From a virus, in the IMG/VR virus record IMGVR_UViG_3300008267_000054, positions 1 through 64,000 of that record: 64,000 nt of DNA; one strand, given 5' to 3'. Shown in pieces: positions 1 to 64,000 of the stretch. Numbering within the stretch: position 1 is the stretch's first letter; the number at the start of each line of letters is the position of its first letter. The notes beneath the pieces were generated by a model. That model was not told where the DNA came from and made no database searches. It was given only the letters and a program-made list of their open reading frames with translations. A program made the position numbers and the translations under genes.

Positions 1-36
1 ATTCCAAAACGTTGGAATGTTTGAAAAAAGGTTGTA

Positions 37-44
37 TATTTATA
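37..44 (+). promoter_or_regulatory. Putative phage late-type promoter motif (TATTTATA)
   Basis: Exact TATTTATA octamer upstream of the structured RNA region. The same octamer recurs before transcription-unit heads across the window. If it is a -10-like element, the transcript would start near position 50. Its promoter role is inferred from position only. Confidence 0.55.
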
Positions 45-49
45 ATATA

Positions 50-915
50 ACAATCACGTTCTTTAACATCACAAGATTATCCGTTCAATCAACGGACTTC
101 GGTTCTAGATTGATAAAGATATATTGGCCGCTTATGGTCATTAAATAAACTGGGAAACCAGTATAAAGTGGATCTGCCATGATGAGGTAGATTTGCGGCT
201 TCGCAAGGAGCTTGAGTAAGCAAGCGAGATATCATTGGTCCTTAGTAGTCGAGGGTAACACTGTAGGCGAATTGGATTGGTGACTTGGCAATGTGGGTTG
301 TCAGGTTGAGCTCGGAAGAGCAATAAGAATAACTCGTAGGTGTATTGTAAGAAGTGTAGTTCATCTGACTGCATCATTACGCTCACCAATATAAGAGGCG
401 TCTTAAAACCGAAAGGTATGTAGGTGTACGAGTGGTGTCGTTACTTACCTTGAGATCGATTTACCAGAGTTGGTTTCTCGAAGAGGTCTTAAAGTATGGA
501 AGCAGGGATGTTTCAGAGAGTAGTTTGGTATTGATTCTGCCAAAAGCGGGGTCAGCTAAGTCGTTGGGCCACTACTTTCCTTATCCACAGTCGCTAACTA
601 AATTATGTAAATAATCGAAAAGCAAAAGTGCCCATCAGTCACCGACGAAAGGTGCCTACACAGTAATGGGTTGTCCATTGCCATCAGAGGTCGCAAGCCA
701 ATGGTGAATTGCTTGAAAGGTTTGTAGTCCCGCAAGGATTAATTAGCTCGGCAGAGTTGAACAGATTGAGTACAGTGAGAGTAGTCGAAATACAAGTGAC
801 TCAAGAAGTGGTTGGTCTAACCAACCGGCATTGTTAGGGTAGTACTCAAAAGGTACTGGACAAGAAGGGAAACAATAATCCAACAAAAGTCCTAACACTT
901 AAGCTGTAGTCTCAG
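50..915 (+). ncRNA. Probable giant structured non-coding RNA (GOLLD/ROOL-like class)
   Basis: About 860 nt without a credible gene, visibly richer in G than its surroundings. Helices that can be paired by eye: 81-85/91-95, whose loop 86-90 also pairs with 108-112 (pseudoknot); 125-129/136-140; 149-153/158-162 with a GAAA loop; 172-178/186-192; 193-197/202-206; 210-213/218-221; 310-313/318-321 with a GGAA loop; 332-338/427-433 enclosing 379-384/395-401 and a GAAA hairpin at 408-417; 447-451/483-487 enclosing 452-455/476-479 and 463-466/471-474; 631-635/666-670 enclosing 640-643/651-654; 675-680/699-704; 766-771/799-804; 810-815/821-826; 832-838/891-897 enclosing 841-845/853-857. It is followed by a tRNA and a terminator. 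Size and tRNA linkage match the known phage-associated GOLLD (about 800 nt) and, less well, ROOL RNAs. Family membership is inferred, and both ends are approximate. Confidence 0.75.
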
Positions 916-933
916 GCTTCTATTATGGTACAT

Positions 934-1005
934 CGCGGGATAGAGCAGAGGTAGCTCGTCAGGCTCATAACCTGAAGGCCGAAGGTTCGAATCCTTCTCC
1001 CGCAA
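934..1005 (+). tRNA. tRNA-Met(CAU), initiator type (tRNA-fMet)
   Basis: Full cloverleaf: acceptor strands 934-940 and 998-1004, D arm with GAGC/GCTC, anticodon arm with loop CTCATAA, T arm GAAGG/CCTTC around TTCGAAT. The first acceptor pair is C934 with A1004, which cannot pair; this C1-A72 mismatch is the hallmark of bacterial initiator tRNA. The anticodon stem has two of the three usual initiator G-C pairs below the loop, the third being A-U. No CCA is encoded. It lies about 20 nt after the structured RNA and just before a terminator, so both may be on one transcript. Confidence 0.9.
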
Positions 1006-1011
1006 CTAATT

Positions 1012-1037
1012 AGCCCTTCTAACACAAGGGCTTTTTT
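1012..1037 (+). terminator. Rho-independent terminator
   Basis: Stem AGCCCTT (1012-1018) with AAGGGCT (1026-1032), 7-nt loop, then a run of six T. It closes the RNA plus tRNA-fMet unit and separates it from tRNA-Glu. Confidence 0.85.
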
Positions 1038-1054
1038 CTTGTTCTTTGACACAT

Positions 1055-1128
1055 GCTCCGTTCGTCTAATTGGTTAGGACATCTCCCTTTCACGGAGAAG
1101 CTTACGGGTTCGAGTCCCGTACGGAGTA
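1055..1128 (+). tRNA. tRNA-Glu(UUC)
   Basis: Cloverleaf with acceptor strands 1055-1061 and 1121-1127 (first pair G-U), anticodon loop CTTTCAC giving anticodon UUC, T arm ACGGG/CCCGT around TTCGAGT, discriminator A at 1128. No CCA is encoded. Confidence 0.93.
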
Positions 1129-1164
1129 CAATAGCAGTTCTGTTGCATATAGGAGGAAAATTAT

Positions 1165-1488
1165 ATGGAAACACTATCATTTGCTTTTGGTATGCTTGCG
1201 ATGATTGCAGTAGCATTAGTTGCTGTAGTTGTTGTAGGTATGATGAAGGTAATCAAAACTCAAAAAGAAGTAACAACTTTGGCGCAGTGGATGGACCGTA
1301 GGGATACGGATTTACATCAACGAATAAGCAATGAAGTTAATAACCTCGAACGCGTTGTTGCGGATGATCGTAGAGAAATAAACTTGCGTATTGATTCATT
1401 CAATAGCTATGTTGATTCTCGACTCGACAAAATGGAAAACAAATTTATTGGTGCTAACAGTGCCAAAAAACAAATTATTAACGACTAA
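1165..1488 (+). CDS. Small membrane-anchored coiled-coil protein
   Basis: 107 aa lying between tRNA-Glu and tRNA-Leu. Residues 4-29 form one hydrophobic membrane segment (LSFAFGMLAMIAVALVAVVV). The remainder is charged and heptad-like, consistent with a cytoplasmic coiled coil. An AGGAGG ribosome-binding site stands 8 nt before the ATG, which is unusual in this genome and supports the start. I do not recognise the family. Membrane anchoring is read from sequence; function is unknown. Confidence 0.75.
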   Translation: METLSFAFGMLAMIAVALVAVVVVGMMKVIKTQKEVTTLAQWMDRRDTDLHQRISNEVNNLERVVADDRREINLRIDSFNSYVDSRLDKMENKFIGANSAKKQIIND

Positions 1489-1517
1489 AAATTAACAAGC
1501 ACAGAACTGCTATATTT

Positions 1518-1599
1518 GCCCCTTTGTTGGAATTGGTAGACATCTTAGACTTAGGATCTGAGGCCGCAAGGTGTGAGAGTTCGAGTCTCTCAGGGGGTA
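1518..1599 (+). tRNA. tRNA-Leu(UAG)
   Basis: Class II tRNA with acceptor strands 1518-1524 and 1592-1598, D arm with GGTAGAC, anticodon stem TTAGA/TCTGA with loop CTTAGGA (anticodon UAG), long variable arm containing GGCCGCAAGGTG, and T arm GAGAG/CTCTC. No CCA is encoded. It would read CUN leucine codons. Confidence 0.93.
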
Positions 1600-1612
1600 C
1601 TAAAATATCTGA

Positions 1613-1620
1613 TATTTATT
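1613..1620 (+). promoter_or_regulatory. Putative promoter motif (TATTTATT)
   Basis: One-base variant of the recurrent octamer, 19 nt before the ATG of the gene at 1640. Confidence 0.45.
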
Positions 1621-1639
1621 ATTAGCTATAACAAAACAC

Positions 1640-1864
1640 ATGGAAATAACACGCATAAGCAGAATTACCGGTATTACAAGAACTGTTGATCTACCTATTA
1701 CGGAAGAACAGCTTATTGATTATGGCCGTGGTGCACTTATTCAAGATGCTCTGTGGAACTTAACTGCCTCTCAGAGAGAGTTTTTTATGACTGGTATTAC
1801 TGAAGAAGAATGGAATATGTACGTTGAAATAACGGAAGATGACGATGAAGACGAAGCCGAATAA
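1640..1864 (+). CDS. Small acidic phage protein
   Basis: 74 aa. The N-terminal half (ITRISRITGITRTVDLPIT) looks like a short beta segment. It is followed by a helical stretch ending in LTASQREFFMTGITEEEW and a very acidic tail (EDDDEDEAE). It resembles small uncharacterised proteins found in many tailed phages. No enzymatic motif is visible. It is preceded by a TATTTATT element and its end overlaps the next small gene. Confidence 0.75.
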   Translation: MEITRISRITGITRTVDLPITEEQLIDYGRGALIQDALWNLTASQREFFMTGITEEEWNMYVEITEDDDEDEAE

Positions 1865-1979
1865 CGAATTAAGTGACCGCCACATTGCTTGGATTGTCTA
1901 CCACAAGATGGGTATGAAAGTTAAGCCAAGCAAGAAGGTATATAAACGAGCTGCATTTAAAAAGCATAAGGAAGACTAA
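1839..1979 (+). CDS. Small basic protein
   Basis: 46 aa with two possible ATGs, at 1839 and 1845. The sequence is basic (MTMKTKPNNELSDRHIAWIV, then a Lys-rich tail). It overlaps the end of the preceding gene in another frame and fills the gap to the gene at 1990. The tight packing and sensible composition support it; the function is unknown. Confidence 0.6.
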   Translation: MTMKTKPNNELSDRHIAWIVYHKMGMKVKPSKKVYKRAAFKKHKED

Positions 1980-1989
1980 TTCAGAAACC

Positions 1990-2655
1990 ATGTTCAAAAT
2001 ACTCGATTACCAAATTCCAAAACATCCGTACATTACAAAACCGCTAAAGAACGAATCAGTATTTTCTAAAATGAAGGTACCAGAATTCTTCGATCGGTTT
2101 GGCTATGAACTAACTTACATTGAGTCTGAGTTCCATAAACATAACGGTGTAGATGGACACGTACTTGTACCAGGCTCTCCAACGGATGCGGCCGCTTGTA
2201 TACAAGACTGGATGGTACAAGAAGAAGAGCATGAAAGTATCTTTCTTGATCACTGTCACGTTAATGTAAGATATGCTTATGAAGGAGCTGCTTTGGATCA
2301 AATTAGAGAGTGGAGTCTTATTAACCCAAGATTAACAAAGTTACTAAACATTAAGCCAAAGTATATGGTTGATTTCTGTTTGGATTACATTGTTGGATCT
2401 AAGGTGTATGAACTTATCCATATTGAGCATGACTTTCACGATTATGATCTTTACATGGAACATCTAAAAAGAATGGAAGATCTTATAATGACTACAGACT
2501 GGGAAATGGCTTATCACGATTTACAACACTACTTTAAAAAGGCTTATACCTATGATGAGTATGCACAAGCTCAGTTTAAAGCAAAGTATTATGGTTTAGA
2601 CAAACTTGACTACTTACACGAACCAAAGATGCTTTCCTATAAGAAAGTGTTTTAA
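1990..2655 (+). CDS. Hypothetical phage protein
   Basis: 221 aa, mixed charged and aromatic sequence without signal peptide or membrane segment. It is rich in His, Glu and Tyr in the middle, including EEEHESIFLDHCHVN, which could bind metal, but I cannot match it to a known fold. It starts 10 nt after the previous small gene, with no Shine-Dalgarno sequence. Confidence 0.8.
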   Translation: MFKILDYQIPKHPYITKPLKNESVFSKMKVPEFFDRFGYELTYIESEFHKHNGVDGHVLVPGSPTDAAACIQDWMVQEEEHESIFLDHCHVNVRYAYEGAALDQIREWSLINPRLTKLLNIKPKYMVDFCLDYIVGSKVYELIHIEHDFHDYDLYMEHLKRMEDLIMTTDWEMAYHDLQHYFKKAYTYDEYAQAQFKAKYYGLDKLDYLHEPKMLSYKKVF

Positions 2656-2703
2656 GCGTTGATTTAAGCGCAAATATTGTCTATATTTCATAAACATTTA
2701 GTT

Positions 2704-2874
2704 ATGACATACGTAGTATATGATATGGAGGTTATCTCGAGCTACCTTTTAGAAGCCGAGGAATACGGTCTACTCACGGAAGTAGTTTTTACTGCATTAA
2801 AAGCAATGAAAGATGATTCTACTCTAAGCGAAGCACAGGCCATAACAATAGGGTACGAAGAATGGGTAAAATGA
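2704..2874 (+). CDS. Small hypothetical protein
   Basis: 56 aa from the ATG at 2704; an in-frame TTG at 2677 would add nine residues but is less likely. The protein is acidic and helical (SSYLLEAEEYGLLTEVVFTA). Its stop overlaps the start of the next gene as ATGA, suggesting translational coupling. Function unknown. Confidence 0.65.
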   Translation: MTYVVYDMEVISSYLLEAEEYGLLTEVVFTALKAMKDDSTLSEAQAITIGYEEWVK

Positions 2875-3074
2875 TAAAACTAGTAGCCGATCACGGTATT
2901 GGCGATACAGTGTACTTGATTACAGATCCTGATCAAGAACCAAGATTAGTAACGGGTTTGTTGCTTAAACCCAACGACTTGTTAATGTATGAGGTAGCGT
3001 GGGTTGAAGAAACAAGTTACCACTATGGATTTGAGTTGATTAGTGAACAAGACATATTAAAAAAAATGCAATAA
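2871..3074 (+). CDS. Small conserved phage protein
   Basis: 67 aa from the ATG at 2871, which overlaps the preceding stop as ATGA; an in-frame ATG three codons upstream is the alternative. The layout (HGIGDTVYLITDPDQEPRLV, then VAWVEETSYHYGFELISEQD) resembles small beta-rich proteins found in many phages of Bacteroidota and other hosts. Function unknown. Confidence 0.75.
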   Translation: MIKLVADHGIGDTVYLITDPDQEPRLVTGLLLKPNDLLMYEVAWVEETSYHYGFELISEQDILKKMQ

Positions 3075-3075
3075 A

Positions 3076-3192
3076 ATGAGCAAGACATCAAACAAACAAA
3101 AGTACGAGTGCCTCGTTCCTTGGCTGGAATGGTTCAAGAAGCAGTATGGTTACAAGAAGCACGTAAAACCACGTAAGACATTTCAGAACTAA
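3076..3192 (+). CDS. Very small basic protein
   Basis: 38 aa, basic and aromatic (LVPWLEWFKKQYGYKKHVKP). It begins two bases after the previous stop, and its stop overlaps the UvdE start as TAATG. This gap-free packing is the main support. Function unknown. Confidence 0.6.
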   Translation: MSKTSNKQKYECLVPWLEWFKKQYGYKKHVKPRKTFQN

Positions 3193-4127
3193 TGAATAAT
3201 ATTGGTTACGCTTGCATCAACATGACGTTGGCAGAGAGTAAGATCACAACTGGTCGTACTTGTAGATGGGCTACATTTCAGAAAGAGGGATTTGCACACG
3301 CTTCTAAACTAGCATTGCAAAACTGCAAAGACTTAATTACCATTCTAGAGTGGAATGAGAAAATGGGAATCAAATTCTTTCGGGTAGGTTCAGAACTATT
3401 ACCATGGGGTAATAAGGTAGACATTACGCAGTACCCCGACTTCCACGAAATATGTGATGTACTAAAGCAGGCTGGTTCGGTTGCTAAAAGATCAAACCAA
3501 CGACTAACATTTCATCCTGGTCCATTCAACTTACTAGCCTCTCCAAAAAAAGAGGTAGTTGAAAACACCATTAAAGATTTAGAAATGCACTCGTTGATAT
3601 TTGACTTAATGGGACTAGATCAAACTAGGTATAATAAGATAAACATACACATTGGTGCAACATATGGTGATAAACAAAAAGCAGCAGACACTTGGGTTAG
3701 CAATATCAAACTACTCAGCAAATCTGCACTTAGTAGGTTAACAGTAGAGAATGATGATAAAGCGAGTATGTTCTCAGTTAAAGATCTTTTTCACATGGTG
3801 TTTTTACGCACTGGAGTTCCTATTGTATTTGATATTCATCATCATCGTTTTAATGATGGAGGGTTATCTGAACGCGAGGCCTTAAGCCTTGCAATGAGTA
3901 CTTGGGGTGACATTGTTCCAGTAGTACATTACTCAGAATCTAAGTCTATACACGAAGAGAATAGTAAGATTAGACCACAAGCTCATAGTGACTATATTCA
4001 TGGGCCAATCAATACTTATGGTAAGATAGTTGATGTAATGGTTGAGGCAAAAGCCAAAGAACTTGCCATATTAAAATACCTGCAAAATGAAAAAGCTAGT
4101 TTACTTGTCGATAGTGTTGCTATTTAG
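3192..4127 (+). CDS. uvdE: UV damage endonuclease UvdE
   Basis: 311 aa, the usual bacterial UvdE length. The family is a TIM barrel with a metal cluster that nicks DNA 5' of UV photoproducts, starting an alternative excision repair pathway. Candidate metal ligands sit in the expected strand order: H108 (LTFHPG), H153 (NIHIGATYGD), E186 (LTVENDD), D214 and one of H216-H218 (VFDIHHHRF), H246 (VVHYSES) and H265 (QAHSDYI). The N-terminal IGYACINMTL and the following TGRTCRW match the family opening. The start overlaps the preceding stop; the 3' end overlaps the next gene by 41 nt. It probably repairs phage DNA after UV exposure. Confidence 0.93.
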   Translation: MNNIGYACINMTLAESKITTGRTCRWATFQKEGFAHASKLALQNCKDLITILEWNEKMGIKFFRVGSELLPWGNKVDITQYPDFHEICDVLKQAGSVAKRSNQRLTFHPGPFNLLASPKKEVVENTIKDLEMHSLIFDLMGLDQTRYNKINIHIGATYGDKQKAADTWVSNIKLLSKSALSRLTVENDDKASMFSVKDLFHMVFLRTGVPIVFDIHHHRFNDGGLSEREALSLAMSTWGDIVPVVHYSESKSIHEENSKIRPQAHSDYIHGPINTYGKIVDVMVEAKAKELAILKYLQNEKASLLVDSVAI

Positions 4128-4323
4128 TAGCTGCATTGCAACAGTTGATTTACCAAATGATGACATTTATATTTACAGACCTACACCTCCGGTAAGATGG
4201 TATAATGGATACTATTATCAGTATTATAATCCTGGTGTGCCTCATCACTACACACCACATTACTATCATCCAAGACCACGACCATATCACAACGGACCTC
4301 GTCCACCTAGACCAAGAAGATAA
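4087..4323 (+). CDS. Small Tyr/Pro/His-rich lipoprotein
   Basis: 78 aa. Residues 1-16 are a lipoprotein signal peptide ending in the lipobox FSSC, so the mature protein would begin at Cys16 and be membrane-anchored. The rest is low complexity, rich in Tyr, Pro, His and Arg (YNGYYYQYYNPGVPHHYTPH). It overlaps the end of uvdE by 41 nt. Phage lipoproteins of this size can be spannins or superinfection-exclusion factors; nothing here decides between them. Confidence 0.8.
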   Translation: MKKLVYLSIVLLFSSCIATVDLPNDDIYIYRPTPPVRWYNGYYYQYYNPGVPHHYTPHYYHPRPRPYHNGPRPPRPRR

Positions 4324-4325
4324 AA

Positions 4326-4496
4326 ATGGCTACACACTATTTAACAAAAGAAGATATTGCGATCCACTTTAAGAAACACATTACAAAAAAGGAGTTAAAG
4401 GCTCAAGCAATTGGGCAAACAATAACCCTTAATGAGGATCAAATAGTAATAATTGCTAATCAGAAATTTTCCAAGTTAGCAAAAGAAGAGAAGTAA
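4326..4496 (+). CDS. Small hypothetical protein
   Basis: 56 aa (MATHYLTKEDIAIHFKKHIT...), charged and mostly helical. It starts two bases after the lipoprotein stop and is the last gene before the terminator at 4521. Function unknown. Confidence 0.65.
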   Translation: MATHYLTKEDIAIHFKKHITKKELKAQAIGQTITLNEDQIVIIANQKFSKLAKEEK

Positions 4497-4520
4497 CAGC
4501 GACCTCCAAACTCCCCTTAA

Positions 4521-4547
4521 AAGGCTTGGTTTTCCAAGCCTTTTTTG
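4521..4547 (+). terminator. Rho-independent terminator
   Basis: Perfect 9-bp stem AAGGCTTGG/CCAAGCCTT with a TTTT loop, followed by a T run. It is immediately followed by a promoter-like octamer for the next unit. Confidence 0.92.
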
Positions 4548-4556
4548 TTATATTAT

Positions 4557-4564
4557 TATTTATA
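4557..4564 (+). promoter_or_regulatory. Putative promoter motif (TATTTATA)
   Basis: Exact octamer 10 bases after a terminator and 12 nt before the ATG at 4577. The terminator-motif-gene order supports a new transcription unit here. Confidence 0.6.
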
Positions 4565-4576
4565 TGAAAACACACC

Positions 4577-4906
4577 ATGCCAGGAAAAGTAGCAAAAATG
4601 AAATTAGGTCATCTCACAATTAAGGCTGTGTTTCGCCATAAATGGGATTCACCAGATGACCTCTATGTCTCAACAGTTGAGTATAAAACCAAGAGACTTG
4701 GTATTTGGGTTAAACGCACATTAGCAGTTGGCACAAAACTAAAAGGTAGAGCTTTATTTGCAAAAGGCAATCTATTTCCAGTTTACTGGATTGGAGTAGA
4801 TCTTGTCTTTGCTAAATGTTGGCTTGAATTTAGCTGGCGGGTTAAAACATTTAAGATACAAAAGCCTCAAGTTTCTAGAATACACATTCCAGAAGATGGC
4901 TGTTAA
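4577..4906 (+). CDS. Conserved hypothetical phage protein
   Basis: 109 aa, basic and beta-rich (MPGKVAKMKLGHLTIKAVFR...). It heads a transcription unit that runs through thymidylate synthase. No domain recognised; its end overlaps the next micro-gene. Confidence 0.75.
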   Translation: MPGKVAKMKLGHLTIKAVFRHKWDSPDDLYVSTVEYKTKRLGIWVKRTLAVGTKLKGRALFAKGNLFPVYWIGVDLVFAKCWLEFSWRVKTFKIQKPQVSRIHIPEDGC

Positions 4907-4967
4907 AAAATATAGGTTGATTGGGGAATACCGTCCATACGGGAGAGGGGGTTCAAAGCCAAAGTAA
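4896..4967 (+). CDS. Micro-gene, 23 aa
   Basis: Encodes MAVKKYRLIGEYRPYGRGGS plus three residues. It overlaps the preceding stop, and its own stop overlaps the next ATG as TAATG. The support is the chain of overlapping start and stop codons from 4577 to 5322; it is not certain that it is expressed. Confidence 0.45.
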   Translation: MAVKKYRLIGEYRPYGRGGSKPK

Positions 4968-5032
4968 TGCCAATCGTAAAAGTAGATGTCCACGCACCCA
5001 TCTTCTACTTTCCTAAAAATACTAAATTATGA
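4967..5032 (+). CDS. Micro-gene, 21 aa
   Basis: Encodes MPIVKVDVHAPIFYFPKNTK plus one residue. It starts inside the preceding TAATG, and its TGA overlaps the next gene as ATGA. Without it and its neighbour there would be an unexplained gap of about 120 nt in a gap-free operon. Confidence 0.45.
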   Translation: MPIVKVDVHAPIFYFPKNTKL

Positions 5033-5322
5033 ACAGACTACACGTTAAATTTATTAAATGGGTAGCCAATAAATTTGGTTACAAAATTGCAATGGTTAAA
5101 GCACTAAATGGAACAACATCCTTCGAAGGTGATAATGAACTATTAAGATATACCGACTTATCAGGTTATCTTTTTAAGAAAGAACCTCTATCTCGTATTC
5201 AACCAAGTAAAGCACCTACATCAGCCAAGGAAATGTTTTTAGCTGAGCCTAAACCCGATGTAAGTAAGATACCACCAATTACAAAATTAACACCTGAACA
5301 ATTAAAAGAAATTGGGTTATGA
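5029..5322 (+). CDS. Hypothetical protein upstream of thyA
   Basis: 97 aa, basic N-terminus (MNRLHVKFIKWVANKFGYKI), Pro/Lys-rich C-terminus (KIPPITKLTPEQLKEIGL). It overlaps both neighbours by ATGA junctions, so it is probably co-translated with thymidylate synthase. No domain recognised. Confidence 0.75.
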   Translation: MNRLHVKFIKWVANKFGYKIAMVKALNGTTSFEGDNELLRYTDLSGYLFKKEPLSRIQPSKAPTSAKEMFLAEPKPDVSKIPPITKLTPEQLKEIGL

Positions 5323-6467
5323 ACAACATAGATAAAGATTATTTAAGTCTTTGTGAAGACATTTTACATACCGGAGTACAAAAGAATACTCGTAATGGTA
5401 AAGTTATAAGTGTATTTGGAAGACAGATCCGTCATAAAATGAGTGATGGATTTCCTTTATTAACAACCAAAAAAATGGCATGGAAACAAATTGTAACAGA
5501 GTTACTTTGGTTTTTAAGAGGTGATACCAACATTAAGTTTCTTTTAGATAACGATTGTCATATTTGGGATGGGGATGCTTATAAGAACTATTTTATCGAA
5601 AAAAGTAAAGAAAGAGGTCCTTTTGGTGTTAGTGGTTTAATTTTACCACAAGAAGAATTCATCAACAAAATCAAAACAGATGATGAGTTTGCTAAGACGT
5701 GGGGTGAATTAGGGTCGATTTATGGTAAGCAATGGAGAAATTGGAAGCAATTCATACCCTATGATGTGACAGAAGAAAATTGTAAAGTTGCAGTTCAAGT
5801 AACAGACCAAATCGCAAACCTAATCAACGACCTTAAAACAAATCCAGACTCAAGACGATTAATGGTTTCAGCTTGGAATGTAGGTGAATTGGATCAAATG
5901 GTACTTCCACCTTGTCATTATGGATTTCAAGTTTATACAAGAGAGTTGAGTTCTGAAGAAGTAGCATTTGAAGCAAATAAACGAGGATTTAACCTTGAAG
6001 GAATGACAATTAGTGGTAAATTGATAATCAACCCTAAAGAAGTTAAAGAACATAACCTACCAACCAGAGCAATCTCTTTAATGTGGAATCAACGAAGTGT
6101 AGATGTTCCATTAGGTTTACCATTCAACATTGCTTCGTATGGTTTATTACTTCATATATTAGCAGAAGCAACAAACATGATACCAGATGAATTGATTGGT
6201 AATTTAGGTGATTGCCACATTTATGAAAATCAAATTGATGGTATTAAAGAACAATTAACGAGAGAGTCATTTGAGTTACCTTCGCTAAATATTAACACAG
6301 AGTTTTGGCCTACTGAAAATGGTTCTTGTGGTGAAGGTCCGTTAGATGCAATTGCAGTGTTTAATGCATTTAAAGATGAAAACTTCTGCAAATGTTTATT
6401 GAATGAAGATATTCAGTTAGGCAATTACAAGTATCATCCAGCAATTAAAATGCCTTTATCAAACTAA
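5319..6467 (+). CDS. thyA: Thymidylate synthase
   Basis: 382 aa. The enzyme methylates dUMP to dTMP using methylene-tetrahydrofolate. N-terminal dUMP-phosphate site FGRQIRHKMSDGFPLLTTKK, then KQIVTELLWFLRGDTN; catalytic Cys199 in LPPCHYGFQVY; RRLMVSAWNV; SVDVPLGLPFNIASYGLLLH; C-terminal GDCHIYENQ. It is more than 100 residues longer than E. coli ThyA. The extra length lies in an insertion after IWDGDAYKNYF, another around EEVAFEANKRGFNLEGMTIS, and additional C-terminal sequence. All main motifs are intact, so it is probably active. It supplies dTMP for phage replication. Confidence 0.96.
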   Translation: MNNIDKDYLSLCEDILHTGVQKNTRNGKVISVFGRQIRHKMSDGFPLLTTKKMAWKQIVTELLWFLRGDTNIKFLLDNDCHIWDGDAYKNYFIEKSKERGPFGVSGLILPQEEFINKIKTDDEFAKTWGELGSIYGKQWRNWKQFIPYDVTEENCKVAVQVTDQIANLINDLKTNPDSRRLMVSAWNVGELDQMVLPPCHYGFQVYTRELSSEEVAFEANKRGFNLEGMTISGKLIINPKEVKEHNLPTRAISLMWNQRSVDVPLGLPFNIASYGLLLHILAEATNMIPDELIGNLGDCHIYENQIDGIKEQLTRESFELPSLNINTEFWPTENGSCGEGPLDAIAVFNAFKDENFCKCLLNEDIQLGNYKYHPAIKMPLSN

Positions 6468-6703
6468 TGAAAACTCGTATACACGTTAACCAACACAACA
6501 TTAGATCCAACAAGACTAAAGGAACTGAATTACCAGTCATTACAATTAAACAGGGTAAGAAGAACACTTATTGTAATGAGGTAGAAATCCTTGGGCCAAG
6601 TAAAATAGTATACGGTGGTGCTGGGTGTGATACAAAAGCCCTGCTTAGTTGTGGTGCTCGAGTTGTTATTGAAACTGAGGCGGAAGTTAAGATTATAAGT
6701 TAA
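6467..6703 (+). CDS. Small conserved phage protein
   Basis: 78 aa, basic and beta-rich (KTRIHVNQHNIRSNKTKGTE, then YCNEVEILGPSKIVYGG and LSCGARVVIETEAEVKI). It resembles a widespread uncharacterised small protein of tailed phages. Its start overlaps the thyA stop as TAATG. Confidence 0.8.
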   Translation: MKTRIHVNQHNIRSNKTKGTELPVITIKQGKKNTYCNEVEILGPSKIVYGGAGCDTKALLSCGARVVIETEAEVKIIS

Positions 6704-6705
6704 CC

Positions 6706-6713
6706 TATTTATA
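6706..6713 (+). promoter_or_regulatory. Putative promoter motif (TATTTATA)
   Basis: Exact octamer ending 5 nt before the ATG at 6719. The spacing is so short that an mRNA starting downstream of the motif would be leaderless. Confidence 0.5.
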
Positions 6714-6718
6714 TTTAC

Positions 6719-6991
6719 ATGAGGAAATATATTTTATTATTTGCAATACTAATTGGTTTAGCTTCGTGTGAAGTTGATACCTACGATTGTTACACTTTTG
6801 AAGTGCGTACAGAGTTCACATATATTCCGTACAGACCAACACAGGTCACGTATTACGATTATGATCGATGTGGTTTATCCTACTACACTGCACAGCAGGA
6901 AGCTAGATCCAACGAATACATATACAGTTACTACAGCGGTGGTTATTATGTAACAGAATACACAACTTGTAATTTTTGGAGGTCCTGGTAA
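6719..6991 (+). CDS. Small Tyr-rich lipoprotein
   Basis: 90 aa. Lipoprotein signal peptide with lipobox LASC, predicted lipidation at Cys17. The mature part is rich in Tyr and Thr with four further Cys residues (FTYIPYRPTQVTYYDYDRCG). It is comparable in size and composition to the lipoprotein at 4087. It probably sits in a host membrane during infection; the role is unknown. Confidence 0.8.
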   Translation: MRKYILLFAILIGLASCEVDTYDCYTFEVRTEFTYIPYRPTQVTYYDYDRCGLSYYTAQQEARSNEYIYSYYSGGYYVTEYTTCNFWRSW

Positions 6992-7005
6992 TTCAAATTT
7001 ACCGC

Positions 7006-7050
7006 TTTTGGTTTGATATTTATTAGTAGCGTTACTAATCAAAACCAAAA
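7006..7050 (+). promoter_or_regulatory. Long imperfect hairpin spanning a promoter motif
   Basis: Outer arms 7006-7015 and 7040-7050 pair with one bulge. The inner arms ATTAGTA (7022-7028) and TACTAAT (7033-7039) pair perfectly around GCGT. The TATTTATT element (7017-7024) lies in the left arm and the ATG of the next gene is at 7054. It could be an operator, a terminator-like structure for the upstream gene, or a translational control element. Confidence 0.45.
7017..7024 (+). promoter_or_regulatory. Putative promoter motif (TATTTATT)
   Basis: Variant of the recurrent octamer, 29 nt before the ATG at 7054, embedded in the hairpin at 7006-7050. Confidence 0.45.
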
Positions 7051-7053
7051 ACC

Positions 7054-8241
7054 ATGAAGAAATTAATTGCACTCTTATCACTAACAATCACGACATTGTT
7101 TGTGAATGCGCAGGATCTAACATTTGATTCTGTTGCTACTATCTCTCCCTACTGGGGATTAAAATTTGAATCCGGTACATCCGGAGATCCGTGGATGAAC
7201 TGCGGACAAACTAATACCAACTTTCAAACAGGTCAACCTTATTTGCTTGCTCGCTTTCCGATCAGATTAGCAAATATGGGAACCAATGTTGCTTACTTTG
7301 GTACGTATGGAGTAACACCTGGTATTACTCATGATTCTTGTTACAATAATCAGTTTACTCAAGCTACTGATTATATTAACATTCCCAACTTTGTATTAGC
7401 TACTATCACGGATTCGTGTGGTAATGTTGTTGGCAGCTCTAGAAAAACGGATTGGAATATTCAAAACAATTCTGTTTTTGTAATGGATAAGTACAATGGA
7501 CAGTGGACCTATCTCACAAATTATTTTGGTACACAACCAACTACTGGTAATGCCGCTAACCCAACCAAAGATTGGTTAGAATCTATTTGTGGTCCACTAG
7601 ACACAACTTTAGCAGTTATAGGCAAAGCACAGATGAACACCTACTACAATAACTGTTTAGTGTGTGACAGCTTAGTGTTATTTCCAAACTATGCATCAGA
7701 TGATTATAGTGTTATTCAATTACCAACAAACTTAGGACCTGGACACTACAAGCTAGTTCTTGCAGGTAATTTTAGCCCGTATGAAACAACTAATTGTTAT
7801 CCAAACACATTAACCGTTCCTTTTTATTGGGATGGTTCTGTTGGTAGTAGCCCAACTTATCCGTACTTTGCTAATGGTGTAACTTACGGTGCTAATACAG
7901 CTTGTGTGCAAGTTCCACCAAATACTCCTACTAACGTTGCATCACAGTTAAATAATGGCATTGTATTGGTAACTTGGACATATCCATCCTACCCACAGAA
8001 TGTAACTGGATTTGAGATTACGCCTATATTTGTTCAAGGTAATACGGAACGTAGTTTAATTAACAGAGCTAAATTTTCTACAAACATTAGCGTTGTATTT
8101 GATGCAGCTCAACTGCGTAATGATGCAATTGCATTAGGTGCTGGTAACGGACCAGCCAAATACAAATTTGCTGTTAAAGCTATTAATGGATCTGTGACTT
8201 CTGTAGAAGTTAAGACTAGGCAAGCTTTGAATGTAAAGTAA
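7054..8241 (+). CDS. Secreted multidomain protein with C-terminal FN3-like domain
   Basis: 395 aa. Sec signal peptide, residues 1-19, with probable cleavage at VNA-Q. The middle region is Cys- and Asn-rich (LLARFPIRLANMGTNVAYFG; LGPGHYKLVLAGNFSP), faintly like the lysyl-oxidase fold but without its copper-binding His motif. Residues from about 290 (PPNTPTNVASQL... VLVTWTYPSYPQNVTGFEI) look like a fibronectin type III domain. No T9SS sorting tail is visible. It is the head of a monocistronic unit closed by the terminator at 8263. Export to the host periplasm or surface is inferred; the function is unknown. Confidence 0.8.
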   Translation: MKKLIALLSLTITTLFVNAQDLTFDSVATISPYWGLKFESGTSGDPWMNCGQTNTNFQTGQPYLLARFPIRLANMGTNVAYFGTYGVTPGITHDSCYNNQFTQATDYINIPNFVLATITDSCGNVVGSSRKTDWNIQNNSVFVMDKYNGQWTYLTNYFGTQPTTGNAANPTKDWLESICGPLDTTLAVIGKAQMNTYYNNCLVCDSLVLFPNYASDDYSVIQLPTNLGPGHYKLVLAGNFSPYETTNCYPNTLTVPFYWDGSVGSSPTYPYFANGVTYGANTACVQVPPNTPTNVASQLNNGIVLVTWTYPSYPQNVTGFEITPIFVQGNTERSLINRAKFSTNISVVFDAAQLRNDAIALGAGNGPAKYKFAVKAINGSVTSVEVKTRQALNVK

Positions 8242-8262
8242 TATAAACCTTAAAGTAACGCT

Positions 8263-8290
8263 AAATAGCCCATTTTATGGGCTATTTCTA
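8263..8290 (+). terminator. Probable rho-independent terminator
   Basis: 10-bp stem 8263-8272 with 8278-8287 (AAATAGCCCA/TGGGCTATTT) and a short loop, then a weak T-rich tail. A promoter-like octamer follows directly. Confidence 0.75.
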
Positions 8291-8298
8291 TATTTATT
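8291..8298 (+). promoter_or_regulatory. Putative promoter motif (TATTTATT)
   Basis: Variant octamer right after the terminator and only 3 nt before the ATG at 8302. Confidence 0.5.
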
Positions 8299-8301
8299 AA
8301 T

Positions 8302-8997
8302 ATGATAAAATGGTGCAATTATGAGTGGCTTACACAAGAAAGGTGGGGTCAAATCCATCCTGAGAAGAGTTTTTGTTGGTATGATCCATCCTGTGTTGAG
8401 GTGGATCAATCTGGACTTTTACATTTAAGAACTAAGTTTAATCCAAAGTATTTTGAACACATTAAAACTACTTCTACGGTAGGGATTGGACTAGTATCTT
8501 GTACAACAAAGTTCCGTCACGGTATATTTGAGATAGAGGCTAAGTTGCCGGTTGGAGAAGATCTTTGGCCTGCATTTTGGATGTACAGCTTTGATTCATG
8601 GCCACCTGAAATTGATGTCATTGAAGCCTACACTGTTAAAAGAGGTACCTATCTTAGTCCAAGCATATTTCCGTTAAGTTTGTGGGATGTTAAAACCAAC
8701 CTACATTATGGACTTGATCCTGATCGTAAAAGTATAAGAGCTAAAAAACACTTTTGGGGATGGAAAAATCCAGCTCATCACTTTATAAAGTATAGATTAG
8801 AGTGGCGTCCTGACTGTATTAAATGGTATTACAACGACTATCTTGTTAGATCCATAGTAGATCCTAAAATACTAGCTGAGTTTAATAAAACTACTCTAAA
8901 TGTGATTATAAACAATGGAGTTGATTACACTGTAAATCAACTAGTACCTCCTAAATCAGATTTTGTTATTAGTTCCTTTACATACAAATCCATCTAA
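8302..8997 (+). CDS. Glycoside hydrolase family 16-like glycanase
   Basis: 231 aa, single-domain size. GH16 enzymes are beta-jellyroll endo-glycanases acting on beta-glucans, agarans and carrageenans. The active-site signature E-x-D-x-x-E is intact as E103-I-D-V-I-E108, preceded by the typical FRHGIFEIEAKLPVG and LWPAFWMYS and followed by later Trp-rich substrate-cleft segments (HFWGWKNP; YRLEWRPDCIKWYYND). There is no signal peptide, so it either acts after lysis, is part of the virion, or is exported in another way. It converges with the glycosyltransferase gene and overlaps it by 42 nt. Role inferred: degradation of host capsule or matrix glycan. Confidence 0.85.
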   Translation: MIKWCNYEWLTQERWGQIHPEKSFCWYDPSCVEVDQSGLLHLRTKFNPKYFEHIKTTSTVGIGLVSCTTKFRHGIFEIEAKLPVGEDLWPAFWMYSFDSWPPEIDVIEAYTVKRGTYLSPSIFPLSLWDVKTNLHYGLDPDRKSIRAKKHFWGWKNPAHHFIKYRLEWRPDCIKWYYNDYLVRSIVDPKILAEFNKTTLNVIINNGVDYTVNQLVPPKSDFVISSFTYKSI

Positions 8998-10005
8998 GTA
9001 CTTTTTCCAAACAGCTTTGCTGGTTTTTCCATAGTACCATAGGCTGAGTTTATTTATAAACTGGATATTTAGATTTGACGTTTTTAATGCAAAGTTCATT
9101 TTTTCCATAATGCTCTTTGAGTCAGTTGGTTTTGCTTTGTACAAATATGACATCCACTCTATTTGATCCGATACAACAATTGGTACATTACAATCCACAA
9201 AGTCTGCAGCAACAATGTTAAAGGTTTCTGTAAAAGAGACTTGTAGACCAACATCCATTGTACTTATGAGCTTTTTAAAGTCGCTGTGAGATAACCAACC
9301 GTGTTGAACTAATTCGTGTTTTGGATTATTAAGAAACAAATTACGAATGTTTTTTAGTACTGAATCTCCTTTATTTTCTACACGTGCTTGATTAATGTGA
9401 AATCTCAGCTTTTTATTTACAGCATTGGCATACTCAATAGCTGCAGTTGCTTGATATAGTTGGTTTTTTAGTGGTCGTACTGCTCCAAAACATCCAACAT
9501 TTATTACATCCTTTTCTACCTTTTTGTAGTTTGTGTTTGTGAAATCTACTGGGTAGTAGTTTGGTAAATACACAACTTTATTTGGTAGCAGTGCATTCAA
9601 ATCATTGTATGTAGTTTCAGAATTTATTGAGATGCAAACGTTCTTGTATTTTTGGTACTCATATATCCACTCCATTGCAATGCCTTCATTTGCAATGAAA
9701 GGTATTTCCGAATGCAGTCTAATTATCCATGTAACATTTGGATGTAGTTTTTGTAAAACATCAAACTTAGATGGAACAACCCAAAGAGCTTCAATTATAA
9801 CGACATCTGGTTTTACTTTTGTTACTTCTTTGTCAATATCGTTGTTATCTTTGACTTCAACTAAAGTAGAGTCATAGCCTTCGGCTAATAACATTTTGTG
9901 TACAAATCCAGCAGAGTTTAATAATCCAGATGATATTGTATGTAGTCCTGTGTGGGAGCTCATTCTCTTTTTCAATATAAAGAGAATCTTTGGGCAGCGT
10001 TTCAT
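8956..10005 (-). CDS. GT4-like glycosyltransferase (GT-B fold)
   Basis: 349 aa, the only minus-strand gene in the window. The N-terminal Rossmann-like half opens with CPKILFILKK. The C-terminal half has the GT4 pattern GCFGAVRPLKNQLYQATAA and the donor-site region SFTETFNIVAADFVDCNVPI, where the conserved E-x-x-x-x-x-x-E pair of GT4 can be matched only partly. It probably transfers a sugar to host surface polysaccharide, to phage proteins or to DNA; the target is unknown. Its own promoter-like octamer lies 25 nt upstream on the minus strand. Confidence 0.85.
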   Translation of the reverse strand: MKRCPKILFILKKRMSSHTGLHTISSGLLNSAGFVHKMLLAEGYDSTLVEVKDNNDIDKEVTKVKPDVVIIEALWVVPSKFDVLQKLHPNVTWIIRLHSEIPFIANEGIAMEWIYEYQKYKNVCISINSETTYNDLNALLPNKVVYLPNYYPVDFTNTNYKKVEKDVINVGCFGAVRPLKNQLYQATAAIEYANAVNKKLRFHINQARVENKGDSVLKNIRNLFLNNPKHELVQHGWLSHSDFKKLISTMDVGLQVSFTETFNIVAADFVDCNVPIVVSDQIEWMSYLYKAKPTDSKSIMEKMNFALKTSNLNIQFINKLSLWYYGKTSKAVWKKYLDGFVCKGTNNKI

Positions 10006-10029
10006 GTTTTTGGTAATTACGGGTTCAAT

Positions 10030-10037
10030 TATAAATA
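10030..10037 (-). promoter_or_regulatory. Putative promoter motif in minus orientation (TATTTATA)
   Basis: Reads TATAAATA on the + strand, so it is TATTTATA on the minus strand, 24 nt before the ATG of the only minus-strand gene. This is the strongest evidence that the octamer is directional and linked to transcription. Confidence 0.65.
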
Positions 10038-10083
10038 GGATAATTTACAAACAATAAGTAGATGTTTACATTAAAAAATACAC

Positions 10084-10091
10084 TATTTATA
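10084..10091 (+). promoter_or_regulatory. Putative promoter motif (TATTTATA)
   Basis: Exact octamer 21 nt before the ATG at 10113, diverging from the minus-strand copy at 10030. Confidence 0.55.
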
Positions 10092-10112
10092 TAAAATTAA
10101 AGCTTTTTTAAT

Positions 10113-10655
10113 ATGAAGTATGTTATTATGATTGTAGCAATGCTACTATCAATTAATACCTTCGCCCAGGTAGAATTATTAGGAACAGCGGATGGGCAGG
10201 TTAGTAGGCTAACTGACAATATTCTGTATGACATAGTACAGACTGATCAGTATGGTAAGGTTTTAGCTACAATAGAACCTAAAGAGACTAGCTTTTTTAT
10301 ATACTCTGATTCTCTTTATTCACTACTGAGCATTACACAAATCTATAATGGTTGCATAACTAGCAACGCTGGTGATTATGATTACTGGTTAGTCGAGCGT
10401 ACAAGCAATGTAGATCCTTTAGTCTACCCAAATCCTACTACAGGACAGTTATTTGTAGCTCTTAATGTGTTGAGTGAGGACTTATTTGTATCAATTTACG
10501 ATATACAACTAAGACAAATGGTATCGCAGAAATTAACAGATTTTATTAGCACTGTGAACATAAGTAGCTTATCGGAAGGTACGTATCTTCTTGATATAAG
10601 AAATAAAAATCAAACTTTTAAAACAACAAAAATATGTTTAGTAAAAAACAAATAG
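10113..10655 (+). CDS. Secreted protein with T9SS type A C-terminal sorting domain
   Basis: 180 aa. Sec signal peptide, residues 1-18, with cleavage before Q19 (NTFA-Q). The central region is short and unrecognised. From about residue 103 the sequence is a type IX secretion system type A sorting domain: LVYPNPTTGQLFV, a middle beta strand VSIYDIQLRQM, then ISSLSEGTYLLDIRN and a final Lys-rich strand (TTKICLVKNK). In Bacteroidota this domain directs passage through the outer membrane by the gliding/Por machinery and cell-surface attachment. The phage protein is thus probably displayed on or secreted by the host. It overlaps the next gene by 22 nt. Confidence 0.88.
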   Translation: MKYVIMIVAMLLSINTFAQVELLGTADGQVSRLTDNILYDIVQTDQYGKVLATIEPKETSFFIYSDSLYSLLSITQIYNGCITSNAGDYDYWLVERTSNVDPLVYPNPTTGQLFVALNVLSEDLFVSIYDIQLRQMVSQKLTDFISTVNISSLSEGTYLLDIRNKNQTFKTTKICLVKNK

Positions 10656-11935
10656 TAACAATGTTGCTATTGCTAGTAAGCACATTAGTACTTGGTCAAA
10701 GACAAATTAACTGGTATCGAGTAACAGCAGATACAACTATGTTAAATTATAACCCATTCAGTACTCCAAGTAATCTCAACACCATTAAAATGGGATACTA
10801 CAACATAAATCCACTCAACGGGGAAGAGTATCGTTATCAGGGTAATAACATTTGGGTAAGGGATAGTTTGTTTAGCGGGACAACAACTCAAGCTTCTTCA
10901 ATAGGTGGTGTGACATGGGTACAAACATGGACACAATTCACAAATGCACTATCAAATCCCAATATAAGATCTATTAACTTAGCTGCTAATTTAACAGCAA
11001 CTACAAAAGCTTATATCCCACTGAGTCAAGCATCAACCAATCAAAATTCTGGTATAAAGGAGATCGATGGTCATGGTTTTGAAATTAATATACCATCATC
11101 AATAGACACAGGTATTGTACGTAGATATAGCTCATTAGGCGAAGCTAATTTTGGAATTGATCAACAGCTAAGAATTAAAAATGTTGTGTTTAAAGGTAGT
11201 AACAATATTGGTCTTTATATATCAGCTAATTACGGTATGAAAATAGAAGGATGTAGATTCTACAATTTTAGTACTGCATTGGATTTGAGATGGTGTATGG
11301 GTACTATAATTGACCAGTGTTACTTTTGGGAAAACTATATTGGTGTAAATTTAGATTATGATAGATTTGCTGGTGGATCCAATTCTACATCACAATCAAA
11401 CCACTCCATAGTTCAAAATTGTAAATTTAGAAACTCTGCAGGTGACTTTGCAAACATAAGAGTGTATGCTGCTTCTGGGGTTCAGATTCTCCATAATATA
11501 TTTGAAGGTGTTCAAGCGGGCGGTGACTATGATGTTTATTTTGATGATAATGGTTCTACGGTTGTTAAAGAAGTAACCATGTATGGTAATCATGTTGAAC
11601 ATCAACCAGCTATTGCAGCTTTCTATATTAGATTAAAAGATGGCTTTGCAAAATGTGGAGGAATTTATTCACAATATGATTGCACTTTAATTAAGTTTGA
11701 ATCTGCTGCGTATGCTAAATGCATGGTTGATAACATACCTTATTTAACTTCCGGTACTAAATTTCATTATATTGGTAGTGGTTGTAGATGGTGGTTTACA
11801 AACATGCCAGTTGCTTTTGATCCTAATATAACAACCTATTGGGTTGGTGGTGTCGCTCCAACTAATTCACGCTATGATGGTTGGAACTCCAATGGACAAT
11901 CTCCATTTTTACAGCTAGGAACAAGAAGGCCTTAA
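10634..11935 (+). CDS. Secreted right-handed beta-helix protein (pectate-lyase-like fold)
   Basis: 433 aa. N-terminal signal peptide (QIVTMLLLLVSTLVLG). Residues from about 90 form repeated short beta turns with stacked Asn, Gly and hydrophobic residues (INLAANLTATTKAY; IKNVVFKGSNNIGLYISA; MKIEGCRFYNFSTALDL; IVQNCKFRNSAGD; VQILHNIFEGVQ; VTMYGNHVEHQP), as in parallel beta-helix polysaccharide-binding or lyase domains. No catalytic residues could be assigned. It overlaps the T9SS-cargo gene, so the two are probably co-expressed. It could be a surface adhesin or a polysaccharide-active enzyme. Confidence 0.78.
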   Translation: MFSKKQIVTMLLLLVSTLVLGQRQINWYRVTADTTMLNYNPFSTPSNLNTIKMGYYNINPLNGEEYRYQGNNIWVRDSLFSGTTTQASSIGGVTWVQTWTQFTNALSNPNIRSINLAANLTATTKAYIPLSQASTNQNSGIKEIDGHGFEINIPSSIDTGIVRRYSSLGEANFGIDQQLRIKNVVFKGSNNIGLYISANYGMKIEGCRFYNFSTALDLRWCMGTIIDQCYFWENYIGVNLDYDRFAGGSNSTSQSNHSIVQNCKFRNSAGDFANIRVYAASGVQILHNIFEGVQAGGDYDVYFDDNGSTVVKEVTMYGNHVEHQPAIAAFYIRLKDGFAKCGGIYSQYDCTLIKFESAAYAKCMVDNIPYLTSGTKFHYIGSGCRWWFTNMPVAFDPNITTYWVGGVAPTNSRYDGWNSNGQSPFLQLGTRRP

Positions 11936-11992
11936 TTCTGTAAATAGTATGAACTAGTTGGTGAAGGTTCATCTGATGGCTTACTATAAACC

Positions 11993-12000
11993 TACTTATA
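11993..12000 (+). promoter_or_regulatory. Putative promoter motif (TACTTATA variant)
   Basis: One mismatch to the octamer, 16 nt before the ATG at 12017. A strong Shine-Dalgarno AAAGGAGG stands at 12003-12010, one of only a few in the window. Confidence 0.4.
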
Positions 12001-12016
12001 ATAAAAGGAGGGCACA

Positions 12017-13045
12017 ATGTTTTTACGTGTATTACCATTGCTATTCGTTTTTATTTTAGGTATTAGTTGTCTGAAAGAAAATGATGTTTATCCAACAGCA
12101 GCAGATTATCTTAATGTAAAAGAGAGGGATTTAATGGATCCTGGACCAGATCCCATTCTTCGATTAGATTCGTCTAGTGTTATACCCAATGCAATTACAA
12201 CATCTTGGGAAAGGTTTATGTATGTTGACAAAACAGACACACTATATACCAGTACTCAAGGTAAAAACACACTCTCCAAGTATCTTAAAAAGTATGGATT
12301 TACTGGTGTTTATTTTTATAGCACATCATCTATTTTATCATCCAGTAGTAAGTATGCAAACTTTGGCTTGTTTTTAAAACAATTAAATGATAGCGGTGTT
12401 ATTTTTAAAGCAGTTGCTAAGGGTAGTGCTAGCTCTTTTGGTAGTACTGGTGATATAACTAAATACAATAGTTCACAGTCTGATCCTACTCGTAAAATAA
12501 ACAGAGCTAACTTAGAACTTGAATGGTGGAATGGTGCTACTAGTTGGAGTAGTTGGAATAGTATTAATCAACAAATAGCTTCTGGGTCTATTAGAGATAA
12601 TGATTTTTATGAAGGTTGGTATAAAAATTTAGGAACAACAATCGACACTATTGCCGCAAGAGACCAGGTTAGATACTCAGACAGAATTTTATTACATTGT
12701 TATCAAAATGGGATTCCTACTTATTCTTATGCTAATGCTAAAAGTACCGGTGCCACCGGTGGCCGATTGGATATTATTGCCAAAGGTGCACGCCAGGCTA
12801 ATAAACGAATTGATGTCTATATCATCATATCTGCTGAGTACACAGCCTGGGGAGCTAGCAATACTTTTACAGGTCCTGCTTTAGCAGCTGCTTCGAATCA
12901 ACCAAATCCATTTTTTTACATTGAACAGCAGGCTTACAGTAACATTTATAATGGTATGACTGACTTTCAGAAACAATGGATTGACTTGAAAGGGTTTGTT
13001 TGGTTTACTAAAAGATATTGTTATAGCGCAGTACCACCTCAGTAG
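12017..13045 (+). CDS. Lipoprotein with probable TIM-barrel (GH18-like) domain
   Basis: 342 aa. Lipoprotein signal peptide with lipobox GISC (Cys at about residue 18), followed by the acidic linker usual for Bacteroidota lipoproteins (LKENDVYPTAADYL). The body alternates strand and helix (YLKKYGFTGVYFYSTSSIL; FLKQLNDSGVIFKAVAKG; NLELEWWNGA; NKRIDVYIIISAEY), suggestive of a TIM barrel, and LEWWN resembles the position of the GH18 catalytic strand without its exact DxxDxDxE motif. The outer-membrane lipoprotein location is inferred. Enzymatic function is unproven. Confidence 0.72.
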   Translation: MFLRVLPLLFVFILGISCLKENDVYPTAADYLNVKERDLMDPGPDPILRLDSSSVIPNAITTSWERFMYVDKTDTLYTSTQGKNTLSKYLKKYGFTGVYFYSTSSILSSSSKYANFGLFLKQLNDSGVIFKAVAKGSASSFGSTGDITKYNSSQSDPTRKINRANLELEWWNGATSWSSWNSINQQIASGSIRDNDFYEGWYKNLGTTIDTIAARDQVRYSDRILLHCYQNGIPTYSYANAKSTGATGGRLDIIAKGARQANKRIDVYIIISAEYTAWGASNTFTGPALAAASNQPNPFFYIEQQAYSNIYNGMTDFQKQWIDLKGFVWFTKRYCYSAVPPQ

Positions 13046-13049
13046 TAGA

Positions 13050-13057
13050 TATTTATA
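13050..13057 (+). promoter_or_regulatory. Putative promoter motif (TATTTATA)
   Basis: Exact octamer, 15 nt before the ATG at 13073. Confidence 0.55.
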
Positions 13058-13072
13058 GGAAATTTACTTCTT

Positions 13073-14080
13073 ATGAAATCCCTTATTATTGCACTGTTGT
13101 TACTATTTGTAACACCTTGCATAGCACAAACACAATTGTATTTAGACAACATGGAGTGTCTTGGTTATACATGGAGGGGTATACCAAAGTCTTTAGTTAA
13201 CTCCGGTTATATTGGTGGCCAATCCAACGCAACCGATCTACCATCTTCTTGCAATCTATTTGCTTCATCAGATAGCTCCTTTAGATTAGTTGGGAATGGT
13301 TTAGGTAGTTCCTCAGTAGAAAGAGATACGCTTGTATATAGTTTAGTGAACATTAATCCAGCTTTTCAACATGAGCTAAGACTGAGAGTTGCTTCTGTAT
13401 CAATATCGCCATCGCTAAATTTAGCGGCCGGTGCAGATGGTACTGATTATATTGAGATAAACTATACATTGAATGGGGTCAACTATATAAGAGAGCTAAA
13501 ACTATCAGGCATATCTAATAGTAACTGGGATTACACTAATGGTGCTGCTATTACCAAAACGACTAATGGATTTTTAAATACATTTGTAGGACCTGCATCT
13601 CGAGTTAGTTTAATGCTTCCAGCCGGTATATCACAGATTGGTTTTCAAATTATTATGGCTACAAATGCAACCGGAGAATCTTGGTTAGTTGATGATGTTG
13701 AATTAATTGAGGGTTGCTATTGTCCACTACCAATATCACTACTTGAATTTAAAGGTAAGCAAGTTGGTAATAAAATAAAATTAGAATGGACAACTTTGAC
13801 AGAAACAAGTAACGACTACTTCTCTATTTTGGAATCACCGCATAATCTAGAATATTGGTATTTAATTGATAATGTTGATGGTGCTGGTAATAGTAATCAG
13901 CAACTTAGCTATACCTTTATTGATCCAAATCCTAAAAATGGTATTAACTATTATGTACTAACACAAACAGATTATGATGGTACAAGAACACAGTTTGGCC
14001 CGATTGCTGTTCAGTTTACTGGTATACCTGTTCTTAATATATGGGATATGTACAATCTGCTAGGTCAACAAATAAAGTAG
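13073..14080 (+). CDS. Secreted protein resembling T9SS cargo, with shortened C-terminus
   Basis: 335 aa. Signal peptide, residues 1-19 (cut at CIA-Q). The N-terminal domain is a beta-rich jellyroll-like module. From about residue 220 there is the segment common just before sorting domains in Bacteroidota secreted proteins (PLPISLLEFKGKQ; KIKLEWTTLTETSNDYFS; GINYYVLTQTDYDGT). The protein then ends at LNIWDMYNLLGQQIK. YNLLGQQIK is typical of the interior of a type A sorting domain, yet the YPNP start and the end of that domain are missing. It looks like a truncated or internally deleted sorting domain, so T9SS export is uncertain. Confidence 0.8.
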   Translation: MKSLIIALLLLFVTPCIAQTQLYLDNMECLGYTWRGIPKSLVNSGYIGGQSNATDLPSSCNLFASSDSSFRLVGNGLGSSSVERDTLVYSLVNINPAFQHELRLRVASVSISPSLNLAAGADGTDYIEINYTLNGVNYIRELKLSGISNSNWDYTNGAAITKTTNGFLNTFVGPASRVSLMLPAGISQIGFQIIMATNATGESWLVDDVELIEGCYCPLPISLLEFKGKQVGNKIKLEWTTLTETSNDYFSILESPHNLEYWYLIDNVDGAGNSNQQLSYTFIDPNPKNGINYYVLTQTDYDGTRTQFGPIAVQFTGIPVLNIWDMYNLLGQQIK

Positions 14081-14081
14081 A

Positions 14082-14089
14082 TATTTATA
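14082..14089 (+). promoter_or_regulatory. Putative promoter motif (TATTTATA)
   Basis: Exact octamer, 13 nt before the ATG of the endolysin gene at 14103. Confidence 0.6.
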
Positions 14090-14102
14090 ATAAAGTTTAC
14101 AT

Positions 14103-14576
14103 ATGACAATGTTATCACAGCATTTAAGTCTAGCAGAAGTTACAAAATCAAACACTGCAAAAAGGCTTGGTATAGAAAATCTACCAACAGAAAAGCATTT
14201 AGAAAATCTTAAGCAGTTAGCGGTTAATATTTTTGAACCAATCAGAGTCCACTTTGGTAAACCTATTTACATATCATCCGGATACCGCTCTAAGGAATTG
14301 AATGCAGCAGTACCAAACTCTTCTAGAACATCACAGCACTGTATTGGTGAAGCATTAGACTTGGATCAAGATGGGTTTAATAGCATCATAACTAATGTAA
14401 TGATATTTAATTACATTAAAGATAATTTACTTTTCGATCAATTAATATGGGAATATGGTACCAATAACAACCCTGATTGGGTTCATGTATCATACAAAGC
14501 CTCTGGCCAGCAAAGAAAGCAAATTAAAAAAGCTACCAGAGTAAATGGAAGACCTAGCTATAAACCTTGGAAATAG
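14103..14576 (+). CDS. Peptidase M15 family endolysin
   Basis: 157 aa, single catalytic domain. M15 peptidases cut D-Ala or L-Ala-D-Glu bonds in peptidoglycan peptides. Zinc ligands are H79 (SRTSQHCIG), D86 (EALDLDQ) and H128 (DWVHVSY), and the substrate loop SSGYRSKELN precedes them. There is no signal peptide, so a holin would be needed for access to the wall; none is obvious next to it. It heads a new unit behind a TATTTATA element and runs closely into the genes after it. Confidence 0.9.
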   Translation: MTMLSQHLSLAEVTKSNTAKRLGIENLPTEKHLENLKQLAVNIFEPIRVHFGKPIYISSGYRSKELNAAVPNSSRTSQHCIGEALDLDQDGFNSIITNVMIFNYIKDNLLFDQLIWEYGTNNNPDWVHVSYKASGQQRKQIKKATRVNGRPSYKPWK

Positions 14577-14602
14577 GGTTTGAATTATCAAAAAAATTTA
14601 GT

Positions 14603-14773
14603 ATGTTTAAGAATACAAAAAAGCTACAACAATACTACGATGAACAAGAACTCGGAGCTGATGGTTCTATCTACCTCTCAGACAAAGACCGGAAAGCGCT
14701 TAAAAGTAAAGCGAAAAAAGAGGTCAAAAGAGGTGGCAATAAAAGAGTTCGTCGTAATGAATCAGAATGGTGA
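14603..14773 (+). CDS. Small basic protein
   Basis: 56 aa from the ATG at 14603 (MFKNTKKLQQYYDEQELGAD...), with a Lys/Arg-rich C-terminal half. An in-frame ATG at 14567 would overlap the endolysin and is less likely. The 3' end overlaps the next gene in another frame. Function unknown. Confidence 0.55.
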   Translation: MFKNTKKLQQYYDEQELGADGSIYLSDKDRKALKSKAKKEVKRGGNKRVRRNESEW

Positions 14774-14912
14774 GTTCTTTTCTGGCTTTGAGCGTGGTAA
14801 GTTTAAATGGTCTCCTTTTGTAACTGAGGCAAAACCTTTAGAGAGAGTGGAACAATTTGAGACCATTAAGAGGCTAGAACCAACAATGGATCTCATATAT
14901 GATTACACATAA
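14733..14912 (+). CDS. Small hypothetical phage protein
   Basis: About 59 aa if it starts at the GTG at 14733, which follows AAGAGG; ATG starts at 14757 (shorter) and at 14580, 14640 or 14661 (longer) are alternatives. The recognisable core is FVVMNQNGEFFSGFERGK followed by WSPFVTEAKPLERVEQF, like small phage proteins with a one-strand-turn-strand core. It overlaps both neighbours. The start is uncertain. Confidence 0.55.
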   Translation: MAIKEFVVMNQNGEFFSGFERGKFKWSPFVTEAKPLERVEQFETIKRLEPTMDLIYDYT

Positions 14913-15402
14913 TACACTCTATTCTAAAAGCGACATTGAGACAAAAGCTAAGCTTTGTGCTCAATTTATTGATGATATTGCATTTAAAAATGACACGTTA
15001 CTGTGTCCAATAATGCAATCAAGCTATCAATTTATTGCCGAACTAAGTAAGCATTTATCAACCACACCCTATCTTGATTTCTATGGCATATCCAGGTATG
15101 CTGAAGATAACACAGAAGATGAACTATACCTATACAAAGGTGCTGAGCAATCTTTATTAAACAATAGGACTGTTATAGTAATTGACACACTATGTTCTAC
15201 TGGCACTACTATGGATCTAGCAGCTAGGTTATCTAAACAATTGGGTGCAAAAAGAGTATACACAGTAAGCTTGTTACAAAGACAATTTTCCGTTCACAAA
15301 CCTAGCTGGTATGGGTGGATGATATCGGATGAATCTGTTTATGGATATGGTATGGACACTAAAACTAAATACAGAACATTACCTTATATTGCACATGAGT
15401 AA
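14899..15402 (+). CDS. Phosphoribosyltransferase (hypoxanthine-guanine type)
   Basis: 167 aa. The PRPP-binding loop is at about residues 92-105 (VIVIDTLCSTGTTMD), a slightly altered version of the family motif. The C-terminal SDESVYGYGMD and YRTLPYIAH match the purine-loop region of HGPRT enzymes. It would salvage a purine base to its nucleotide. An alternative is a related orotate- or xanthine-type PRTase. The start overlaps the previous gene. Confidence 0.82.
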   Translation: MITHNTLYSKSDIETKAKLCAQFIDDIAFKNDTLLCPIMQSSYQFIAELSKHLSTTPYLDFYGISRYAEDNTEDELYLYKGAEQSLLNNRTVIVIDTLCSTGTTMDLAARLSKQLGAKRVYTVSLLQRQFSVHKPSWYGWMISDESVYGYGMDTKTKYRTLPYIAHE

Positions 15403-15703
15403 GAAAATAAAATTAGAGTACCCCTTTAATGATGCTGCATGTCTTGAAGTTGAGTTTAGACCAAATACATGGGCTAGAGTAACAGCAAATCACTTCAGAT
15501 CATCTACTGGCAATAGAAGGATTAATGAGGTTATTTATAATGGACCGGTCTATTATGAGGGTACAAATCGTAAGTACACAAAAAAGAAAAATGAACCTTT
15601 TAGAATTGTTAATGTTGAAGAACTTAATTTAAAGATCAGGAAAAAACAAAAACCGGTTTATGAAATTATGAGAACATATGATCGTGATGCTAAGTACAGA
15701 TAG
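15395..15703 (+). CDS. Hypothetical basic protein
   Basis: 102 aa from the ATG at 15395, overlapping the PRTase stop. Beta-rich and basic (KIKLEYPFNDAACLEVEFRP; then NRKYTKKKNEPFRI). No family recognised. Confidence 0.7.
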   Translation: MSKKIKLEYPFNDAACLEVEFRPNTWARVTANHFRSSTGNRRINEVIYNGPVYYEGTNRKYTKKKNEPFRIVNVEELNLKIRKKQKPVYEIMRTYDRDAKYR

Positions 15704-15720
15704 TTTGTAATAATACACAC

Positions 15721-15728
15721 TATTTATA
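15721..15728 (+). promoter_or_regulatory. Putative promoter motif (TATTTATA)
   Basis: Exact octamer, 13 nt before the ATG at 15742. Confidence 0.55.
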
Positions 15729-15741
15729 CTAAAACACACAC

Positions 15742-15885
15742 ATGGCTAAAAAAACAAGTACACAAGCAGTAAGTAAATTTAGAAAAAAGGTAAAAGTAAG
15801 TAGACCTGGCGTTCATTCTAAAAAAAGAACTAGTAAATTGAAGAGTTCTAAAAATTATAGTAAAAAATACAGAGGTCAGGGTTGA
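15742..15885 (+). CDS. Very basic small protein
   Basis: 47 aa (MAKKTSTQAVSKFRKKVKVS then RPGVHSKKRTSKLKSSKNYS and a short basic end), with over a third Lys and Arg. It probably binds nucleic acid. The RPGVHSKK...SKLKSSKNY pattern resembles a small basic protein I recall from other Bacteroidota phages. It has its own promoter-like octamer upstream. Confidence 0.72.
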   Translation: MAKKTSTQAVSKFRKKVKVSRPGVHSKKRTSKLKSSKNYSKKYRGQG

Positions 15886-15927
15886 TTATCTGAAAAAAAA
15901 TTGGTAACTTAAAAATAAAAAATCGTT

Positions 15928-16188
15928 ATGATTGTATCTGTAATTATTATTTCCGCTTTAGTTATAAGCACTTCCTACTTTGCTTATTCACTAAAAACAA
16001 CTAAAAGTAGATTACAAGACTATGTTGCAAAGTATGAAAGCGTAAAGGTATACGCTGAAGGTGTAGCAAAGCAAACTGTCGCTGTTCCGGTAACAGTAAC
16101 TTCTAAAAAGAAGGTAACTAAAAAGGCATCAACAGCTCCTGTACCAGCCACACCAGCAAAAAGAGGTAGAAAACCTAAAACCAAGTAA
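15928..16188 (+). CDS. Membrane protein with AT-hook-like C-terminus
   Basis: 86 aa. Residues 2-20 form a hydrophobic segment (IVSVIIISALVISTSYFAYS). A short charged helix follows, then a Lys/Ala/Pro-rich tail ending in KRGRKPK, which matches the AT-hook core R-G-R-K-P. A membrane-tethered DNA-contacting protein is possible; this is inference from composition only. Confidence 0.7.
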   Translation: MIVSVIIISALVISTSYFAYSLKTTKSRLQDYVAKYESVKVYAEGVAKQTVAVPVTVTSKKKVTKKASTAPVPATPAKRGRKPKTK

Positions 16189-16190
16189 TT

Positions 16191-16604
16191 ATGCAATGCT
16201 TGAATAATTTAATAGCTAGCCAATTTCTTAAAAACACAACTAAGGAATTGCAATTAGCACGTAATACATTATCAAGCAGCGTATTGCCTGAACCTGGACA
16301 ATTACCTTGTACTAAAAAAGAGCAAAAAAAGTTATACAATACCTATATGGATATCCTCGGTTTCCGAGATCTGTATAGTGATATGGATGTTGATGATTAT
16401 GACATGCTATATTACTTGCAAGATGGTTATATAGTGTGGTTAGCTACTAGAAATAAGCATTCATTAAAAGATGCTATATCCGATTCTTTATACACTAATG
16501 GTGATATACCGTTTTATCAAGCAAAGCAGTTTATTAATAGTAAGTTGTACTACGTAGCAATGTATGATTTAACCTTTCGTATGCAGCCACTAACAAAAAA
16601 TTAA
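16191..16604 (+). CDS. Hypothetical protein
   Basis: 137 aa, soluble, acidic centre (DLYSDMDVDDYDMLYYLQDG). Starts two bases after the previous stop. No family recognised. Confidence 0.75.
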   Translation: MQCLNNLIASQFLKNTTKELQLARNTLSSSVLPEPGQLPCTKKEQKKLYNTYMDILGFRDLYSDMDVDDYDMLYYLQDGYIVWLATRNKHSLKDAISDSLYTNGDIPFYQAKQFINSKLYYVAMYDLTFRMQPLTKN

Positions 16605-16609
16605 AAACA

Positions 16610-16798
16610 ATGAAGAGCAAAAGTTATGTTGAAGATCAGCTTAATAAAGCAGAATCAAACCTCAGCAATCTAATAAACGATCTAGACAACCAAAGACCAT
16701 ATGTTACAAAGCAGTACATCATGGAAAGGTTGGAACAAATCAAAAAAAGTATTATCTTAACACAAAACAGAATTGTATTAGAGGATGAAAACCCTTGA
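16610..16798 (+). CDS. Small helical protein
   Basis: 62 aa, heptad-like and probably a helical hairpin or short coiled coil (VEDQLNKAESNLSNLINDLD). It overlaps the next gene by 14 nt. Function unknown. Confidence 0.7.
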   Translation: MKSKSYVEDQLNKAESNLSNLINDLDNQRPYVTKQYIMERLEQIKKSIILTQNRIVLEDENP

Positions 16799-17189
16799 GT
16801 GTAGCAGTTGTGGCTTAGAGATCAAAGTATCTAATGATGTACTAAGTGTTTTATGTAGTTATTGTATTAATGAAATGTCAATAGCTAACGAACCACTAGT
16901 ACAGAAAAAGAAAGCTGGATATCCAAAAGGTTGGCGCTTTATGACTGAGTTTGTACACACAGATGGTACTGTATATCATAAGGGAGTAGAGCAACCTGGT
17001 TTAAAAGGTACACTCAAGCCAACTGAAGTAGTTGCAAAACCAAAGCTTTCAAAGAAACAAAAAGAAGAACAGAAACTATCTCTGATAGAGGAATACGCAG
17101 TCTTGAAAAAGAAGCTAAAGTCTGAGAAGAGGAAAACCGTTCGTAAAAAAATTGAATTAAGATTAAATAAATTATCAAAACTAATATAA
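16785..17189 (+). CDS. Zinc-ribbon protein
   Basis: 134 aa. Two Cys pairs near the N-terminus, CSSC (residues 6-9) and CSYC (about 29-32), form a zinc ribbon. Next comes a conserved-looking middle (GYPKGWRFMTEFVHTDGTVY) and a Lys-rich helical tail. It may bind nucleic acid or RNA polymerase. It lies upstream of the sigma-factor gene; a transcriptional role is only a suggestion. Confidence 0.75.
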   Translation: MKTLECSSCGLEIKVSNDVLSVLCSYCINEMSIANEPLVQKKKAGYPKGWRFMTEFVHTDGTVYHKGVEQPGLKGTLKPTEVVAKPKLSKKQKEEQKLSLIEEYAVLKKKLKSEKRKTVRKKIELRLNKLSKLI

Positions 17190-17192
17190 GTT

Positions 17193-17921
17193 ATGCAGTT
17201 AACAGCTGAGCAGTTGGTAGAAAACTACGACAAATTTTTAGAGTACATAGATCTCCACGTTACCGGTGAGAGGCAATCACAACTAAGACAATTATATCTT
17301 GATCATCAAGAGCGTATTATGTTGATGCCAGCTTCTTCTAAGGAGCATCACCACAACGCATTTCCAGGTGGATATGTACTACACGTTATGAATGTGATAG
17401 AAGCTGGGTTCAAGGTTATTGATACCTGGAAAGCAATGGGAGCAACCATTGACTTTACTACAGAGGAATTTGTATTTGCAGCTATTAACCACGATCTAGG
17501 TAAGATTGGTGATGAGGATAATGAAATGTACATTCCTCAAGATTCTGATTGGCATCGTAAAAATCAAGGAGCTTTATATAAAATGAATCCATTGCCGGAG
17601 TTTATGTTAATTCCAGACCGTAGTTTATTTTTACTACAGCAAAGAGGGATTAAAGTATCCTTGAAAGAGTGGTTTGGTATTAAATTGCATGATGGTTTAT
17701 ATGATGAGTCTAATAAGCCATATTATATTGCCTTTGATAAGAACGCTCGGTTAAGATCAAATTTACCTTACATATTACATCAGGCAGATAGTATTGCAGC
17801 AAAGATTGAATATGAGCAGTGGTTAGCAGGATCAACAAAACCAAAAATTAATGTATCAAAAGATACGACTGATCCACATAAGCAGGAATTGATGAATGTT
17901 TTTAATGATCTATTTAAATGA
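17193..17921 (+). CDS. HD-domain phosphohydrolase
   Basis: 242 aa. Metal-site residues of the HD superfamily are present: H64 (GGYVLHVMNVIEAG), H100-D101 (AAINHDLGKIGDE), a later His in IKLHDGLYDESN, and the distal Asp in LHQADSIAAKIEYEQW. Members hydrolyse phosphate esters of nucleotides, including dNMPs and cyclic nucleotides. The substrate here is unknown; nucleotide metabolism fits the neighbouring PRTase. It overlaps the next gene by ATGA. Confidence 0.85.
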   Translation: MQLTAEQLVENYDKFLEYIDLHVTGERQSQLRQLYLDHQERIMLMPASSKEHHHNAFPGGYVLHVMNVIEAGFKVIDTWKAMGATIDFTTEEFVFAAINHDLGKIGDEDNEMYIPQDSDWHRKNQGALYKMNPLPEFMLIPDRSLFLLQQRGIKVSLKEWFGIKLHDGLYDESNKPYYIAFDKNARLRSNLPYILHQADSIAAKIEYEQWLAGSTKPKINVSKDTTDPHKQELMNVFNDLFK

Positions 17922-18220
17922 TATACCTACTAATATTCTTTATATTAACAACAGCAGCACTTGGATATCTGAGTTATGTTAACTATATTAAGTATACAAA
18001 AGTATTAAAGTATAGTGAAGCATATGTACTGTTTGTATCTAATCTATGGTATAGATTTAATGATACTAAAACTAAGATGGAAGAGATTGATCATAGAGGA
18101 TCTTTTAGAGCCGATGACGAAGTTGGACATACGTTTACATCACTACAAGAATGTATAAACGACTTATATGAATTTATCACAAAATATGTCAACAAAGAGG
18201 AAGCCAAAGAGCAAAAGTAA
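17918..18220 (+). CDS. Small membrane protein with conserved acidic motif
   Basis: 100 aa. Residues 2-22 form a membrane segment (IYLLIFFILTTAALGYLSYV). A cytoplasmic helix is followed by EEIDHRGSFRADDEVGHTFT, a motif pattern common in small proteins of far-T4-like phages. Function unknown. It overlaps the sigma-factor gene. Confidence 0.78.
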   Translation: MIYLLIFFILTTAALGYLSYVNYIKYTKVLKYSEAYVLFVSNLWYRFNDTKTKMEEIDHRGSFRADDEVGHTFTSLQECINDLYEFITKYVNKEEAKEQK

Positions 18221-18890
18221 GAAAATGTATTTTGGGCCTGAGGTTGAACAGGCTATAATTAGGTACAATCTGTGTGACGATCAAATGGAGAGAAGCAGAA
18301 TCTACGATATCGAGATTAAGTACGCTTTTGAGAAATTAACAGAAAACATTATACACACCTTCAAGTTTTATTATACCGATGGCCAAGACATTAAAACTGT
18401 ACAGCACGATGTTATATCTTTCTTGATTGAGAAGTTACCAAAATTCACAGCTGATAAGGGAAAAGCTTTTAGTTATTTTTCAATAGTTGCTAAGAATTAT
18501 TTGATTCTACAAAACAACAAAAACTTCAAGAAGCTAGTAGACACCACTACAATAGACACTGTATCAGATACAATAGAGTCAACAACTAGTGGTAATACGG
18601 AACTGGATAAGTTTATGTACCACTACATTGGTTACTGGGATAATAATCTAGATAAACATTTTCCAAGAAAACAAGATCGTCAAGTAGCTGCTGCACTAGT
18701 TGAGCTTTTTAGAAAAAGAGAGTCTTTGGAAATTTTCAATAAAAAGGCACTATACATTTACATTAGAGAAATGTCAAACGCATCAACACAGCAGATAACT
18801 AAAATGGTTAAGGTTATGCGAGAAAAGTATGTAAAGCTGTACAGTGCTTATTTAGAGCATGACTACATACCAACCAATAGAGATTATTAA
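18186..18890 (+). CDS. 55: Late-transcription sigma factor, T4 gp55-like
   Basis: 234 aa from the ATG at 18186; an in-frame ATG at 18168 adds six residues. The N-terminus is basic, then come helices resembling sigma region 2: IIHTFKFYYTDGQDIKTVQH, VISFLIEKLPKFTADKGKAF and SYFSIVAKNYLILQNNKN. A weakly conserved C-terminal helical region follows. In T4, gp55 binds host core RNA polymerase and recognises the late promoter octamer. The octamer TATTTATA found throughout this window is the natural candidate target. Assignment is by pattern and position, not by a search. Confidence 0.75.
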   Translation: MSTKRKPKSKSKKMYFGPEVEQAIIRYNLCDDQMERSRIYDIEIKYAFEKLTENIIHTFKFYYTDGQDIKTVQHDVISFLIEKLPKFTADKGKAFSYFSIVAKNYLILQNNKNFKKLVDTTTIDTVSDTIESTTSGNTELDKFMYHYIGYWDNNLDKHFPRKQDRQVAAALVELFRKRESLEIFNKKALYIYIREMSNASTQQITKMVKVMREKYVKLYSAYLEHDYIPTNRDY

Positions 18891-19144
18891 TGCTAATCAT
18901 AGTCAAATATGAGGAGTTAAAAGAATTGCTTGATAGCAATTTAGAGGCCTGGATGCAAGTTAATGGTGGGCCTAATTTGGATGCTTTTGAATTTGATCCA
19001 AACACAGTTGATAAGTCTGTTCTAGATGCGAAAGGATATTACACAGATAGGGATTCGTGGATATCAGGTGTACAGATAAAAAAATTACGTAATTACTTAG
19101 AGCAACATCTTGCTAATCCAATAAAAGCAGCACAAAATAGTTAG
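18890..19144 (+). CDS. Small acidic hypothetical protein
   Basis: 84 aa, soluble (KYEELKELLDSNLEAWMQVN). Start overlaps the sigma-gene stop by one base. No family recognised. Confidence 0.72.
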   Translation: MLIIVKYEELKELLDSNLEAWMQVNGGPNLDAFEFDPNTVDKSVLDAKGYYTDRDSWISGVQIKKLRNYLEQHLANPIKAAQNS

Positions 19145-19149
19145 CAGCC

Positions 19150-19157
19150 TATTTATT
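19150..19157 (+). promoter_or_regulatory. Putative promoter motif (TATTTATT)
   Basis: Variant octamer, 12 nt before the ATG at 19170, at the head of the baseplate gene cluster. Confidence 0.5.
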
Positions 19158-19169
19158 ATAAAAGTAGGT

Positions 19170-19511
19170 ATGAATACTGATTTTATTGTTTTTGATGACA
19201 AGAAGTTTTCGGATCTTTTACGAGATATTTACATTAACTCAAAAAAGAAAGAAACACAAATTAATGGTTTAATTGATGGACTAAAACCATTGATTAAAAA
19301 CGTAGCAGATGCATCTATGATGGTACCTCTAATAAAGGAGTATCTGGAGGTATCAGTTAAAAATGATGAACACCTAGTTAGATTAGCTAGCATCGTGCAG
19401 AGGCTGTTAATAGCTGCTGATAAGGGTGATAAAGATGATGGATTGTTATCAGATGCAGAACGCAGACAGCTACTAAGCGAAGCACAGGACTTACTAGATA
19501 AAAATAAATAA
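19170..19511 (+). CDS. Conserved hypothetical protein at head of baseplate operon
   Basis: 113 aa, helical (FSDLLRDIYINSKKKETQIN; LIKEYLEVSVKNDEHLVRLA; LLSEAQDLLDKNK). Proteins of this type stand before baseplate hub genes in other T4-like phages, where their role is unknown. The stop overlaps the next ATG by one base. Confidence 0.78.
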   Translation: MNTDFIVFDDKKFSDLLRDIYINSKKKETQINGLIDGLKPLIKNVADASMMVPLIKEYLEVSVKNDEHLVRLASIVQRLLIAADKGDKDDGLLSDAERRQLLSEAQDLLDKNK

Positions 19512-21037
19512 TGTCTGGTAATGGCTCATACTTTAAAGGGTGGTCTAGTACACTACCTCGAATACCAAGTGGCTTACCTTACCAAGGCAGTAGTTGGTTA
19601 AGGATTGGCCAAGTATTGAGTATAGATTATAAAAATGACATTGGTAAAATTCGTGTAAGATTATTTGGCATATCTAAAGAGGATAATGACGATGATGTAA
19701 ACGTTGTAGCTTATCCCGCAGATATGAACATGGTTAAATATCCTATACCGGGTGAGTTAGTGCAACTAGTTGTTGGACTACAATCTCAGACAAGAAAATC
19801 AAAGTTTACTAGCACCTATTATTATATTAGTGTATTTGCAACTAATAGAAGCATAACTTTTAACAGCGATCCTTACATTGGACGTACATTACCAGCTAAT
19901 ATAGCAGAACTAACCTACTTTACACCAGACTACGAAAGTAGATTTGAACGTAAGATACAGAGTTTAGACTCCTTTATAACAAAAAAAGATATAGGTAATG
20001 TTATAAAAGATAAACCACTACTAAGGCCAAGTGAAGGAGATATTATAATTCAAGGAAGATTTGGATCAAGAGTTAGATTAGGTAGTACATCTGTCGCTGT
20101 TGATCTACTAAGCTTGTTAGAGGATGGTGTACCTAATGAGTGGTCTGAGAGAGGAGGAGCAGCAGGAGATCCAATAGTTATTTTATCGGCAGATAGAGCT
20201 ACAACTGGCAAAGTTGTTTACGAGGAATCTGATAATATCGATTCAGTTGTGTATATATCATCACAACAAACTGTACCAGTATCTCTTTCAACATCAGCAC
20301 AACTTAAATCACACCTCTATTTATATAATATACAGGATGCTGATGCTATAGACGATCAAACAGACTTTATGGAATCAAAACCAGAACCACCTCAATTATC
20401 TTACGCAATCGTGAATACAACATTAAATTGGACAGGAACATATGATACCGCTAACTTTGGTAAGTTGGTTGGTATTGTTATAGATAATTTTGAAGGAGGT
20501 TACTATCATCCAAATATGTTACGAGATGGTAGAGTCAATGATAGTAGATATAGTTCTAGTGGAGAGACTATGTTTGGCATAGACAGAAAGACTGGAGGCA
20601 CACTCAATACATCACCAGCTGGCCAAAAGTTTTGGAGTTTAATAGACGAAGCCGGTGCAGCAGATGAATGGCAGTGGAACTACTTTGGAGGTGACTTGCA
20701 ACCACAATTAAAGGAATTAGTAGGTCAGATGATGGAACCGCATTATATGTCCCTACTATCACAGAGGCTGTCACCAGCTGAAATTAAGATAGTAAATAGT
20801 GATCCACGATTAATTATGCACTTTGTATATGCATCTTGGAATGGTGCAGGTTGGTTTAAGAAATTTGCTAACGATGTTAAGGAGGCTATTCAAGCTGGTA
20901 TAACTGATTTAAATCAATTAGCTGCTATAACAATTAAATCTAGAGTTGAAGAGGGTCTACAAAAGGGTAAAGCACCAAATAGCTTGATAGCACAGGGTGG
21001 CAAAAAAATGCAAGAACTTTACACAAGATTAGCATAA
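19511..21037 (+). CDS. 5: Baseplate hub gp5-like protein with muramidase (GH108-like) domain
   Basis: 508 aa. Residues 30-130 form an OB-fold-like module (IGQVLSIDYKNDIGKIRVRL). DIIIQGRFGSRVRLGSTS is the start of a spike beta element. Residues from about 320 hold a lysozyme-like domain: IDNFEGGYYHPN, with the catalytic Glu candidate at about E328, then GETMFGIDRKTGG, as in GH108 N-acetylmuramidases. In T4, gp5 sits at the tail tip and cuts peptidoglycan during DNA entry. The next gene is a paralogue with a different enzyme domain. Confidence 0.85.
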   Translation: MSGNGSYFKGWSSTLPRIPSGLPYQGSSWLRIGQVLSIDYKNDIGKIRVRLFGISKEDNDDDVNVVAYPADMNMVKYPIPGELVQLVVGLQSQTRKSKFTSTYYYISVFATNRSITFNSDPYIGRTLPANIAELTYFTPDYESRFERKIQSLDSFITKKDIGNVIKDKPLLRPSEGDIIIQGRFGSRVRLGSTSVAVDLLSLLEDGVPNEWSERGGAAGDPIVILSADRATTGKVVYEESDNIDSVVYISSQQTVPVSLSTSAQLKSHLYLYNIQDADAIDDQTDFMESKPEPPQLSYAIVNTTLNWTGTYDTANFGKLVGIVIDNFEGGYYHPNMLRDGRVNDSRYSSSGETMFGIDRKTGGTLNTSPAGQKFWSLIDEAGAADEWQWNYFGGDLQPQLKELVGQMMEPHYMSLLSQRLSPAEIKIVNSDPRLIMHFVYASWNGAGWFKKFANDVKEAIQAGITDLNQLAAITIKSRVEEGLQKGKAPNSLIAQGGKKMQELYTRLA

Positions 21038-21040
21038 ACT

Positions 21041-22447
21041 ATGTCAGTAGGAAACGGATCATATTTTAAAGGTTGGGCAAGTACACTACCTTATATACCA
21101 TCGACACCAGTTGGTAGTGATTACCGTGAGATATTTTTAGGTCATGTTTTGGATATTGACTATGCAAGTGAGATTGGTAAAGTGAGAGTTAGACTTGTTG
21201 GTATTTCAAAAGAAGCAACTGATGATGAAATAACAGTCTATGCATACCCTGCAGATTTAAACATTGTAAAATATCCACTACCAGGTGAATTAGTTTACAT
21301 TGTTGAGGGATTACAGAGCAACACATACAAAGGTAAATTTGCTACAACATACTATTACATTGCAACAGTGACTAGTAATAGAAGTATCACTTTTAATAGT
21401 GATCCTTATATAGGTCAAACCGTACCAGATAAAATTGCATCAACTATATACACACCTGAGTATGAAAGTAGATTTGAAAAGAAACTAGATTCTCTAGAAA
21501 GTTTTATACAAGGTGGTAAAACGGTAAAGCAAAAGGCACCATTAAGACCATATGAAGGAGACTTTATCTTACAAGGTAGATTTGGTTCATCACTGAGACT
21601 TAGTAGTACTAGCACATCAAAAGTTAATGAGTGGTCGCAAAATGGTGGAGCAGCTGGTAATCCTATAATGATATTATCAGTAAACAGAGCTGATACATCA
21701 GATACACGTACTGAGAAAGTTAACGAACTTGATTCAGCATTATATCTATGTACATCACAAGCCATACCAATTAAAATAGCATCATCACAGGATCTTAAAT
21801 CACATCTATACAAATATGATATAAAATCAAATCAAGGAGATCTATTTCAATCTGTAGATGATTTAACAAAAGCACTAGAAACATCAGAACAAGAGGCAGT
21901 AGAGGCAGAAAGAGATAATGCTGGTTATGATACGGGTAATGTTGATCCAAATCTACCAGCAGGGACTAACGGTAATCTAAATCCAACACAATTAAAGACA
22001 ACATCTATAGGTATTAAATTAGAAGCAGAGGCCGCTGATGCTTTAGATAGACTAATAGCAGCTGCAAGAGCAGATGGTGTACCTGACATAGGTGCATCAG
22101 GAGGATATAGATCCTATAGCAAGCAACAAGATATATTTGATTGGGATTTATATATTGCAACGGGAGGATCTCGTACAGATGTTAAACCTGCTAGTGGTGC
22201 TAAGAGAAAGAAAAAAGGTACAAATGGAACAGTCGCAGTAGCATTTCCAGGAACATCTAATCATGGATGGGGTAAAGCTATAGATGCATCTGGTAAAAAA
22301 TTCAAAAAGTGGTTGAAAGTGAATGGATGGAAATATGGTTGGTCTTGGTATGAGGGTAAGTCTGTGGGTGAGGATTGGCACTTTACTTATACAACAGATG
22401 CATCTAAACTTAAAAGCTACGTAAATTACACTGACTGGAATACATAA
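21041..22447 (+). CDS. Baseplate hub gp5-like paralogue with M15 (VanY-like) peptidase domain
   Basis: 468 aa. Residues 1-280 closely match the preceding protein (GNGSYFKGWASTLPYIPS; LGHVLDIDYASEIGKVRVRL; EGDFILQGRFGSSLRLSSTS). The C-terminus from about residue 330 is instead a D-Ala-D-Ala carboxypeptidase-type M15 domain: GGYRSYSKQQDIFDW, then GTSNHGWGKAIDASGK (zinc His and Asp) and DWHFTYT (last zinc His). It is thus a second hub-type protein cutting peptide stems rather than glycan strands. Its C-terminal enzyme differs in subtype from the endolysin at 14103. Confidence 0.87.
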   Translation: MSVGNGSYFKGWASTLPYIPSTPVGSDYREIFLGHVLDIDYASEIGKVRVRLVGISKEATDDEITVYAYPADLNIVKYPLPGELVYIVEGLQSNTYKGKFATTYYYIATVTSNRSITFNSDPYIGQTVPDKIASTIYTPEYESRFEKKLDSLESFIQGGKTVKQKAPLRPYEGDFILQGRFGSSLRLSSTSTSKVNEWSQNGGAAGNPIMILSVNRADTSDTRTEKVNELDSALYLCTSQAIPIKIASSQDLKSHLYKYDIKSNQGDLFQSVDDLTKALETSEQEAVEAERDNAGYDTGNVDPNLPAGTNGNLNPTQLKTTSIGIKLEAEAADALDRLIAAARADGVPDIGASGGYRSYSKQQDIFDWDLYIATGGSRTDVKPASGAKRKKKGTNGTVAVAFPGTSNHGWGKAIDASGKKFKKWLKVNGWKYGWSWYEGKSVGEDWHFTYTTDASKLKSYVNYTDWNT

Positions 22448-22464
22448 AATAAAATTATCATAAC

Positions 22465-23268
22465 ATGGAGTTGCAAGCAAAGGTAGATAAACTATTCCAA
22501 GTAAATCTAACTGGTCAAGAGACACAAAAATCAATTAAGGACGTACTGCAGTTAAATAAAGCAGATGGTGGTCATAGAAATAGCTATGCTAATGGCAGCT
22601 CGGTTATTATCAATTCAGACAGATTGATTTTTAATGCTAAAAAAGATCATTTATTTTTATGTGGTAATGAGGGTGTAACAATAACATCACCAAAATCAGT
22701 GCACATTGATGCAGATGATGACGTTTACATATTTTCAAATACTGGAGAGATTTATTTGGGTTTGCCAAACAGAGGTGAAAAATATGATCAATTACCAGCA
22801 CCAAAAACAAAAGCAGATGCAACTCAAAATTTTGCTTATGAGCCAATGGTATTAGGTTTAAAGTTAGCTAACTTACTAGAAGACTTTATTGTGTTAATGA
22901 GGGATTCTGTAATTAGAACACCATCAGGTGATGGTAGAATGTCTGTCGAGATGATGTACAATCTAGAAAGTTTGCAATCAAGAATACCTGAAATGTTATC
23001 TACTGTAGCCTTTATAGAGGGTATTTCTCACGATAAACCAGATGCAGCACCACAAGTGCCAGCTACTGATCCATCTCAATTACCAATACCATATGTACAA
23101 ACTGAAAATGTAGCAGTAACACCTGGAAATACAACGTCAGGTACAACAACATCAACAACAAACACAAATTTAAATAATACAGTAGCCCCAGTAGTTATCA
23201 CGCAAAATCTACTTAATTCAATACAATCCTCAATGGCAAATAATCCAGACGGACCAATTACACAATAA
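22465..23268 (+). CDS. Tail spike / gp5 C-terminal beta-helix-like protein
   Basis: 267 aa. Residues 30-100 are short beta repeats with stacked hydrophobic and charged residues (SSVIINSDRLIFNAKK; VTITSPKSVHIDADDDVYIF), as in the needle-like triple beta-helix of gp5. Helical middle; Thr/Pro/Asn-rich C-terminus (GTTTSTTNTNLNNT). In T4 the spike is the C-terminus of gp5. Here it appears to be a separate protein, possibly shared by the two hub paralogues. Confidence 0.7.
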   Translation: MELQAKVDKLFQVNLTGQETQKSIKDVLQLNKADGGHRNSYANGSSVIINSDRLIFNAKKDHLFLCGNEGVTITSPKSVHIDADDDVYIFSNTGEIYLGLPNRGEKYDQLPAPKTKADATQNFAYEPMVLGLKLANLLEDFIVLMRDSVIRTPSGDGRMSVEMMYNLESLQSRIPEMLSTVAFIEGISHDKPDAAPQVPATDPSQLPIPYVQTENVAVTPGNTTSGTTTSTTNTNLNNTVAPVVITQNLLNSIQSSMANNPDGPITQ

Positions 23269-23269
23269 T

Positions 23270-23815
23270 ATGAAATTTGTTAAATATCACAATGTTGTAG
23301 TACCATCACAAGTGAAGGATAGCTTTACACAACTTGCAGAAAGTGTGTATGGTAATTTAGGCTTTGTTATTGAACCGATGGATGGATTTCAAACAAAAGA
23401 GCAGATTATACAACAATTAAGAGCTAGAATAAAGAACCCAGATAGACTAAAGGTAGATGATGATGAGTATGTCGAAATACTAGCAAGAACATCACCTCTT
23501 AGTTTTGAACCACCACTCACAGGAAACACAACAGCATTGAGAGATTCAAGCAGTCAAGAGGTGGTTTTTACCATACCAAATGCAGTTCCTGGTGATCCTA
23601 GAGTAAGTGGTAGGATAGTTCAAATAGGACCAAAAAATTTAATTAATCCAACTCTGTTATATTACTTAGTACAAAATGCTGGATCCTTTGGTTTTATACA
23701 TTATGGCCCAAAAGATCCATCTATATGGTATTGGAGAGGTGATAAAGCACCATTTGTATATACACCAACAGAAACTGTTACAACCTTCACAAACGAACTA
23801 ACATACTTGTTATAA
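23270..23815 (+). CDS. Baseplate-associated hypothetical protein
   Basis: 181 aa, soluble. The C-terminus has FGFIHYGPKDPSIWYWRGDK, an aromatic-rich segment of unknown function. The stop overlaps the next ATG. Its position between the spike and the large helical protein suggests a tail-tip component. Confidence 0.75.
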   Translation: MKFVKYHNVVVPSQVKDSFTQLAESVYGNLGFVIEPMDGFQTKEQIIQQLRARIKNPDRLKVDDDEYVEILARTSPLSFEPPLTGNTTALRDSSSQEVVFTIPNAVPGDPRVSGRIVQIGPKNLINPTLLYYLVQNAGSFGFIHYGPKDPSIWYWRGDKAPFVYTPTETVTTFTNELTYLL

Positions 23816-26670
23816 TGCCAATAAATTTTGAGTTAACATTTACCCAGCCGTTCTTAAGCCAACTAGACACGGGACAGCCTAAAGGTAGTGCTGACATGGC
23901 TCGTTTTATAACTCAAAATTATGTTAGGACACTAAGAACAGGATTACCAGGAGGAGGTACATTACCACCAGCATTACCTGCACCAGCTTTAGGAACCCCA
24001 CCACCACCTTTTCCAATACCAAGCGTACCGGTAAATAATATCAGTGTTAGGCAAAGAGCAATGCAGCGTATATTGCAAACATACTTTGAAGCAAGAGAGA
24101 TATTAATGATGCAGGGTGACATAAAATCAACAATTAAGTCCATTGCATTATTGGTAAAAAAGGTTGCAACGTTTAGGCAGCAGATTAACCAATTAATATC
24201 GAGAGCAGTTAGTATACAGAGACAGCTGGCAGACTTACCAAGTTTATTAGAAGAAATAAAAAATGCATTAATTGAGGTTGTAGAAAGAGAGCTTACTACA
24301 CTTGAATCGCTTTTTCTTGGTATTGATAAGTTTCGATTAACGCTAACAACGGCAGAATTCGATGCTAGATTTAGCAATGAATTGGAGTTGATCAGAACTA
24401 TTAGAAATTTTAAAATAACATTAAACATAAAAGATTACCAGGTATTTGCAGAAGTATTAAACACGTTAGATTACAGAATATCTCAGCTTCCATCAGCGGA
24501 AGATGGATCTGAGGAGGAAGCTTTTAAGAAGTTCTTAGCCCAACAAATACAAGCATCATTGAAGATTATTGTTAATGTAGCTAATTCATTTATCGCACCA
24601 GAACAGTATGTAGGATACTTTAGGGATTTAGCTAATGTAGATACAAAACTAACACCAGTATTATTGGTTTTGTACAGATATAGTGCTATAAAAAAGAAGC
24701 TTGAACCACAATTTATTAAGCTAAGAAGAAAGATTCAAGAATTTATATTGAGGTTAACAACAAAAGTAGAACAAAAGTTAGCTGAAAAAAAGTTACAGTT
24801 AAAGGAAAAGCTTAAAAAACTTGCAAACAAACAAGCTGGTACTGGAAAAAAGAGCATATATGCAAAAGCCGGTAAGATAATAAGTGACTTTAAGAAAAAA
24901 TATCTGAAAAAAATAAAGCAAGTAAGATCAACAATTACTGATGTTCAACTTATAATAACAGCTGCACAGAGACTTATAGTAAATGCTACTAGATTTAGAG
25001 GTGATTTGGAGCGATTTGCACTTGGTGGTTTTGAAGACTATATTAATAGAACAATACAAGAGGCATTATACACATTAACACCACAGGCCAGTAATCAGGC
25101 AGTGTTAATGGAGATGAATAACATATACAGTGATATAGGATTAAAAAATCCTCAAATACAGCGAGCAATAAATAAAGTTGTAATAGATAAAGCTGTATCA
25201 CCTTTTGTCTTTTTAGAATACCTACAACAAAAACCAACCGATGCAATTATAGTTCTTGAGACATTTGCATCTCTAGCCAAAGACGTAGTTTTCTTAACAG
25301 AAAAGGTTCAAAATCTTGTAAACAAAAAATCAACTAGAAATAAAAATACATATATTGGTCCACCAACAATAAAAGACCCAACAGTGGGTGATGTGCTAAT
25401 ACTAGCAATTAAGCAACTTGAAGATCAAATAAGAAAGTTACAAAAAAAGCTTGGAGATTTCATAGCAAAGCAGGAAGCAGCTCTAAATAAGACAATTCAA
25501 CGAATAAAAGACGATGTTGAAATGAAACTTATAATGCTTATACCATTAAAGAGTGATTTAAAGGATGGTAAAACTAAGGCAGAAATTCTACAAGCAAAAA
25601 AGACTAAACTCAAAAATACAAAAAATAAAATAAAAGCAACGCTTAAAACAATAAACACATTTACAACAAAAATAATACCAGGTGCAACAAAGATAGCTGA
25701 AAACTTACTAAACCAAAATTGGAGATATACAGCAAATGAGGGACCTTTAACATCGCTAATAGATGGTGTTTTTGATGTAAAAAAGTTGTATGTATTAACC
25801 GGAGCCGAAAGACGTACACTTGATCTGAGGCAAAATAAATTAAAAGATGATATCAAGGCTTATTACTTTGGTTTGGAGTTATTACTTGATCTCTTTATTA
25901 ACATAGCAACACAAATGTCTAGCACTAACTTCCTACAAGACTTTGCCGACAGACTTGGTAGCAGATTATCCCAGGGGTATGTTGATTTTTATAATAAACT
26001 AAAACAGATACCGGGTTTAAGAAATGCTAGTCCAAAGCAGATTGTGGAGTTTTTTGAAGATAGATCCTCTTTTCGAGTACTAGAGAAATCATACATTAGA
26101 ACACTACTTAGTGATTTGGAAGCAACTTATTTTGCCGAGAGTAGAGCCTTTTTACAACAGTTTGCAAAAAATCCATTAGCAGAGAAATTGTTTCCAGGTA
26201 TATCAATGTCTGCGGATATAATGCTTGTTACAATATTTGAAGGCATAAAAAAGTTAGCCAATAGCATTAAAACAGAACTGAATAAATTGTATACTAATAC
26301 AGTTAAACCTTTATTTGATAAAATAAACGAGAAACGAAAGAAAATAAAAAAAGATATTGAGGATTGGTTGAAAGAACACGTTGTTAAAAGAGCACTTAAT
26401 TTAGATTTAAAACTAATGAGTATAGCCTTTAATTTAGCAACTAGAGCTTTTTGGACAGGCTTTAGTTGGACAGCTGTTAACGGTGTTAGATATACTTGTT
26501 TGAATATAATACCATTTAAACCATTACTAGCAAAACCGGACGAAGGAGCATCTAGGCTGGTGAGAGAGGTCGCAACAAATCTTAATCTACAATTAATAAC
26601 TATGAATGGATTAGTTTCACCACCCCCACCTACAGGTATCCCACCTTTCCCATTTGTAGGATATAGATAA
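23815..26670 (+). CDS. Large helical structural protein (possible tape measure or hub protein)
   Basis: 951 aa. After a Pro-rich linker near residues 45-75 (LPAPALGTPPPPFPIPSVPV), most of the chain is long amphipathic helix rich in Lys, Glu, Leu and Ile. Examples are residues about 290-360 and 540-630, which look like coiled coil. No enzymatic motif and no clear membrane segment. It could be the tape measure (T4 gp29 equivalent, here longer) or another rod-like baseplate protein. The assignment is tentative. Confidence 0.6.
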   Translation: MPINFELTFTQPFLSQLDTGQPKGSADMARFITQNYVRTLRTGLPGGGTLPPALPAPALGTPPPPFPIPSVPVNNISVRQRAMQRILQTYFEAREILMMQGDIKSTIKSIALLVKKVATFRQQINQLISRAVSIQRQLADLPSLLEEIKNALIEVVERELTTLESLFLGIDKFRLTLTTAEFDARFSNELELIRTIRNFKITLNIKDYQVFAEVLNTLDYRISQLPSAEDGSEEEAFKKFLAQQIQASLKIIVNVANSFIAPEQYVGYFRDLANVDTKLTPVLLVLYRYSAIKKKLEPQFIKLRRKIQEFILRLTTKVEQKLAEKKLQLKEKLKKLANKQAGTGKKSIYAKAGKIISDFKKKYLKKIKQVRSTITDVQLIITAAQRLIVNATRFRGDLERFALGGFEDYINRTIQEALYTLTPQASNQAVLMEMNNIYSDIGLKNPQIQRAINKVVIDKAVSPFVFLEYLQQKPTDAIIVLETFASLAKDVVFLTEKVQNLVNKKSTRNKNTYIGPPTIKDPTVGDVLILAIKQLEDQIRKLQKKLGDFIAKQEAALNKTIQRIKDDVEMKLIMLIPLKSDLKDGKTKAEILQAKKTKLKNTKNKIKATLKTINTFTTKIIPGATKIAENLLNQNWRYTANEGPLTSLIDGVFDVKKLYVLTGAERRTLDLRQNKLKDDIKAYYFGLELLLDLFINIATQMSSTNFLQDFADRLGSRLSQGYVDFYNKLKQIPGLRNASPKQIVEFFEDRSSFRVLEKSYIRTLLSDLEATYFAESRAFLQQFAKNPLAEKLFPGISMSADIMLVTIFEGIKKLANSIKTELNKLYTNTVKPLFDKINEKRKKIKKDIEDWLKEHVVKRALNLDLKLMSIAFNLATRAFWTGFSWTAVNGVRYTCLNIIPFKPLLAKPDEGASRLVREVATNLNLQLITMNGLVSPPPPTGIPPFPFVGYR

Positions 26671-26685
26671 AATTGTTAAACAAAC

Positions 26686-26693
26686 TATTTATA
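26686..26693 (+). promoter_or_regulatory. Putative promoter motif (TATTTATA)
   Basis: Exact octamer, 7 nt before the ATG at 26701. Confidence 0.55.
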
Positions 26694-26700
26694 AAGAAAG

Positions 26701-27129
26701 ATGAATACAAAAGATTTTATTAAGGCGTTAAGAGCAGTCATTAGAGAGGAAGTAAGAGCAGCTGTTAGATTGGAAATGAAAACAATCTTAATGGAAGCTA
26801 AACAGCAGCCTCAAAGATCAGCTACACAAAAACCATTAGTACAACATAAGCAAACAACTACTAAAACAATAACTGGTAATCCAGTACTGGATCAGGTACT
26901 TAGTGAAACAACACTAACATCTGATTTTAGGCAATCGGCAGATGTAACTTATGATGAATTCAACTTTACATCAAAGGACGTATCAGCACCGTTGAGTATG
27001 ATGAATATGGATATAAGTGAAGACATCGAACAAGATATACCAACAAGTGCAGGTAGCTTACCTTTTATGAAAGATTATTCTCAACTAATGAAAAAAGCTG
27101 ATCAAATAGCAACACAAAAACAATTCTAA
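26701..27129 (+). CDS. Small protein with charged N-terminal helix
   Basis: 142 aa. Starts with MNTKDFIKALRAVIREEVRA, which contains an I-R-E site like the leader peptides found at 52-58 kb. A polar, low-complexity linker follows. Stop overlaps the gp25 start by one base. It is probably virion- or assembly-related. Confidence 0.7.
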   Translation: MNTKDFIKALRAVIREEVRAAVRLEMKTILMEAKQQPQRSATQKPLVQHKQTTTKTITGNPVLDQVLSETTLTSDFRQSADVTYDEFNFTSKDVSAPLSMMNMDISEDIEQDIPTSAGSLPFMKDYSQLMKKADQIATQKQF

Positions 27130-27554
27130 TGCCAACGGATACAAGAATTAACCCACTTGATTTAGCTAAAGACAAAGCTATAGGTATTGATTTACCTATA
27201 TTTGGTGATTATGGTAGTACCATAAAGCTAAATTATACAACACTGGATCAAGCAGCTGCAAATGCTAAAAACCTACTGCTTACAAATCACGGTGAGAGGG
27301 TAATGCTACCGACATTTGGCTGCAATCTTTACAAATCTTTGTTTGAAAACCAAACAACTTTATTAGTAGATAATGTAAAAACAACTATTGAAGATCAATT
27401 TGAGTATTGGTTATCTTACATATTTATAAACAGCCTGGAAGTAACAACAGATCCAGATTATTATAAGTTGTTTGTTAGTATGACAATCAGCTTAAGAAAT
27501 AATCAGTTTGATACAAGGTCCATACAACTTGAAATAACACGTACAGCCATATAA
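27129..27554 (+). CDS. 25: Baseplate wedge gp25-like protein
   Basis: 141 aa, the usual gp25 size. The core has the family pattern NAKNLLLTNHGERVMLPTFG followed by a short helix (CNLYKSLFEN) and a final strand set. gp25 is a lysozyme-like fold without catalysis that joins wedge subunits to the sheath. It lies directly before gp6, as in other contractile systems. Confidence 0.9.
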   Translation: MPTDTRINPLDLAKDKAIGIDLPIFGDYGSTIKLNYTTLDQAAANAKNLLLTNHGERVMLPTFGCNLYKSLFENQTTLLVDNVKTTIEDQFEYWLSYIFINSLEVTTDPDYYKLFVSMTISLRNNQFDTRSIQLEITRTAI

Positions 27555-29446
27555 TGAGTATTGTAACAAAAGATGTAACAAAAGAGGTTAGGTATATTGG
27601 TAGAGACTTTGACCAATTAAAATCCGGTCTCATAGACTTTGCAAAAAAGTACTATCCTAACACCTATAATGACTTTAATGAGGCATCACCTGGAATGATG
27701 TTCATTGAGATGGCTGCATATGTGGGTGATGTTCTTAATTATTACATAGACTCTCAATTAAAAGAGTCTTTAATTTTACATGCTCAAGAAAGAAAAAACT
27801 TATTAGATCTAGCACAGGCGTTTGGATATAAACCAAAAGTATCAGTACCAGCAATTGTTGATATAGATGTATTTCAATATGTACCACCAATTGGCGCTGG
27901 TGTAGATACCGAACCTGATTATGATTACGCACTTAGATTGCAAGCCGGTATGGTTGTTAAAAGTACGTATAACAATACTGAGTTTGTAATTCAAGACGCC
28001 ATTGATTTTTCTGTTGATGATTACAACTCACCGAGAACCGTTACGGTAGCACAAATTAATAGTGCAACCGGTGCAGTGGAGTACTATCTTATAAAAAAGA
28101 CTTACAAAGCAATTTCTGCTACACAAACAACATCAGATTTTACATTTACAACACCTAAGAAGTTTGATAAAATAAAGCTAGAAGCAGAAAATTTAATAGG
28201 AGTTCAGTCGATAGTTGATTCAGATAACAATGTTTGGTATGAAGTTCCATACCTAGCACAAGATACTATATTTCAAAAAGTTGAGAATGTATCTTACAAT
28301 AACCCTGACAACTATGTAACAACCCAAGAAAATCCATATCTACTTAGACTATTAAGAATACCACGTCGCTTTGTTTCAAGAGTAGTAGAGGATGGAATGG
28401 AATTACAATTTGGAGCAGGAATAAGCACGGCACCTGGAGAGGAATTATTACCAACACCAGAGAATATCGCGCTATCCTTACCAACGGGCATTGAAAACAC
28501 AGATATTGACTTTGATACTGTTAGTCCTGTATTCACTTCGGCATATGGTCAAGCACCTGCAAACATAACATTATCGGTAACGTATCTTACTGGTGGTGGT
28601 GTAACATCAAATGTACCATCCAACACTATAATCGACATAGTTGATAGAGTTGTAACAAACACATTACCAAGTGGAACACCAACACTAAATAACGTGGTCA
28701 TAAACTCATTAGCAGTGAATAATCCAATAGCAGCTGCGGGTGGGAGATCACAAGAAACAATTGAAGAGATTAGACAAAATACATTGGCACAATTTATGTC
28801 CCAACAACGTGCCGTAACTAGAGAAGATTATATACTTAGAGCATATGCAATGCCCTCTTCTTTCGGTAGTGTATCCAAAGCTTATATAACACCTGATCAA
28901 CAAGAAAATTTATCAACTGTTGAGGTGAATGATAAGATTAGTAATCCACTTGCAATGAATATGTACATTTTGGGCTATGATGCAGAAAAGCGTCTAACTA
29001 GAGTGAACAATACAATAAAGGAAAATTTAAAAAATTATCTTAGCCAATATAGAATGTTGACTGACAGTATAAACATCAGAGATGCATTCATAATTAACAT
29101 AGGTGTGAATTTATCTATTATAGCTTACCCAGGATATAATGGAAATGAAGTAATCGCCAATGTATTAAAGGGTTTAAAGGAGCATTTTGAAATTGATAGA
29201 TGGCAGATTAATGAGCCTATATTATACAGTGATATATACGCAAAAGTAATGCAAATTAGAGGTGTACAAGCAATAAGTGGTATCAAAATTACAAATCTCT
29301 ATAATGAGGTTTTAGGATACTCTAATGTGATGTATGATATTAAAAATGCAACAAAAAATGGAGTTGTATATCCAAGCTACGATGCTAGTATCTTTGAAGT
29401 AAGATACCCAGACGAAGATATTAAAGTAAGACTCTCAGGATTTTAA
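27554..29446 (+). CDS. 6: Baseplate wedge gp6-like protein (baseplate J family)
   Basis: 630 aa. N-terminal region typical of gp6: YIGRDFDQLKSGLIDFAKKY, then NEASPGMMFIEMAAYVGDVL and ERKNLLDLAQAFGYKP. Later NPIAAAGGRSQETIEEIRQN and QQRAVTREDYILRAYAMPS are J-family signatures. gp6 forms the ring that holds the wedges around the hub. Confidence 0.94.
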   Translation: MSIVTKDVTKEVRYIGRDFDQLKSGLIDFAKKYYPNTYNDFNEASPGMMFIEMAAYVGDVLNYYIDSQLKESLILHAQERKNLLDLAQAFGYKPKVSVPAIVDIDVFQYVPPIGAGVDTEPDYDYALRLQAGMVVKSTYNNTEFVIQDAIDFSVDDYNSPRTVTVAQINSATGAVEYYLIKKTYKAISATQTTSDFTFTTPKKFDKIKLEAENLIGVQSIVDSDNNVWYEVPYLAQDTIFQKVENVSYNNPDNYVTTQENPYLLRLLRIPRRFVSRVVEDGMELQFGAGISTAPGEELLPTPENIALSLPTGIENTDIDFDTVSPVFTSAYGQAPANITLSVTYLTGGGVTSNVPSNTIIDIVDRVVTNTLPSGTPTLNNVVINSLAVNNPIAAAGGRSQETIEEIRQNTLAQFMSQQRAVTREDYILRAYAMPSSFGSVSKAYITPDQQENLSTVEVNDKISNPLAMNMYILGYDAEKRLTRVNNTIKENLKNYLSQYRMLTDSINIRDAFIINIGVNLSIIAYPGYNGNEVIANVLKGLKEHFEIDRWQINEPILYSDIYAKVMQIRGVQAISGIKITNLYNEVLGYSNVMYDIKNATKNGVVYPSYDASIFEVRYPDEDIKVRLSGF

Positions 29447-29448
29447 TT

Positions 29449-30534
29449 ATGATACATAGCATATTTGGAACATACGACAACACAATGTACGAACAGTTTT
29501 CTGAAAAGAACACTGGACTCGATAGTGTATTAGATTTATCTAAGATCGTACTATCATCAGGAGTATTTAATAACAGAATACTACTATCATTTGATTTAGC
29601 AACTATATCACAATCAGTTGCAAGTGGTCAAATAACTAATCCAAAATACTACCTAAACCTTTACACTGTTGAAGCTCAGGAAGTACCAACTAGTTATAAA
29701 ATCGAAGCTTATCCTATATCCCAGAGTTGGGTATCTGGCATTGGAAAATACAATAATAATCCGGAAACTACTTTTGGATCAAGTTGGACTAATAGATCTA
29801 ACTCAACATTAAGCTCTGTAGAATGGCTAACATCATCATTTGCAGCAAATACTACCGGTAGCACAACATTGGTATCTGGTGGTGGTACTTGGTATACAAA
29901 TTTTACTTGCACTCAAAGCTACGATTACTCATCAACTGATATTAGAATAGATGTTACAAGCATTGTGAGTGCTTGGCTTAATGGTACAATACCAAATAAT
30001 GGATTCTTAATAAAGAAATCACATCAGGATGAAACTAGTACTGATAGATTTACGATATTAAAGTATTTTTCGTGTGATAGCCACACTATATATCAACCCA
30101 AGCTTGAAGTAGCGTGGGAAGATGCTACATTTACAACAGGGTCTTTGACTCAACCAGGAGCAAACAAAGCAATTTTAGTTTATCCAAAAAACTTAAAACC
30201 AACTTATAAAGAAACATCTAAAATTAGATTAGATGTTGGTGTTAGAGAAAAGTATCCACAAATGACCTTTGCTACTCAAAGCAATTATTTAACAGTTAAT
30301 TATCTACCATCTTCCTCTTTTTATTATAGTTTACAACACGCAGATACTCAAGAGACTGTAATACCATTTGATAACACTTACACAAAGGTAAGTTGTGATG
30401 CCAACGGCAATTTTATAAAGCTATGGTTAGATGGATTACACCCAGAAAGATATTATAAACTACTATTCAAAGTAGAGAAGGATGGTACGGAGGAGTATTA
30501 TGACAACAATTACATATTTAAAGTTGTTAAATGA
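29449..30534 (+). CDS. Baseplate-associated protein with DNRLRE-like domain
   Basis: 361 aa, beta-rich. The middle (VEWLTSSFAANTTG; IDVTSIVSAWLNGTIPNNGF; HQDETSTDRFTILKYFS) fits the DNRLRE-type beta-sandwich found in adhesin-like proteins. It lies between gp6 and two Ig-domain proteins, with an ATGA junction to the next gene. It is probably a peripheral baseplate or fibre-attachment component. Confidence 0.72.
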   Translation: MIHSIFGTYDNTMYEQFSEKNTGLDSVLDLSKIVLSSGVFNNRILLSFDLATISQSVASGQITNPKYYLNLYTVEAQEVPTSYKIEAYPISQSWVSGIGKYNNNPETTFGSSWTNRSNSTLSSVEWLTSSFAANTTGSTTLVSGGGTWYTNFTCTQSYDYSSTDIRIDVTSIVSAWLNGTIPNNGFLIKKSHQDETSTDRFTILKYFSCDSHTIYQPKLEVAWEDATFTTGSLTQPGANKAILVYPKNLKPTYKETSKIRLDVGVREKYPQMTFATQSNYLTVNYLPSSSFYYSLQHADTQETVIPFDNTYTKVSCDANGNFIKLWLDGLHPERYYKLLFKVEKDGTEEYYDNNYIFKVVK

Positions 30535-33500
30535 GAACATTAGATGGAAGACTGCTTGCTGACCTTAATGACAATGTTCCGGCACTACTGACAGGAAGTG
30601 TTGATTCTATCGTAACGTCAAGTATAGACGAGAATACAACAAATTATGCATTACTACCTGAAAGGATTAATGCTGTACCTTTTATATCTACGTCAATATA
30701 CAATAGTAGTACACCACAAATTAAACCAATTCAGTTTAATGATCCAGGCAAGCAAAACCTGTTTATTGATGCTCAAGGTGTAGTAAAAGTTGCTGTTGGT
30801 ACAAATTTTACATTCAGATTAAAAGCACAACAGCCACCAATTTACAATATAGAGAACGGTGTACCTACAGTTTACAGTGATCAAACTAAACTAGTTTACT
30901 TGTGGCAAAAAGACGGTGCAGATATTATACGTAGTGAAGATCTATTAAGACCAAGTAGTTCCGTTAAGGTACAAGGTACTTATGGAGAGGAGTTAACCTT
31001 CACCAACACATCACCAAAATTTGCTGGCACATATGTGTGTATTGTATCCAATGATATCGGATCAACAGAATCAGAACAGATAACCTTAGAAGTTTATAAT
31101 CCAGATATTGAAGATAGCTTCTATAAAAACATTATTACAAATCCATATGGAAAGGATGGTACAGATGGTTGGTCATCACCGGATCAAGAACTAATTGTTG
31201 ATCGACTAAGTAACACTGAATTTAAAAATTTTAGTCAGCCTTGGAATATTGACTTATTTGGATATAGCAAAGACATGCTTTATCCGAGACCATACCATAT
31301 CAACACTTATCATATACGAAATAGTAATTTCACACAAGATCTATTACAAGAGGGTTATTATTTTACAAGAGAGAGGTTCAAGTATAAAGCAAAGGACGGC
31401 AAAGCAATTATTAATGCAGCCTATGATGTTGATTTAGCATCCGTACAAGAATATATACAAGGTTCAATTTATGGTATAGATGGTGTAAGAGCAGTATTTG
31501 GTTGTTATATAGGTAATGCCATTAGTAAGTTTAGAGTGAGTCTTTTGAATGCACTTATTACAAAGAGATCATCTAAATTTGCACTACTACCAAGCAAACC
31601 AAGATTGGATATAATCAACGTATTGTTGGCAGGTGTACCATTAATCAGTGAGCAAATAAAAGTTACCATCACAGAGTATGATAATGAAACACCACTTATA
31701 AGCACAATAAACGGACTAAGCTATCCAGGATATACAATGTATGACCCATGGACAAACGCATTAAGAAGTTCATCAGGATCTTATAACATAGCTGCAAACG
31801 TACAAGGAGCAGTAAACGTACCATCAAGTGGTAATGAAGTTAAGATTGTTAATGCAATACAAACAAATCTACTTTTTCCGAGTATAGATTTTGTACCAAC
31901 ATATGGTCAATATGCTGAGTTTAACAGACTAGTAATAGACAAGTTAAATTTTAGAACAAATAAGATAAGAATTAATTTATGCTTCGAGGCATTTCACGAT
32001 GTATTATCTATAGTATCTAAAGAACACGTTGATAATAGTGACGAGTGTTTTGAGTATGTTCCGTGGGACTGGATTCAGTTACCATTACATTGGCCTTCAA
32101 CAACAACAGATTTTGCAAAAGATCCGGCAACCGGTAATTTTATATCTGTCGATTGGTACAATCAATCTGTATTAAACATACCAAAGGAGGAGCCTTTTAG
32201 ATATGCAACACAATTAGGCCAACCACGAGCAATGACAACCGGTTTTAATTTGGTATTATTTCCATTAGAACCAATATCAGTGAATAAAGCTGATTATTAC
32301 ACAAAAACTGTATTAACACCAATAGATGCGGTACAAGATTATCCACCATTAGAAACTGGTACTACTATAAGTTCTGAATTAGGTGCATACTTAGGATCCA
32401 TATCAGATTATGATTATGAGATAGTTGGCGTTAATATATCTAACCGATATAATCTACCATTTAGTACACCAAACTATACTGAATATACAAAAGCACAGGG
32501 TGGTGTTGCTTCAAGAACAACAATATCAACGTACAAATATAATAAAAATCATACAGAGCAATTTCCCGAGCCATTAAATTTTACATCATCTATATGGCAA
32601 CCGTTCGTTTTGAGTACAAATCAAGATTTCCAAATTGGACAATCATCAACAGCGGATTATGTAGTATTTTATAACTCTTCATCAGGTGACTTATCTGGGG
32701 TAACTTTACCACAAGTAATTGGTAATATAGAATCCAATGTTATTAAGTACACAAACAACTTAGTAACCGATGTACCATTAACATTCAGCACTGCATCAAT
32801 AGTTAAATACCAATATCTAAAGAGAATGGGATTTACACTAAACTTGTATGGAGAGGATTATGGTATACCAACAACTGAATCACTCAACTCACTTACACTG
32901 GTTGATCGAAAAAACTTATTATTAGAAGATTGGCGTACACTAAAAGACACAGCTGGTAACGTAAGTTATTATTATAGGCTACTTGAAAAAATAGATCAAC
33001 CTAACAATTCTACTTCTGGTTTCATACCAAATATGAGATCATCACAGCATATAATATATAATGATATTTTTGCAGCAACGTGGGGAACATCGGCAACCAA
33101 CCAACAATATAATCTAGCAGATAGTAAGTTAAATTTGAGTGACAGTTTCACATTCACTAGTGAATCTATTTATGAGGGTAGGAGGCTATACTCAGGATCC
33201 TCATCAACACAAAATGCCGGCCAGTTCTATGAAATAAGAGCTAAACAGAATGCAGACTTGAAATACGTAGTTGATGGACAATTTACTTGGGTGGTTAATG
33301 TAAATGGTGTAGAGCGAGATTTACGAACAAAAATACAACAAGGGTACACATCAACATACCCAACAACAGCACAAACCGGTGCTGGTGTAAGTACTGGTAC
33401 CGGTATAGATTATATAATATTAGCAGCAGGAAAGAGTTTAGATAGGGTGAAACTGCAATCAGTAGTTATAGATGGATCGGCTAATACACCAAGTGTCATA

Positions 33501-33572
33501 GTAATACCTAGTAAGAGAAAGATATATTATTTTATCTACAAATACACGGATAACGTTTTAAATGAATACTAA
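30531..33572 (+). CDS. Large structural protein with Ig-like domain
   Basis: 1013 aa. Residues about 85-180 form an Ig-like (I-set) domain: TFRLKAQQPP, LVYLWQKDGADIIR with the core Trp, and KFAGTYVCIVSNDIGST with the typical Y-x-C strand. It is followed by a large beta-rich body (FYKNIITNPYGKDGTDGW...). The next gene is a diverged paralogue with the same order. Ig-like domains in phage virion proteins are thought to help weak cell-surface binding. It is a likely baseplate or tail-tip component. Confidence 0.75.
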   Translation: MRTLDGRLLADLNDNVPALLTGSVDSIVTSSIDENTTNYALLPERINAVPFISTSIYNSSTPQIKPIQFNDPGKQNLFIDAQGVVKVAVGTNFTFRLKAQQPPIYNIENGVPTVYSDQTKLVYLWQKDGADIIRSEDLLRPSSSVKVQGTYGEELTFTNTSPKFAGTYVCIVSNDIGSTESEQITLEVYNPDIEDSFYKNIITNPYGKDGTDGWSSPDQELIVDRLSNTEFKNFSQPWNIDLFGYSKDMLYPRPYHINTYHIRNSNFTQDLLQEGYYFTRERFKYKAKDGKAIINAAYDVDLASVQEYIQGSIYGIDGVRAVFGCYIGNAISKFRVSLLNALITKRSSKFALLPSKPRLDIINVLLAGVPLISEQIKVTITEYDNETPLISTINGLSYPGYTMYDPWTNALRSSSGSYNIAANVQGAVNVPSSGNEVKIVNAIQTNLLFPSIDFVPTYGQYAEFNRLVIDKLNFRTNKIRINLCFEAFHDVLSIVSKEHVDNSDECFEYVPWDWIQLPLHWPSTTTDFAKDPATGNFISVDWYNQSVLNIPKEEPFRYATQLGQPRAMTTGFNLVLFPLEPISVNKADYYTKTVLTPIDAVQDYPPLETGTTISSELGAYLGSISDYDYEIVGVNISNRYNLPFSTPNYTEYTKAQGGVASRTTISTYKYNKNHTEQFPEPLNFTSSIWQPFVLSTNQDFQIGQSSTADYVVFYNSSSGDLSGVTLPQVIGNIESNVIKYTNNLVTDVPLTFSTASIVKYQYLKRMGFTLNLYGEDYGIPTTESLNSLTLVDRKNLLLEDWRTLKDTAGNVSYYYRLLEKIDQPNNSTSGFIPNMRSSQHIIYNDIFAATWGTSATNQQYNLADSKLNLSDSFTFTSESIYEGRRLYSGSSSTQNAGQFYEIRAKQNADLKYVVDGQFTWVVNVNGVERDLRTKIQQGYTSTYPTTAQTGAGVSTGTGIDYIILAAGKSLDRVKLQSVVIDGSANTPSVIVIPSKRKIYYFIYKYTDNVLNEY

Positions 33573-36031
33573 TGTTAACAGGAAGTCTTAGCTTTGTAAG
33601 AGATAAAAGTCAAAATTATAACACTGAGTTTAGGTTGTATCCTAAATCCCAGAGGACACCCTTTTTTGCACAAAGCCCAGTTGAAAAGTTTGAACAATAT
33701 ACCTGGGTTTCTGAGTATGCAAATCCAAATGATTACACATTAAAGAAAATTAGACAATCAGGCAATGTTGTTGGTATGTTAGAGGGAACAGCTTTTAGAA
33801 TTAACATAAAAGCTCTTGACCCAACAAATTTATTTGATGTAACTAACGACAGTAAAATAACATACATTTGGAAAAGAGATGGTGCTGTTTTATACGAATA
33901 TAGTAGTCAAAATAATCTTAGAGGTACAAGTATTTTACAAATTACAAGCGAGTCTTGTACAAGAGACATATCAGGTTTATACGAGTTAGAGGCAACTAAT
34001 AAGTTTGGAACAACTATATCAGAACCAATTACAATAGATGTAATCAATAGAAAATATCATCCATATCTGTATAAAAATCTGCTAATAAATGGATCCGGTG
34101 AGCAGGGAGTTAGTGAGTGGACCACAGATAGTGATGTTACTGTTAATACTTTAGCAAGTAGCAATCGAAATCAGTGGAGTATTCCTCAGCAGTTATATGA
34201 AGTAACATATAATTCACCGTATCCTGAAGATTTTTATTTTTCCTCTTATGGTAATGAGACAACCTTAGCAGAATGGTTTACTAAAACACAAGATGCAAGT
34301 CAATTTAATTTTGCTACAAATCAACTTGGTCAATACAATAAGTGGATAATAAAAAACTTTCATCCATGCTTAGTACCAACAGATGGAGCAATACAAAATG
34401 GTATTAGATTAGGTGGACCACAAGATAGTTTTTATCCGAGCTGGGACTATATTGACAGTTATAACCAAAATGGTTTATTATATAGCTTAGGTAATATAAT
34501 CAACAAAACAAAAACATACATAACTAGAGATAAAATAAAGTTCTCAGTCTTTGGTGGCAAAGCAAAGAGCATAGCATACCAAGATATTTCAGTTAGTGAT
34601 ATATCTGGCATGGTTGATGGTGAGTACTATGGCATAGATAAACTAGTTGCACATTTCTTTGCGTACGTTGGAATTGGTATATCAGGATATAAACTGGAGT
34701 ACGAGGATCCAAATACAGGAACAACTGTTGAAGAGAACACTATACCAGTCAGTTTATACAATTACAAGGTAGGTTCCTTAAATAATAAACCACCTTTTAT
34801 ACCGCTACTACCTAATGCAGCACAATATACAAATGCAGTTGGTAGCTATGATGATGGTAGTCGAGATAAGTTTGCAAAAAAAATAAAAAAAGGAACAAAG
34901 ATTAAATTAACACCGGTTGCATATGATACAACTGAGATTAGATTAGACTTCCTTTCAATTAACAATGAAACAATAAGCACCGAAACAATTCAAGGTCCAA
35001 CAGAAAGAGATATATGGGCTATAAAAGAAAAGTTCTTTATCCCATATTACGTCGGTAATTTGTATGGATGGTGCACAGATGCTTCAGATCAAGAATTCTA
35101 CTTTTATAGCCAATCATTTACATCAATGGATGCAATTAGAGGTTTAGATGATGCATCAAAACCGATTAAAGATGTGCGTGCTGAGTGGGTTCAAAAATAC
35201 CACTATCCATTAGTTGATAGTGAGTGGGAAGTAGCGAGAAGAAACTCTGCATTTAAGTTAATTACAAAGAAGCCTAGTGATCGTGAAGTTAAAGAAGAAG
35301 CAATAGAGAGATATGGATTTAATCGCTCATTCTTAGAACAATATGGCGAAACTAAAATACCATTGTGGTATGTAGACGGAATTGTTGGCTCACGTTACGA
35401 TAGAGGAGCAGCTGCATTCTTTGGCATACAGAAAAATATCGTTGTACCGAGAGGAACAAGAACAATAAGAGTTAATATAATATTTAATCACACATCAGAA
35501 GCTTTGTATGATTCCAATCCAAGAACAAAAAATTGGAGTAAACAAACAATCTATTATGATTATTTTACAAGAGAAGGTGCAAATGATAAATTAATTGAGT
35601 ATGGTAATCCAAGATGCGGAGTAACAGCTACACATCTATCGCTACACCCAGATGTTGTGCAAGTAAGCGAAGATTATAACACATATGAGGTTAATTTAAC
35701 CGGTAGTGTTTGGTATCAAGAATTACAGCGATTAAACAATCCAAATGAGTATAGATCTATAGAGCAAAAATCATATAACCTAAATAACTTAGCATATAAT
35801 TATAGTGTCTCTACAATACCACAAATACAACCTATAAATAACATATTATCACCAATATCAATAGCAGACATAGCAGTGCTTTACGGTCAAACTAATCCAT
35901 ATGCACTTAACACAGGATCTGGAGTAACAATACCTGATACTCAACCTACCCAACCAACGGGTAGTCAGTTCCAAGGTACAGAAGCATCTGGATCTGCTAC
36001 CGGCTCCGCTAGTGAATCTGAGGAAGGTTGA
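33572..36031 (+). CDS. Large structural protein with Ig-like domain, paralogue of previous gene
   Basis: 819 aa. The Ig-like part (KITYIWKRDGAVLYEY; TRDISGLYELEATNKFGTT) leads into YLYKNLLINGSGEQGVSEWT, parallel to the preceding protein. Later segments (YYGIDKLVAHFFAYVGIGIS; GTRTIRVNIIF) align with equivalents there. Ser/Thr/Gly-rich C-terminus. Its ATG overlaps the preceding stop by one base, consistent with tandem duplication. Confidence 0.75.
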   Translation: MLTGSLSFVRDKSQNYNTEFRLYPKSQRTPFFAQSPVEKFEQYTWVSEYANPNDYTLKKIRQSGNVVGMLEGTAFRINIKALDPTNLFDVTNDSKITYIWKRDGAVLYEYSSQNNLRGTSILQITSESCTRDISGLYELEATNKFGTTISEPITIDVINRKYHPYLYKNLLINGSGEQGVSEWTTDSDVTVNTLASSNRNQWSIPQQLYEVTYNSPYPEDFYFSSYGNETTLAEWFTKTQDASQFNFATNQLGQYNKWIIKNFHPCLVPTDGAIQNGIRLGGPQDSFYPSWDYIDSYNQNGLLYSLGNIINKTKTYITRDKIKFSVFGGKAKSIAYQDISVSDISGMVDGEYYGIDKLVAHFFAYVGIGISGYKLEYEDPNTGTTVEENTIPVSLYNYKVGSLNNKPPFIPLLPNAAQYTNAVGSYDDGSRDKFAKKIKKGTKIKLTPVAYDTTEIRLDFLSINNETISTETIQGPTERDIWAIKEKFFIPYYVGNLYGWCTDASDQEFYFYSQSFTSMDAIRGLDDASKPIKDVRAEWVQKYHYPLVDSEWEVARRNSAFKLITKKPSDREVKEEAIERYGFNRSFLEQYGETKIPLWYVDGIVGSRYDRGAAAFFGIQKNIVVPRGTRTIRVNIIFNHTSEALYDSNPRTKNWSKQTIYYDYFTREGANDKLIEYGNPRCGVTATHLSLHPDVVQVSEDYNTYEVNLTGSVWYQELQRLNNPNEYRSIEQKSYNLNNLAYNYSVSTIPQIQPINNILSPISIADIAVLYGQTNPYALNTGSGVTIPDTQPTQPTGSQFQGTEASGSATGSASESEEG

Positions 36032-36051
36032 TCATAAATAAAATAGATTGA

Positions 36052-36059
36052 TATTTATA
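36052..36059 (+). promoter_or_regulatory. Putative promoter motif (TATTTATA)
   Basis: Exact octamer ending 4 nt before the ATG at 36064. Confidence 0.5.
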
Positions 36060-36063
36060 TCAA

Positions 36064-39000
36064 ATGCCTACATTATCTAATTTCACATCGACATACGACC
36101 CAGCAAGCAGTGTATCTATATTTGGTACAATGCCACCGCAGCTTGGTGTATACCCAAATGATGCAATACTATTAGATATATACAACTTTACTAATGACTA
36201 TTTAGAAACTGTATATAGAACTAGTACATATAGCAGACAAGATTACACTATTAGTATTGATGTTGAAGCTGCTTTAAGAAATCAAAGTTATCTTTCGGGC
36301 AAGTACAATGTAACTGCAAAGTTTTTAAGAAACTATTTAGGATCTGCTGATGGTGATAAACTTGTTATACAAGAAGTATCATCAGACAGATTAGAGATTA
36401 GAGTAACACCAGTAAAGCTACTAGAAAACATAAATAATAATCTAGAGGATTATTTTGAGTTTGGGTTTTTTCAGATTGATAAAAAAGAAGTATTACCAAA
36501 TTTATATGTTTTCAAAGATAACTTCACCTACTTTAAGGTATTTGATTATGTACAAGATCCTTTTACATTTCCAAATTCACCTTTTAGTATTATATTCAAA
36601 TTAACATCACCACTACCACCAGAACTTCAGGTAGATGATTTAATTTGGATAGCTCAGGAAGTTTCACAGCCAATAAAGGATGGTGTAACAGTAATACCAC
36701 CTGCAAGACAGCTTAATGTTACAACTATTGCAGGTCCAAACTTTGATATAGCAACACAAAACACAACCAATAATGTAACAGATTATAAGGATTGGAGTGA
36801 TATATTATCAACAAATACAGACACATCTTTAAGTGTTATTAACAAGCTATTTAGTGGATCTTTAATTGAAGGTGTAGACCTAAATGTAGATTTTCGTAAA
36901 TTTGAAAACTTTGTTCACTTTGGATCATCAGAAGAGAGATTAAGAAACTTCCAATATAAAATGGAACTTCTAGAATATTATGATTCTAGAATATATACAT
37001 TATCACAGTCTTATGATGGTAGTCCAAATTCAGCACTTACCGGATCAACGGAGTTTGTTGCAAACATACTAAGTGCTAAAACACAAAAGAATGCTTTATT
37101 AGGTGGTTTTGATTCCTATGAAAAATATCTCTATTATGAAAGTTCATCATATGTTACAAACTCATTTGGAGAATTTTATCCAACTACCTGGCCAAAGCAA
37201 AATAGTAGTAAGCCGTATGTAAACTACTCAGTTACATCATCAGAAGCACAATCTTGGTTTACAGGTATTGTATCATCAGCAAGCATGTTTGATCTAAACA
37301 ACATGAACTCGCTTAGAAAAATAGTACCAGAGCACGTTTATGTTGATCCAAGTAATGACCAGTACATATTGTTTATTGATATGATAGGTCACTATTTTGA
37401 TTTAATATACGCTTATGTAAATCAATTAACATACATTAACAAAAGATATGAGTCTTTAACAGAAGGCTTTGCAAAAGACTTAGTATACTCTATTGGACAG
37501 AGTCTAGGTCTAAATGCTGAGAACGGTGCAGTAATGGATGATCTTTGGTCTTATTTCTTAGGAACAACTAGAGATGGAGCACTACAATCACCAACATATG
37601 CATTCTCTGTAGAGGATAGGACAAAGGAGGTTTGGAAAAGAATTATTGCAAATTTACCTTATCTACTAAAAACTAAAGGAACATCTAGAGGTATAAGAGC
37701 TCTTATCAACTGCTATGGAATACCAAGCACAATATTAAGAGTCAGAGAGTTTGGTGGCCCGGAACCAACATATTACTCTGCAACACAAGAAGAGTATGAT
37801 CAGTTTTACTATGGTCTTTATTTAAGTGGCTCCACATCAATTACAGCACCAACTGTATCAGGATTAAAAGCTTTAGAACTTAGATTTAGATTACATAGCT
37901 CATCATTAACATCAAACACAACATTTCAAGTTTTAACTGGTCCAACAACAATATCAGTTAATCCATTTACAGGAACTGTTGTCGCTGGTGGTCAAAACAT
38001 ACTCAATGTACCATTAGCAGAATTAGATACTGATTGGTGGACAGTTTTGGTAAACGATGGTGGTAGATCCTATATTGGCACAAACAAGTATGGCACTGCG
38101 TTAATATACTCTAGTTCAGCAGCTGGTGCTAGTTTAAACAATACCAACTCCACCATACCAGGTGCAACCAATAGACTAAATGGATACGTTAACGAGTATA
38201 GAGTTTGGAATAAGATTTTAGATTTAGAAGTTTATGAAAATCATATTCTTGCACCAACAAGCTTTCAAGGTCCACAAGATGATTTAATTGTTGGTAGTAC
38301 CTCATCATATGATACTTTGAAGGTGAGACACACTTTTGGAGCTGATGGTAAGAAATTTGATGCTAGTGTGACAACTTCCATAGCAAGTTCACATCCAAAC
38401 CAACTAAGTACAGTAGCAAACGCAACACTTACAGGCTTTGGATCAAACACCTCATCCTACTGGATACCACAAACCGAAACACACTACTTAGAGGTAGTTG
38501 ATGGTGGTCCAACTAGAAAAGTTGGTAATAAAATTCGCATTGAAACTACGGTTGTGAGCGCTAGTAATCAAGTGCAAACTAACAGTAGTGTATTAGATTC
38601 ACTACAAGATTTACAACCTACAGACTCACCAAGAGTTGGTGTTTACTTCTCACCAACCGATGAAGTTGATGAAGATATAAATGAACAATTTGGTGGATTG
38701 AACCTAGACGATTATATAGGAGATCCAGAAGATTATTATAGAGATGAATATTCTAGACTAGCTAGAACAAGGCACAATTACTTTAAAAAATACCAAAAAA
38801 GAAACAACACACAGGGATTCATAAGATTAATACAAAACTATGACTCATCACTATTTCAGTTAGTAAAACAGTTTGTACCGGAAAGAGCATTATTGCATAC
38901 CGGTCTTGTTGTTGAGTCACACGTATTACATAGAAACAAAATTGCCAATAAGCAACCAAGCTACGAGAACCTCTATTGGACTGCATCCATAGATCCTGAA

Positions 39001-39603
39001 CCATCAACTGGTGGGGATATTTTACCTCTTGAAGATACAATTAATGCATTTGACGATGCACTTAGTGGAGTATACGATTATCAGGAAGGCACAGCACAAG
39101 TAATAATAGAAGCAGGTTCAGTATCAGTATCTGACACAAATCTAGTTGATTCGGATCCAATTAATGCTGCACTAGCTTACAGAACAACTGGAGCAGCAAT
39201 AGAATACAATAATGAAAATGTATTAGAATTAACAGACACAGTTGTTTCTAGAGATGCAGAAGGAGCTCAATATAGCTACTATACTTGGTTCCAAACTGGA
39301 TCAGGAGATAATGATTGGGTTTATGGAGAAGGTGTTAGTGAGGATATTTGGAATCCAATTCAACCAGTTGTACTACAAAATGCATTAAGCTCAGTTTATA
39401 TAACACCAACTGATAGATTCAACAACAAATTTACTAACACGTATCTACAATTTTATCAAGATTATGATTTAGCAACTAGAGGATTATTGGAATCATATGG
39501 AATGAGTACAGCTGTAGGAGCGGGTCAATCTGGATTCTATATTACTGAGTTAGCAGGAGAGTATGTAATTGTTGCCTATAATAATAACACAATACCATTA
39601 TAA
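36064..39603 (+). CDS. Large baseplate/tail protein with gpI-like and LamG-like regions
   Basis: 1179 aa. The central region resembles tail protein I-type baseplate proteins: FIDMIGHYFDLIYAYVNQLT, ESLTEGFAKDLVYSIGQSLG and LPYLLKTKGTSRGIRALINC. Residues about 590-740 look like a concanavalin-A/LamG sandwich (ALELRFRLHSSSL... VNEYRVWNKILDLEVYENHI). The C-terminal third is beta- and Ser-rich. It probably links the wedge to the fibres and may bind a glycan. The preceding octamer suggests a separate transcript. Confidence 0.75.
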   Translation: MPTLSNFTSTYDPASSVSIFGTMPPQLGVYPNDAILLDIYNFTNDYLETVYRTSTYSRQDYTISIDVEAALRNQSYLSGKYNVTAKFLRNYLGSADGDKLVIQEVSSDRLEIRVTPVKLLENINNNLEDYFEFGFFQIDKKEVLPNLYVFKDNFTYFKVFDYVQDPFTFPNSPFSIIFKLTSPLPPELQVDDLIWIAQEVSQPIKDGVTVIPPARQLNVTTIAGPNFDIATQNTTNNVTDYKDWSDILSTNTDTSLSVINKLFSGSLIEGVDLNVDFRKFENFVHFGSSEERLRNFQYKMELLEYYDSRIYTLSQSYDGSPNSALTGSTEFVANILSAKTQKNALLGGFDSYEKYLYYESSSYVTNSFGEFYPTTWPKQNSSKPYVNYSVTSSEAQSWFTGIVSSASMFDLNNMNSLRKIVPEHVYVDPSNDQYILFIDMIGHYFDLIYAYVNQLTYINKRYESLTEGFAKDLVYSIGQSLGLNAENGAVMDDLWSYFLGTTRDGALQSPTYAFSVEDRTKEVWKRIIANLPYLLKTKGTSRGIRALINCYGIPSTILRVREFGGPEPTYYSATQEEYDQFYYGLYLSGSTSITAPTVSGLKALELRFRLHSSSLTSNTTFQVLTGPTTISVNPFTGTVVAGGQNILNVPLAELDTDWWTVLVNDGGRSYIGTNKYGTALIYSSSAAGASLNNTNSTIPGATNRLNGYVNEYRVWNKILDLEVYENHILAPTSFQGPQDDLIVGSTSSYDTLKVRHTFGADGKKFDASVTTSIASSHPNQLSTVANATLTGFGSNTSSYWIPQTETHYLEVVDGGPTRKVGNKIRIETTVVSASNQVQTNSSVLDSLQDLQPTDSPRVGVYFSPTDEVDEDINEQFGGLNLDDYIGDPEDYYRDEYSRLARTRHNYFKKYQKRNNTQGFIRLIQNYDSSLFQLVKQFVPERALLHTGLVVESHVLHRNKIANKQPSYENLYWTASIDPEPSTGGDILPLEDTINAFDDALSGVYDYQEGTAQVIIEAGSVSVSDTNLVDSDPINAALAYRTTGAAIEYNNENVLELTDTVVSRDAEGAQYSYYTWFQTGSGDNDWVYGEGVSEDIWNPIQPVVLQNALSSVYITPTDRFNNKFTNTYLQFYQDYDLATRGLLESYGMSTAVGAGQSGFYITELAGEYVIVAYNNNTIPL

Positions 39604-39613
39604 AAATAATAGC

Positions 39614-40180
39614 ATGTCATCAACAGCTACAGGAACAATTAGCAAAGTCTTTGATACAACAAGTACACAGAGATACAGAATTAGAATGCAAATAAAACCA
39701 CAATTAAATGATGCTTATGAGATAGTTGTTGGTATTGGGCAGAATGCAACCTATAGAACATTAATAACATCACCAGCATATGGTAATACTGTGTGGGTTG
39801 GTATTGATGAAATAGTTACTGTATTACCAACAGATAATAGAAATATGCGAATACAAGTAACTTCAACCTCAACTTTAGGTGCAGAACAATCAACCTACTT
39901 CTACATGAAAAACCTATTAGTTGAAAAACTAGTTAAGTCAGAAGTACAAGATAGTGATTTATTTGGTGGTGGTAGAAGATTTTCATACTACGAAGGTAGT
40001 AAAATGACATCACAAGATTTTAATGTTGATAGTCCTGATACAGCAGACGGTGGTCCAGTAATAGTAGTGAATACAGTATCACCAAACACACCATCATCTA
40101 ATCCTATTGGAACATCTACTGGAGCAGCACAAGAAGGTCGAGCAATAGTAAACAGATCACCAAGTTCTAATGCATCATAA
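39614..40180 (+). CDS. Small beta-rich structural protein
   Basis: 188 aa from the ATG at 39614, 10 nt after the preceding stop; an in-frame upstream start would overlap that gene. Beta-sandwich-like N-terminus (YRIRMQIKPQLNDAYEIVVG), Ser/Thr/Pro-rich C-terminus. Function unknown. Confidence 0.7.
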   Translation: MSSTATGTISKVFDTTSTQRYRIRMQIKPQLNDAYEIVVGIGQNATYRTLITSPAYGNTVWVGIDEIVTVLPTDNRNMRIQVTSTSTLGAEQSTYFYMKNLLVEKLVKSEVQDSDLFGGGRRFSYYEGSKMTSQDFNVDSPDTADGGPVIVVNTVSPNTPSSNPIGTSTGAAQEGRAIVNRSPSSNAS

Positions 40181-40190
40181 CATTATTTTC

Positions 40191-40204
40191 ATATGTCGAC
40201 ATAT
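40191..40204. promoter_or_regulatory. 14-bp perfect palindrome (candidate operator)
   Basis: ATATGTCGACATAT equals its own reverse complement and overlaps the first three bases of the octamer at 40202. It could be a repressor site or just an AT-rich coincidence around a SalI-type core. Confidence 0.35.
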
Positions 40205-40209
40205 TTATA
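40202..40209 (+). promoter_or_regulatory. Putative promoter motif (TATTTATA)
   Basis: Exact octamer, 28 nt before the ATG at 40238. Confidence 0.55.
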
Positions 40210-40237
40210 ATAAAATCAGCAATTTATAATATCAGAT

Positions 40238-40999
40238 ATGGGATACTTAGATAATACAACCGTAACCGTTGACGCAATTTTAACCAATAAAGGTAGACAG
40301 ATTCTTGCTCAAGGTGGTCAATTAAACATCACAAAATTTGCATTGGCAGATGATGAGGTTGATTATAGACTTTGGAATCCAGCACACTCACTAGGCTCTA
40401 ACTACTACGGTGCTGTTATTGAAAACATGCCAATCTTAGAGGCATCACCCGATGAAACACAGATGTTACGATATAAACTTGTAACATTACCACGAACAGC
40501 TGTTGGTATTCCGGTTATTTCAGTATCGGTAAGTACAATCAACTTTACAAGGTTGGCAGATGTAGCACCAGTAAGAGTAACAACTAGTAACTATACGGGT
40601 GGTAATGCAACACTTGGATACACTGCAATTTTATCTGACGACACAGTAGCAAGTTTAGAAGTTGCACCAGATGCAATTTTGGGATCAGCTGCAACAGCTC
40701 AGAGTGCACAAGCTCGTGTAGCATCACCAACTGAGACTCAGGCTGCATCAACTAGCGTACAAGCAACATTCTCAAGCTTCCTTGACGATGAAGTTGGAAG
40801 CATAACATCAGCAGGTAACACTGTTACAAGAACATCTAGTGGAGGCTTCATATTGAAACCAAAAGCAGTTATTGGAACTAAATCTGCTCTATTAACATTA
40901 ATTGCAAACGAAACTGGTGGATTTAAAACTATTGTGGTAACAACAACCAATACAATAGATGAGGGTACAGTTGATGTAATCAATAACGAACAAGCATAA
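40238..40999 (+). CDS. Conserved virion-associated protein
   Basis: 253 aa. The N-terminus is highly characteristic: TVDAILTNKGRQILAQGG, ITKFALADDEVDYRLWNP, and YYGAVIENMPILEASPDE. I know this pattern from structural proteins near tail-fibre genes in many far-T4-like phages. The C-terminal half is an Ala/Ser/Thr-rich beta-sandwich-like domain. Exact role unknown. Confidence 0.8.
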   Translation: MGYLDNTTVTVDAILTNKGRQILAQGGQLNITKFALADDEVDYRLWNPAHSLGSNYYGAVIENMPILEASPDETQMLRYKLVTLPRTAVGIPVISVSVSTINFTRLADVAPVRVTTSNYTGGNATLGYTAILSDDTVASLEVAPDAILGSAATAQSAQARVASPTETQAASTSVQATFSSFLDDEVGSITSAGNTVTRTSSGGFILKPKAVIGTKSALLTLIANETGGFKTIVVTTTNTIDEGTVDVINNEQA

Positions 41000-41017
41000 A
41001 ATATAATATAAGCAAAA

Positions 41018-41995
41018 ATGGCAGACATTTATAAAAGATTTGCGTCAGATGACATAATCACACGAGACTTACAAATTGTTAGTAGCCCAGTATGGTCTGG
41101 TGATGTTAATCCGTTGACAACTTTCTTCAGTGCAAGTGCTAATACTTCCAGTTGGGAGTATTATGTACCGGTTTATGACAAGAATCCAAATACGGACGAT
41201 TCAGCAGCAGTGCAGTTTTCAATAGCATATGGACAATTATATGGTAGTGGATCCTTAGGCGACACAACAGTTGTTGATAGTACAGCTAATAGACCATCCA
41301 AAGCAGTATATAGCCAGTTTAAAAATTTACTATTACCACCAAGTCAAGAAGCTTTTGAGATTAATGGTGTAACTGCTCCTGATCTTTATTTTATTACACT
41401 TAATAGAGCTCGCTACAAGCAAAAAATGGATCCAGGTAACTGGCAACTAAAGCTAAGTGATACCTCAGTTCGAAGCTTCATAGATGATAGTGGTGCTGGA
41501 GTAGATCCAACTATTAACGAAGCAGGTAGAGTTTTCCAAATATACTCAGGTTCAGGTGGTGTAACAGCAAGTAACACAGTATATGGACTATCTTATCCTG
41601 ATCTTGGTATACTTGTATTCAGTGCATCTGCATTAGGAATAGCAGGAGGCACAACAAATAACTCAATTGCAGCTAATAAAAACGCTTTCGAGTTTTATCT
41701 TGCAATATCCGAATCCGGTTACTTTGCAGCTAGAACTGAAGAAAAAGTAACATCTAATCATTACTTTGTTAGAGTAACAAATCAACAATTTAACTTTAGT
41801 AATAATCCAACTTTCATTACTGGATCTAATGGTATGTTTAGATGGAGTACTATGAGAAGAAATCCTCAAGTATACATTACAACTGTTGGTTTATATGATG
41901 ATAATAATAGACTATTAGCGGTAGCAAAATTGTCAAGACCATTGTTAAAATCCTTCAATAGAGAGGCTTTAATTAAAGTTAAGATTGATTATTAA
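41018..41995 (+). CDS. Tail/baseplate structural protein, sharing C-terminus with next gene
   Basis: 325 aa, beta-rich. N-terminus MADIYKRFASDDIITRDLQI. The C-terminal segment (VYITTVGLYDDNNRLLAVAK, then LSRPLLKSF) recurs in the gene at 42072 (VTSVGLYNDNNELIAVAKLS), so both probably dock on the same partner. It is closed by the terminator at 42025. Confidence 0.75.
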   Translation: MADIYKRFASDDIITRDLQIVSSPVWSGDVNPLTTFFSASANTSSWEYYVPVYDKNPNTDDSAAVQFSIAYGQLYGSGSLGDTTVVDSTANRPSKAVYSQFKNLLLPPSQEAFEINGVTAPDLYFITLNRARYKQKMDPGNWQLKLSDTSVRSFIDDSGAGVDPTINEAGRVFQIYSGSGGVTASNTVYGLSYPDLGILVFSASALGIAGGTTNNSIAANKNAFEFYLAISESGYFAARTEEKVTSNHYFVRVTNQQFNFSNNPTFITGSNGMFRWSTMRRNPQVYITTVGLYDDNNRLLAVAKLSRPLLKSFNREALIKVKIDY

Positions 41996-42024
41996 ACCAC
42001 TCTTATAATAGAATTGTAAGACCG

Positions 42025-42050
42025 ACCCTCCTTCTTGGAGGGTTTCTTTT
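42025..42050 (+). terminator. Rho-independent terminator
   Basis: 7-bp stem ACCCTCC/GGAGGGT with a TTCTT loop and a T-rich tail (TTCTTTT). It separates the genes at 41018 and 42072. Confidence 0.88.
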
Positions 42051-42058
42051 ATGAACTA

Positions 42059-42066
42059 TATTTATT
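42059..42066 (+). promoter_or_regulatory. Putative promoter motif (TATTTATT)
   Basis: Variant octamer just after the terminator and 5 nt before the ATG at 42072. Confidence 0.5.
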
Positions 42067-42071
42067 AGTAT

Positions 42072-43730
42072 ATGAGCGGAGTATACAAATCACTACAACC
42101 AAAGGATATTAGGACAACTCCTTATAGAGCACATAAGTCCATAATCACAACCTTTACCGGAAATGAATCTGATGAGTGTAAAGTTTATGAATCAGAACAC
42201 TCGTTAAGCTCTTCCTATAACTTCTACCAGCAAGGACGCACAAACTTGGATTATGGTAATCCATACTTTACTGGGGAGTTTTCAACAACAACTGACGGCT
42301 ATTATAAGACAGCTGTTCACACACAACTAGATCATCTATTCTATCGTGAATATCTATCCAATAATAAAGCAACGTTGGGTGGAGGAGCACCAATACTATT
42401 TCAGTATAGAGATCTAGGATACAAAGCGTTAGTTATCAGCTTTGGTACAAAAAAAGTTGGAGAGGGTATACTACCAGATAGTCTACAAATAACCGCTAGT
42501 GGTTATACAATTAGTGATGATTTGTATGGCAATCTAGTTTTTGATGGATTGGCAAACTCCGATGCAGCAGATTATGACAATGTAATGTCTAGCTACACAT
42601 TCAACAGATATTATGAGTATGTTTCAGAAGGAGCAGTTCCATATCTAGAACAGCCAGTAGCTTATGGTAGTTATAAGTTGTTTGCATCTTTTAGTAACCT
42701 AGCATTCACAACACCAGGTAATAATGGAACTGTTGCAGCAAAGTTTGTATCATCACAACAATCTGCAATGATGTTGGGTGCAAATACTGAGCTAAAGGAT
42801 GTGTACAATATGTACAACAGAGATTATGCAATAGCTTTCCGTATAAAGGTAAATAGTGCACCATCAAGCGATGCAGTTATACTTGCAAAGCAGGATAGAA
42901 TGACTGATGTTGCAATTAACCTCAACGGTGATTTATTTACCGATACAAACGTACCATCACAATATCCATATAAGCTAGAATTAACTACAGGTAGAAAGGT
43001 AAAATTTAGTAAGAGTGATACACAAACAACAATAAGTATGGAATCTGCAGCACTAATTGTAGATAACACATATGATGTTGTTTTAATGAGAACTGGATCA
43101 CAGTTTAAACTGTACTTGGATGGTGGAGCACCTACAACATTAACAGATACCTTTGTACAGAACATAGGACAAAATACAGCATTTAATACTTCTGGATTAC
43201 CAACAAAAGAGCAAGATTGTGGTAATCGTTGTAATCTATATGTTGGAAACAGCTACAATAGAACAGAGGGTATAGATGCAGAAATAAGCTATTTACACAT
43301 ATTTGATAGAAGCTTAACTGAAGGGGAGGTAGATAATCTCAACGACAACGATGGTTGGTTGGGTAATTATTGTGGTAATGTGTTTTATAATTTAGGTTTA
43401 ATTGTTCTAACTCACCCGCAACTTACCGATGCATCCTTAACAGCTTTAAGATGTAAAGGTACAGTTAGTATGAGAGAAACAGAGGTATATTGTACAGTTG
43501 GACCAGGCGAATTTAATGTAACACATAATAGGAGTATACAATATTGGAACCCTGTCCACAATCAGTTTGAAATAGATTCAAGATATACTGGTTCCTTATT
43601 TCAACCATATGTAACATCAGTAGGACTATATAACGATAATAATGAGTTGATAGCAGTTGCAAAATTATCAACACCAATACAAACATCCAAAACAACTGAC
43701 ACAACTTTTGTTGTGAGGTACGATTTTTAA
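42072..43730 (+). CDS. Tail structural protein with LamG/concanavalin-like insertion
   Basis: 552 aa. N-terminus SGVYKSLQPKDIRTTPYRAH; residues about 255-420 form a LamG-like domain (DYAIAFRIKVNSAPSSDAVI; YDVVLMRTGSQFKLYLDGG; ISYLHIFDRSLTEGEVDNLN). The C-terminal docking segment is shared with the gene at 41018. The lectin-like insertion suggests glycan binding, perhaps host recognition. Neighbour of the recombination genes, with one base between stop and next ATG. Confidence 0.77.
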   Translation: MSGVYKSLQPKDIRTTPYRAHKSIITTFTGNESDECKVYESEHSLSSSYNFYQQGRTNLDYGNPYFTGEFSTTTDGYYKTAVHTQLDHLFYREYLSNNKATLGGGAPILFQYRDLGYKALVISFGTKKVGEGILPDSLQITASGYTISDDLYGNLVFDGLANSDAADYDNVMSSYTFNRYYEYVSEGAVPYLEQPVAYGSYKLFASFSNLAFTTPGNNGTVAAKFVSSQQSAMMLGANTELKDVYNMYNRDYAIAFRIKVNSAPSSDAVILAKQDRMTDVAINLNGDLFTDTNVPSQYPYKLELTTGRKVKFSKSDTQTTISMESAALIVDNTYDVVLMRTGSQFKLYLDGGAPTTLTDTFVQNIGQNTAFNTSGLPTKEQDCGNRCNLYVGNSYNRTEGIDAEISYLHIFDRSLTEGEVDNLNDNDGWLGNYCGNVFYNLGLIVLTHPQLTDASLTALRCKGTVSMRETEVYCTVGPGEFNVTHNRSIQYWNPVHNQFEIDSRYTGSLFQPYVTSVGLYNDNNELIAVAKLSTPIQTSKTTDTTFVVRYDF

Positions 43731-43731
43731 C

Positions 43732-44133
43732 ATGGCTAAAAAGGTTACAAAAAGACAAGCTGCAAGAATAAAAGGTTATAGAAGCGGTCTTGAGGAAGAC
43801 ATTGATAATAGTTTAAAGGCAGTTGGCATTGATGGTCAATATGAGCAAAATAAGATAGCTTATACCAAACCAGCAACCCACCATAAGTACACACCAGATT
43901 TTAGATTACCAAATGGTATATTTGTTGAAACAAAGGGTAGATTTGTAACAGCTGATAGAAAAAAGCATCTACTGATAAAAGAACAGCATCCAGACTTGGA
44001 TATCAGATTTCTTTTTCAAAACGCTAATAATAGAATAAGTAAGAAGTCAAAAACTACATATGCTGATTGGTGTAATAAGTATGGTTTTCTGTATGCTGAA
44101 AAAGAAATACCAAAAGAGTGGCTATCACAATAA
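43732..44133 (+). CDS. T7-type endonuclease I (Holliday junction resolvase)
   Basis: 133 aa. Active-site residues of the T7 endonuclease I family are aligned: E21 or E22 (SGLEEDIDNSL), D56 (KYTPDFRLPNG), E66 and K68 (FVETKGR); T7 uses E20, D55, E65 and K67. The basic N-terminus and the C-terminal TYADWCNKYGFLYAEKEIPK also fit. The enzyme resolves branched DNA. T4 instead uses endonuclease VII (gp49). It heads a cluster with primase and the SbcCD-like fusion. Confidence 0.93.
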   Translation: MAKKVTKRQAARIKGYRSGLEEDIDNSLKAVGIDGQYEQNKIAYTKPATHHKYTPDFRLPNGIFVETKGRFVTADRKKHLLIKEQHPDLDIRFLFQNANNRISKKSKTTYADWCNKYGFLYAEKEIPKEWLSQ

Positions 44134-44153
44134 AAATTGTGTATAGTTTACTA

Positions 44154-45077
44154 ATGGCGCAAGAACTGCAATCACATAAAGTAATAACATTATTAAATGC
44201 TCATCTTGGAGAAGCATCTCTACATAGAAAGGGTGAGGTAAGTTATTATTGTCCATTATGTAACCATTATAAGAAAAAACTACAAGTAAACTTAGTAAGT
44301 CAGAGATGGCATTGTTGGGTTTGTGGTACGAAAGGTAACGGTCTATATAATCTGTTCAAGAAGACAGGAGCTTCACAAGATCTATTACAATCAGCAAAGG
44401 AAATATCAATTGGTAAGTCAAATCAAACTAATACAGATGAATCTGTTATTAAGCAATTACCAACCGAGTTTAGACCACTTCATATTAACTGGAATACCCC
44501 ACACTACAAAAATGCACTCCATTATATTGTAAATGTTAGAGGTTTAACACCACTAGATGTATTAAGATATAACATAGGTTATTGTGAAGAGGGTGATTAT
44601 AATGGTATGATTATAATTCCAAGTTATGACATTAATAATCAATTAAATTATTTTGTTGGTCGTAGTTACTACAGTGGTGCCTTTAAACATAAAAATCCAA
44701 CTTGGAGTAAGGATATTATAGGCTTCGAAAACCAAATAGATTTCAACCAACCAGTTGTGTTAGTAGAAGGTGCATTTGATGCAATATCAACAAAACGCAA
44801 TGCAATTCCGTTGTTTGGCAAAAAAATAATGCCTACTTTAAGACAAACTATTATTACAAAAAAAGTACCCAAATTGTACATATCACTTGATCAAGATGCA
44901 ATAGAGAGTGCATTAAGTGAGTTGGAATATTACATGAATTCTGGCATTGAAGTGTACTTTGTAAATTTAACCGGTAAAGATCCAAATGAGCTAGGTTTCA
45001 GTAGTATGGTGCAGTTAATTAAAAGCTGCAATCCATTTACTTTTTCGGATCTTATTAAACATAAATTAGCTATATGA
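44154..45077 (+). CDS. 61: DNA primase (DnaG/gp61 type)
   Basis: 307 aa from the ATG at 44154; an upstream in-frame GTG at 44118 overlaps the previous gene. Zinc ribbon C33-x2-C36 and C54-x2-C57 (YYCPLCNHY; WHCWVCGTKG). TOPRIM domain with VVLVEGAFDAIS at about residues 202-213 and LYISLDQDA further on. It makes RNA primers for lagging-strand synthesis. Stop overlaps the next ATG as ATGA. Confidence 0.9.
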   Translation: MAQELQSHKVITLLNAHLGEASLHRKGEVSYYCPLCNHYKKKLQVNLVSQRWHCWVCGTKGNGLYNLFKKTGASQDLLQSAKEISIGKSNQTNTDESVIKQLPTEFRPLHINWNTPHYKNALHYIVNVRGLTPLDVLRYNIGYCEEGDYNGMIIIPSYDINNQLNYFVGRSYYSGAFKHKNPTWSKDIIGFENQIDFNQPVVLVEGAFDAISTKRNAIPLFGKKIMPTLRQTIITKKVPKLYISLDQDAIESALSELEYYMNSGIEVYFVNLTGKDPNELGFSSMVQLIKSCNPFTFSDLIKHKLAI

Positions 45078-48000
45078 AAAAAATTAATTGTGGATTAGAT
45101 AAAGTTGATTATATTGTTTTTGTTAGTGATATACACATCCGTAATTGGAAAAGACACAAGGAGTATCAAGAAGTTTTTGACAAACTAAACACACTTGTAA
45201 AAAATTCACCACCAAACACAGTAGTTGTTATTGGTGGTGATATTGTGCATGCCAAAACGGATATGAGTCCTGAGTTAATACAGATGGTCTCCTACTTTTT
45301 CACAGGATTGGCAGATCTTGTGCCTACGTTTGTAATTTGTGGTAATCACGATACAAACCTAAATAATAACAATAGGTTAGATGCATTAACACCAATAATT
45401 GATGCACTAAAACATCCAGGCCTCTACTATTTGAGAGACACAGGAAACTTTGAAGTTGGTGATATAGCCTTCACGGTAATGTCTGTATTGGATGCACCGG
45501 ATAAGTACCCAAGTGTAGATTCCATTAAGAAAAAAGTAAAGAGAAAATTTGCTTTGTACCATGGAACAGTTGAAGCTAGTACAACCGATACTGGTATTAA
45601 ACTACTACAAGGATTGAGTAAAGATTACTTCAAAGGATACGACGCAGCATTACTTGGTGACATTCACAAGAGACAGATACTTAGCACTGACCCATTAATA
45701 TTTTATCCTGGATCACTAATTCAGCAGAATTTTGGAGAAGCCTATGAAGGACATGGACCAGCTATATTGGATGTTAACACACTCGAATGCAAGTTTTTGG
45801 ATATACCAAACGATTATGGCTATTATACTTTAACTGTAGAAGATGGGGTATTACCAGACAATCTACCGATAACATCTAAAACTAGTGTTCGAGTTAAGAC
45901 AAAAAATACAACACCAGCACAATTAAAACGAGTCCTAGCAACAATAAGAAAAGACTACAAGAACAGTGATGTTGTTGTAATGAATATTGATGCAAAGGAT
46001 AACACAAAATCAACTGAAACTACATTTAGTGGTGGTGATGTGAGACGTGTGGAGTTTCAAAATGAAATGATAAAAGAGTTTCTCAGCAAGCAGAAAATTG
46101 ATGATGAAACACTAGATCAGATTTTCAATATAAACAAGCAATTAAATAGTCAATTACCACAAACTGAAACCGTTAGAAATGTTATATGGAAACCAAAGAA
46201 ATTTGAGTTTTCAAATATGTTCTCATATGGTGAAAACAATGTTGTGGATTTTACCAATATGAATGGTTTATGTGGTCTATTTGCACCAAACCATTCGGGA
46301 AAATCAGCAACACTTGATGCATTGTGTTTTTGTTTATTTGATCACTCGTTCCGTGCTAGTAAAGCAGACCAGGTATTAAATAATAAATCAGATTGGTTTA
46401 CGTGTAAATTTAATTTCGAGTTAGAAGGTGTTGATTATTTTATTGAGAAGAGGGCAACAAGATATGCAAAGGGTCCATTAGCGGGCAAGCTTAGGGTTGA
46501 TATTGACTTTTGGTATGTCAATGAGGATGGTGAAACTGTCTCATTAAACGGTGAACAGAGACGAGATACTGATAAAATTATTCAATCTTATGTTGGTACA
46601 TTCGACGATTTTATTTTAACAGCTCTATCTTTACAGGGTAACAACTCCAATTTTATTGAAAAGACTCAAAGTGAGAGAAAAGAGCTCCTTGCTAATTTTT
46701 TAGATCTCAATATATTTGATCAACTATATGAGCTGGCAAATAAGGAAACCAGAGCATCAGCAATTTTACTTGAAGAGTATCAAAAGAAGGATTTTGAAAC
46801 AGTTTTAGGTGATGCGGAAAATGCTAAAGAGAGTTGTGAAAAGGAATATAAGACAAAAGAGATTGAGCACAAATCAATTAAGAAGGAATTAGATAGCACA
46901 AACAATAATATACTGACACTAACTAAAAAACTTAGACCTAATAAAGCACAAGATCTTGATCTTAGTGCATTAGAGTCTGGAAAAGTGCTTTTGGAAAATG
47001 CTTTAAAAGAAGAGCAGTCAAGACTTGGTGAACTTGTTGTTACACAAACTAGTTTAGATACTGAAATACAAGCAGTCAAAAAAACACTCTCTGCATATAA
47101 TGAGGTTACGTTAACAAAAAACTACGATGCATACACTAATATGCAATCAAAGCAAAAGAAAGTAAATCTAGAGTTAGATCAGCTAAAAGTAACAATAAAA
47201 GCAAAACTAGACAAGCTCAACAACCTACAGAAACATGAATACGATCCAAATTGTAAGTATTGTGTAGATAATGTATTTGTAAAAGATGCTATAAAGACAA
47301 AACAAGAACTTGATCTAGATAAAACTACTGTTGCTACAAAGCTTGAAGAAAAAAAGGAAATAGAAGTTTATTTAAATGAACAAGTTGTTTATCAAATGGA
47401 TTATGAAAATTATACTTTTTGCAAAACACAATTAAAAGACTTAACGGGTAAATACAATATTACTACTTCAAAGATAGAGACTGCAACACACTCAATTGAG
47501 GGCATAAAACATAAGATAGAGTCTGTTGAAAACAATATTAATCTGTATCACGAGAACGAGCAAGACATTAGTCATAATAATTTAGTGAACAAACAAATAC
47601 AAGAAATCAACAGCTCACTAGAAGCTATTAAAACAAAAGAACAGCTTATAACAAAAGAAATGCAAGTACTGCATGGAAAAATAGCTGTTGCAGACAAGAC
47701 TATTGAGGAATGTGTAAAGAACATAGATCACATGCAAGAACTTGCAGACAAACAAATAGCATATGGTCTATACACACAAGCGATTAGTAGAGATGGTATA
47801 CAGTACAATTTAATATCAAAGGCAATACCACACATTGAACAGTATGTTAATAATTTATTAGCACAGATTACAGATTTTACATTAACGTTTGAAGCGGATG
47901 GAAAGTCTATCAACGTGTATATATGTTATGAAACTAATAAGTGGCCACTTGAATTATCATCTGGTATGGAAAAATTTATATCTAGTTTAGCAATTAGAGT

Positions 48001-48232
48001 TGCCTTAATAAAGATAACAAATCTACCAAAACCAAATTTTATAGCAATTGATGAAGGACTTGGTGTATTGGATAGCAGTAATCTTAATTCTATGCATATG
48101 CTATTCAATCATTTAAAAGATCTGTTTAAGTTCTCACTTGTAATATCCCATATTGATGTTGTTCGTGATATGGTTGATCACATACTAACAATTGATAAGA
48201 GAGGAGAGTTTAGCTACATAAATTATCAATAG
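45074..48232 (+). CDS. 47/46: Fused SbcD-SbcC (gp47-gp46) recombination nuclease/ATPase
   Basis: 1052 aa in one reading frame. Residues 1-330 form an Mre11/SbcD nuclease: D19 and H21 (VSDIHIR), D56 (GGDIVHA), N91-H92 (CGNHDTN), GDIHKRQ. From about 370 an SbcC/Rad50 ATPase: FEFSNMFSYGENNVV, Walker A-like APNHSGKSA at about 402-410, two long coiled coils, a zinc hook CKYC at about 725, signature LELSSGMEKFISSLAIR, and Walker B FIAIDEGLGVLD. In T4 these are separate proteins (gp47, gp46) that process DNA ends for recombination-dependent replication. I see no stop or frameshift at the junction. Confidence 0.93.
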   Translation: MKKINCGLDKVDYIVFVSDIHIRNWKRHKEYQEVFDKLNTLVKNSPPNTVVVIGGDIVHAKTDMSPELIQMVSYFFTGLADLVPTFVICGNHDTNLNNNNRLDALTPIIDALKHPGLYYLRDTGNFEVGDIAFTVMSVLDAPDKYPSVDSIKKKVKRKFALYHGTVEASTTDTGIKLLQGLSKDYFKGYDAALLGDIHKRQILSTDPLIFYPGSLIQQNFGEAYEGHGPAILDVNTLECKFLDIPNDYGYYTLTVEDGVLPDNLPITSKTSVRVKTKNTTPAQLKRVLATIRKDYKNSDVVVMNIDAKDNTKSTETTFSGGDVRRVEFQNEMIKEFLSKQKIDDETLDQIFNINKQLNSQLPQTETVRNVIWKPKKFEFSNMFSYGENNVVDFTNMNGLCGLFAPNHSGKSATLDALCFCLFDHSFRASKADQVLNNKSDWFTCKFNFELEGVDYFIEKRATRYAKGPLAGKLRVDIDFWYVNEDGETVSLNGEQRRDTDKIIQSYVGTFDDFILTALSLQGNNSNFIEKTQSERKELLANFLDLNIFDQLYELANKETRASAILLEEYQKKDFETVLGDAENAKESCEKEYKTKEIEHKSIKKELDSTNNNILTLTKKLRPNKAQDLDLSALESGKVLLENALKEEQSRLGELVVTQTSLDTEIQAVKKTLSAYNEVTLTKNYDAYTNMQSKQKKVNLELDQLKVTIKAKLDKLNNLQKHEYDPNCKYCVDNVFVKDAIKTKQELDLDKTTVATKLEEKKEIEVYLNEQVVYQMDYENYTFCKTQLKDLTGKYNITTSKIETATHSIEGIKHKIESVENNINLYHENEQDISHNNLVNKQIQEINSSLEAIKTKEQLITKEMQVLHGKIAVADKTIEECVKNIDHMQELADKQIAYGLYTQAISRDGIQYNLISKAIPHIEQYVNNLLAQITDFTLTFEADGKSINVYICYETNKWPLELSSGMEKFISSLAIRVALIKITNLPKPNFIAIDEGLGVLDSSNLNSMHMLFNHLKDLFKFSLVISHIDVVRDMVDHILTIDKRGEFSYINYQ

Positions 48233-48233
48233 A

Positions 48234-48241
48234 TATTTATG
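48234..48241 (+). promoter_or_regulatory. Putative promoter motif (TATTTATG variant)
   Basis: One mismatch to the octamer, 13 nt before the ATG at 48255. Confidence 0.42.
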
Positions 48242-48254
48242 ATAAACCGAGTTA

Positions 48255-51200
48255 ATGTTAGAAAACATCTATAAGACAAAACAAAAAAGAGGGTATATCA
48301 ATCGTGATTTTCTAGTTGTAGATAATAGTGCTAAGTCACCAAACTATTTCAACATTTTAGAAGTACCTCAAACCCTAACAGCTGGCAAGAATATTGTTAA
48401 GCTGGGTTGTGATGGTCTATACTTAAAGAGAAACTACGATATAGATATTGAGGTGTTAGATGTTAATGGTGATCCACTATACACAGAATTTACAGGCTTT
48501 GTTGACAGATATGGTTACAGCTACTTTATAGTTTACGTATATGATATTACACCAATAGGTGTTGGTAGTCTTAGTTTTGTTGGTGTAGCAAATAGAGATT
48601 TAAGTGGCAAACCGCTAACATATGGTGGATCTGAACACACTAATGAATACACTGTTCTATGGAGTACTGATATTTTAATAAAGTCAACAGATAGAAATCT
48701 GACGGACATCGTATTTCAAAAAGCACCAGAAGTACAGGTAACACAGGTACTAACACCATATAAATTTAATTTTGGTACATACGCACTCAACAGTAGACTA
48801 GCATCTCAGAGCTTAGATAATGTGTTAGTATACACATCAGAAAATTCCGGATTTGATTTTATACAAAACTACTCAGAAAACATACAAGACGCACTTGGTG
48901 TAGAGAATTCTTATAACTATTTTATTGATGCATCCACAGCAAATACTGTAAAAACTAATATTCGTAGGTATGACAACGATATACAAAACGGATTCGTATT
49001 TTCGGAGTATTCGAGGTATAATACAGTAATCTACGATGCACAAGGCAGATTGTCAAAGGATATGGAAGGATCCATTTTTAGTTTTGCCAATAATGATAAT
49101 GGAGTAAGTATACGAAATACGTGGAATTATAAACCAGCACTTACATCAACGTATGATCCAACACCATCAGGGTCATTTACTGATCAGATTGTTAGCTACA
49201 AAAGTAAAATTGTTTATGTTTTAAATAAGTATTACGCTTATCTAGATAAAGCTCCTAGCGTATCGGTGATTGATTATAGTGATCCAAGTGTACCAGTTAC
49301 TAGAGATTACACTTTCAAAATACTTGAAAACACTACTGGATCCTTTCTCTATCCAACATCTTCTTTACAAGAAGTACAATCAATTAATCTAAGTTCGTCA
49401 TATATACAATTTACATTTTTTGATCTACAACCAATTGCAGGAGACATATATCGCATAAAAACATTTGCAAAGGAAGCTGGACGTAATGCAGAATACTACC
49501 AACTAAACGACCATATTGTAAAAGCACCAGAGTTTTTAATCGATACTGATAAGACAAATCAGTCAGTCTATGCTAAAAACAAAAGTGATTTTTTTACATA
49601 TGGTGAGTTTACAACACAAAGTATTGTTGTGGATTATTGGAGGGGATTTGTTGTTGAGCAAAACGAACTATATCAATATAGTTTAAGTCCATCTAGCTCA
49701 GCAATATATACCAATACAGTGTTAGCAAATGCACTGACTTTAACAAGCACAACAACAGCTAAGCGCGGAATAGCAACAAGATATTATCAAACATATATAC
49801 CAGATCAACCTTATTCATTATCCTTTTATTGTAGTTTAGATCCTGGTTGTGAGTTGGAAGTCTATATGAGTAGTACACCATTAAAGGATACTGTATTAGG
49901 ATTACAAGCACCGAGAGCGTTTACACAAACAAGGGAAAGGGGTACAAATGAAAGTTATAATAAATTTGGAAAGTACTTAGGAAAGATATCAAACATTAAT
50001 GGCAATTCGATAAGACATTATGAAAATGTTGTTTTTGACTTCCTACCTGATGCAGATGGATTTGGTAGACCGGTATTGTTTTTAACAACCGATAGTGCAA
50101 CTAATAAAAATGCCTATATATCATCATTAAGCATAACACCACTAGAGCTAACCGGATTTACACCAAGTATATTACAGTTTGCTGCAGCAACACCTGACTC
50201 AATTAACATATTACAAGACGATGATGCATCCTTAACACAGTCACTTGACTTGAAGATAGAGTACTTCACAGCAGATGGTAGACAGTCTGAATACACGACT
50301 TTCATACCAAATGTACAAATTAATATGATAAACGAAGTACCTGGTTTCTGTTCTAGTGAGGCAAATAAGTTTAATGATCATTGTCCATTTTATTGGGAAG
50401 TTGTTTCTAGCTCACTACAAGTTGATGTTGGTCTTACTACTAAGGCAAACTCTGGCACAGCATCTCTTGATCCTACACAATACATAGACCACTACTTTTG
50501 GCCAACATTTAGTTTAAACTTTGCTGGTGGATATCATTGGAATATCAGAGGATTTGCTATATCAGGAACATCTTACAATTCACTTGTTTATACAAGGCCG
50601 GTATCATCTAGCATAACTTCTAGCTGGTTTAGATATGATCCATTTTTACCATTATATACACAGGCAATACCAGGTGGTGTACAAGCAGCTACAATGTACT
50701 CAGGTACAGTTGCTCCGGTAACTTATAGTGCAACTCCAATTGATGGTCTATACACATCAACTTTATCAACTGATAGAAAGTTTTATGATGGTAATGGAGC
50801 GGCCATTAGCAGATATGAACTAGCATATTCTCAAAGTCTCTTAATAAGTAGTAATAGTGTTGTTATACTAAATGATGCGCCTAAACTTGAGACATTACAA
50901 ACTTATTTAAGAAAATCAAGATTGTATTTTCCATCAACGAGTAGTAATTATCCATATGGATTCTATGAAAATGGTGGAATCTATAATGTTAGATTTAAAA
51001 TATCTAGCACACCACTCATTAGATATTCTAATTCACCTAAGGCTAATTACATTTACAGTAATGATGGATCAGCAATTACAGCAGCAACTGAGGTAGGCAA
51101 CTATTCAAAAACTGTTAACTCTGACAGTATATACACACCAGAAGATGGTGCAAAATTAATGGTATATATAGCTGATGTAGCAACACCTATTAGCAATCAG

Positions 51201-51653
51201 TTAGATTTTGTAAGAGGTAGAGCAGGATTGTTTCCACCAAAAAATAACATTGTAACAATTGGAAATGGGTATGGTATAACACCAACCATTAGATTCTTTG
51301 ATTCAGGATCCGGTTATAATGTTGACCAGTATGATCTAGTATTAGTACAATATGGAGAAAAAGCGCAGTTAGTATTTGATGCATCTGGATTAGAGTTTGA
51401 ACCCAACACAGATCCAACATATTTACCAAATTCATACATGATATACAACAACACTGACCAAGCTTTTTGGGGTGGTATAATAAGTGATATTGAGTGGTGT
51501 AAAATTGGTGTTACAACTGATCCAAGATTTATAAAACCAGTTAATTTTGATGATGCGTTTAATACATTTACACCAACAAACCCACCACCATTCCCAGCAC
51601 CACCAAGCAATCCATTTGAGGCTGAAGATGTTGGAGATGTAGTATTTGATTAA
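48255..51653 (+). CDS. Large structural protein, probable tail fibre or baseplate component
   Basis: 1132 aa, beta-rich, Tyr/Ser/Thr-rich throughout without enzymatic motif or signal peptide. Starts MLENIYKTKQKRGYINRDFL; C-terminus Pro-rich and acidic (TPTNPPPFPAPPSNPFEAED). Composition is like the tail proteins at 30-43 kb. Position after the recombination genes and before the packaging region suggests a displaced tail-fibre or adhesin gene. Not recognised further. Confidence 0.65.
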   Translation: MLENIYKTKQKRGYINRDFLVVDNSAKSPNYFNILEVPQTLTAGKNIVKLGCDGLYLKRNYDIDIEVLDVNGDPLYTEFTGFVDRYGYSYFIVYVYDITPIGVGSLSFVGVANRDLSGKPLTYGGSEHTNEYTVLWSTDILIKSTDRNLTDIVFQKAPEVQVTQVLTPYKFNFGTYALNSRLASQSLDNVLVYTSENSGFDFIQNYSENIQDALGVENSYNYFIDASTANTVKTNIRRYDNDIQNGFVFSEYSRYNTVIYDAQGRLSKDMEGSIFSFANNDNGVSIRNTWNYKPALTSTYDPTPSGSFTDQIVSYKSKIVYVLNKYYAYLDKAPSVSVIDYSDPSVPVTRDYTFKILENTTGSFLYPTSSLQEVQSINLSSSYIQFTFFDLQPIAGDIYRIKTFAKEAGRNAEYYQLNDHIVKAPEFLIDTDKTNQSVYAKNKSDFFTYGEFTTQSIVVDYWRGFVVEQNELYQYSLSPSSSAIYTNTVLANALTLTSTTTAKRGIATRYYQTYIPDQPYSLSFYCSLDPGCELEVYMSSTPLKDTVLGLQAPRAFTQTRERGTNESYNKFGKYLGKISNINGNSIRHYENVVFDFLPDADGFGRPVLFLTTDSATNKNAYISSLSITPLELTGFTPSILQFAAATPDSINILQDDDASLTQSLDLKIEYFTADGRQSEYTTFIPNVQINMINEVPGFCSSEANKFNDHCPFYWEVVSSSLQVDVGLTTKANSGTASLDPTQYIDHYFWPTFSLNFAGGYHWNIRGFAISGTSYNSLVYTRPVSSSITSSWFRYDPFLPLYTQAIPGGVQAATMYSGTVAPVTYSATPIDGLYTSTLSTDRKFYDGNGAAISRYELAYSQSLLISSNSVVILNDAPKLETLQTYLRKSRLYFPSTSSNYPYGFYENGGIYNVRFKISSTPLIRYSNSPKANYIYSNDGSAITAATEVGNYSKTVNSDSIYTPEDGAKLMVYIADVATPISNQLDFVRGRAGLFPPKNNIVTIGNGYGITPTIRFFDSGSGYNVDQYDLVLVQYGEKAQLVFDASGLEFEPNTDPTYLPNSYMIYNNTDQAFWGGIISDIEWCKIGVTTDPRFIKPVNFDDAFNTFTPTNPPPFPAPPSNPFEAEDVGDVVFD

Positions 51654-51654
51654 C

Positions 51655-52179
51655 ATGATATCGAGAAGTATTAAAAAATCTAAAGTGTGTTTTCCACCTA
51701 TTGAGGGAATAGGTGGCCCATCTATACTTGGTAGAATTAAGTTAAAAAATATATACCAATCATGGCAAGGTGAAAACTTTGTTGAGATAACACAAAAACA
51801 TAGTGATAATCCATTTAATCTAAGAACTGGGTTACCACAAACAGATAGACAAATGAAAGAGGATCGCATATTCCTCTTTACAAAATATCTATCCTACAAT
51901 CCTCTTACAAAGCAAATTGAGAAAAGAGAACTCATACCACTAAGAAACACAGAGAAAGTTTACATAGGACAGTCCCCAGAAGAACATCAGTTCGATGATT
52001 ATAAGCTGTTTGTCAATGGAAAAGTTGTTTTAGAGGATATTTTGTTTAAACAACCAAATACTGATATGGGATCTCTTATTGAGATTATTAAAAAATTACA
52101 AGATAGAATACAAATATTAGAGCAACAAGTACAAAAACTAACTGGTAATAACGAAAAAGTAGCTATTTATAAGCAATGA
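51655..52179 (+). CDS. Structural or assembly protein with C-terminal coiled coil
   Basis: 174 aa from the ATG at 51655, one base after the preceding stop. Globular N-terminal part (VCFPPIEGIGGPSILGRIKL) and a C-terminal heptad helix (LIEIIKKLQDRIQILEQQVQ), like small trimeric fibre or neck proteins. Stop overlaps the next ATG. Confidence 0.7.
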   Translation: MISRSIKKSKVCFPPIEGIGGPSILGRIKLKNIYQSWQGENFVEITQKHSDNPFNLRTGLPQTDRQMKEDRIFLFTKYLSYNPLTKQIEKRELIPLRNTEKVYIGQSPEEHQFDDYKLFVNGKVVLEDILFKQPNTDMGSLIEIIKKLQDRIQILEQQVQKLTGNNEKVAIYKQ

Positions 52180-54047
52180 ACAGTTTAGCACGATATCTAA
52201 TTGAATCCCTAATTAAGGAAGCAAAGGGGGTCACAGTCCTACTTCCCGGCGGATTCAAACCACCCCATGCCGGACACTTAGAACTTGTAATGGCTTATTA
52301 TAGTCTACCACAAGTGTCTAATATAGTGATACTGGTAGGACCATCAGCACGAAACGGTGTAACAAGAGAGCAGTCTATTAAGATATGGAATATGCTCTTA
52401 AAAGACATACCAAACGTTGAGATAAAACCAACAGAGGTAGAATCACCATTAACAGCTGCATACAAGTATATTGAAACAGCACCTAAGGGAGCGTATGCAC
52501 TAGCATCAAGTAATAAAGGTGATGATTATATAAGAGTTAAAAAGTTTGTTGAAGATCATGGAGAAAATGGTAAGTATGCAAGACCAGGGATATCTGTTCA
52601 AGAGCTTCCAATGGATCCAAAACCTTTACTATATAAAAATCGTAATGATGAGTTTAAAGGAAAGGGTATAAGTGCATCTGTTTTAAGAAATGATATTAAG
52701 CAGAAAAATCTCAAAAACTTCCAAACAAACTATCCAGGAGTTCCAAGCGAAACTGTTTCCAATATCTTTAATATGCTTGTTAAGACTGTAAAAGAATCGG
52801 TTATGTTGACTGAGGGTGGAGGTGCCGGTCATCTAGCTCATCCATACGAAGACATGGATCTAACTTTCGCGGATATTGAAAGTATGATAGATGCAGCATT
52901 AGCTGGCAAACTTAATTTAGCACAAGAGAAGTTAGATGGCCAAAATTTAATGGTATCCTATAAAAATGGTGGATTAGTAGCTGCAAGAAACAAAGGACAG
53001 CTTAAAAACTATGGTGAAAACTCTTTAAGCATCGAACAGATGAAAAAGCAGTTTAGTAATAGAGGGCAAATACAAGTTGCTTTTGTTGAAGCAATGAGAG
53101 ATCTTGATAGTGCAATTAAAAATCTAAGTCCTCAAGAAAAAGAAGAAATCTTTCAAAACGGAAAAAACTTTATATCGTTAGAAGTACTTTACCCTGGCAC
53201 TGCAAATGTAATACCATATGGAGCAGCTCAGTTGAGATTACATCATGTTAAAACATACGATGAAAATGGTAATGTAGTTGATGAAACACAAGAGCCGGTA
53301 AAAAGATTGCAAGCAGCTTTAGAACAACAAAAGGCACAGAACCAAAAAACCTACCAAATTAGAGCAACAGATCCAGCAACAATCAAACCAGACCAAGATT
53401 ATGAAAGCAAGCGAAGTGAGTTTGTGCAGGAACTTGAGAAGCTAAGATCTAAGTATAACTTAAAGAGAGATGATAAAATGTCACTCTATTTTTACAATTG
53501 GTGGAAAGATTACATTACACAGAATGCTAAAGGATACAGGTACAAGATACCAGATCAAGTATTACAACTGCTAATCAATAGATGGGCATTTACTGATAAG
53601 ACAACATCTATCAAGCAAATATACAATTTAATTAAAAACGAAGACTTTAAAAATTGGGTTGTAAACTTTGATCGCACACAAGTTAATGATCAAAAGAAAA
53701 TAGCTGGTCGACCGGTAGAAATGTTATTTTTAAAACTCGGAGCTCGTATATTAAAAAATCTTGAGAACCTTGTAACTCTAAATCCTGATCAGTCAGTTAG
53801 ACAAATAAAAAAAGACCTCAATACATCAGTAGCTCAAATTAAACAAGCAGCTTCATCACCAGATTATGCAGATGGCGAAGCAGCTCTGAGATTTTTAAAG
53901 AGAGAACTTGAGCGTATAAAAGATATAGGTGGTATGAGCACAATTGTGCCAACTGAAGGTTTAGTGTTTACTTATAACGGAAAATTGTATAAGTTAACTG
54001 GTGCCTTTGCACCAATTAACCAAATACTAGGATACTTAAAATTCTAA
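52176..54047 (+). CDS. Nucleotidyltransferase-ligase fusion with capsid-targeting-like leader
   Basis: 623 aa. Residues 1-15 (MNSLARYLIESLIKE) resemble a T4 capsid-targeting leader with the cleavable I-K-E. Residues 18-210 form an HxGH nucleotidyltransferase (NMNAT or cytidylyltransferase type): LLPGGFKPPHAGHLELV with HAGH at 31-34, and KGISASVLRND. Residues from about 245 form a DNA/RNA ligase adenylation domain: motif I AQEKLDGQNLMV (catalytic Lys about 252), motif III-like FISLEVLYPG, motif IV EGLVFTY at about 593 and motif V KLYKLTG. A long helical insert separates motifs III and IV. It probably seals nicks or RNA ends. Substrates of both halves are unknown. Confidence 0.82.
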   Translation: MNSLARYLIESLIKEAKGVTVLLPGGFKPPHAGHLELVMAYYSLPQVSNIVILVGPSARNGVTREQSIKIWNMLLKDIPNVEIKPTEVESPLTAAYKYIETAPKGAYALASSNKGDDYIRVKKFVEDHGENGKYARPGISVQELPMDPKPLLYKNRNDEFKGKGISASVLRNDIKQKNLKNFQTNYPGVPSETVSNIFNMLVKTVKESVMLTEGGGAGHLAHPYEDMDLTFADIESMIDAALAGKLNLAQEKLDGQNLMVSYKNGGLVAARNKGQLKNYGENSLSIEQMKKQFSNRGQIQVAFVEAMRDLDSAIKNLSPQEKEEIFQNGKNFISLEVLYPGTANVIPYGAAQLRLHHVKTYDENGNVVDETQEPVKRLQAALEQQKAQNQKTYQIRATDPATIKPDQDYESKRSEFVQELEKLRSKYNLKRDDKMSLYFYNWWKDYITQNAKGYRYKIPDQVLQLLINRWAFTDKTTSIKQIYNLIKNEDFKNWVVNFDRTQVNDQKKIAGRPVEMLFLKLGARILKNLENLVTLNPDQSVRQIKKDLNTSVAQIKQAASSPDYADGEAALRFLKRELERIKDIGGMSTIVPTEGLVFTYNGKLYKLTGAFAPINQILGYLKF

Positions 54048-54394
54048 TGATGAAATTAAAAAGCATATTACAAAAGGAAATACTCAAAGAAGAGGAAATT
54101 CCATTGGCTGAGAAAAAAGAGGTAATTGGTGCATCACCATTACTAAATCTCACCTTCCACCTAGACCACAAGTTCTCTAATGTTGGAGAAACTGGTAAAC
54201 CCGAATTAACTTTTACAATAAGTGTTAGTTCTACTGGAGGAAAGGAGTATTACAAGATTGTGTCTGATCAGGCTGAAAAAGAAAAGTTTGAACTAGCAGT
54301 AAGAAAGGAAATTAATAAAGCTGCAAAAAGACTCAATAAGAATATGGAGTATATTGTTGAGAAGTATCAATTAAAACCAAGAGCAGAAGAATAA
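54047..54394 (+). CDS. Small protein with capsid-targeting-like leader
   Basis: 115 aa; the ATG at 54050 is an equal alternative. Leader MMKLKSILQKEILKEEE contains L-K-E. The rest is a beta-strand pair followed by a basic helical region (AAKRLNKNMEYIVEKY). Function unknown. Candidate internal capsid protein by its leader. Confidence 0.75.
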   Translation: MMKLKSILQKEILKEEEIPLAEKKEVIGASPLLNLTFHLDHKFSNVGETGKPELTFTISVSSTGGKEYYKIVSDQAEKEKFELAVRKEINKAAKRLNKNMEYIVEKYQLKPRAEE

Positions 54395-54399
54395 ACTAT

Positions 54400-54852
54400 A
54401 TGTTACGACAAGAAGGAGATATCTGGACAGAAAAAGGAAAAACTTGGACCATTAAGAATGGTATCAAGAGAACTGTTAGTAAATTTTCACAAGTACGAAA
54501 AGACTTGCAAACACCACTTTGCTGCCCAAATTGCAGTAAGACAATTAACCGTGTAGACGAAAAGTTTTACAAATTTAATAAGATGTGTTTGGACTGTACC
54601 ATTGAATTTGAGCATGAGTTGCTTAAACAAGATAAGTACCAAGATTATGAGCGTGCACGAGTGTTAGCAAATGTTAAAGGATGTGTAGATGATTTAGATG
54701 TGTATTTTAATGAGTATTTTCAAAACGCATCAAACAAATCGTATGTTACAGAAGATGGAGAGGTTGAAACATGGACTGGTAACTCTGTAAAAAGAGTTGA
54801 AGAAATTGTTAAACCCGAACTAGATAAACTGAAACAGCAATTTGAAAAATAG
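54400..54852 (+). CDS. Zinc-finger protein
   Basis: 150 aa. N-terminal segment RQEGDIWTEKGKTWTIKNGI, then two Cys pairs, CPNC and CLDC, forming a zinc ribbon, and a charged helical C-terminus. The pattern recurs in far-T4-like phages of marine hosts. No leader peptide. Function unknown. Confidence 0.78.
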   Translation: MLRQEGDIWTEKGKTWTIKNGIKRTVSKFSQVRKDLQTPLCCPNCSKTINRVDEKFYKFNKMCLDCTIEFEHELLKQDKYQDYERARVLANVKGCVDDLDVYFNEYFQNASNKSYVTEDGEVETWTGNSVKRVEEIVKPELDKLKQQFEK

Positions 54853-54855
54853 CAT

Positions 54856-55464
54856 ATGAAAATACCAGTTGAATGGATTCCAATTTTAGCAGCATTTATA
54901 ACCGGAATATTCGGACCGATTATAGTACGCTTTGCAGCAAAGAAGTTTGAGTCAACAAAAGATCCCTTAAATGATGCTTTTGTGTTTGGTGAAAAGGTAG
55001 AGGAGAAATTATATAGTATGCTTGAAGAATATCAAGCTGATAGAATTTACATTCTACAATTTCACAATGGTGGTCATTATTACCCTACAGGCAAAAGCAT
55101 ACAAAAATTCAGTATGTTTTATGAGGTAACTAAAGACACAAAATACTCAATAAGAAACAATTTTCAGAACATACCAGTACATCTTTTTTCAAAAAGCTTG
55201 AAACAACTATCCGAACACAACTTTATAGCAATAGACGATTATAAGGATCCAACTGTAGCAACATTTGGATTAAAGTATATTGCTGAGGAGAGTGGTACAA
55301 AATCATCATATTTATTTACAGTAAGGAATATTGAAGATAGATTAATAGCTGTTATGGGTTTTGATTTCTATAAAAAGAATGCATTAGCACATGATAAAAC
55401 AACTGAACTACAGATAGAAGCAGCTGCTATCGGTGGTGAACTTGCAAAATACTTAAAGAAATGA
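54856..55464 (+). CDS. Membrane-anchored GAF-like protein
   Basis: 202 aa. Residues 4-26 form a membrane segment (PVEWIPILAAFITGIFGPII). The remainder looks like a GAF/PAS-type sensor domain: ADRIYILQFHNGGHYYPTGK, LKYIAEESGTKSSYLFTVRN, RLIAVMGFDFYKKN. This would be an odd product among packaging genes. It may sense a small molecule or be a structural membrane protein; inference from pattern only. Confidence 0.68.
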   Translation: MKIPVEWIPILAAFITGIFGPIIVRFAAKKFESTKDPLNDAFVFGEKVEEKLYSMLEEYQADRIYILQFHNGGHYYPTGKSIQKFSMFYEVTKDTKYSIRNNFQNIPVHLFSKSLKQLSEHNFIAIDDYKDPTVATFGLKYIAEESGTKSSYLFTVRNIEDRLIAVMGFDFYKKNALAHDKTTELQIEAAAIGGELAKYLKK

Positions 55465-55895
55465 CATCAGAAGAATCAAAAGGACTTTGGCACAACATAA
55501 GAGCAAAAAGAGCTCGTGGTGAAAAGCCTGCTCCAAAAGGATCAGAGGAGTACAATAAAGCAGTGGCAGCAGCTAAAAAAATAAATGCCGATGAAGAAGT
55601 GACCATCTGTGAAAAATGTGCAGTGGCTCTTTTAGAAGATATCAAGGCTGGTTTATTTGAAGCTGAGTACCAAGGTCGAGATGTCGCGCTTAATAAACCT
55701 ATGAGAGGTGATGTTAAGAAGTTTAAGGTGTATGTTAAAAAGGGTGACAAGGTTGTGAAAGTTAACTTTGGTGATCCTAACATGAGAATAAAAAAGTCTA
55801 ATCCTGAACGTAGAAAATCATTTAGAGCTAGGCACAATTGTGATAACCCTGGACCAAAAACTAAAGCTAGATACTGGTCCTGCAGAAAATGGTAA
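55461..55895 (+). CDS. Conserved phage protein with Cys/Arg-rich C-terminus
   Basis: 144 aa. N-terminus GLWHNIRAKRARGEKPAPKG then EEYNKAVAAAKKI; C-terminus FGDPNMRIKKSNPERRKSFR then HNCDNPGPKTKARYWSCRKW. Both halves recur in proteins of other T4-like phages and small cellular proteins. ATGA junction with the previous gene. Role unknown, perhaps DNA or capsid associated. Confidence 0.78.
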   Translation: MTSEESKGLWHNIRAKRARGEKPAPKGSEEYNKAVAAAKKINADEEVTICEKCAVALLEDIKAGLFEAEYQGRDVALNKPMRGDVKKFKVYVKKGDKVVKVNFGDPNMRIKKSNPERRKSFRARHNCDNPGPKTKARYWSCRKW

Positions 55896-55896
55896 C

Positions 55897-56193
55897 ATGC
55901 CGTACAAATATAAAAAAGTAGGAGACGAGTATGTCGTATACAAAAAATCAGGTGAGAGAGTTGGTGCAACTGCTGGTAATAAAGAAGCATTGCGTAAGTA
56001 TCTTGCCGCATTACATATAAACGCTAAAGAAAATACAACTATGACAAAAGAACAACAACTTCGTGAATACATCCGCAAAGAAATTAAAAAGGCTTTGAAA
56101 GAGGAAGAAGCAAAGCCGGATTACTTGGATGCTGATAAGGATGGTGATAAAAAAGAGCCAATGAAAAAAGCTTTTAAAGATAAAGAAAAATAA
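55897..56193 (+). CDS. Small protein with EF-hand-like C-terminus
   Basis: 98 aa from the ATG at 55897, one base after the previous stop. N-terminal YKYKKVGDEYVVYKKSGERV module, then a helix (EQQLREYIRKEIKKALKEEE) and the acidic loop YLDADKDGDKKEPM, which resembles a calcium-binding EF-hand loop. Stop overlaps the next start as TAATG. Function unknown. Confidence 0.72.
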   Translation: MPYKYKKVGDEYVVYKKSGERVGATAGNKEALRKYLAALHINAKENTTMTKEQQLREYIRKEIKKALKEEEAKPDYLDADKDGDKKEPMKKAFKDKEK

Positions 56194-56501
56194 TGATAAA
56201 GCTCAAATCTTTATTAAAAGAAGAGATGACTAATTTGGGTGGAATGAAAATTCCAATCCAACTTGTAGATCTTTATTTTGCATTGGAAAAATGTCCAAAG
56301 GGCAACATATACGCATCTGCTCAAGATCAAACTAGATTATTTAAAGCTTTGAGTAAATTTGGAGAAACCGCGGTTGTACAACCACTACTAAACAAAATTA
56401 ATAATGTTTATGGTGAAAAGGGTTTTTATCTACTTAACCAGCAGGAAATTGATCCAACTAAACCAATAATGTTTCACTACATACCAAATGATCAAGCTTA
56501 A
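56193..56501 (+). CDS. Small protein with capsid-targeting-like leader
   Basis: 102 aa. Leader MIKLKSLLKEEM with L-K-E, then an unrelated globular part (IPIQLVDLYFALEKCPKGNI). The same opening occurs in the next two genes, which are otherwise dissimilar. Candidate for proteolytic processing by the gp21 homologue. Confidence 0.75.
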   Translation: MIKLKSLLKEEMTNLGGMKIPIQLVDLYFALEKCPKGNIYASAQDQTRLFKALSKFGETAVVQPLLNKINNVYGEKGFYLLNQQEIDPTKPIMFHYIPNDQA

Positions 56502-56730
56502 AGAAATTTTAGACGAAAAGAAGGAAGTTTATGTTCCTTATATGTACTCCAAGGATGGATTTGGATGTCATGTATGTAAGTTCTATTACAAAGAGGGTAA
56601 TACCCATATGTGTAATAACGTTGATTACGTTAAGTATAATAAGGGTAGTGAGGTGTTGGTAGATAATAATGGTAAACCTATAACGGATCCATCTAAGTGG
56701 TGTTCTAACTGGTTTAAACCAAATGATTAA
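56488..56730 (+). CDS. Small Cys-rich protein with capsid-targeting-like leader
   Basis: 80 aa. Leader MIKLKEILDEKKE with L-D-E, then four Cys residues (GCHVCKFYYKEG; MCNNVDY; KWCSNWF), probably a zinc site. Overlaps both neighbours. Function unknown. Confidence 0.75.
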   Translation: MIKLKEILDEKKEVYVPYMYSKDGFGCHVCKFYYKEGNTHMCNNVDYVKYNKGSEVLVDNNGKPITDPSKWCSNWFKPND

Positions 56731-57229
56731 GTTAAGCAATATACTAGAGACTACTAATAAGGGATACACAATCTATTGTGATATGGATGGTGTACTTTGT
56801 GATTTCAACGCCGCTTACAGGGATCTATCGGGAGGATACACATTTGATGAGTATATTCAAGAGTATGACGTTCGAGCAGCATGGAAATTAATAAATGATG
56901 AAGGTGCTGAATGGTGGGCAAATCTACCATGGATGCCGGGAGGAGAGCAGTTATGGAAAACAATAAAGAAATACAAACCAACTCTACTATCAGCTCCATC
57001 TGCAGACCCATCAAGTATTGAAGGTAAAAAGCAGTGGATAAATAAACACTTAGGTTATCAAAAAGCAATATTTGTACCAGCAAAGATGAAACAAAAATAC
57101 GCTGATCAGTATAGCATACTAATTGATGATTATATTAGAAACGTTGAACAGTGGGGAGCAAAAGGTGGTATTGCAATTATGCATGTTGATTTAAACACAA
57201 CATTAAATGAATTACGACCATATTTATAA
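56723..57229 (+). CDS. HAD-superfamily 5'-nucleotidase-like phosphatase with capsid-targeting-like leader
   Basis: 168 aa. Leader MIKLSNILETTNKG with I-L-E, then HAD motif I at D20-M-D22 (YCDMDGVLCDF), motif II LLSAPS, motif III Lys in AKMKQKY and motif IV LIDDYIRNVEQW. The arrangement is that of 5'(3')-deoxyribonucleotidases. It would dephosphorylate nucleotides. The leader suggests that it may be packaged in the capsid, which is unusual for a metabolic enzyme. Confidence 0.85.
   Translation: MIKLSNILETTNKGYTIYCDMDGVLCDFNAAYRDLSGGYTFDEYIQEYDVRAAWKLINDEGAEWWANLPWMPGGEQLWKTIKKYKPTLLSAPSADPSSIEGKKQWINKHLGYQKAIFVPAKMKQKYADQYSILIDDYIRNVEQWGAKGGIAIMHVDLNTTLNELRPYL
57221..57228 (+). promoter_or_regulatory. 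Putative promoter motif (TATTTATA)
   Basis: Exact octamer overlapping the stop of the HAD gene, 13 nt before the ATG at 57242. Confidence 0.5.
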
Positions 57230-57241
57230 AAAACATATAAG

Positions 57242-57505
57242 ATGAATAAAAATCCCAAACTATATAATGCAGTGATGAAAAAGGACTTGCAGCTAAGTCC
57301 AGAATTACTTAATCTCATTGACGATCAAACACAAGACATGGATCTACAAGTAATCTCTAAAGGATGGGTTGCAGATACAATTGAGATGTTAAAAGATACA
57401 GAATTAATACGCACCGATGACGAGTATGATGAAAACCTTGTTACTGAGTTGGCTGAATTAGCGAGACTAATGATTGAAAAAAGAATTCAAGTAATCGTAT
57501 TATGA
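57242..57505 (+). CDS. Small acidic helical protein
   Basis: 87 aa (NKNPKLYNAVMKKDLQLSPE; later LVTELAELARLMIEKRIQVI), helical and acidic. Stop overlaps the next start as ATGA. Function unknown. Confidence 0.72.
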   Translation: MNKNPKLYNAVMKKDLQLSPELLNLIDDQTQDMDLQVISKGWVADTIEMLKDTELIRTDDEYDENLVTELAELARLMIEKRIQVIVL

Positions 57506-57681
57506 AATTAAAAAACCTACTACCGATCCGAGAGGCAAAAGAGGAAATGACAGACGCAACGGTTTGTAAGATGAAACTAAAGGATGGCAGAGTTGAACAT
57601 ATTATGTTTGATGACAAGGATAAGAAGAACTTTGATGCTAAGACAACTAAATTTTTAGAAATTTATAAAGATGCGAAATAA
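57502..57681 (+). CDS. Small protein with capsid-targeting-like leader
   Basis: 59 aa. Leader MKLKNLLPIREAKEE with I-R-E, then CKMKLKDGRVEHIMFDDKDK. Joined to the previous gene by ATGA; the 3' end overlaps the next gene by 11 nt. Function unknown. Confidence 0.65.
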   Translation: MKLKNLLPIREAKEEMTDATVCKMKLKDGRVEHIMFDDKDKKNFDAKTTKFLEIYKDAK

Positions 57682-58006
57682 ATCCAAAATACAAGAAAAC
57701 CAATTTCGTGCGTTAGTTCGTAATGAAATTGCTAAAATAATGAAAGAACAAGAAGATGAGCAAATTCCAAGCAAGGAGAAAGGAGCTGATCAAAAGGCTC
57801 CTGAAGAGGAAAAGCCTAAAAAAGATCGTGGTGAGGCACTTGAAAAAATCACCTACTCATACACAAGAGCTTTAAAAAACAATTTACAACAGCTATCCTC
57901 AGAAGAGCTAGCAGAAGTAATGGATTCAATATTAGACCATTTTGGATTTGGTAAAGATGGTAAGATGGATGTTCTTAGAACATTAAAGAACAAGATCCAA
58001 TATTAA
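57671..58006 (+). CDS. Small charged protein upstream of terminase
   Basis: 111 aa. N-terminus MRNKSKIQENQFRALVRNEI contains I-Q-E; then a Lys/Glu-rich linker and a C-terminal helical domain (YSYTRALKNNLQQLSSEELA). By position it could be the small terminase (gp16), but the sequence does not show a clear HTH. Either an internal or a packaging protein. Confidence 0.65.
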   Translation: MRNKSKIQENQFRALVRNEIAKIMKEQEDEQIPSKEKGADQKAPEEEKPKKDRGEALEKITYSYTRALKNNLQQLSSEELAEVMDSILDHFGFGKDGKMDVLRTLKNKIQY

Positions 58007-58029
58007 TTTAGATAGGTTACAGTAGGACT

Positions 58030-59610
58030 ATGAGCGAACAGCAAAAGTCTATAAAAGAAATTATACGGGAAGAGTATAAGAAGTGTGCAACAGACCCAGC
58101 ATACTTTATGAAAAAGTACTGTGTAATTCAGCACCCAACAAAAGGTAAAATTCCATTTCAACTATTTCCATACCAGGAAGATGCTATTAGCAAATTTAAT
58201 GAGTATGATAGAAATATTATTTTAAAATCTAGACAGCTTGGTATATCAACGCTAATTGCTGGATACTCACTGTGGATGATTCTTTTCAACAATGATAAGA
58301 ATATACTTGTTGTTGCAATAGATCAACAAACATCCAAAAACCTTGTAACAAAGGTTAGAGTGATGTATGAAAATTTACCTTCCTGGCTAAGATTAAAATC
58401 AGCAGAGGATAATAAACTATCATTACGTTTAGTCAATGGTTCACAAATTAAGGCAGTTGCATCAACCGGAACATCTGGTCGTTCAGAAGCTTTATCACTT
58501 GTAATTATTGATGAAGCTGCTTTCGTAGACAATGCAGAGGAGTTGTGGGCATCACTACAACAAACACTTTCAACCGGTGGTAGAGGTATTATTTTATCAA
58601 CACCAAATGGAACAGGAAACTTTTTTCACAAACTTTGGACTGCAGCTGAATCAGGTCAAAACAAATTCAACACACTTAGACTACCTTGGCAAGTACATCC
58701 TGAAAGGGACATAAATTGGAGAAAGCGACAAGATGAGGAGTTAGGAATAAGATTAGCTGCACAGGAATGTGACTGTGACTTCTCTACATCCGGTAATACT
58801 GTTATTGATCCAGTGATACTTGGAGAAATACTGAAATCATCTGTCAAGGATCCACTATACACAAGAGGGTTTGATAATAATTTGTGGGTATGGCAACAAC
58901 CAGACTACTCAAAGGATTATATTGTAACAGCTGACGTAGCAAGAGGTGATGGTAGTGACTACTCAGGATTCCACGTAATAGAGGTGGAGTCTATGGAACA
59001 AGTAGCAGAATACAAAGGCCAACTATCAACTAAGGACTACGGTAATATGCTTGTATCGATTGCAACTGAATACAATGATGCATTACTTGTGGTAGAAAAT
59101 GCTAACGTAGGTTGGGCAACAATAGATCAAATTATTACAAGAGGTTACAAAAATCTATACTATAGTTACAAAGATAATCTATTTGATTCAGATGCTTTTT
59201 TAACAAGAGGATACGATATTGCTAATAAATCTGACATGGTCGCTGGATTTACTATGAGTCATAAGATCAGACCGCTTGCAATATCGAAAATGGATTTGTA
59301 TATTAGAGAAAGAGTTTGCACAATTCGTAGCAGGAGATTGATTGATGAGTTACTTGTGTTTGTATGGAAAAACGATAAGGCACAAGCTCAAAGTGGATAT
59401 AATGATGACTTAGTGTTGTCATATGCACAAGGCATGTGGGTTCGTGACACGGCTTTAAAATTAAGACAAGCTGGTATCGAGTTGAATAAGATGGCAGTCT
59501 CAAATATTCAAAAAACAATGGCGATCAGAACGACCAATAACCTTAATACTAACCCCTGGAAAGTTGAAACAAAAAATGGTAACCAGGAAGATATTACTTG
59601 GTTATTATAG
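58030..59610 (+). CDS. 17: Terminase large subunit gp17
   Basis: 526 aa. ATPase: Walker A-type LKSRQLGISTL at about 66-76, Walker B LVIIDEAAF at 157-165, coupling motif LSTPNGTGN. Nuclease: TADVARGDGSDYSG (first acidic residue), LLVVENANVG, and DDLVLSYAQG. It pumps and cuts DNA during packaging. In the Walker A the lysine stands at the motif start (KSRQLGIST) where T4 has a later GKT lysine. Confidence 0.96.
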   Translation: MSEQQKSIKEIIREEYKKCATDPAYFMKKYCVIQHPTKGKIPFQLFPYQEDAISKFNEYDRNIILKSRQLGISTLIAGYSLWMILFNNDKNILVVAIDQQTSKNLVTKVRVMYENLPSWLRLKSAEDNKLSLRLVNGSQIKAVASTGTSGRSEALSLVIIDEAAFVDNAEELWASLQQTLSTGGRGIILSTPNGTGNFFHKLWTAAESGQNKFNTLRLPWQVHPERDINWRKRQDEELGIRLAAQECDCDFSTSGNTVIDPVILGEILKSSVKDPLYTRGFDNNLWVWQQPDYSKDYIVTADVARGDGSDYSGFHVIEVESMEQVAEYKGQLSTKDYGNMLVSIATEYNDALLVVENANVGWATIDQIITRGYKNLYYSYKDNLFDSDAFLTRGYDIANKSDMVAGFTMSHKIRPLAISKMDLYIRERVCTIRSRRLIDELLVFVWKNDKAQAQSGYNDDLVLSYAQGMWVRDTALKLRQAGIELNKMAVSNIQKTMAIRTTNNLNTNPWKVETKNGNQEDITWLL

Positions 59611-59619
59611 TTCGTGCCA

Positions 59620-59627
59620 TATTTATA
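59620..59627 (+). promoter_or_regulatory. Putative promoter motif (TATTTATA)
   Basis: Exact octamer, 12 nt before the portal ATG at 59640. Confidence 0.6.
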
Positions 59628-59639
59628 AAAAAAGTATAG

Positions 59640-61460
59640 ATGGCCGAAAACAATTTATTTAACAGGCTTAAAAAATTATTTAGCACTGACGTAATCATTA
59701 GAAACGTTGGTGGTAATCAGTTAAAGGTTATTGATACCGATAGAATTCAATCGGCGGGTAATATTGAAACTAATAGACGTGTCGATAGATGGTCTAGAGT
59801 ATATCAACATACCCCAGGATTAAGTTACTATCAAGGACAGTTACTACACAGTTCACGTATAGAATTGTTTCGTGATTACGAAGCCATGGATACGGACAGT
59901 ATTATAGCCAGCGCATTAGATATATACGCAGATGAATGTACATCGAGAGATGAGTTTGGAGACGTATTAACAATCAGAACGCAAAACGAAAGAGTTTACA
60001 AAGTTTTGCGTAATCTATTTTATGATGTGCTTAACATTGAGTTCAATATGTGGCCGTGGACTCGCAATATGCTAAAGTATGGTGATTTTTATCTACACCT
60101 AAATATAGCAGATAAGTTTGGGGTAATTGGTGTTGATCCAATATCAGCTTACGAGATTATTAGAGATGAAATGTTTGATCCTGAGAATCCACACAGAGTG
60201 AGATTTAAAAGAGACGTTTCAGCTATTAGTGGCTATGCTACTATCAACCAAAATGGTGAAGAGTATGATAACTATGAAATAGCACACTTTCGTTTATTAA
60301 CTGATACCAATTTCTTACCATATGGTCGATCTATAATTGAACCTTCTAGAAAAGTTTGGAAACAGATTGTACTGATGGAAGATGCGATGTTGATTCATCG
60401 TATTATGAGAGCTCCAGATAAGAGAGTTTTTAAAATTGATATTGGTAATATCCCACCAAATGAAGTAGATGCGTTTATGGAACTTACCATAAACAAAATG
60501 AAAAAGGTTCCATACATGGATCCCGAAACTGGTCAATACAATTTGAAGTTTAACATGCAGAACATGATGGAAGACTTTTACTTACCGGTTCGTGGTGGTG
60601 AAAGCGGTACAACTATCGACAATCTGACCGGTTTAAATTTTGATAGCATTCAAGATATTGAATACCTAAAGAATAGGTTGTTAGGTTCCTTAAAAATACC
60701 AAAAGCATATTTGGGATATGAAGAGGATACAAGTGGTAAAGCAACGTTAGCATCTCAAGATTTTAGATTTGCTAGAACTATCGAGAGAGTGCAGCGTATT
60801 ATGGTGTCTGAACTATATAAGATAGCTGTAATTCACTTATACGCACAAGGATTTAAGGATGATGAGGTTGTAGATTTTGAGTTGAGCTTTACGGCACCAT
60901 CTACAGTATATGAAAAGGAGAAGGTTGAATTGTGGACCAGTAAAATGACATTGGCTGGTGACATGATGGACAAAAAGCTCTTTAGCAAAGAGTGGATATA
61001 TGAAAACCTATTTAATCTATCACCTGAGCAGTATGCTAAGGAAATGGAAAAGATGGTTGTGGATAGTAAAGAATTCTTCCGTCTCGAGCAAATTAAAAAC
61101 GAAGGTAATGACCCAGTAAAAACAGGTCAATCCTTTGGAACAGCACATGATCTTGCATCCTTATATAAGGGTAATGGAGGTATACCAAAAGGCTATGATG
61201 AAAGAGAGCCTGCACCTGATGGTGGATGGCCAGGAGCTGGTCGACCAGAAGAACCCGGATCATATGGTACACACCAACATCCACTTGGATGGGATCCACT
61301 TGGCTCAAAAGCAATAAGAAAAGTTTATGAGAGAGCAGATGCTATGACAGCTGCTGGCAGACTAAAAGACTTCAAAAGTAAGGCTGTAAAGCAAACTATA
61401 TTGGAGCAAAAAAGTACGCAAGAAGGTATGTTGGACGAATCTGGACTATTAGATGAATAA
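59640..61460 (+). CDS. 20: Portal protein gp20
   Basis: 606 aa. T4 portal-family signature segments: WSRVYQHTPGLSYYQGQL, YEAMDTDSIIASALDIYADE, MLKYGDFYLHLNIADKFGVI, RAPDKRVFKIDIGNIPPNEV and PKAYLGYEEDTSGKATLASQ. It forms the dodecameric ring for DNA entry and exit and nucleates prohead assembly. The C-terminus is Gly/Pro-rich. Confidence 0.96.
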   Translation: MAENNLFNRLKKLFSTDVIIRNVGGNQLKVIDTDRIQSAGNIETNRRVDRWSRVYQHTPGLSYYQGQLLHSSRIELFRDYEAMDTDSIIASALDIYADECTSRDEFGDVLTIRTQNERVYKVLRNLFYDVLNIEFNMWPWTRNMLKYGDFYLHLNIADKFGVIGVDPISAYEIIRDEMFDPENPHRVRFKRDVSAISGYATINQNGEEYDNYEIAHFRLLTDTNFLPYGRSIIEPSRKVWKQIVLMEDAMLIHRIMRAPDKRVFKIDIGNIPPNEVDAFMELTINKMKKVPYMDPETGQYNLKFNMQNMMEDFYLPVRGGESGTTIDNLTGLNFDSIQDIEYLKNRLLGSLKIPKAYLGYEEDTSGKATLASQDFRFARTIERVQRIMVSELYKIAVIHLYAQGFKDDEVVDFELSFTAPSTVYEKEKVELWTSKMTLAGDMMDKKLFSKEWIYENLFNLSPEQYAKEMEKMVVDSKEFFRLEQIKNEGNDPVKTGQSFGTAHDLASLYKGNGGIPKGYDEREPAPDGGWPGAGRPEEPGSYGTHQHPLGWDPLGSKAIRKVYERADAMTAAGRLKDFKSKAVKQTILEQKSTQEGMLDESGLLDE

Positions 61461-61464
61461 ACGA

Positions 61465-61472
61465 TATTTATA
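61465..61472 (+). promoter_or_regulatory. Putative promoter motif (TATTTATA)
   Basis: Exact octamer ending 3 nt before the ATG at 61476. Confidence 0.5.
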
Positions 61473-61475
61473 TAC

Positions 61476-62339
61476 ATGAAAAAATCAACTCATTCCAAAA
61501 TAAAAAACACCGTAATTCTCTTTGAATTATTATCTAGGCAAATAGCAGCAGATACAATACAAGGAAAAGAAAATTCTCCTGCTATCAAGCTAATCAAGGA
61601 GTACTTCAATAGTACTACTTGCCTAGCAAAAGAGTTGACGCTATACCAATCCCTTATAAGTGAAAGCTACAAGTCAAAGGACAAGGCAAACTATCTAATC
61701 AACGCAGTTGTAAAAGCTAGAAAGGCTATTGACATTGAAAAGCTTAGAAGTGAGAAGTACAATCTAGTAAAGGAGATCAAAAAGCATTATGATCTAGAAG
61801 CTTTTTTCAAAACATCTCTAACAGACTATAAACTATATGCATCAATATACAGAATCTTTGAAGGAGCTGTTGCAGTTAATCCAAATGAGTTAGTTAATAG
61901 TCGATTCACTATCATAGAACACATTGTTGATAAAAAGAAGCTGAAAAGTGATGGTGACAAAACACAAAAGTTAATCAACGAATATACAAAGCAAGATGAA
62001 AGTGTTAGATTATTAGCATATCGTTTGCTTGTAGACAAGTTTAACGAGAAGTATAAAAACTTATCAGACAAACAAAAAAATGTACTGAAAGAGTATATTA
62101 ATAACGTGTCTAATACAGCTACATTAAAGACCTTTGTTGTTGAAGAAGCTGGCAACCTAAAAAAGACTTTATCAAAGCAAGCTACAGAGGTAAAGGATCA
62201 AGTAATAAGGATCAAATTAAAGGAAGTTGTTAGTTTGCTTGGAAAATATGAGAAGATGAAAGTGGTTAATGAAAACCACGTATTATCTTTGTTACTTTAT
62301 TATGAACTACATAAGGAATTGAAAAATGCTCACAAATAA
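61476..62339 (+). CDS. Conserved protein between portal and protease
   Basis: 287 aa, helical. N-terminus HSKIKNTVILFELLSRQIAA is typical of an uncharacterised protein that follows the portal in far-T4-like phages. Later helices are Lys/Glu-rich. T4 places prohead core genes 67 and 68 here; homology to those is not visible. It overlaps the next gene by 14 nt. Confidence 0.75.
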   Translation: MKKSTHSKIKNTVILFELLSRQIAADTIQGKENSPAIKLIKEYFNSTTCLAKELTLYQSLISESYKSKDKANYLINAVVKARKAIDIEKLRSEKYNLVKEIKKHYDLEAFFKTSLTDYKLYASIYRIFEGAVAVNPNELVNSRFTIIEHIVDKKKLKSDGDKTQKLINEYTKQDESVRLLAYRLLVDKFNEKYKNLSDKQKNVLKEYINNVSNTATLKTFVVEEAGNLKKTLSKQATEVKDQVIRIKLKEVVSLLGKYEKMKVVNENHVLSLLLYYELHKELKNAHK

Positions 62340-63024
62340 AGACCTACAAGAAGTTAAAAGCTTTATCAAAAAGGTTAAGAAGATGAAGCGAGAAGGCAGC
62401 ACAACCGCAGGTGCTCCTGGCTACCTAACACCAAAAGCTTTTAGTGGAGAAGAGGGTGGAGAAGGTGCTAGCAATATAGATAAGATATCCCACGCAACAG
62501 GGTATGATATAAAAGCCAAAAAGACTAGAGTACATTCTATAGATTTGCATGAAGTCAGCTACAATGATTTCAAGAAAGATGAATCACGCAGTACAGTCAA
62601 GAAAGTTAATGAGTCTATAATTGAAATCAACAGAAAACTTAGAGAAATACAGAGACTACTAACACACTCTAGTAAACTAAAAACTGAAGCTAGCTTAGAT
62701 GACTCTAAATTGTGGAAACGTACAAATGAAGCACTTTTAAAGATATCAGATAGAATGTCTGAAATTGCTGATAAAACTAGACGTTTTGCAAATCTCAAAG
62801 AAATACAAACAAATGTTGGTTTAGAAAACATATTTAAAGCAGCAGGCCTAGATGCAGAAATTTTCAAAGATGCAGATGGATTGCATGTTGATGTTACTCA
62901 TTTTGGTGAACCGGTAGGCTTTGATGTTGAAGGAACTAAAATTATAGATGACAGAGGTAAAGTGTTGGGAGATATATCAGATACGGACATTGTAGACAAA
63001 TTGAAGCGTTATTTTAATGCATAA
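62326..63024 (+). CDS. Hypothetical prohead-region protein
   Basis: 232 aa. Helical N-terminus (LQEVKSFIKKVKKMKREGST), Gly-rich loop, coiled-coil-like middle (ESIIEINRKLREIQRLLTHS) and a small beta domain at the C-terminus (DGLHVDVTHFGEPVGFDVEG). Position suggests a core or scaffold-associated protein. Confidence 0.72.
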   Translation: MLTNKDLQEVKSFIKKVKKMKREGSTTAGAPGYLTPKAFSGEEGGEGASNIDKISHATGYDIKAKKTRVHSIDLHEVSYNDFKKDESRSTVKKVNESIIEINRKLREIQRLLTHSSKLKTEASLDDSKLWKRTNEALLKISDRMSEIADKTRRFANLKEIQTNVGLENIFKAAGLDAEIFKDADGLHVDVTHFGEPVGFDVEGTKIIDDRGKVLGDISDTDIVDKLKRYFNA

Positions 63025-63027
63025 CAA

Positions 63028-63035
63028 TATTTATA
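63028..63035 (+). promoter_or_regulatory. Putative promoter motif (TATTTATA)
   Basis: Exact octamer, 6 nt before the ATG of the protease gene at 63042. Confidence 0.55.
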
Positions 63036-63041
63036 AGAAAA

Positions 63042-63644
63042 ATGGAAAATAAAAGACTACTAGTTGATTTTGTTGGGTCTTTTGAGTTAACACCTCAACA
63101 GATCAACGAGTCTATGATGCAAAATGATGGTAAACTGATACTAAGTGGTATCATGCAGCGTTGTGATGCAATTAACCAAAACGGTAGAAAGTACCCAGTA
63201 GAAATTTTAAGAAGAGAGGCTGACAAATACAAAAATGTGTTTATTAAGGAGCGCAGAGCATTAGGTGAGTTAGATCATCCAGAAAGTCCTGTTGTTAACC
63301 TTAGCAACGTATCACATAACGTGTTAGACTTGTGGTGGGATGGTAACAACTTGATGGGTAAAATTGAGGTACTAGGAACACCATCTGGCAACATTGCTAG
63401 AGAATTATTAAAAGCTGGTATTCGTTTAGGAATATCATCTAGAGGTATGGGATCTGTTAAAGCAATTGGTGAGGGTAAAGTAGAGGTTCAAGATGATTTT
63501 GAAATCGTTTGTTGGGATCTTGTATCAAATCCAAGTACACAAGGAGCGTTTATGAACCAGTTAAATGAAGGTAAAGGTAGTTCATTACCAAACAAATATG
63601 GTAAGGTAAATGAGCTTATAAATGACATTATAACATTGATATAA
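63042..63644 (+). CDS. 21: Prohead core protease gp21
   Basis: 200 aa. Serine protease of the T4 prohead type: LSGIMQRCDAINQNGRKYP, GELDHPESPVVNLSNVSH with catalytic His79, LGISSRGMGSV with the Ser nucleophile at 132 or 133, and DDFEIVCWDLVSNPSTQGAF. In T4 it cuts the major capsid protein, scaffold and internal proteins after [IL]-x-E. Leaders with that site occur in several genes upstream and in the gene that follows. Confidence 0.95.
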   Translation: MENKRLLVDFVGSFELTPQQINESMMQNDGKLILSGIMQRCDAINQNGRKYPVEILRREADKYKNVFIKERRALGELDHPESPVVNLSNVSHNVLDLWWDGNNLMGKIEVLGTPSGNIARELLKAGIRLGISSRGMGSVKAIGEGKVEVQDDFEIVCWDLVSNPSTQGAFMNQLNEGKGSSLPNKYGKVNELINDIITLI

Positions 63645-63646
63645 CA

Positions 63647-64000
63647 ATGAAATTAAAAAACATACTCGACGAAAACTTTGGCAATCCTAAAAAGACGTCT
63701 GTAAACGAAAAAACAGCTTTCCTTGAGGAAGTGAAAAAATTTAATGAGTACGGATCTGTTATTTACAGAACGGAAGATTTAAAAAAAGTTGCAGAAGCAA
63801 TCACACAATTAGCAGAGAGAGCTGAAATGATTACGCTTCAGGAGACTGAAGATTGGTTTGATGAGGTGACGGTAAAAAAGAACATGCGTGGCATGAAACA
63901 GAATGTTAAGGAGTTTAACAGATCTGTAGCCGAAATTTCCAAACTACAACAGAGACTAGAATCTATTTACGAAGAAATTGGACACACACTTGGAAGATAT
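63647..64000 (+). CDS. Probable prohead scaffold/core protein (partial, cut by window end)
   Basis: 118 codons are seen and the frame is open at the window edge. Leader MKLKNILDENFGNPKK with L-D-E, then a charged helical chain (LKKVAEAITQLAERAEMITL; FNRSVAEISKLQQRLESIYE). Being directly after the protease, in the place of T4 scaffold gene 22, it may be the scaffold or another core protein. Confidence 0.72.
   Translation, partial: MKLKNILDENFGNPKKTSVNEKTAFLEEVKKFNEYGSVIYRTEDLKKVAEAITQLAERAEMITLQETEDWFDEVTVKKNMRGMKQNVKEFNRSVAEISKLQQRLESIYEEIGHTLGRY

Follow-up and report, generated by a model that had tools for sequence, protein, structure and literature searches.

A full-length GOLLD RNA, most likely of a Bacteroidota phage, in a unit that may be organized like a small rRNA operon

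The window, by which we mean the whole stretch of 64,000 nucleotides (nt) analyzed, covers the beginning of an IMG/VR virus record (IMGVR_UViG_3300008267_000054) of 116,439 bases that has a terminase and a T4-like portal. Between positions 35 and 1037 it holds a promoter-like box, a boxA-like motif, a giant RNA, a tRNA-fMet, and an intrinsic terminator, all on the plus strand, as is the second boxA-like motif described below. Scanning with cmscan and Rfam 15 matched positions 516 to 918 to the GOLLD model (RF02032) over its complete length (model positions 1 to 416) at 261.5 bits, the curated cutoff being 150 bits; the E values in two runs were 2.5e-73 and 7.7e-75. The ROOL model gave no match in positions 1 to 2000, even at E ≤ 0.1. 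The original prediction had offered two alternatives, a Bacteroidota-phage member of a known giant-RNA family (GOLLD or ROOL) or a new class, and had named the Rfam models of both families as the means of deciding. Because the full RF02032 model matched and ROOL did not, the first alternative was right, and of the two families it is GOLLD. The giant RNA of the window is thus a full-length member of this known phage family. GOLLDs are encoded by phages or prophages near tRNA genes, and the window has three tRNAs. GOLLD transcripts rise during phage lysis, and the foremost suggestion in print is that they hold or sequester a cargo. The statement that some 860 nt here contain no credible gene was borne out: the longest open reading frame in positions 1 to 930 has 82 codons for amino acids and is antisense. 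With that, and with sequence variation that is driven by structure, a protein gene in the region was ruled out.

Relatives were gathered by three motif scans of viral contigs and one clade-specific scan. RF02032 scored over its cutoff in 65 of the 77 records tested before the last scan, by which time 92 loci had been retrieved, nearly all through the GOLLD-motif scans. The collected loci are mutually related, and their counts are not counts of independent events. Along the whole RNA, the window can be aligned with 44 relatives from phage contigs, which are 60 to 70% identical to it. Among the named isolates in the phage collection, tRNA-only matches apart, the close GOLLD kin were just two uncultured phages of ∼640 kb. 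Two matches were in genome contigs: L124 was put aside, on its sequence context, as a probable chance match, and the genome of L125 matched neither GOLLD nor the covariance model R1 described below.

The Rfam GOLLD model represents the 3′ domain alone. The ∼400 nt upstream of the match (about 110 to 515) are a genuine GOLLD 5′ domain, being conserved in 45 aligned sequences, containing significant covariation, and including the subdomain of R1, which has matches in huge-phage and marine GOLLDs. A separate, more variable 5′ domain of ∼400 nt is a trait of GOLLDs, and by analogy with the solved env-38 RNA this one is probably the cap domain. R1 models the subdomain at 224 to 337. Compensatory changes were found in 25 of its 31 pairs; shuffles gave 17.4, and sliding the pairing gave 13 or fewer. 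R1 gave strong matches in the two ∼640-kb phages and weak ones in 32 marine GOLLD loci (E values of 1e-5 to 4e-4), and it had no match in the Lactobacillales GOLLD loci. Upstream of this subdomain, the hairpin loop at 130 to 135 pairs with 216 to 221; all six pairs are formed in 30 of 30 sequences, with covariation at 131-220 and 132-219, and the pairing may be either intra- or intermolecular.

We analyzed the fold of the whole RNA in two ways. Positions 110 to 918 folded at −243.3 kcal/mol versus −216.5 ± 9.3 kcal/mol for shuffled sequences (z, −2.9; none of 20 shuffles equaled it). For covariation, a tree was built from 30 dereplicated sequences and substitutions were simulated along it as a structure-blind null; the test is our own, modeled on R-scape, and its E values are therefore approximate. 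Thirty-two pairs covaried significantly at E ≤ 0.05, six of them exactly at the threshold, and nearly all fit helices or long-range contacts; 15 of the 32 are within the 5′ domain. All are standard pairs in the window and are paired in 93 to 100% of the sequences, except the leader pair 103-109 (80%). The covariation-supported RNAalifold consensus has ∼40 helices. Four long-range helices (130 to 135 with 216 to 221, 565 to 569 with 630 to 634, 652 to 656 with 827 to 831, and 858 to 861 with 909 to 912) form in every one of the 30 sequences, and each includes one or more covarying pairs. The many local helices seen by eye in the original prediction are in keeping with both analyses. Its GAAA and GGAA hairpin loops are real and conserved: GAAA at 154 to 157 is present in 30 of 30 sequences, GGAA at 314 to 317 in 29 of 30, and GAAA is the commonest form at 411 to 414. 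The nested domains fared less evenly. The one at 832 to 897 stands, helix 832-838/891-897 enclosing two hairpins, but 332 to 433 and 631 to 670 are not domains in the conserved structure, in which 339 to 350 pairs instead with 377 to 387, 395 to 404 with 481 to 490, 637 to 643 with 795 to 801, and 652 to 656 with 827 to 831.

The 3′ domain (516 to 918) has the variable linker that is usual in this part of GOLLDs, an A/T-rich segment at about 580 to 619 where the model alignment is gapped and conservation is low. It would correspond to nt 497 to 538 of the env-38 GOLLD, a linker that is disordered inside the cage formed by that RNA (PMC12286853). The strand at 858 to 861 pairs with the terminal hairpin loop at 909 to 912, with covariation at 861-909. 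This is probably the contact of terminal loop L27 with linker J24/26, which is characteristic of GOLLDs and is present in the solved env-38 RNA (PMC12286853), the stem names having been mapped onto the window by inference. GOLLDs also have a palindromic kissing loop, L21a (bridge B8), that switches between GC and CG. The loop at 731 to 735, tentatively placed as L21a, is CGCAA in 26 of 30 sequences; its central GC is kept, and a GC/CG switch was not seen. The window RNA and the env-38 GOLLD (cryo-EM; PMC12286853) both have a complete 3′ domain and a separate 5′ domain (about 400 and 420 nt, respectively), their total lengths are about 810 and 833 nt, and the linker is in the corresponding place. 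The env-38 locus has a Met-tRNA upstream, whereas the tRNA-fMet of the window is just downstream; the boxA-like motif of the window leader may be a further difference.

The tRNA-fMet (CAT; 934 to 1006) begins 15 nt past the GOLLD 3′ end. It has the C1:A72 mismatch typical of initiator tRNAs and no encoded CCA; its first base is unpaired in the predicted fold, and the tRNA looks intact. The terminator of the GOLLD-tRNA unit follows at 1012 to 1037, with a hairpin (1012 to 1032) and a T-run, so the RNA is framed at this end by a tRNA and a strong terminator as had been described. The description of the RNA and the initiator tRNA as one unit is supported by the relatives. In the window's clade, the start of a tRNA or a recognizable remnant is in most cases no more than about 50 nt from the GOLLD 3′ end, and the identity of this first tRNA varies (Met, Gly, Thr, or Leu). 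Degenerate tRNAs in the clade include one with a six-base anticodon loop (L057), shortened ones (L102, L105, L113, and L108), ones with altered T-loops (L098, L109, and L120), and one with a D-loop insert (L112). Among the Lactobacillales prophages, the anticodon arm is gone in L018, and in L009, L012, L022, and L024 the middle is aberrant but the acceptor stem and T-arm can still be recognized (in L022 by reading only).

Using a simple detector, we found an acceptor stem plus T-arm behind GOLLD in 28 of 36 distinct clade loci, 7 of 7 distinct Lactobacillales loci, and one of the two huge phages. By comparison, the detector was positive in none of nine marine loci, and its rates were 5.5% for random windows and 2.8% for shuffles. 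The detector chose implausible acceptor strands in L004, L102, L105, and L113. Most of the undetected clade loci hold remnants by eye (an unscored reading), L045 being doubtful; reading of L030 and L061 revealed no tRNA or remnant adjoining GOLLD. Predicted folding supported the window tRNA, L108, L109, and L018 (z, −1.9 to −3.3), the best fold of L018 not being a clean cloverleaf. The three shortest remnants (L102, L105, and L113) were weakly stable (z, −0.7 to −1.5), folding no better than shuffled sequences, and the predicted minimum-energy fold of L113 kept the T-arm and not the acceptor stem; the case for these minihelices therefore comes mainly from their sequences. The marine GOLLDs had no tRNA at the 3′ end, and nearly all had an intrinsic terminator there; L093 had neither. 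Because these GOLLDs, L030, and L061 have no adjoining tRNA, a tRNA is not essential to GOLLD.

Other elements recur around these loci. ARAGORN called tmRNA genes no farther than about 1.3 kb from GOLLD, upstream in L061, L094, L096, L097, L116, L118, and L121 and downstream in L074, and tmRNA may therefore belong to the same stable-RNA region. Insertions of roughly 20 to 50 nt are present in the D-loops of tRNA-like genes beside GOLLD in L001 and L002 (tRNA-Glu-like) and in L112 (after GOLLD). An element resembling TTCGTAGTGGTTT is common to L066, L102, L105, L108, L111, and L112, downstream of the tRNA or remnant, and GATGAAAGATACTCGGT, with small variations, occurs just upstream of the boxA-like motif in L030, L061, L109, L113, and L120.

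At the other end of the unit, the promoter-like octamer had been put at 37 to 44; such a box is present but is better placed at 35 to 42, where TATATTTA has one mismatch (7 of 8 positions) from the Bacteroidota −7 consensus TAnnTTTG, its upstream context being limited because the contig begins at window position 1. Of 44 distinct relatives, 28 have TAnnTTTG no more than 75 nt ahead of their boxA-like motif; the rate in shuffles was 4%. The motif in the window leader, GTTCTTTAA (58 to 66), belongs to GTTCTTTRA, which follows the promoter and precedes the RNA in 43 of 45 clade loci and in 13 of 13 distinct marine GOLLDs. The exact motif was missing from the leaders of the clade members L003 and L114 (2 of 45) and was not found in the Lactobacillales GOLLD leaders or in L002. 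A second copy, GTTCTTTGA (1041 to 1049), is directly 5′ of a tRNA-Glu unit (1055 to 1129), which suggests a separate stable-RNA unit at 1041 to 1129. The G form of GTTCTTTRA is the sequence present in Bacteroidota 16S rRNA leaders; like a boxA, the motif is shared with the rRNA leaders of the likely host and is sited in the leader of an RNA. We take the motif to be boxA, which serves NusB-S10 as its site in rRNA antitermination (PMC4807359, PMC10931766), and it may act as an antitermination site here. Nothing relevant on boxA together with GOLLD was found in the literature searched.

Several other readings of these features were weighed. That the region is ROOL or a new giant-RNA class, and not GOLLD, might be argued from the Rfam GOLLD model spanning just its 3′ half. 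We consider this next to impossible: the full-model score is far above the cutoff, ROOL is absent at E ≤ 0.1, and a covariance model of part of the 5′ half also picks up the 5′ half of marine GOLLDs. On the full RF02032 match and these R1 matches, both candidates were ruled out. The leader motif is more debatable, since GTTCTTTRA could be a promoter element or transcription-start feature of these phages and not a boxA in the RNA; the TTTG core of the motif resembles the −7 consensus, and TAnnTTTG, where found, is often just about 13 to 40 nt upstream. However, GTTCTTTGA was present 120 to 220 nt before 16S in six of the eight Bacteroidota rRNA leaders fetched, and the only copies on the plus strand of the window are those ahead of the two stable-RNA units. 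In 89 phage loci, a tally in which related loci are counted repeatedly, GTTCTTTRA had 78 occurrences a short distance ahead of GOLLD, 32 ahead of tRNA or tmRNA genes, and 47 in other places; it was enriched before these three kinds of gene only and was at background level elsewhere. Eight anagram control motifs in the same loci gave no occurrences before GOLLD and at most one before tRNAs. These distributions make a promoter element improbable.

The role of the tRNA is more evenly contested. The GOLLD may merely lie in a phage stable-RNA or tRNA island, with the tRNA purely translational and the degenerate ones decaying pseudogenes that have no role in processing. The linkage of GOLLD to tRNAs has long been known, the tRNA of the window is intact by appearance, and further tRNAs lie downstream in many relatives. 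The passages on GOLLD in PMC6582537 report a pseudo-tRNA within a mycobacterial GOLLD, which means that the decay of a tRNA at this RNA has a precedent; those passages do not describe any processing of GOLLD by RNase P. Against an island, the first tRNA keeps its closeness to the GOLLD end though its identity changes, and degenerate forms in two very different phage groups tend to retain the acceptor stem and T-arm while losing the anticodon or D arm. We therefore put the island somewhat below an even chance. From the recurrent close tRNA and its decay mainly to acceptor stem and T-arm, we propose that RNase P, by cutting at the tRNA, defines where GOLLD ends at its 3′ side, for which the odds seem about even. 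An acceptor stem and T-arm, as in an RNase P substrate, come right after the GOLLD end, and the predicted site in the window is between 933 and 934.

The phage host is most likely a member of the Bacteroidota, as had been suggested, because four features of the window and its relatives point that way: a T9SS domain, the terminases of Flavobacterium phages as nearest kin, TAnnTTTG in the relatives, and the leader motif shared with Bacteroidota rRNA. The nearest named terminases match at 54%. The phage protein encoded at 10113 to 10652 has a Por secretion system (T9SS) C-terminal sorting domain (PF18962; E value, 3.4e-12). A glycosyl hydrolase family 16 protein (PF00722) is encoded at 8302 to 8994, beside other secreted-looking proteins. 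Three terminase relatives, Flavobacterium phage immuto, Microcystis phage Mel-JY01, and LR756508, had no GOLLD detectable with RF02032 or R1; GOLLD therefore seems to be patchily distributed.

Marine IMG/VR GOLLDs (e.g., L029, L034, and L070) share with the window the 3′ domain, a homologous 5′ subdomain, the boxA-like leader, and the TAnnTTTG promoter but nearly always have an intrinsic terminator close to GOLLD and never a tRNA there. Lactobacillales prophage GOLLDs (L008 to L028) share the 3′ domain and a tRNA or remnant 7 to 21 nt past the 3′ end but have no R1 match and no GTTCTTTRA found in the leader. ROOL resembles the window RNA in size range and in its linkage to phages and tRNAs and forms cages in vitro (PMC12286853), but it is a different family. 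Leaders of bacterial rRNA operons, like the window, combine a promoter, boxA, a long structured RNA, and a tRNA in one transcript; unlike them, the window unit has no ribosomal RNA, and Nus action in it is putative.

The best explanation, to which we give a probability of about 0.75, is a full-length GOLLD of a likely Bacteroidota phage that is organized like a small rRNA operon. Transcription by the host RNA polymerase would start at the Bacteroidota-type promoter near 35 to 42, and the boxA at 58 to 66 in the nascent leader would recruit host NusB-S10. Such recruitment would allow processive synthesis of a long untranslated RNA that folds as it emerges, like pre-rRNA. The RNA folds into its 5′ (110 to 515) and 3′ (516 to 918) domains, and covariation backs their helices and several of their long-range contacts. 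RNase P would then excise the tRNA-fMet at 933/934 and so fix the GOLLD 3′ end as well, as the placement of the tRNA and the decayed tRNAs suggest. By homology with the env-38 GOLLD, a 14-mer cage (PMC12286853), the mature RNA may assemble into a closed multimeric cage with the linker at 580 to 619 inside.

What looks new is a GOLLD laid out like an rRNA gene, with a host-style antitermination signal before it and a tRNA behind it that may cut its end; no such rRNA-like layout was found for GOLLD in the literature searched. It seems to us a balanced question whether GOLLDs as a family are made like rRNA, the phages borrowing host boxA/Nus antitermination and using a tRNA, sometimes a bare acceptor stem and T-arm, as an RNase P 3′ tag. 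The added sequences, from likely Bacteroidota phages including the two of about 640 kb, make covariation checks of the 5′ domain and the long-range contacts possible. Few known RNA structures are as striking as the GOLLD cages. From this locus and its relatives comes a concrete and testable picture of how GOLLD may be transcribed and trimmed; it would tie GOLLD to the rRNA machinery of the host and could explain its long-noted linkage to tRNAs.
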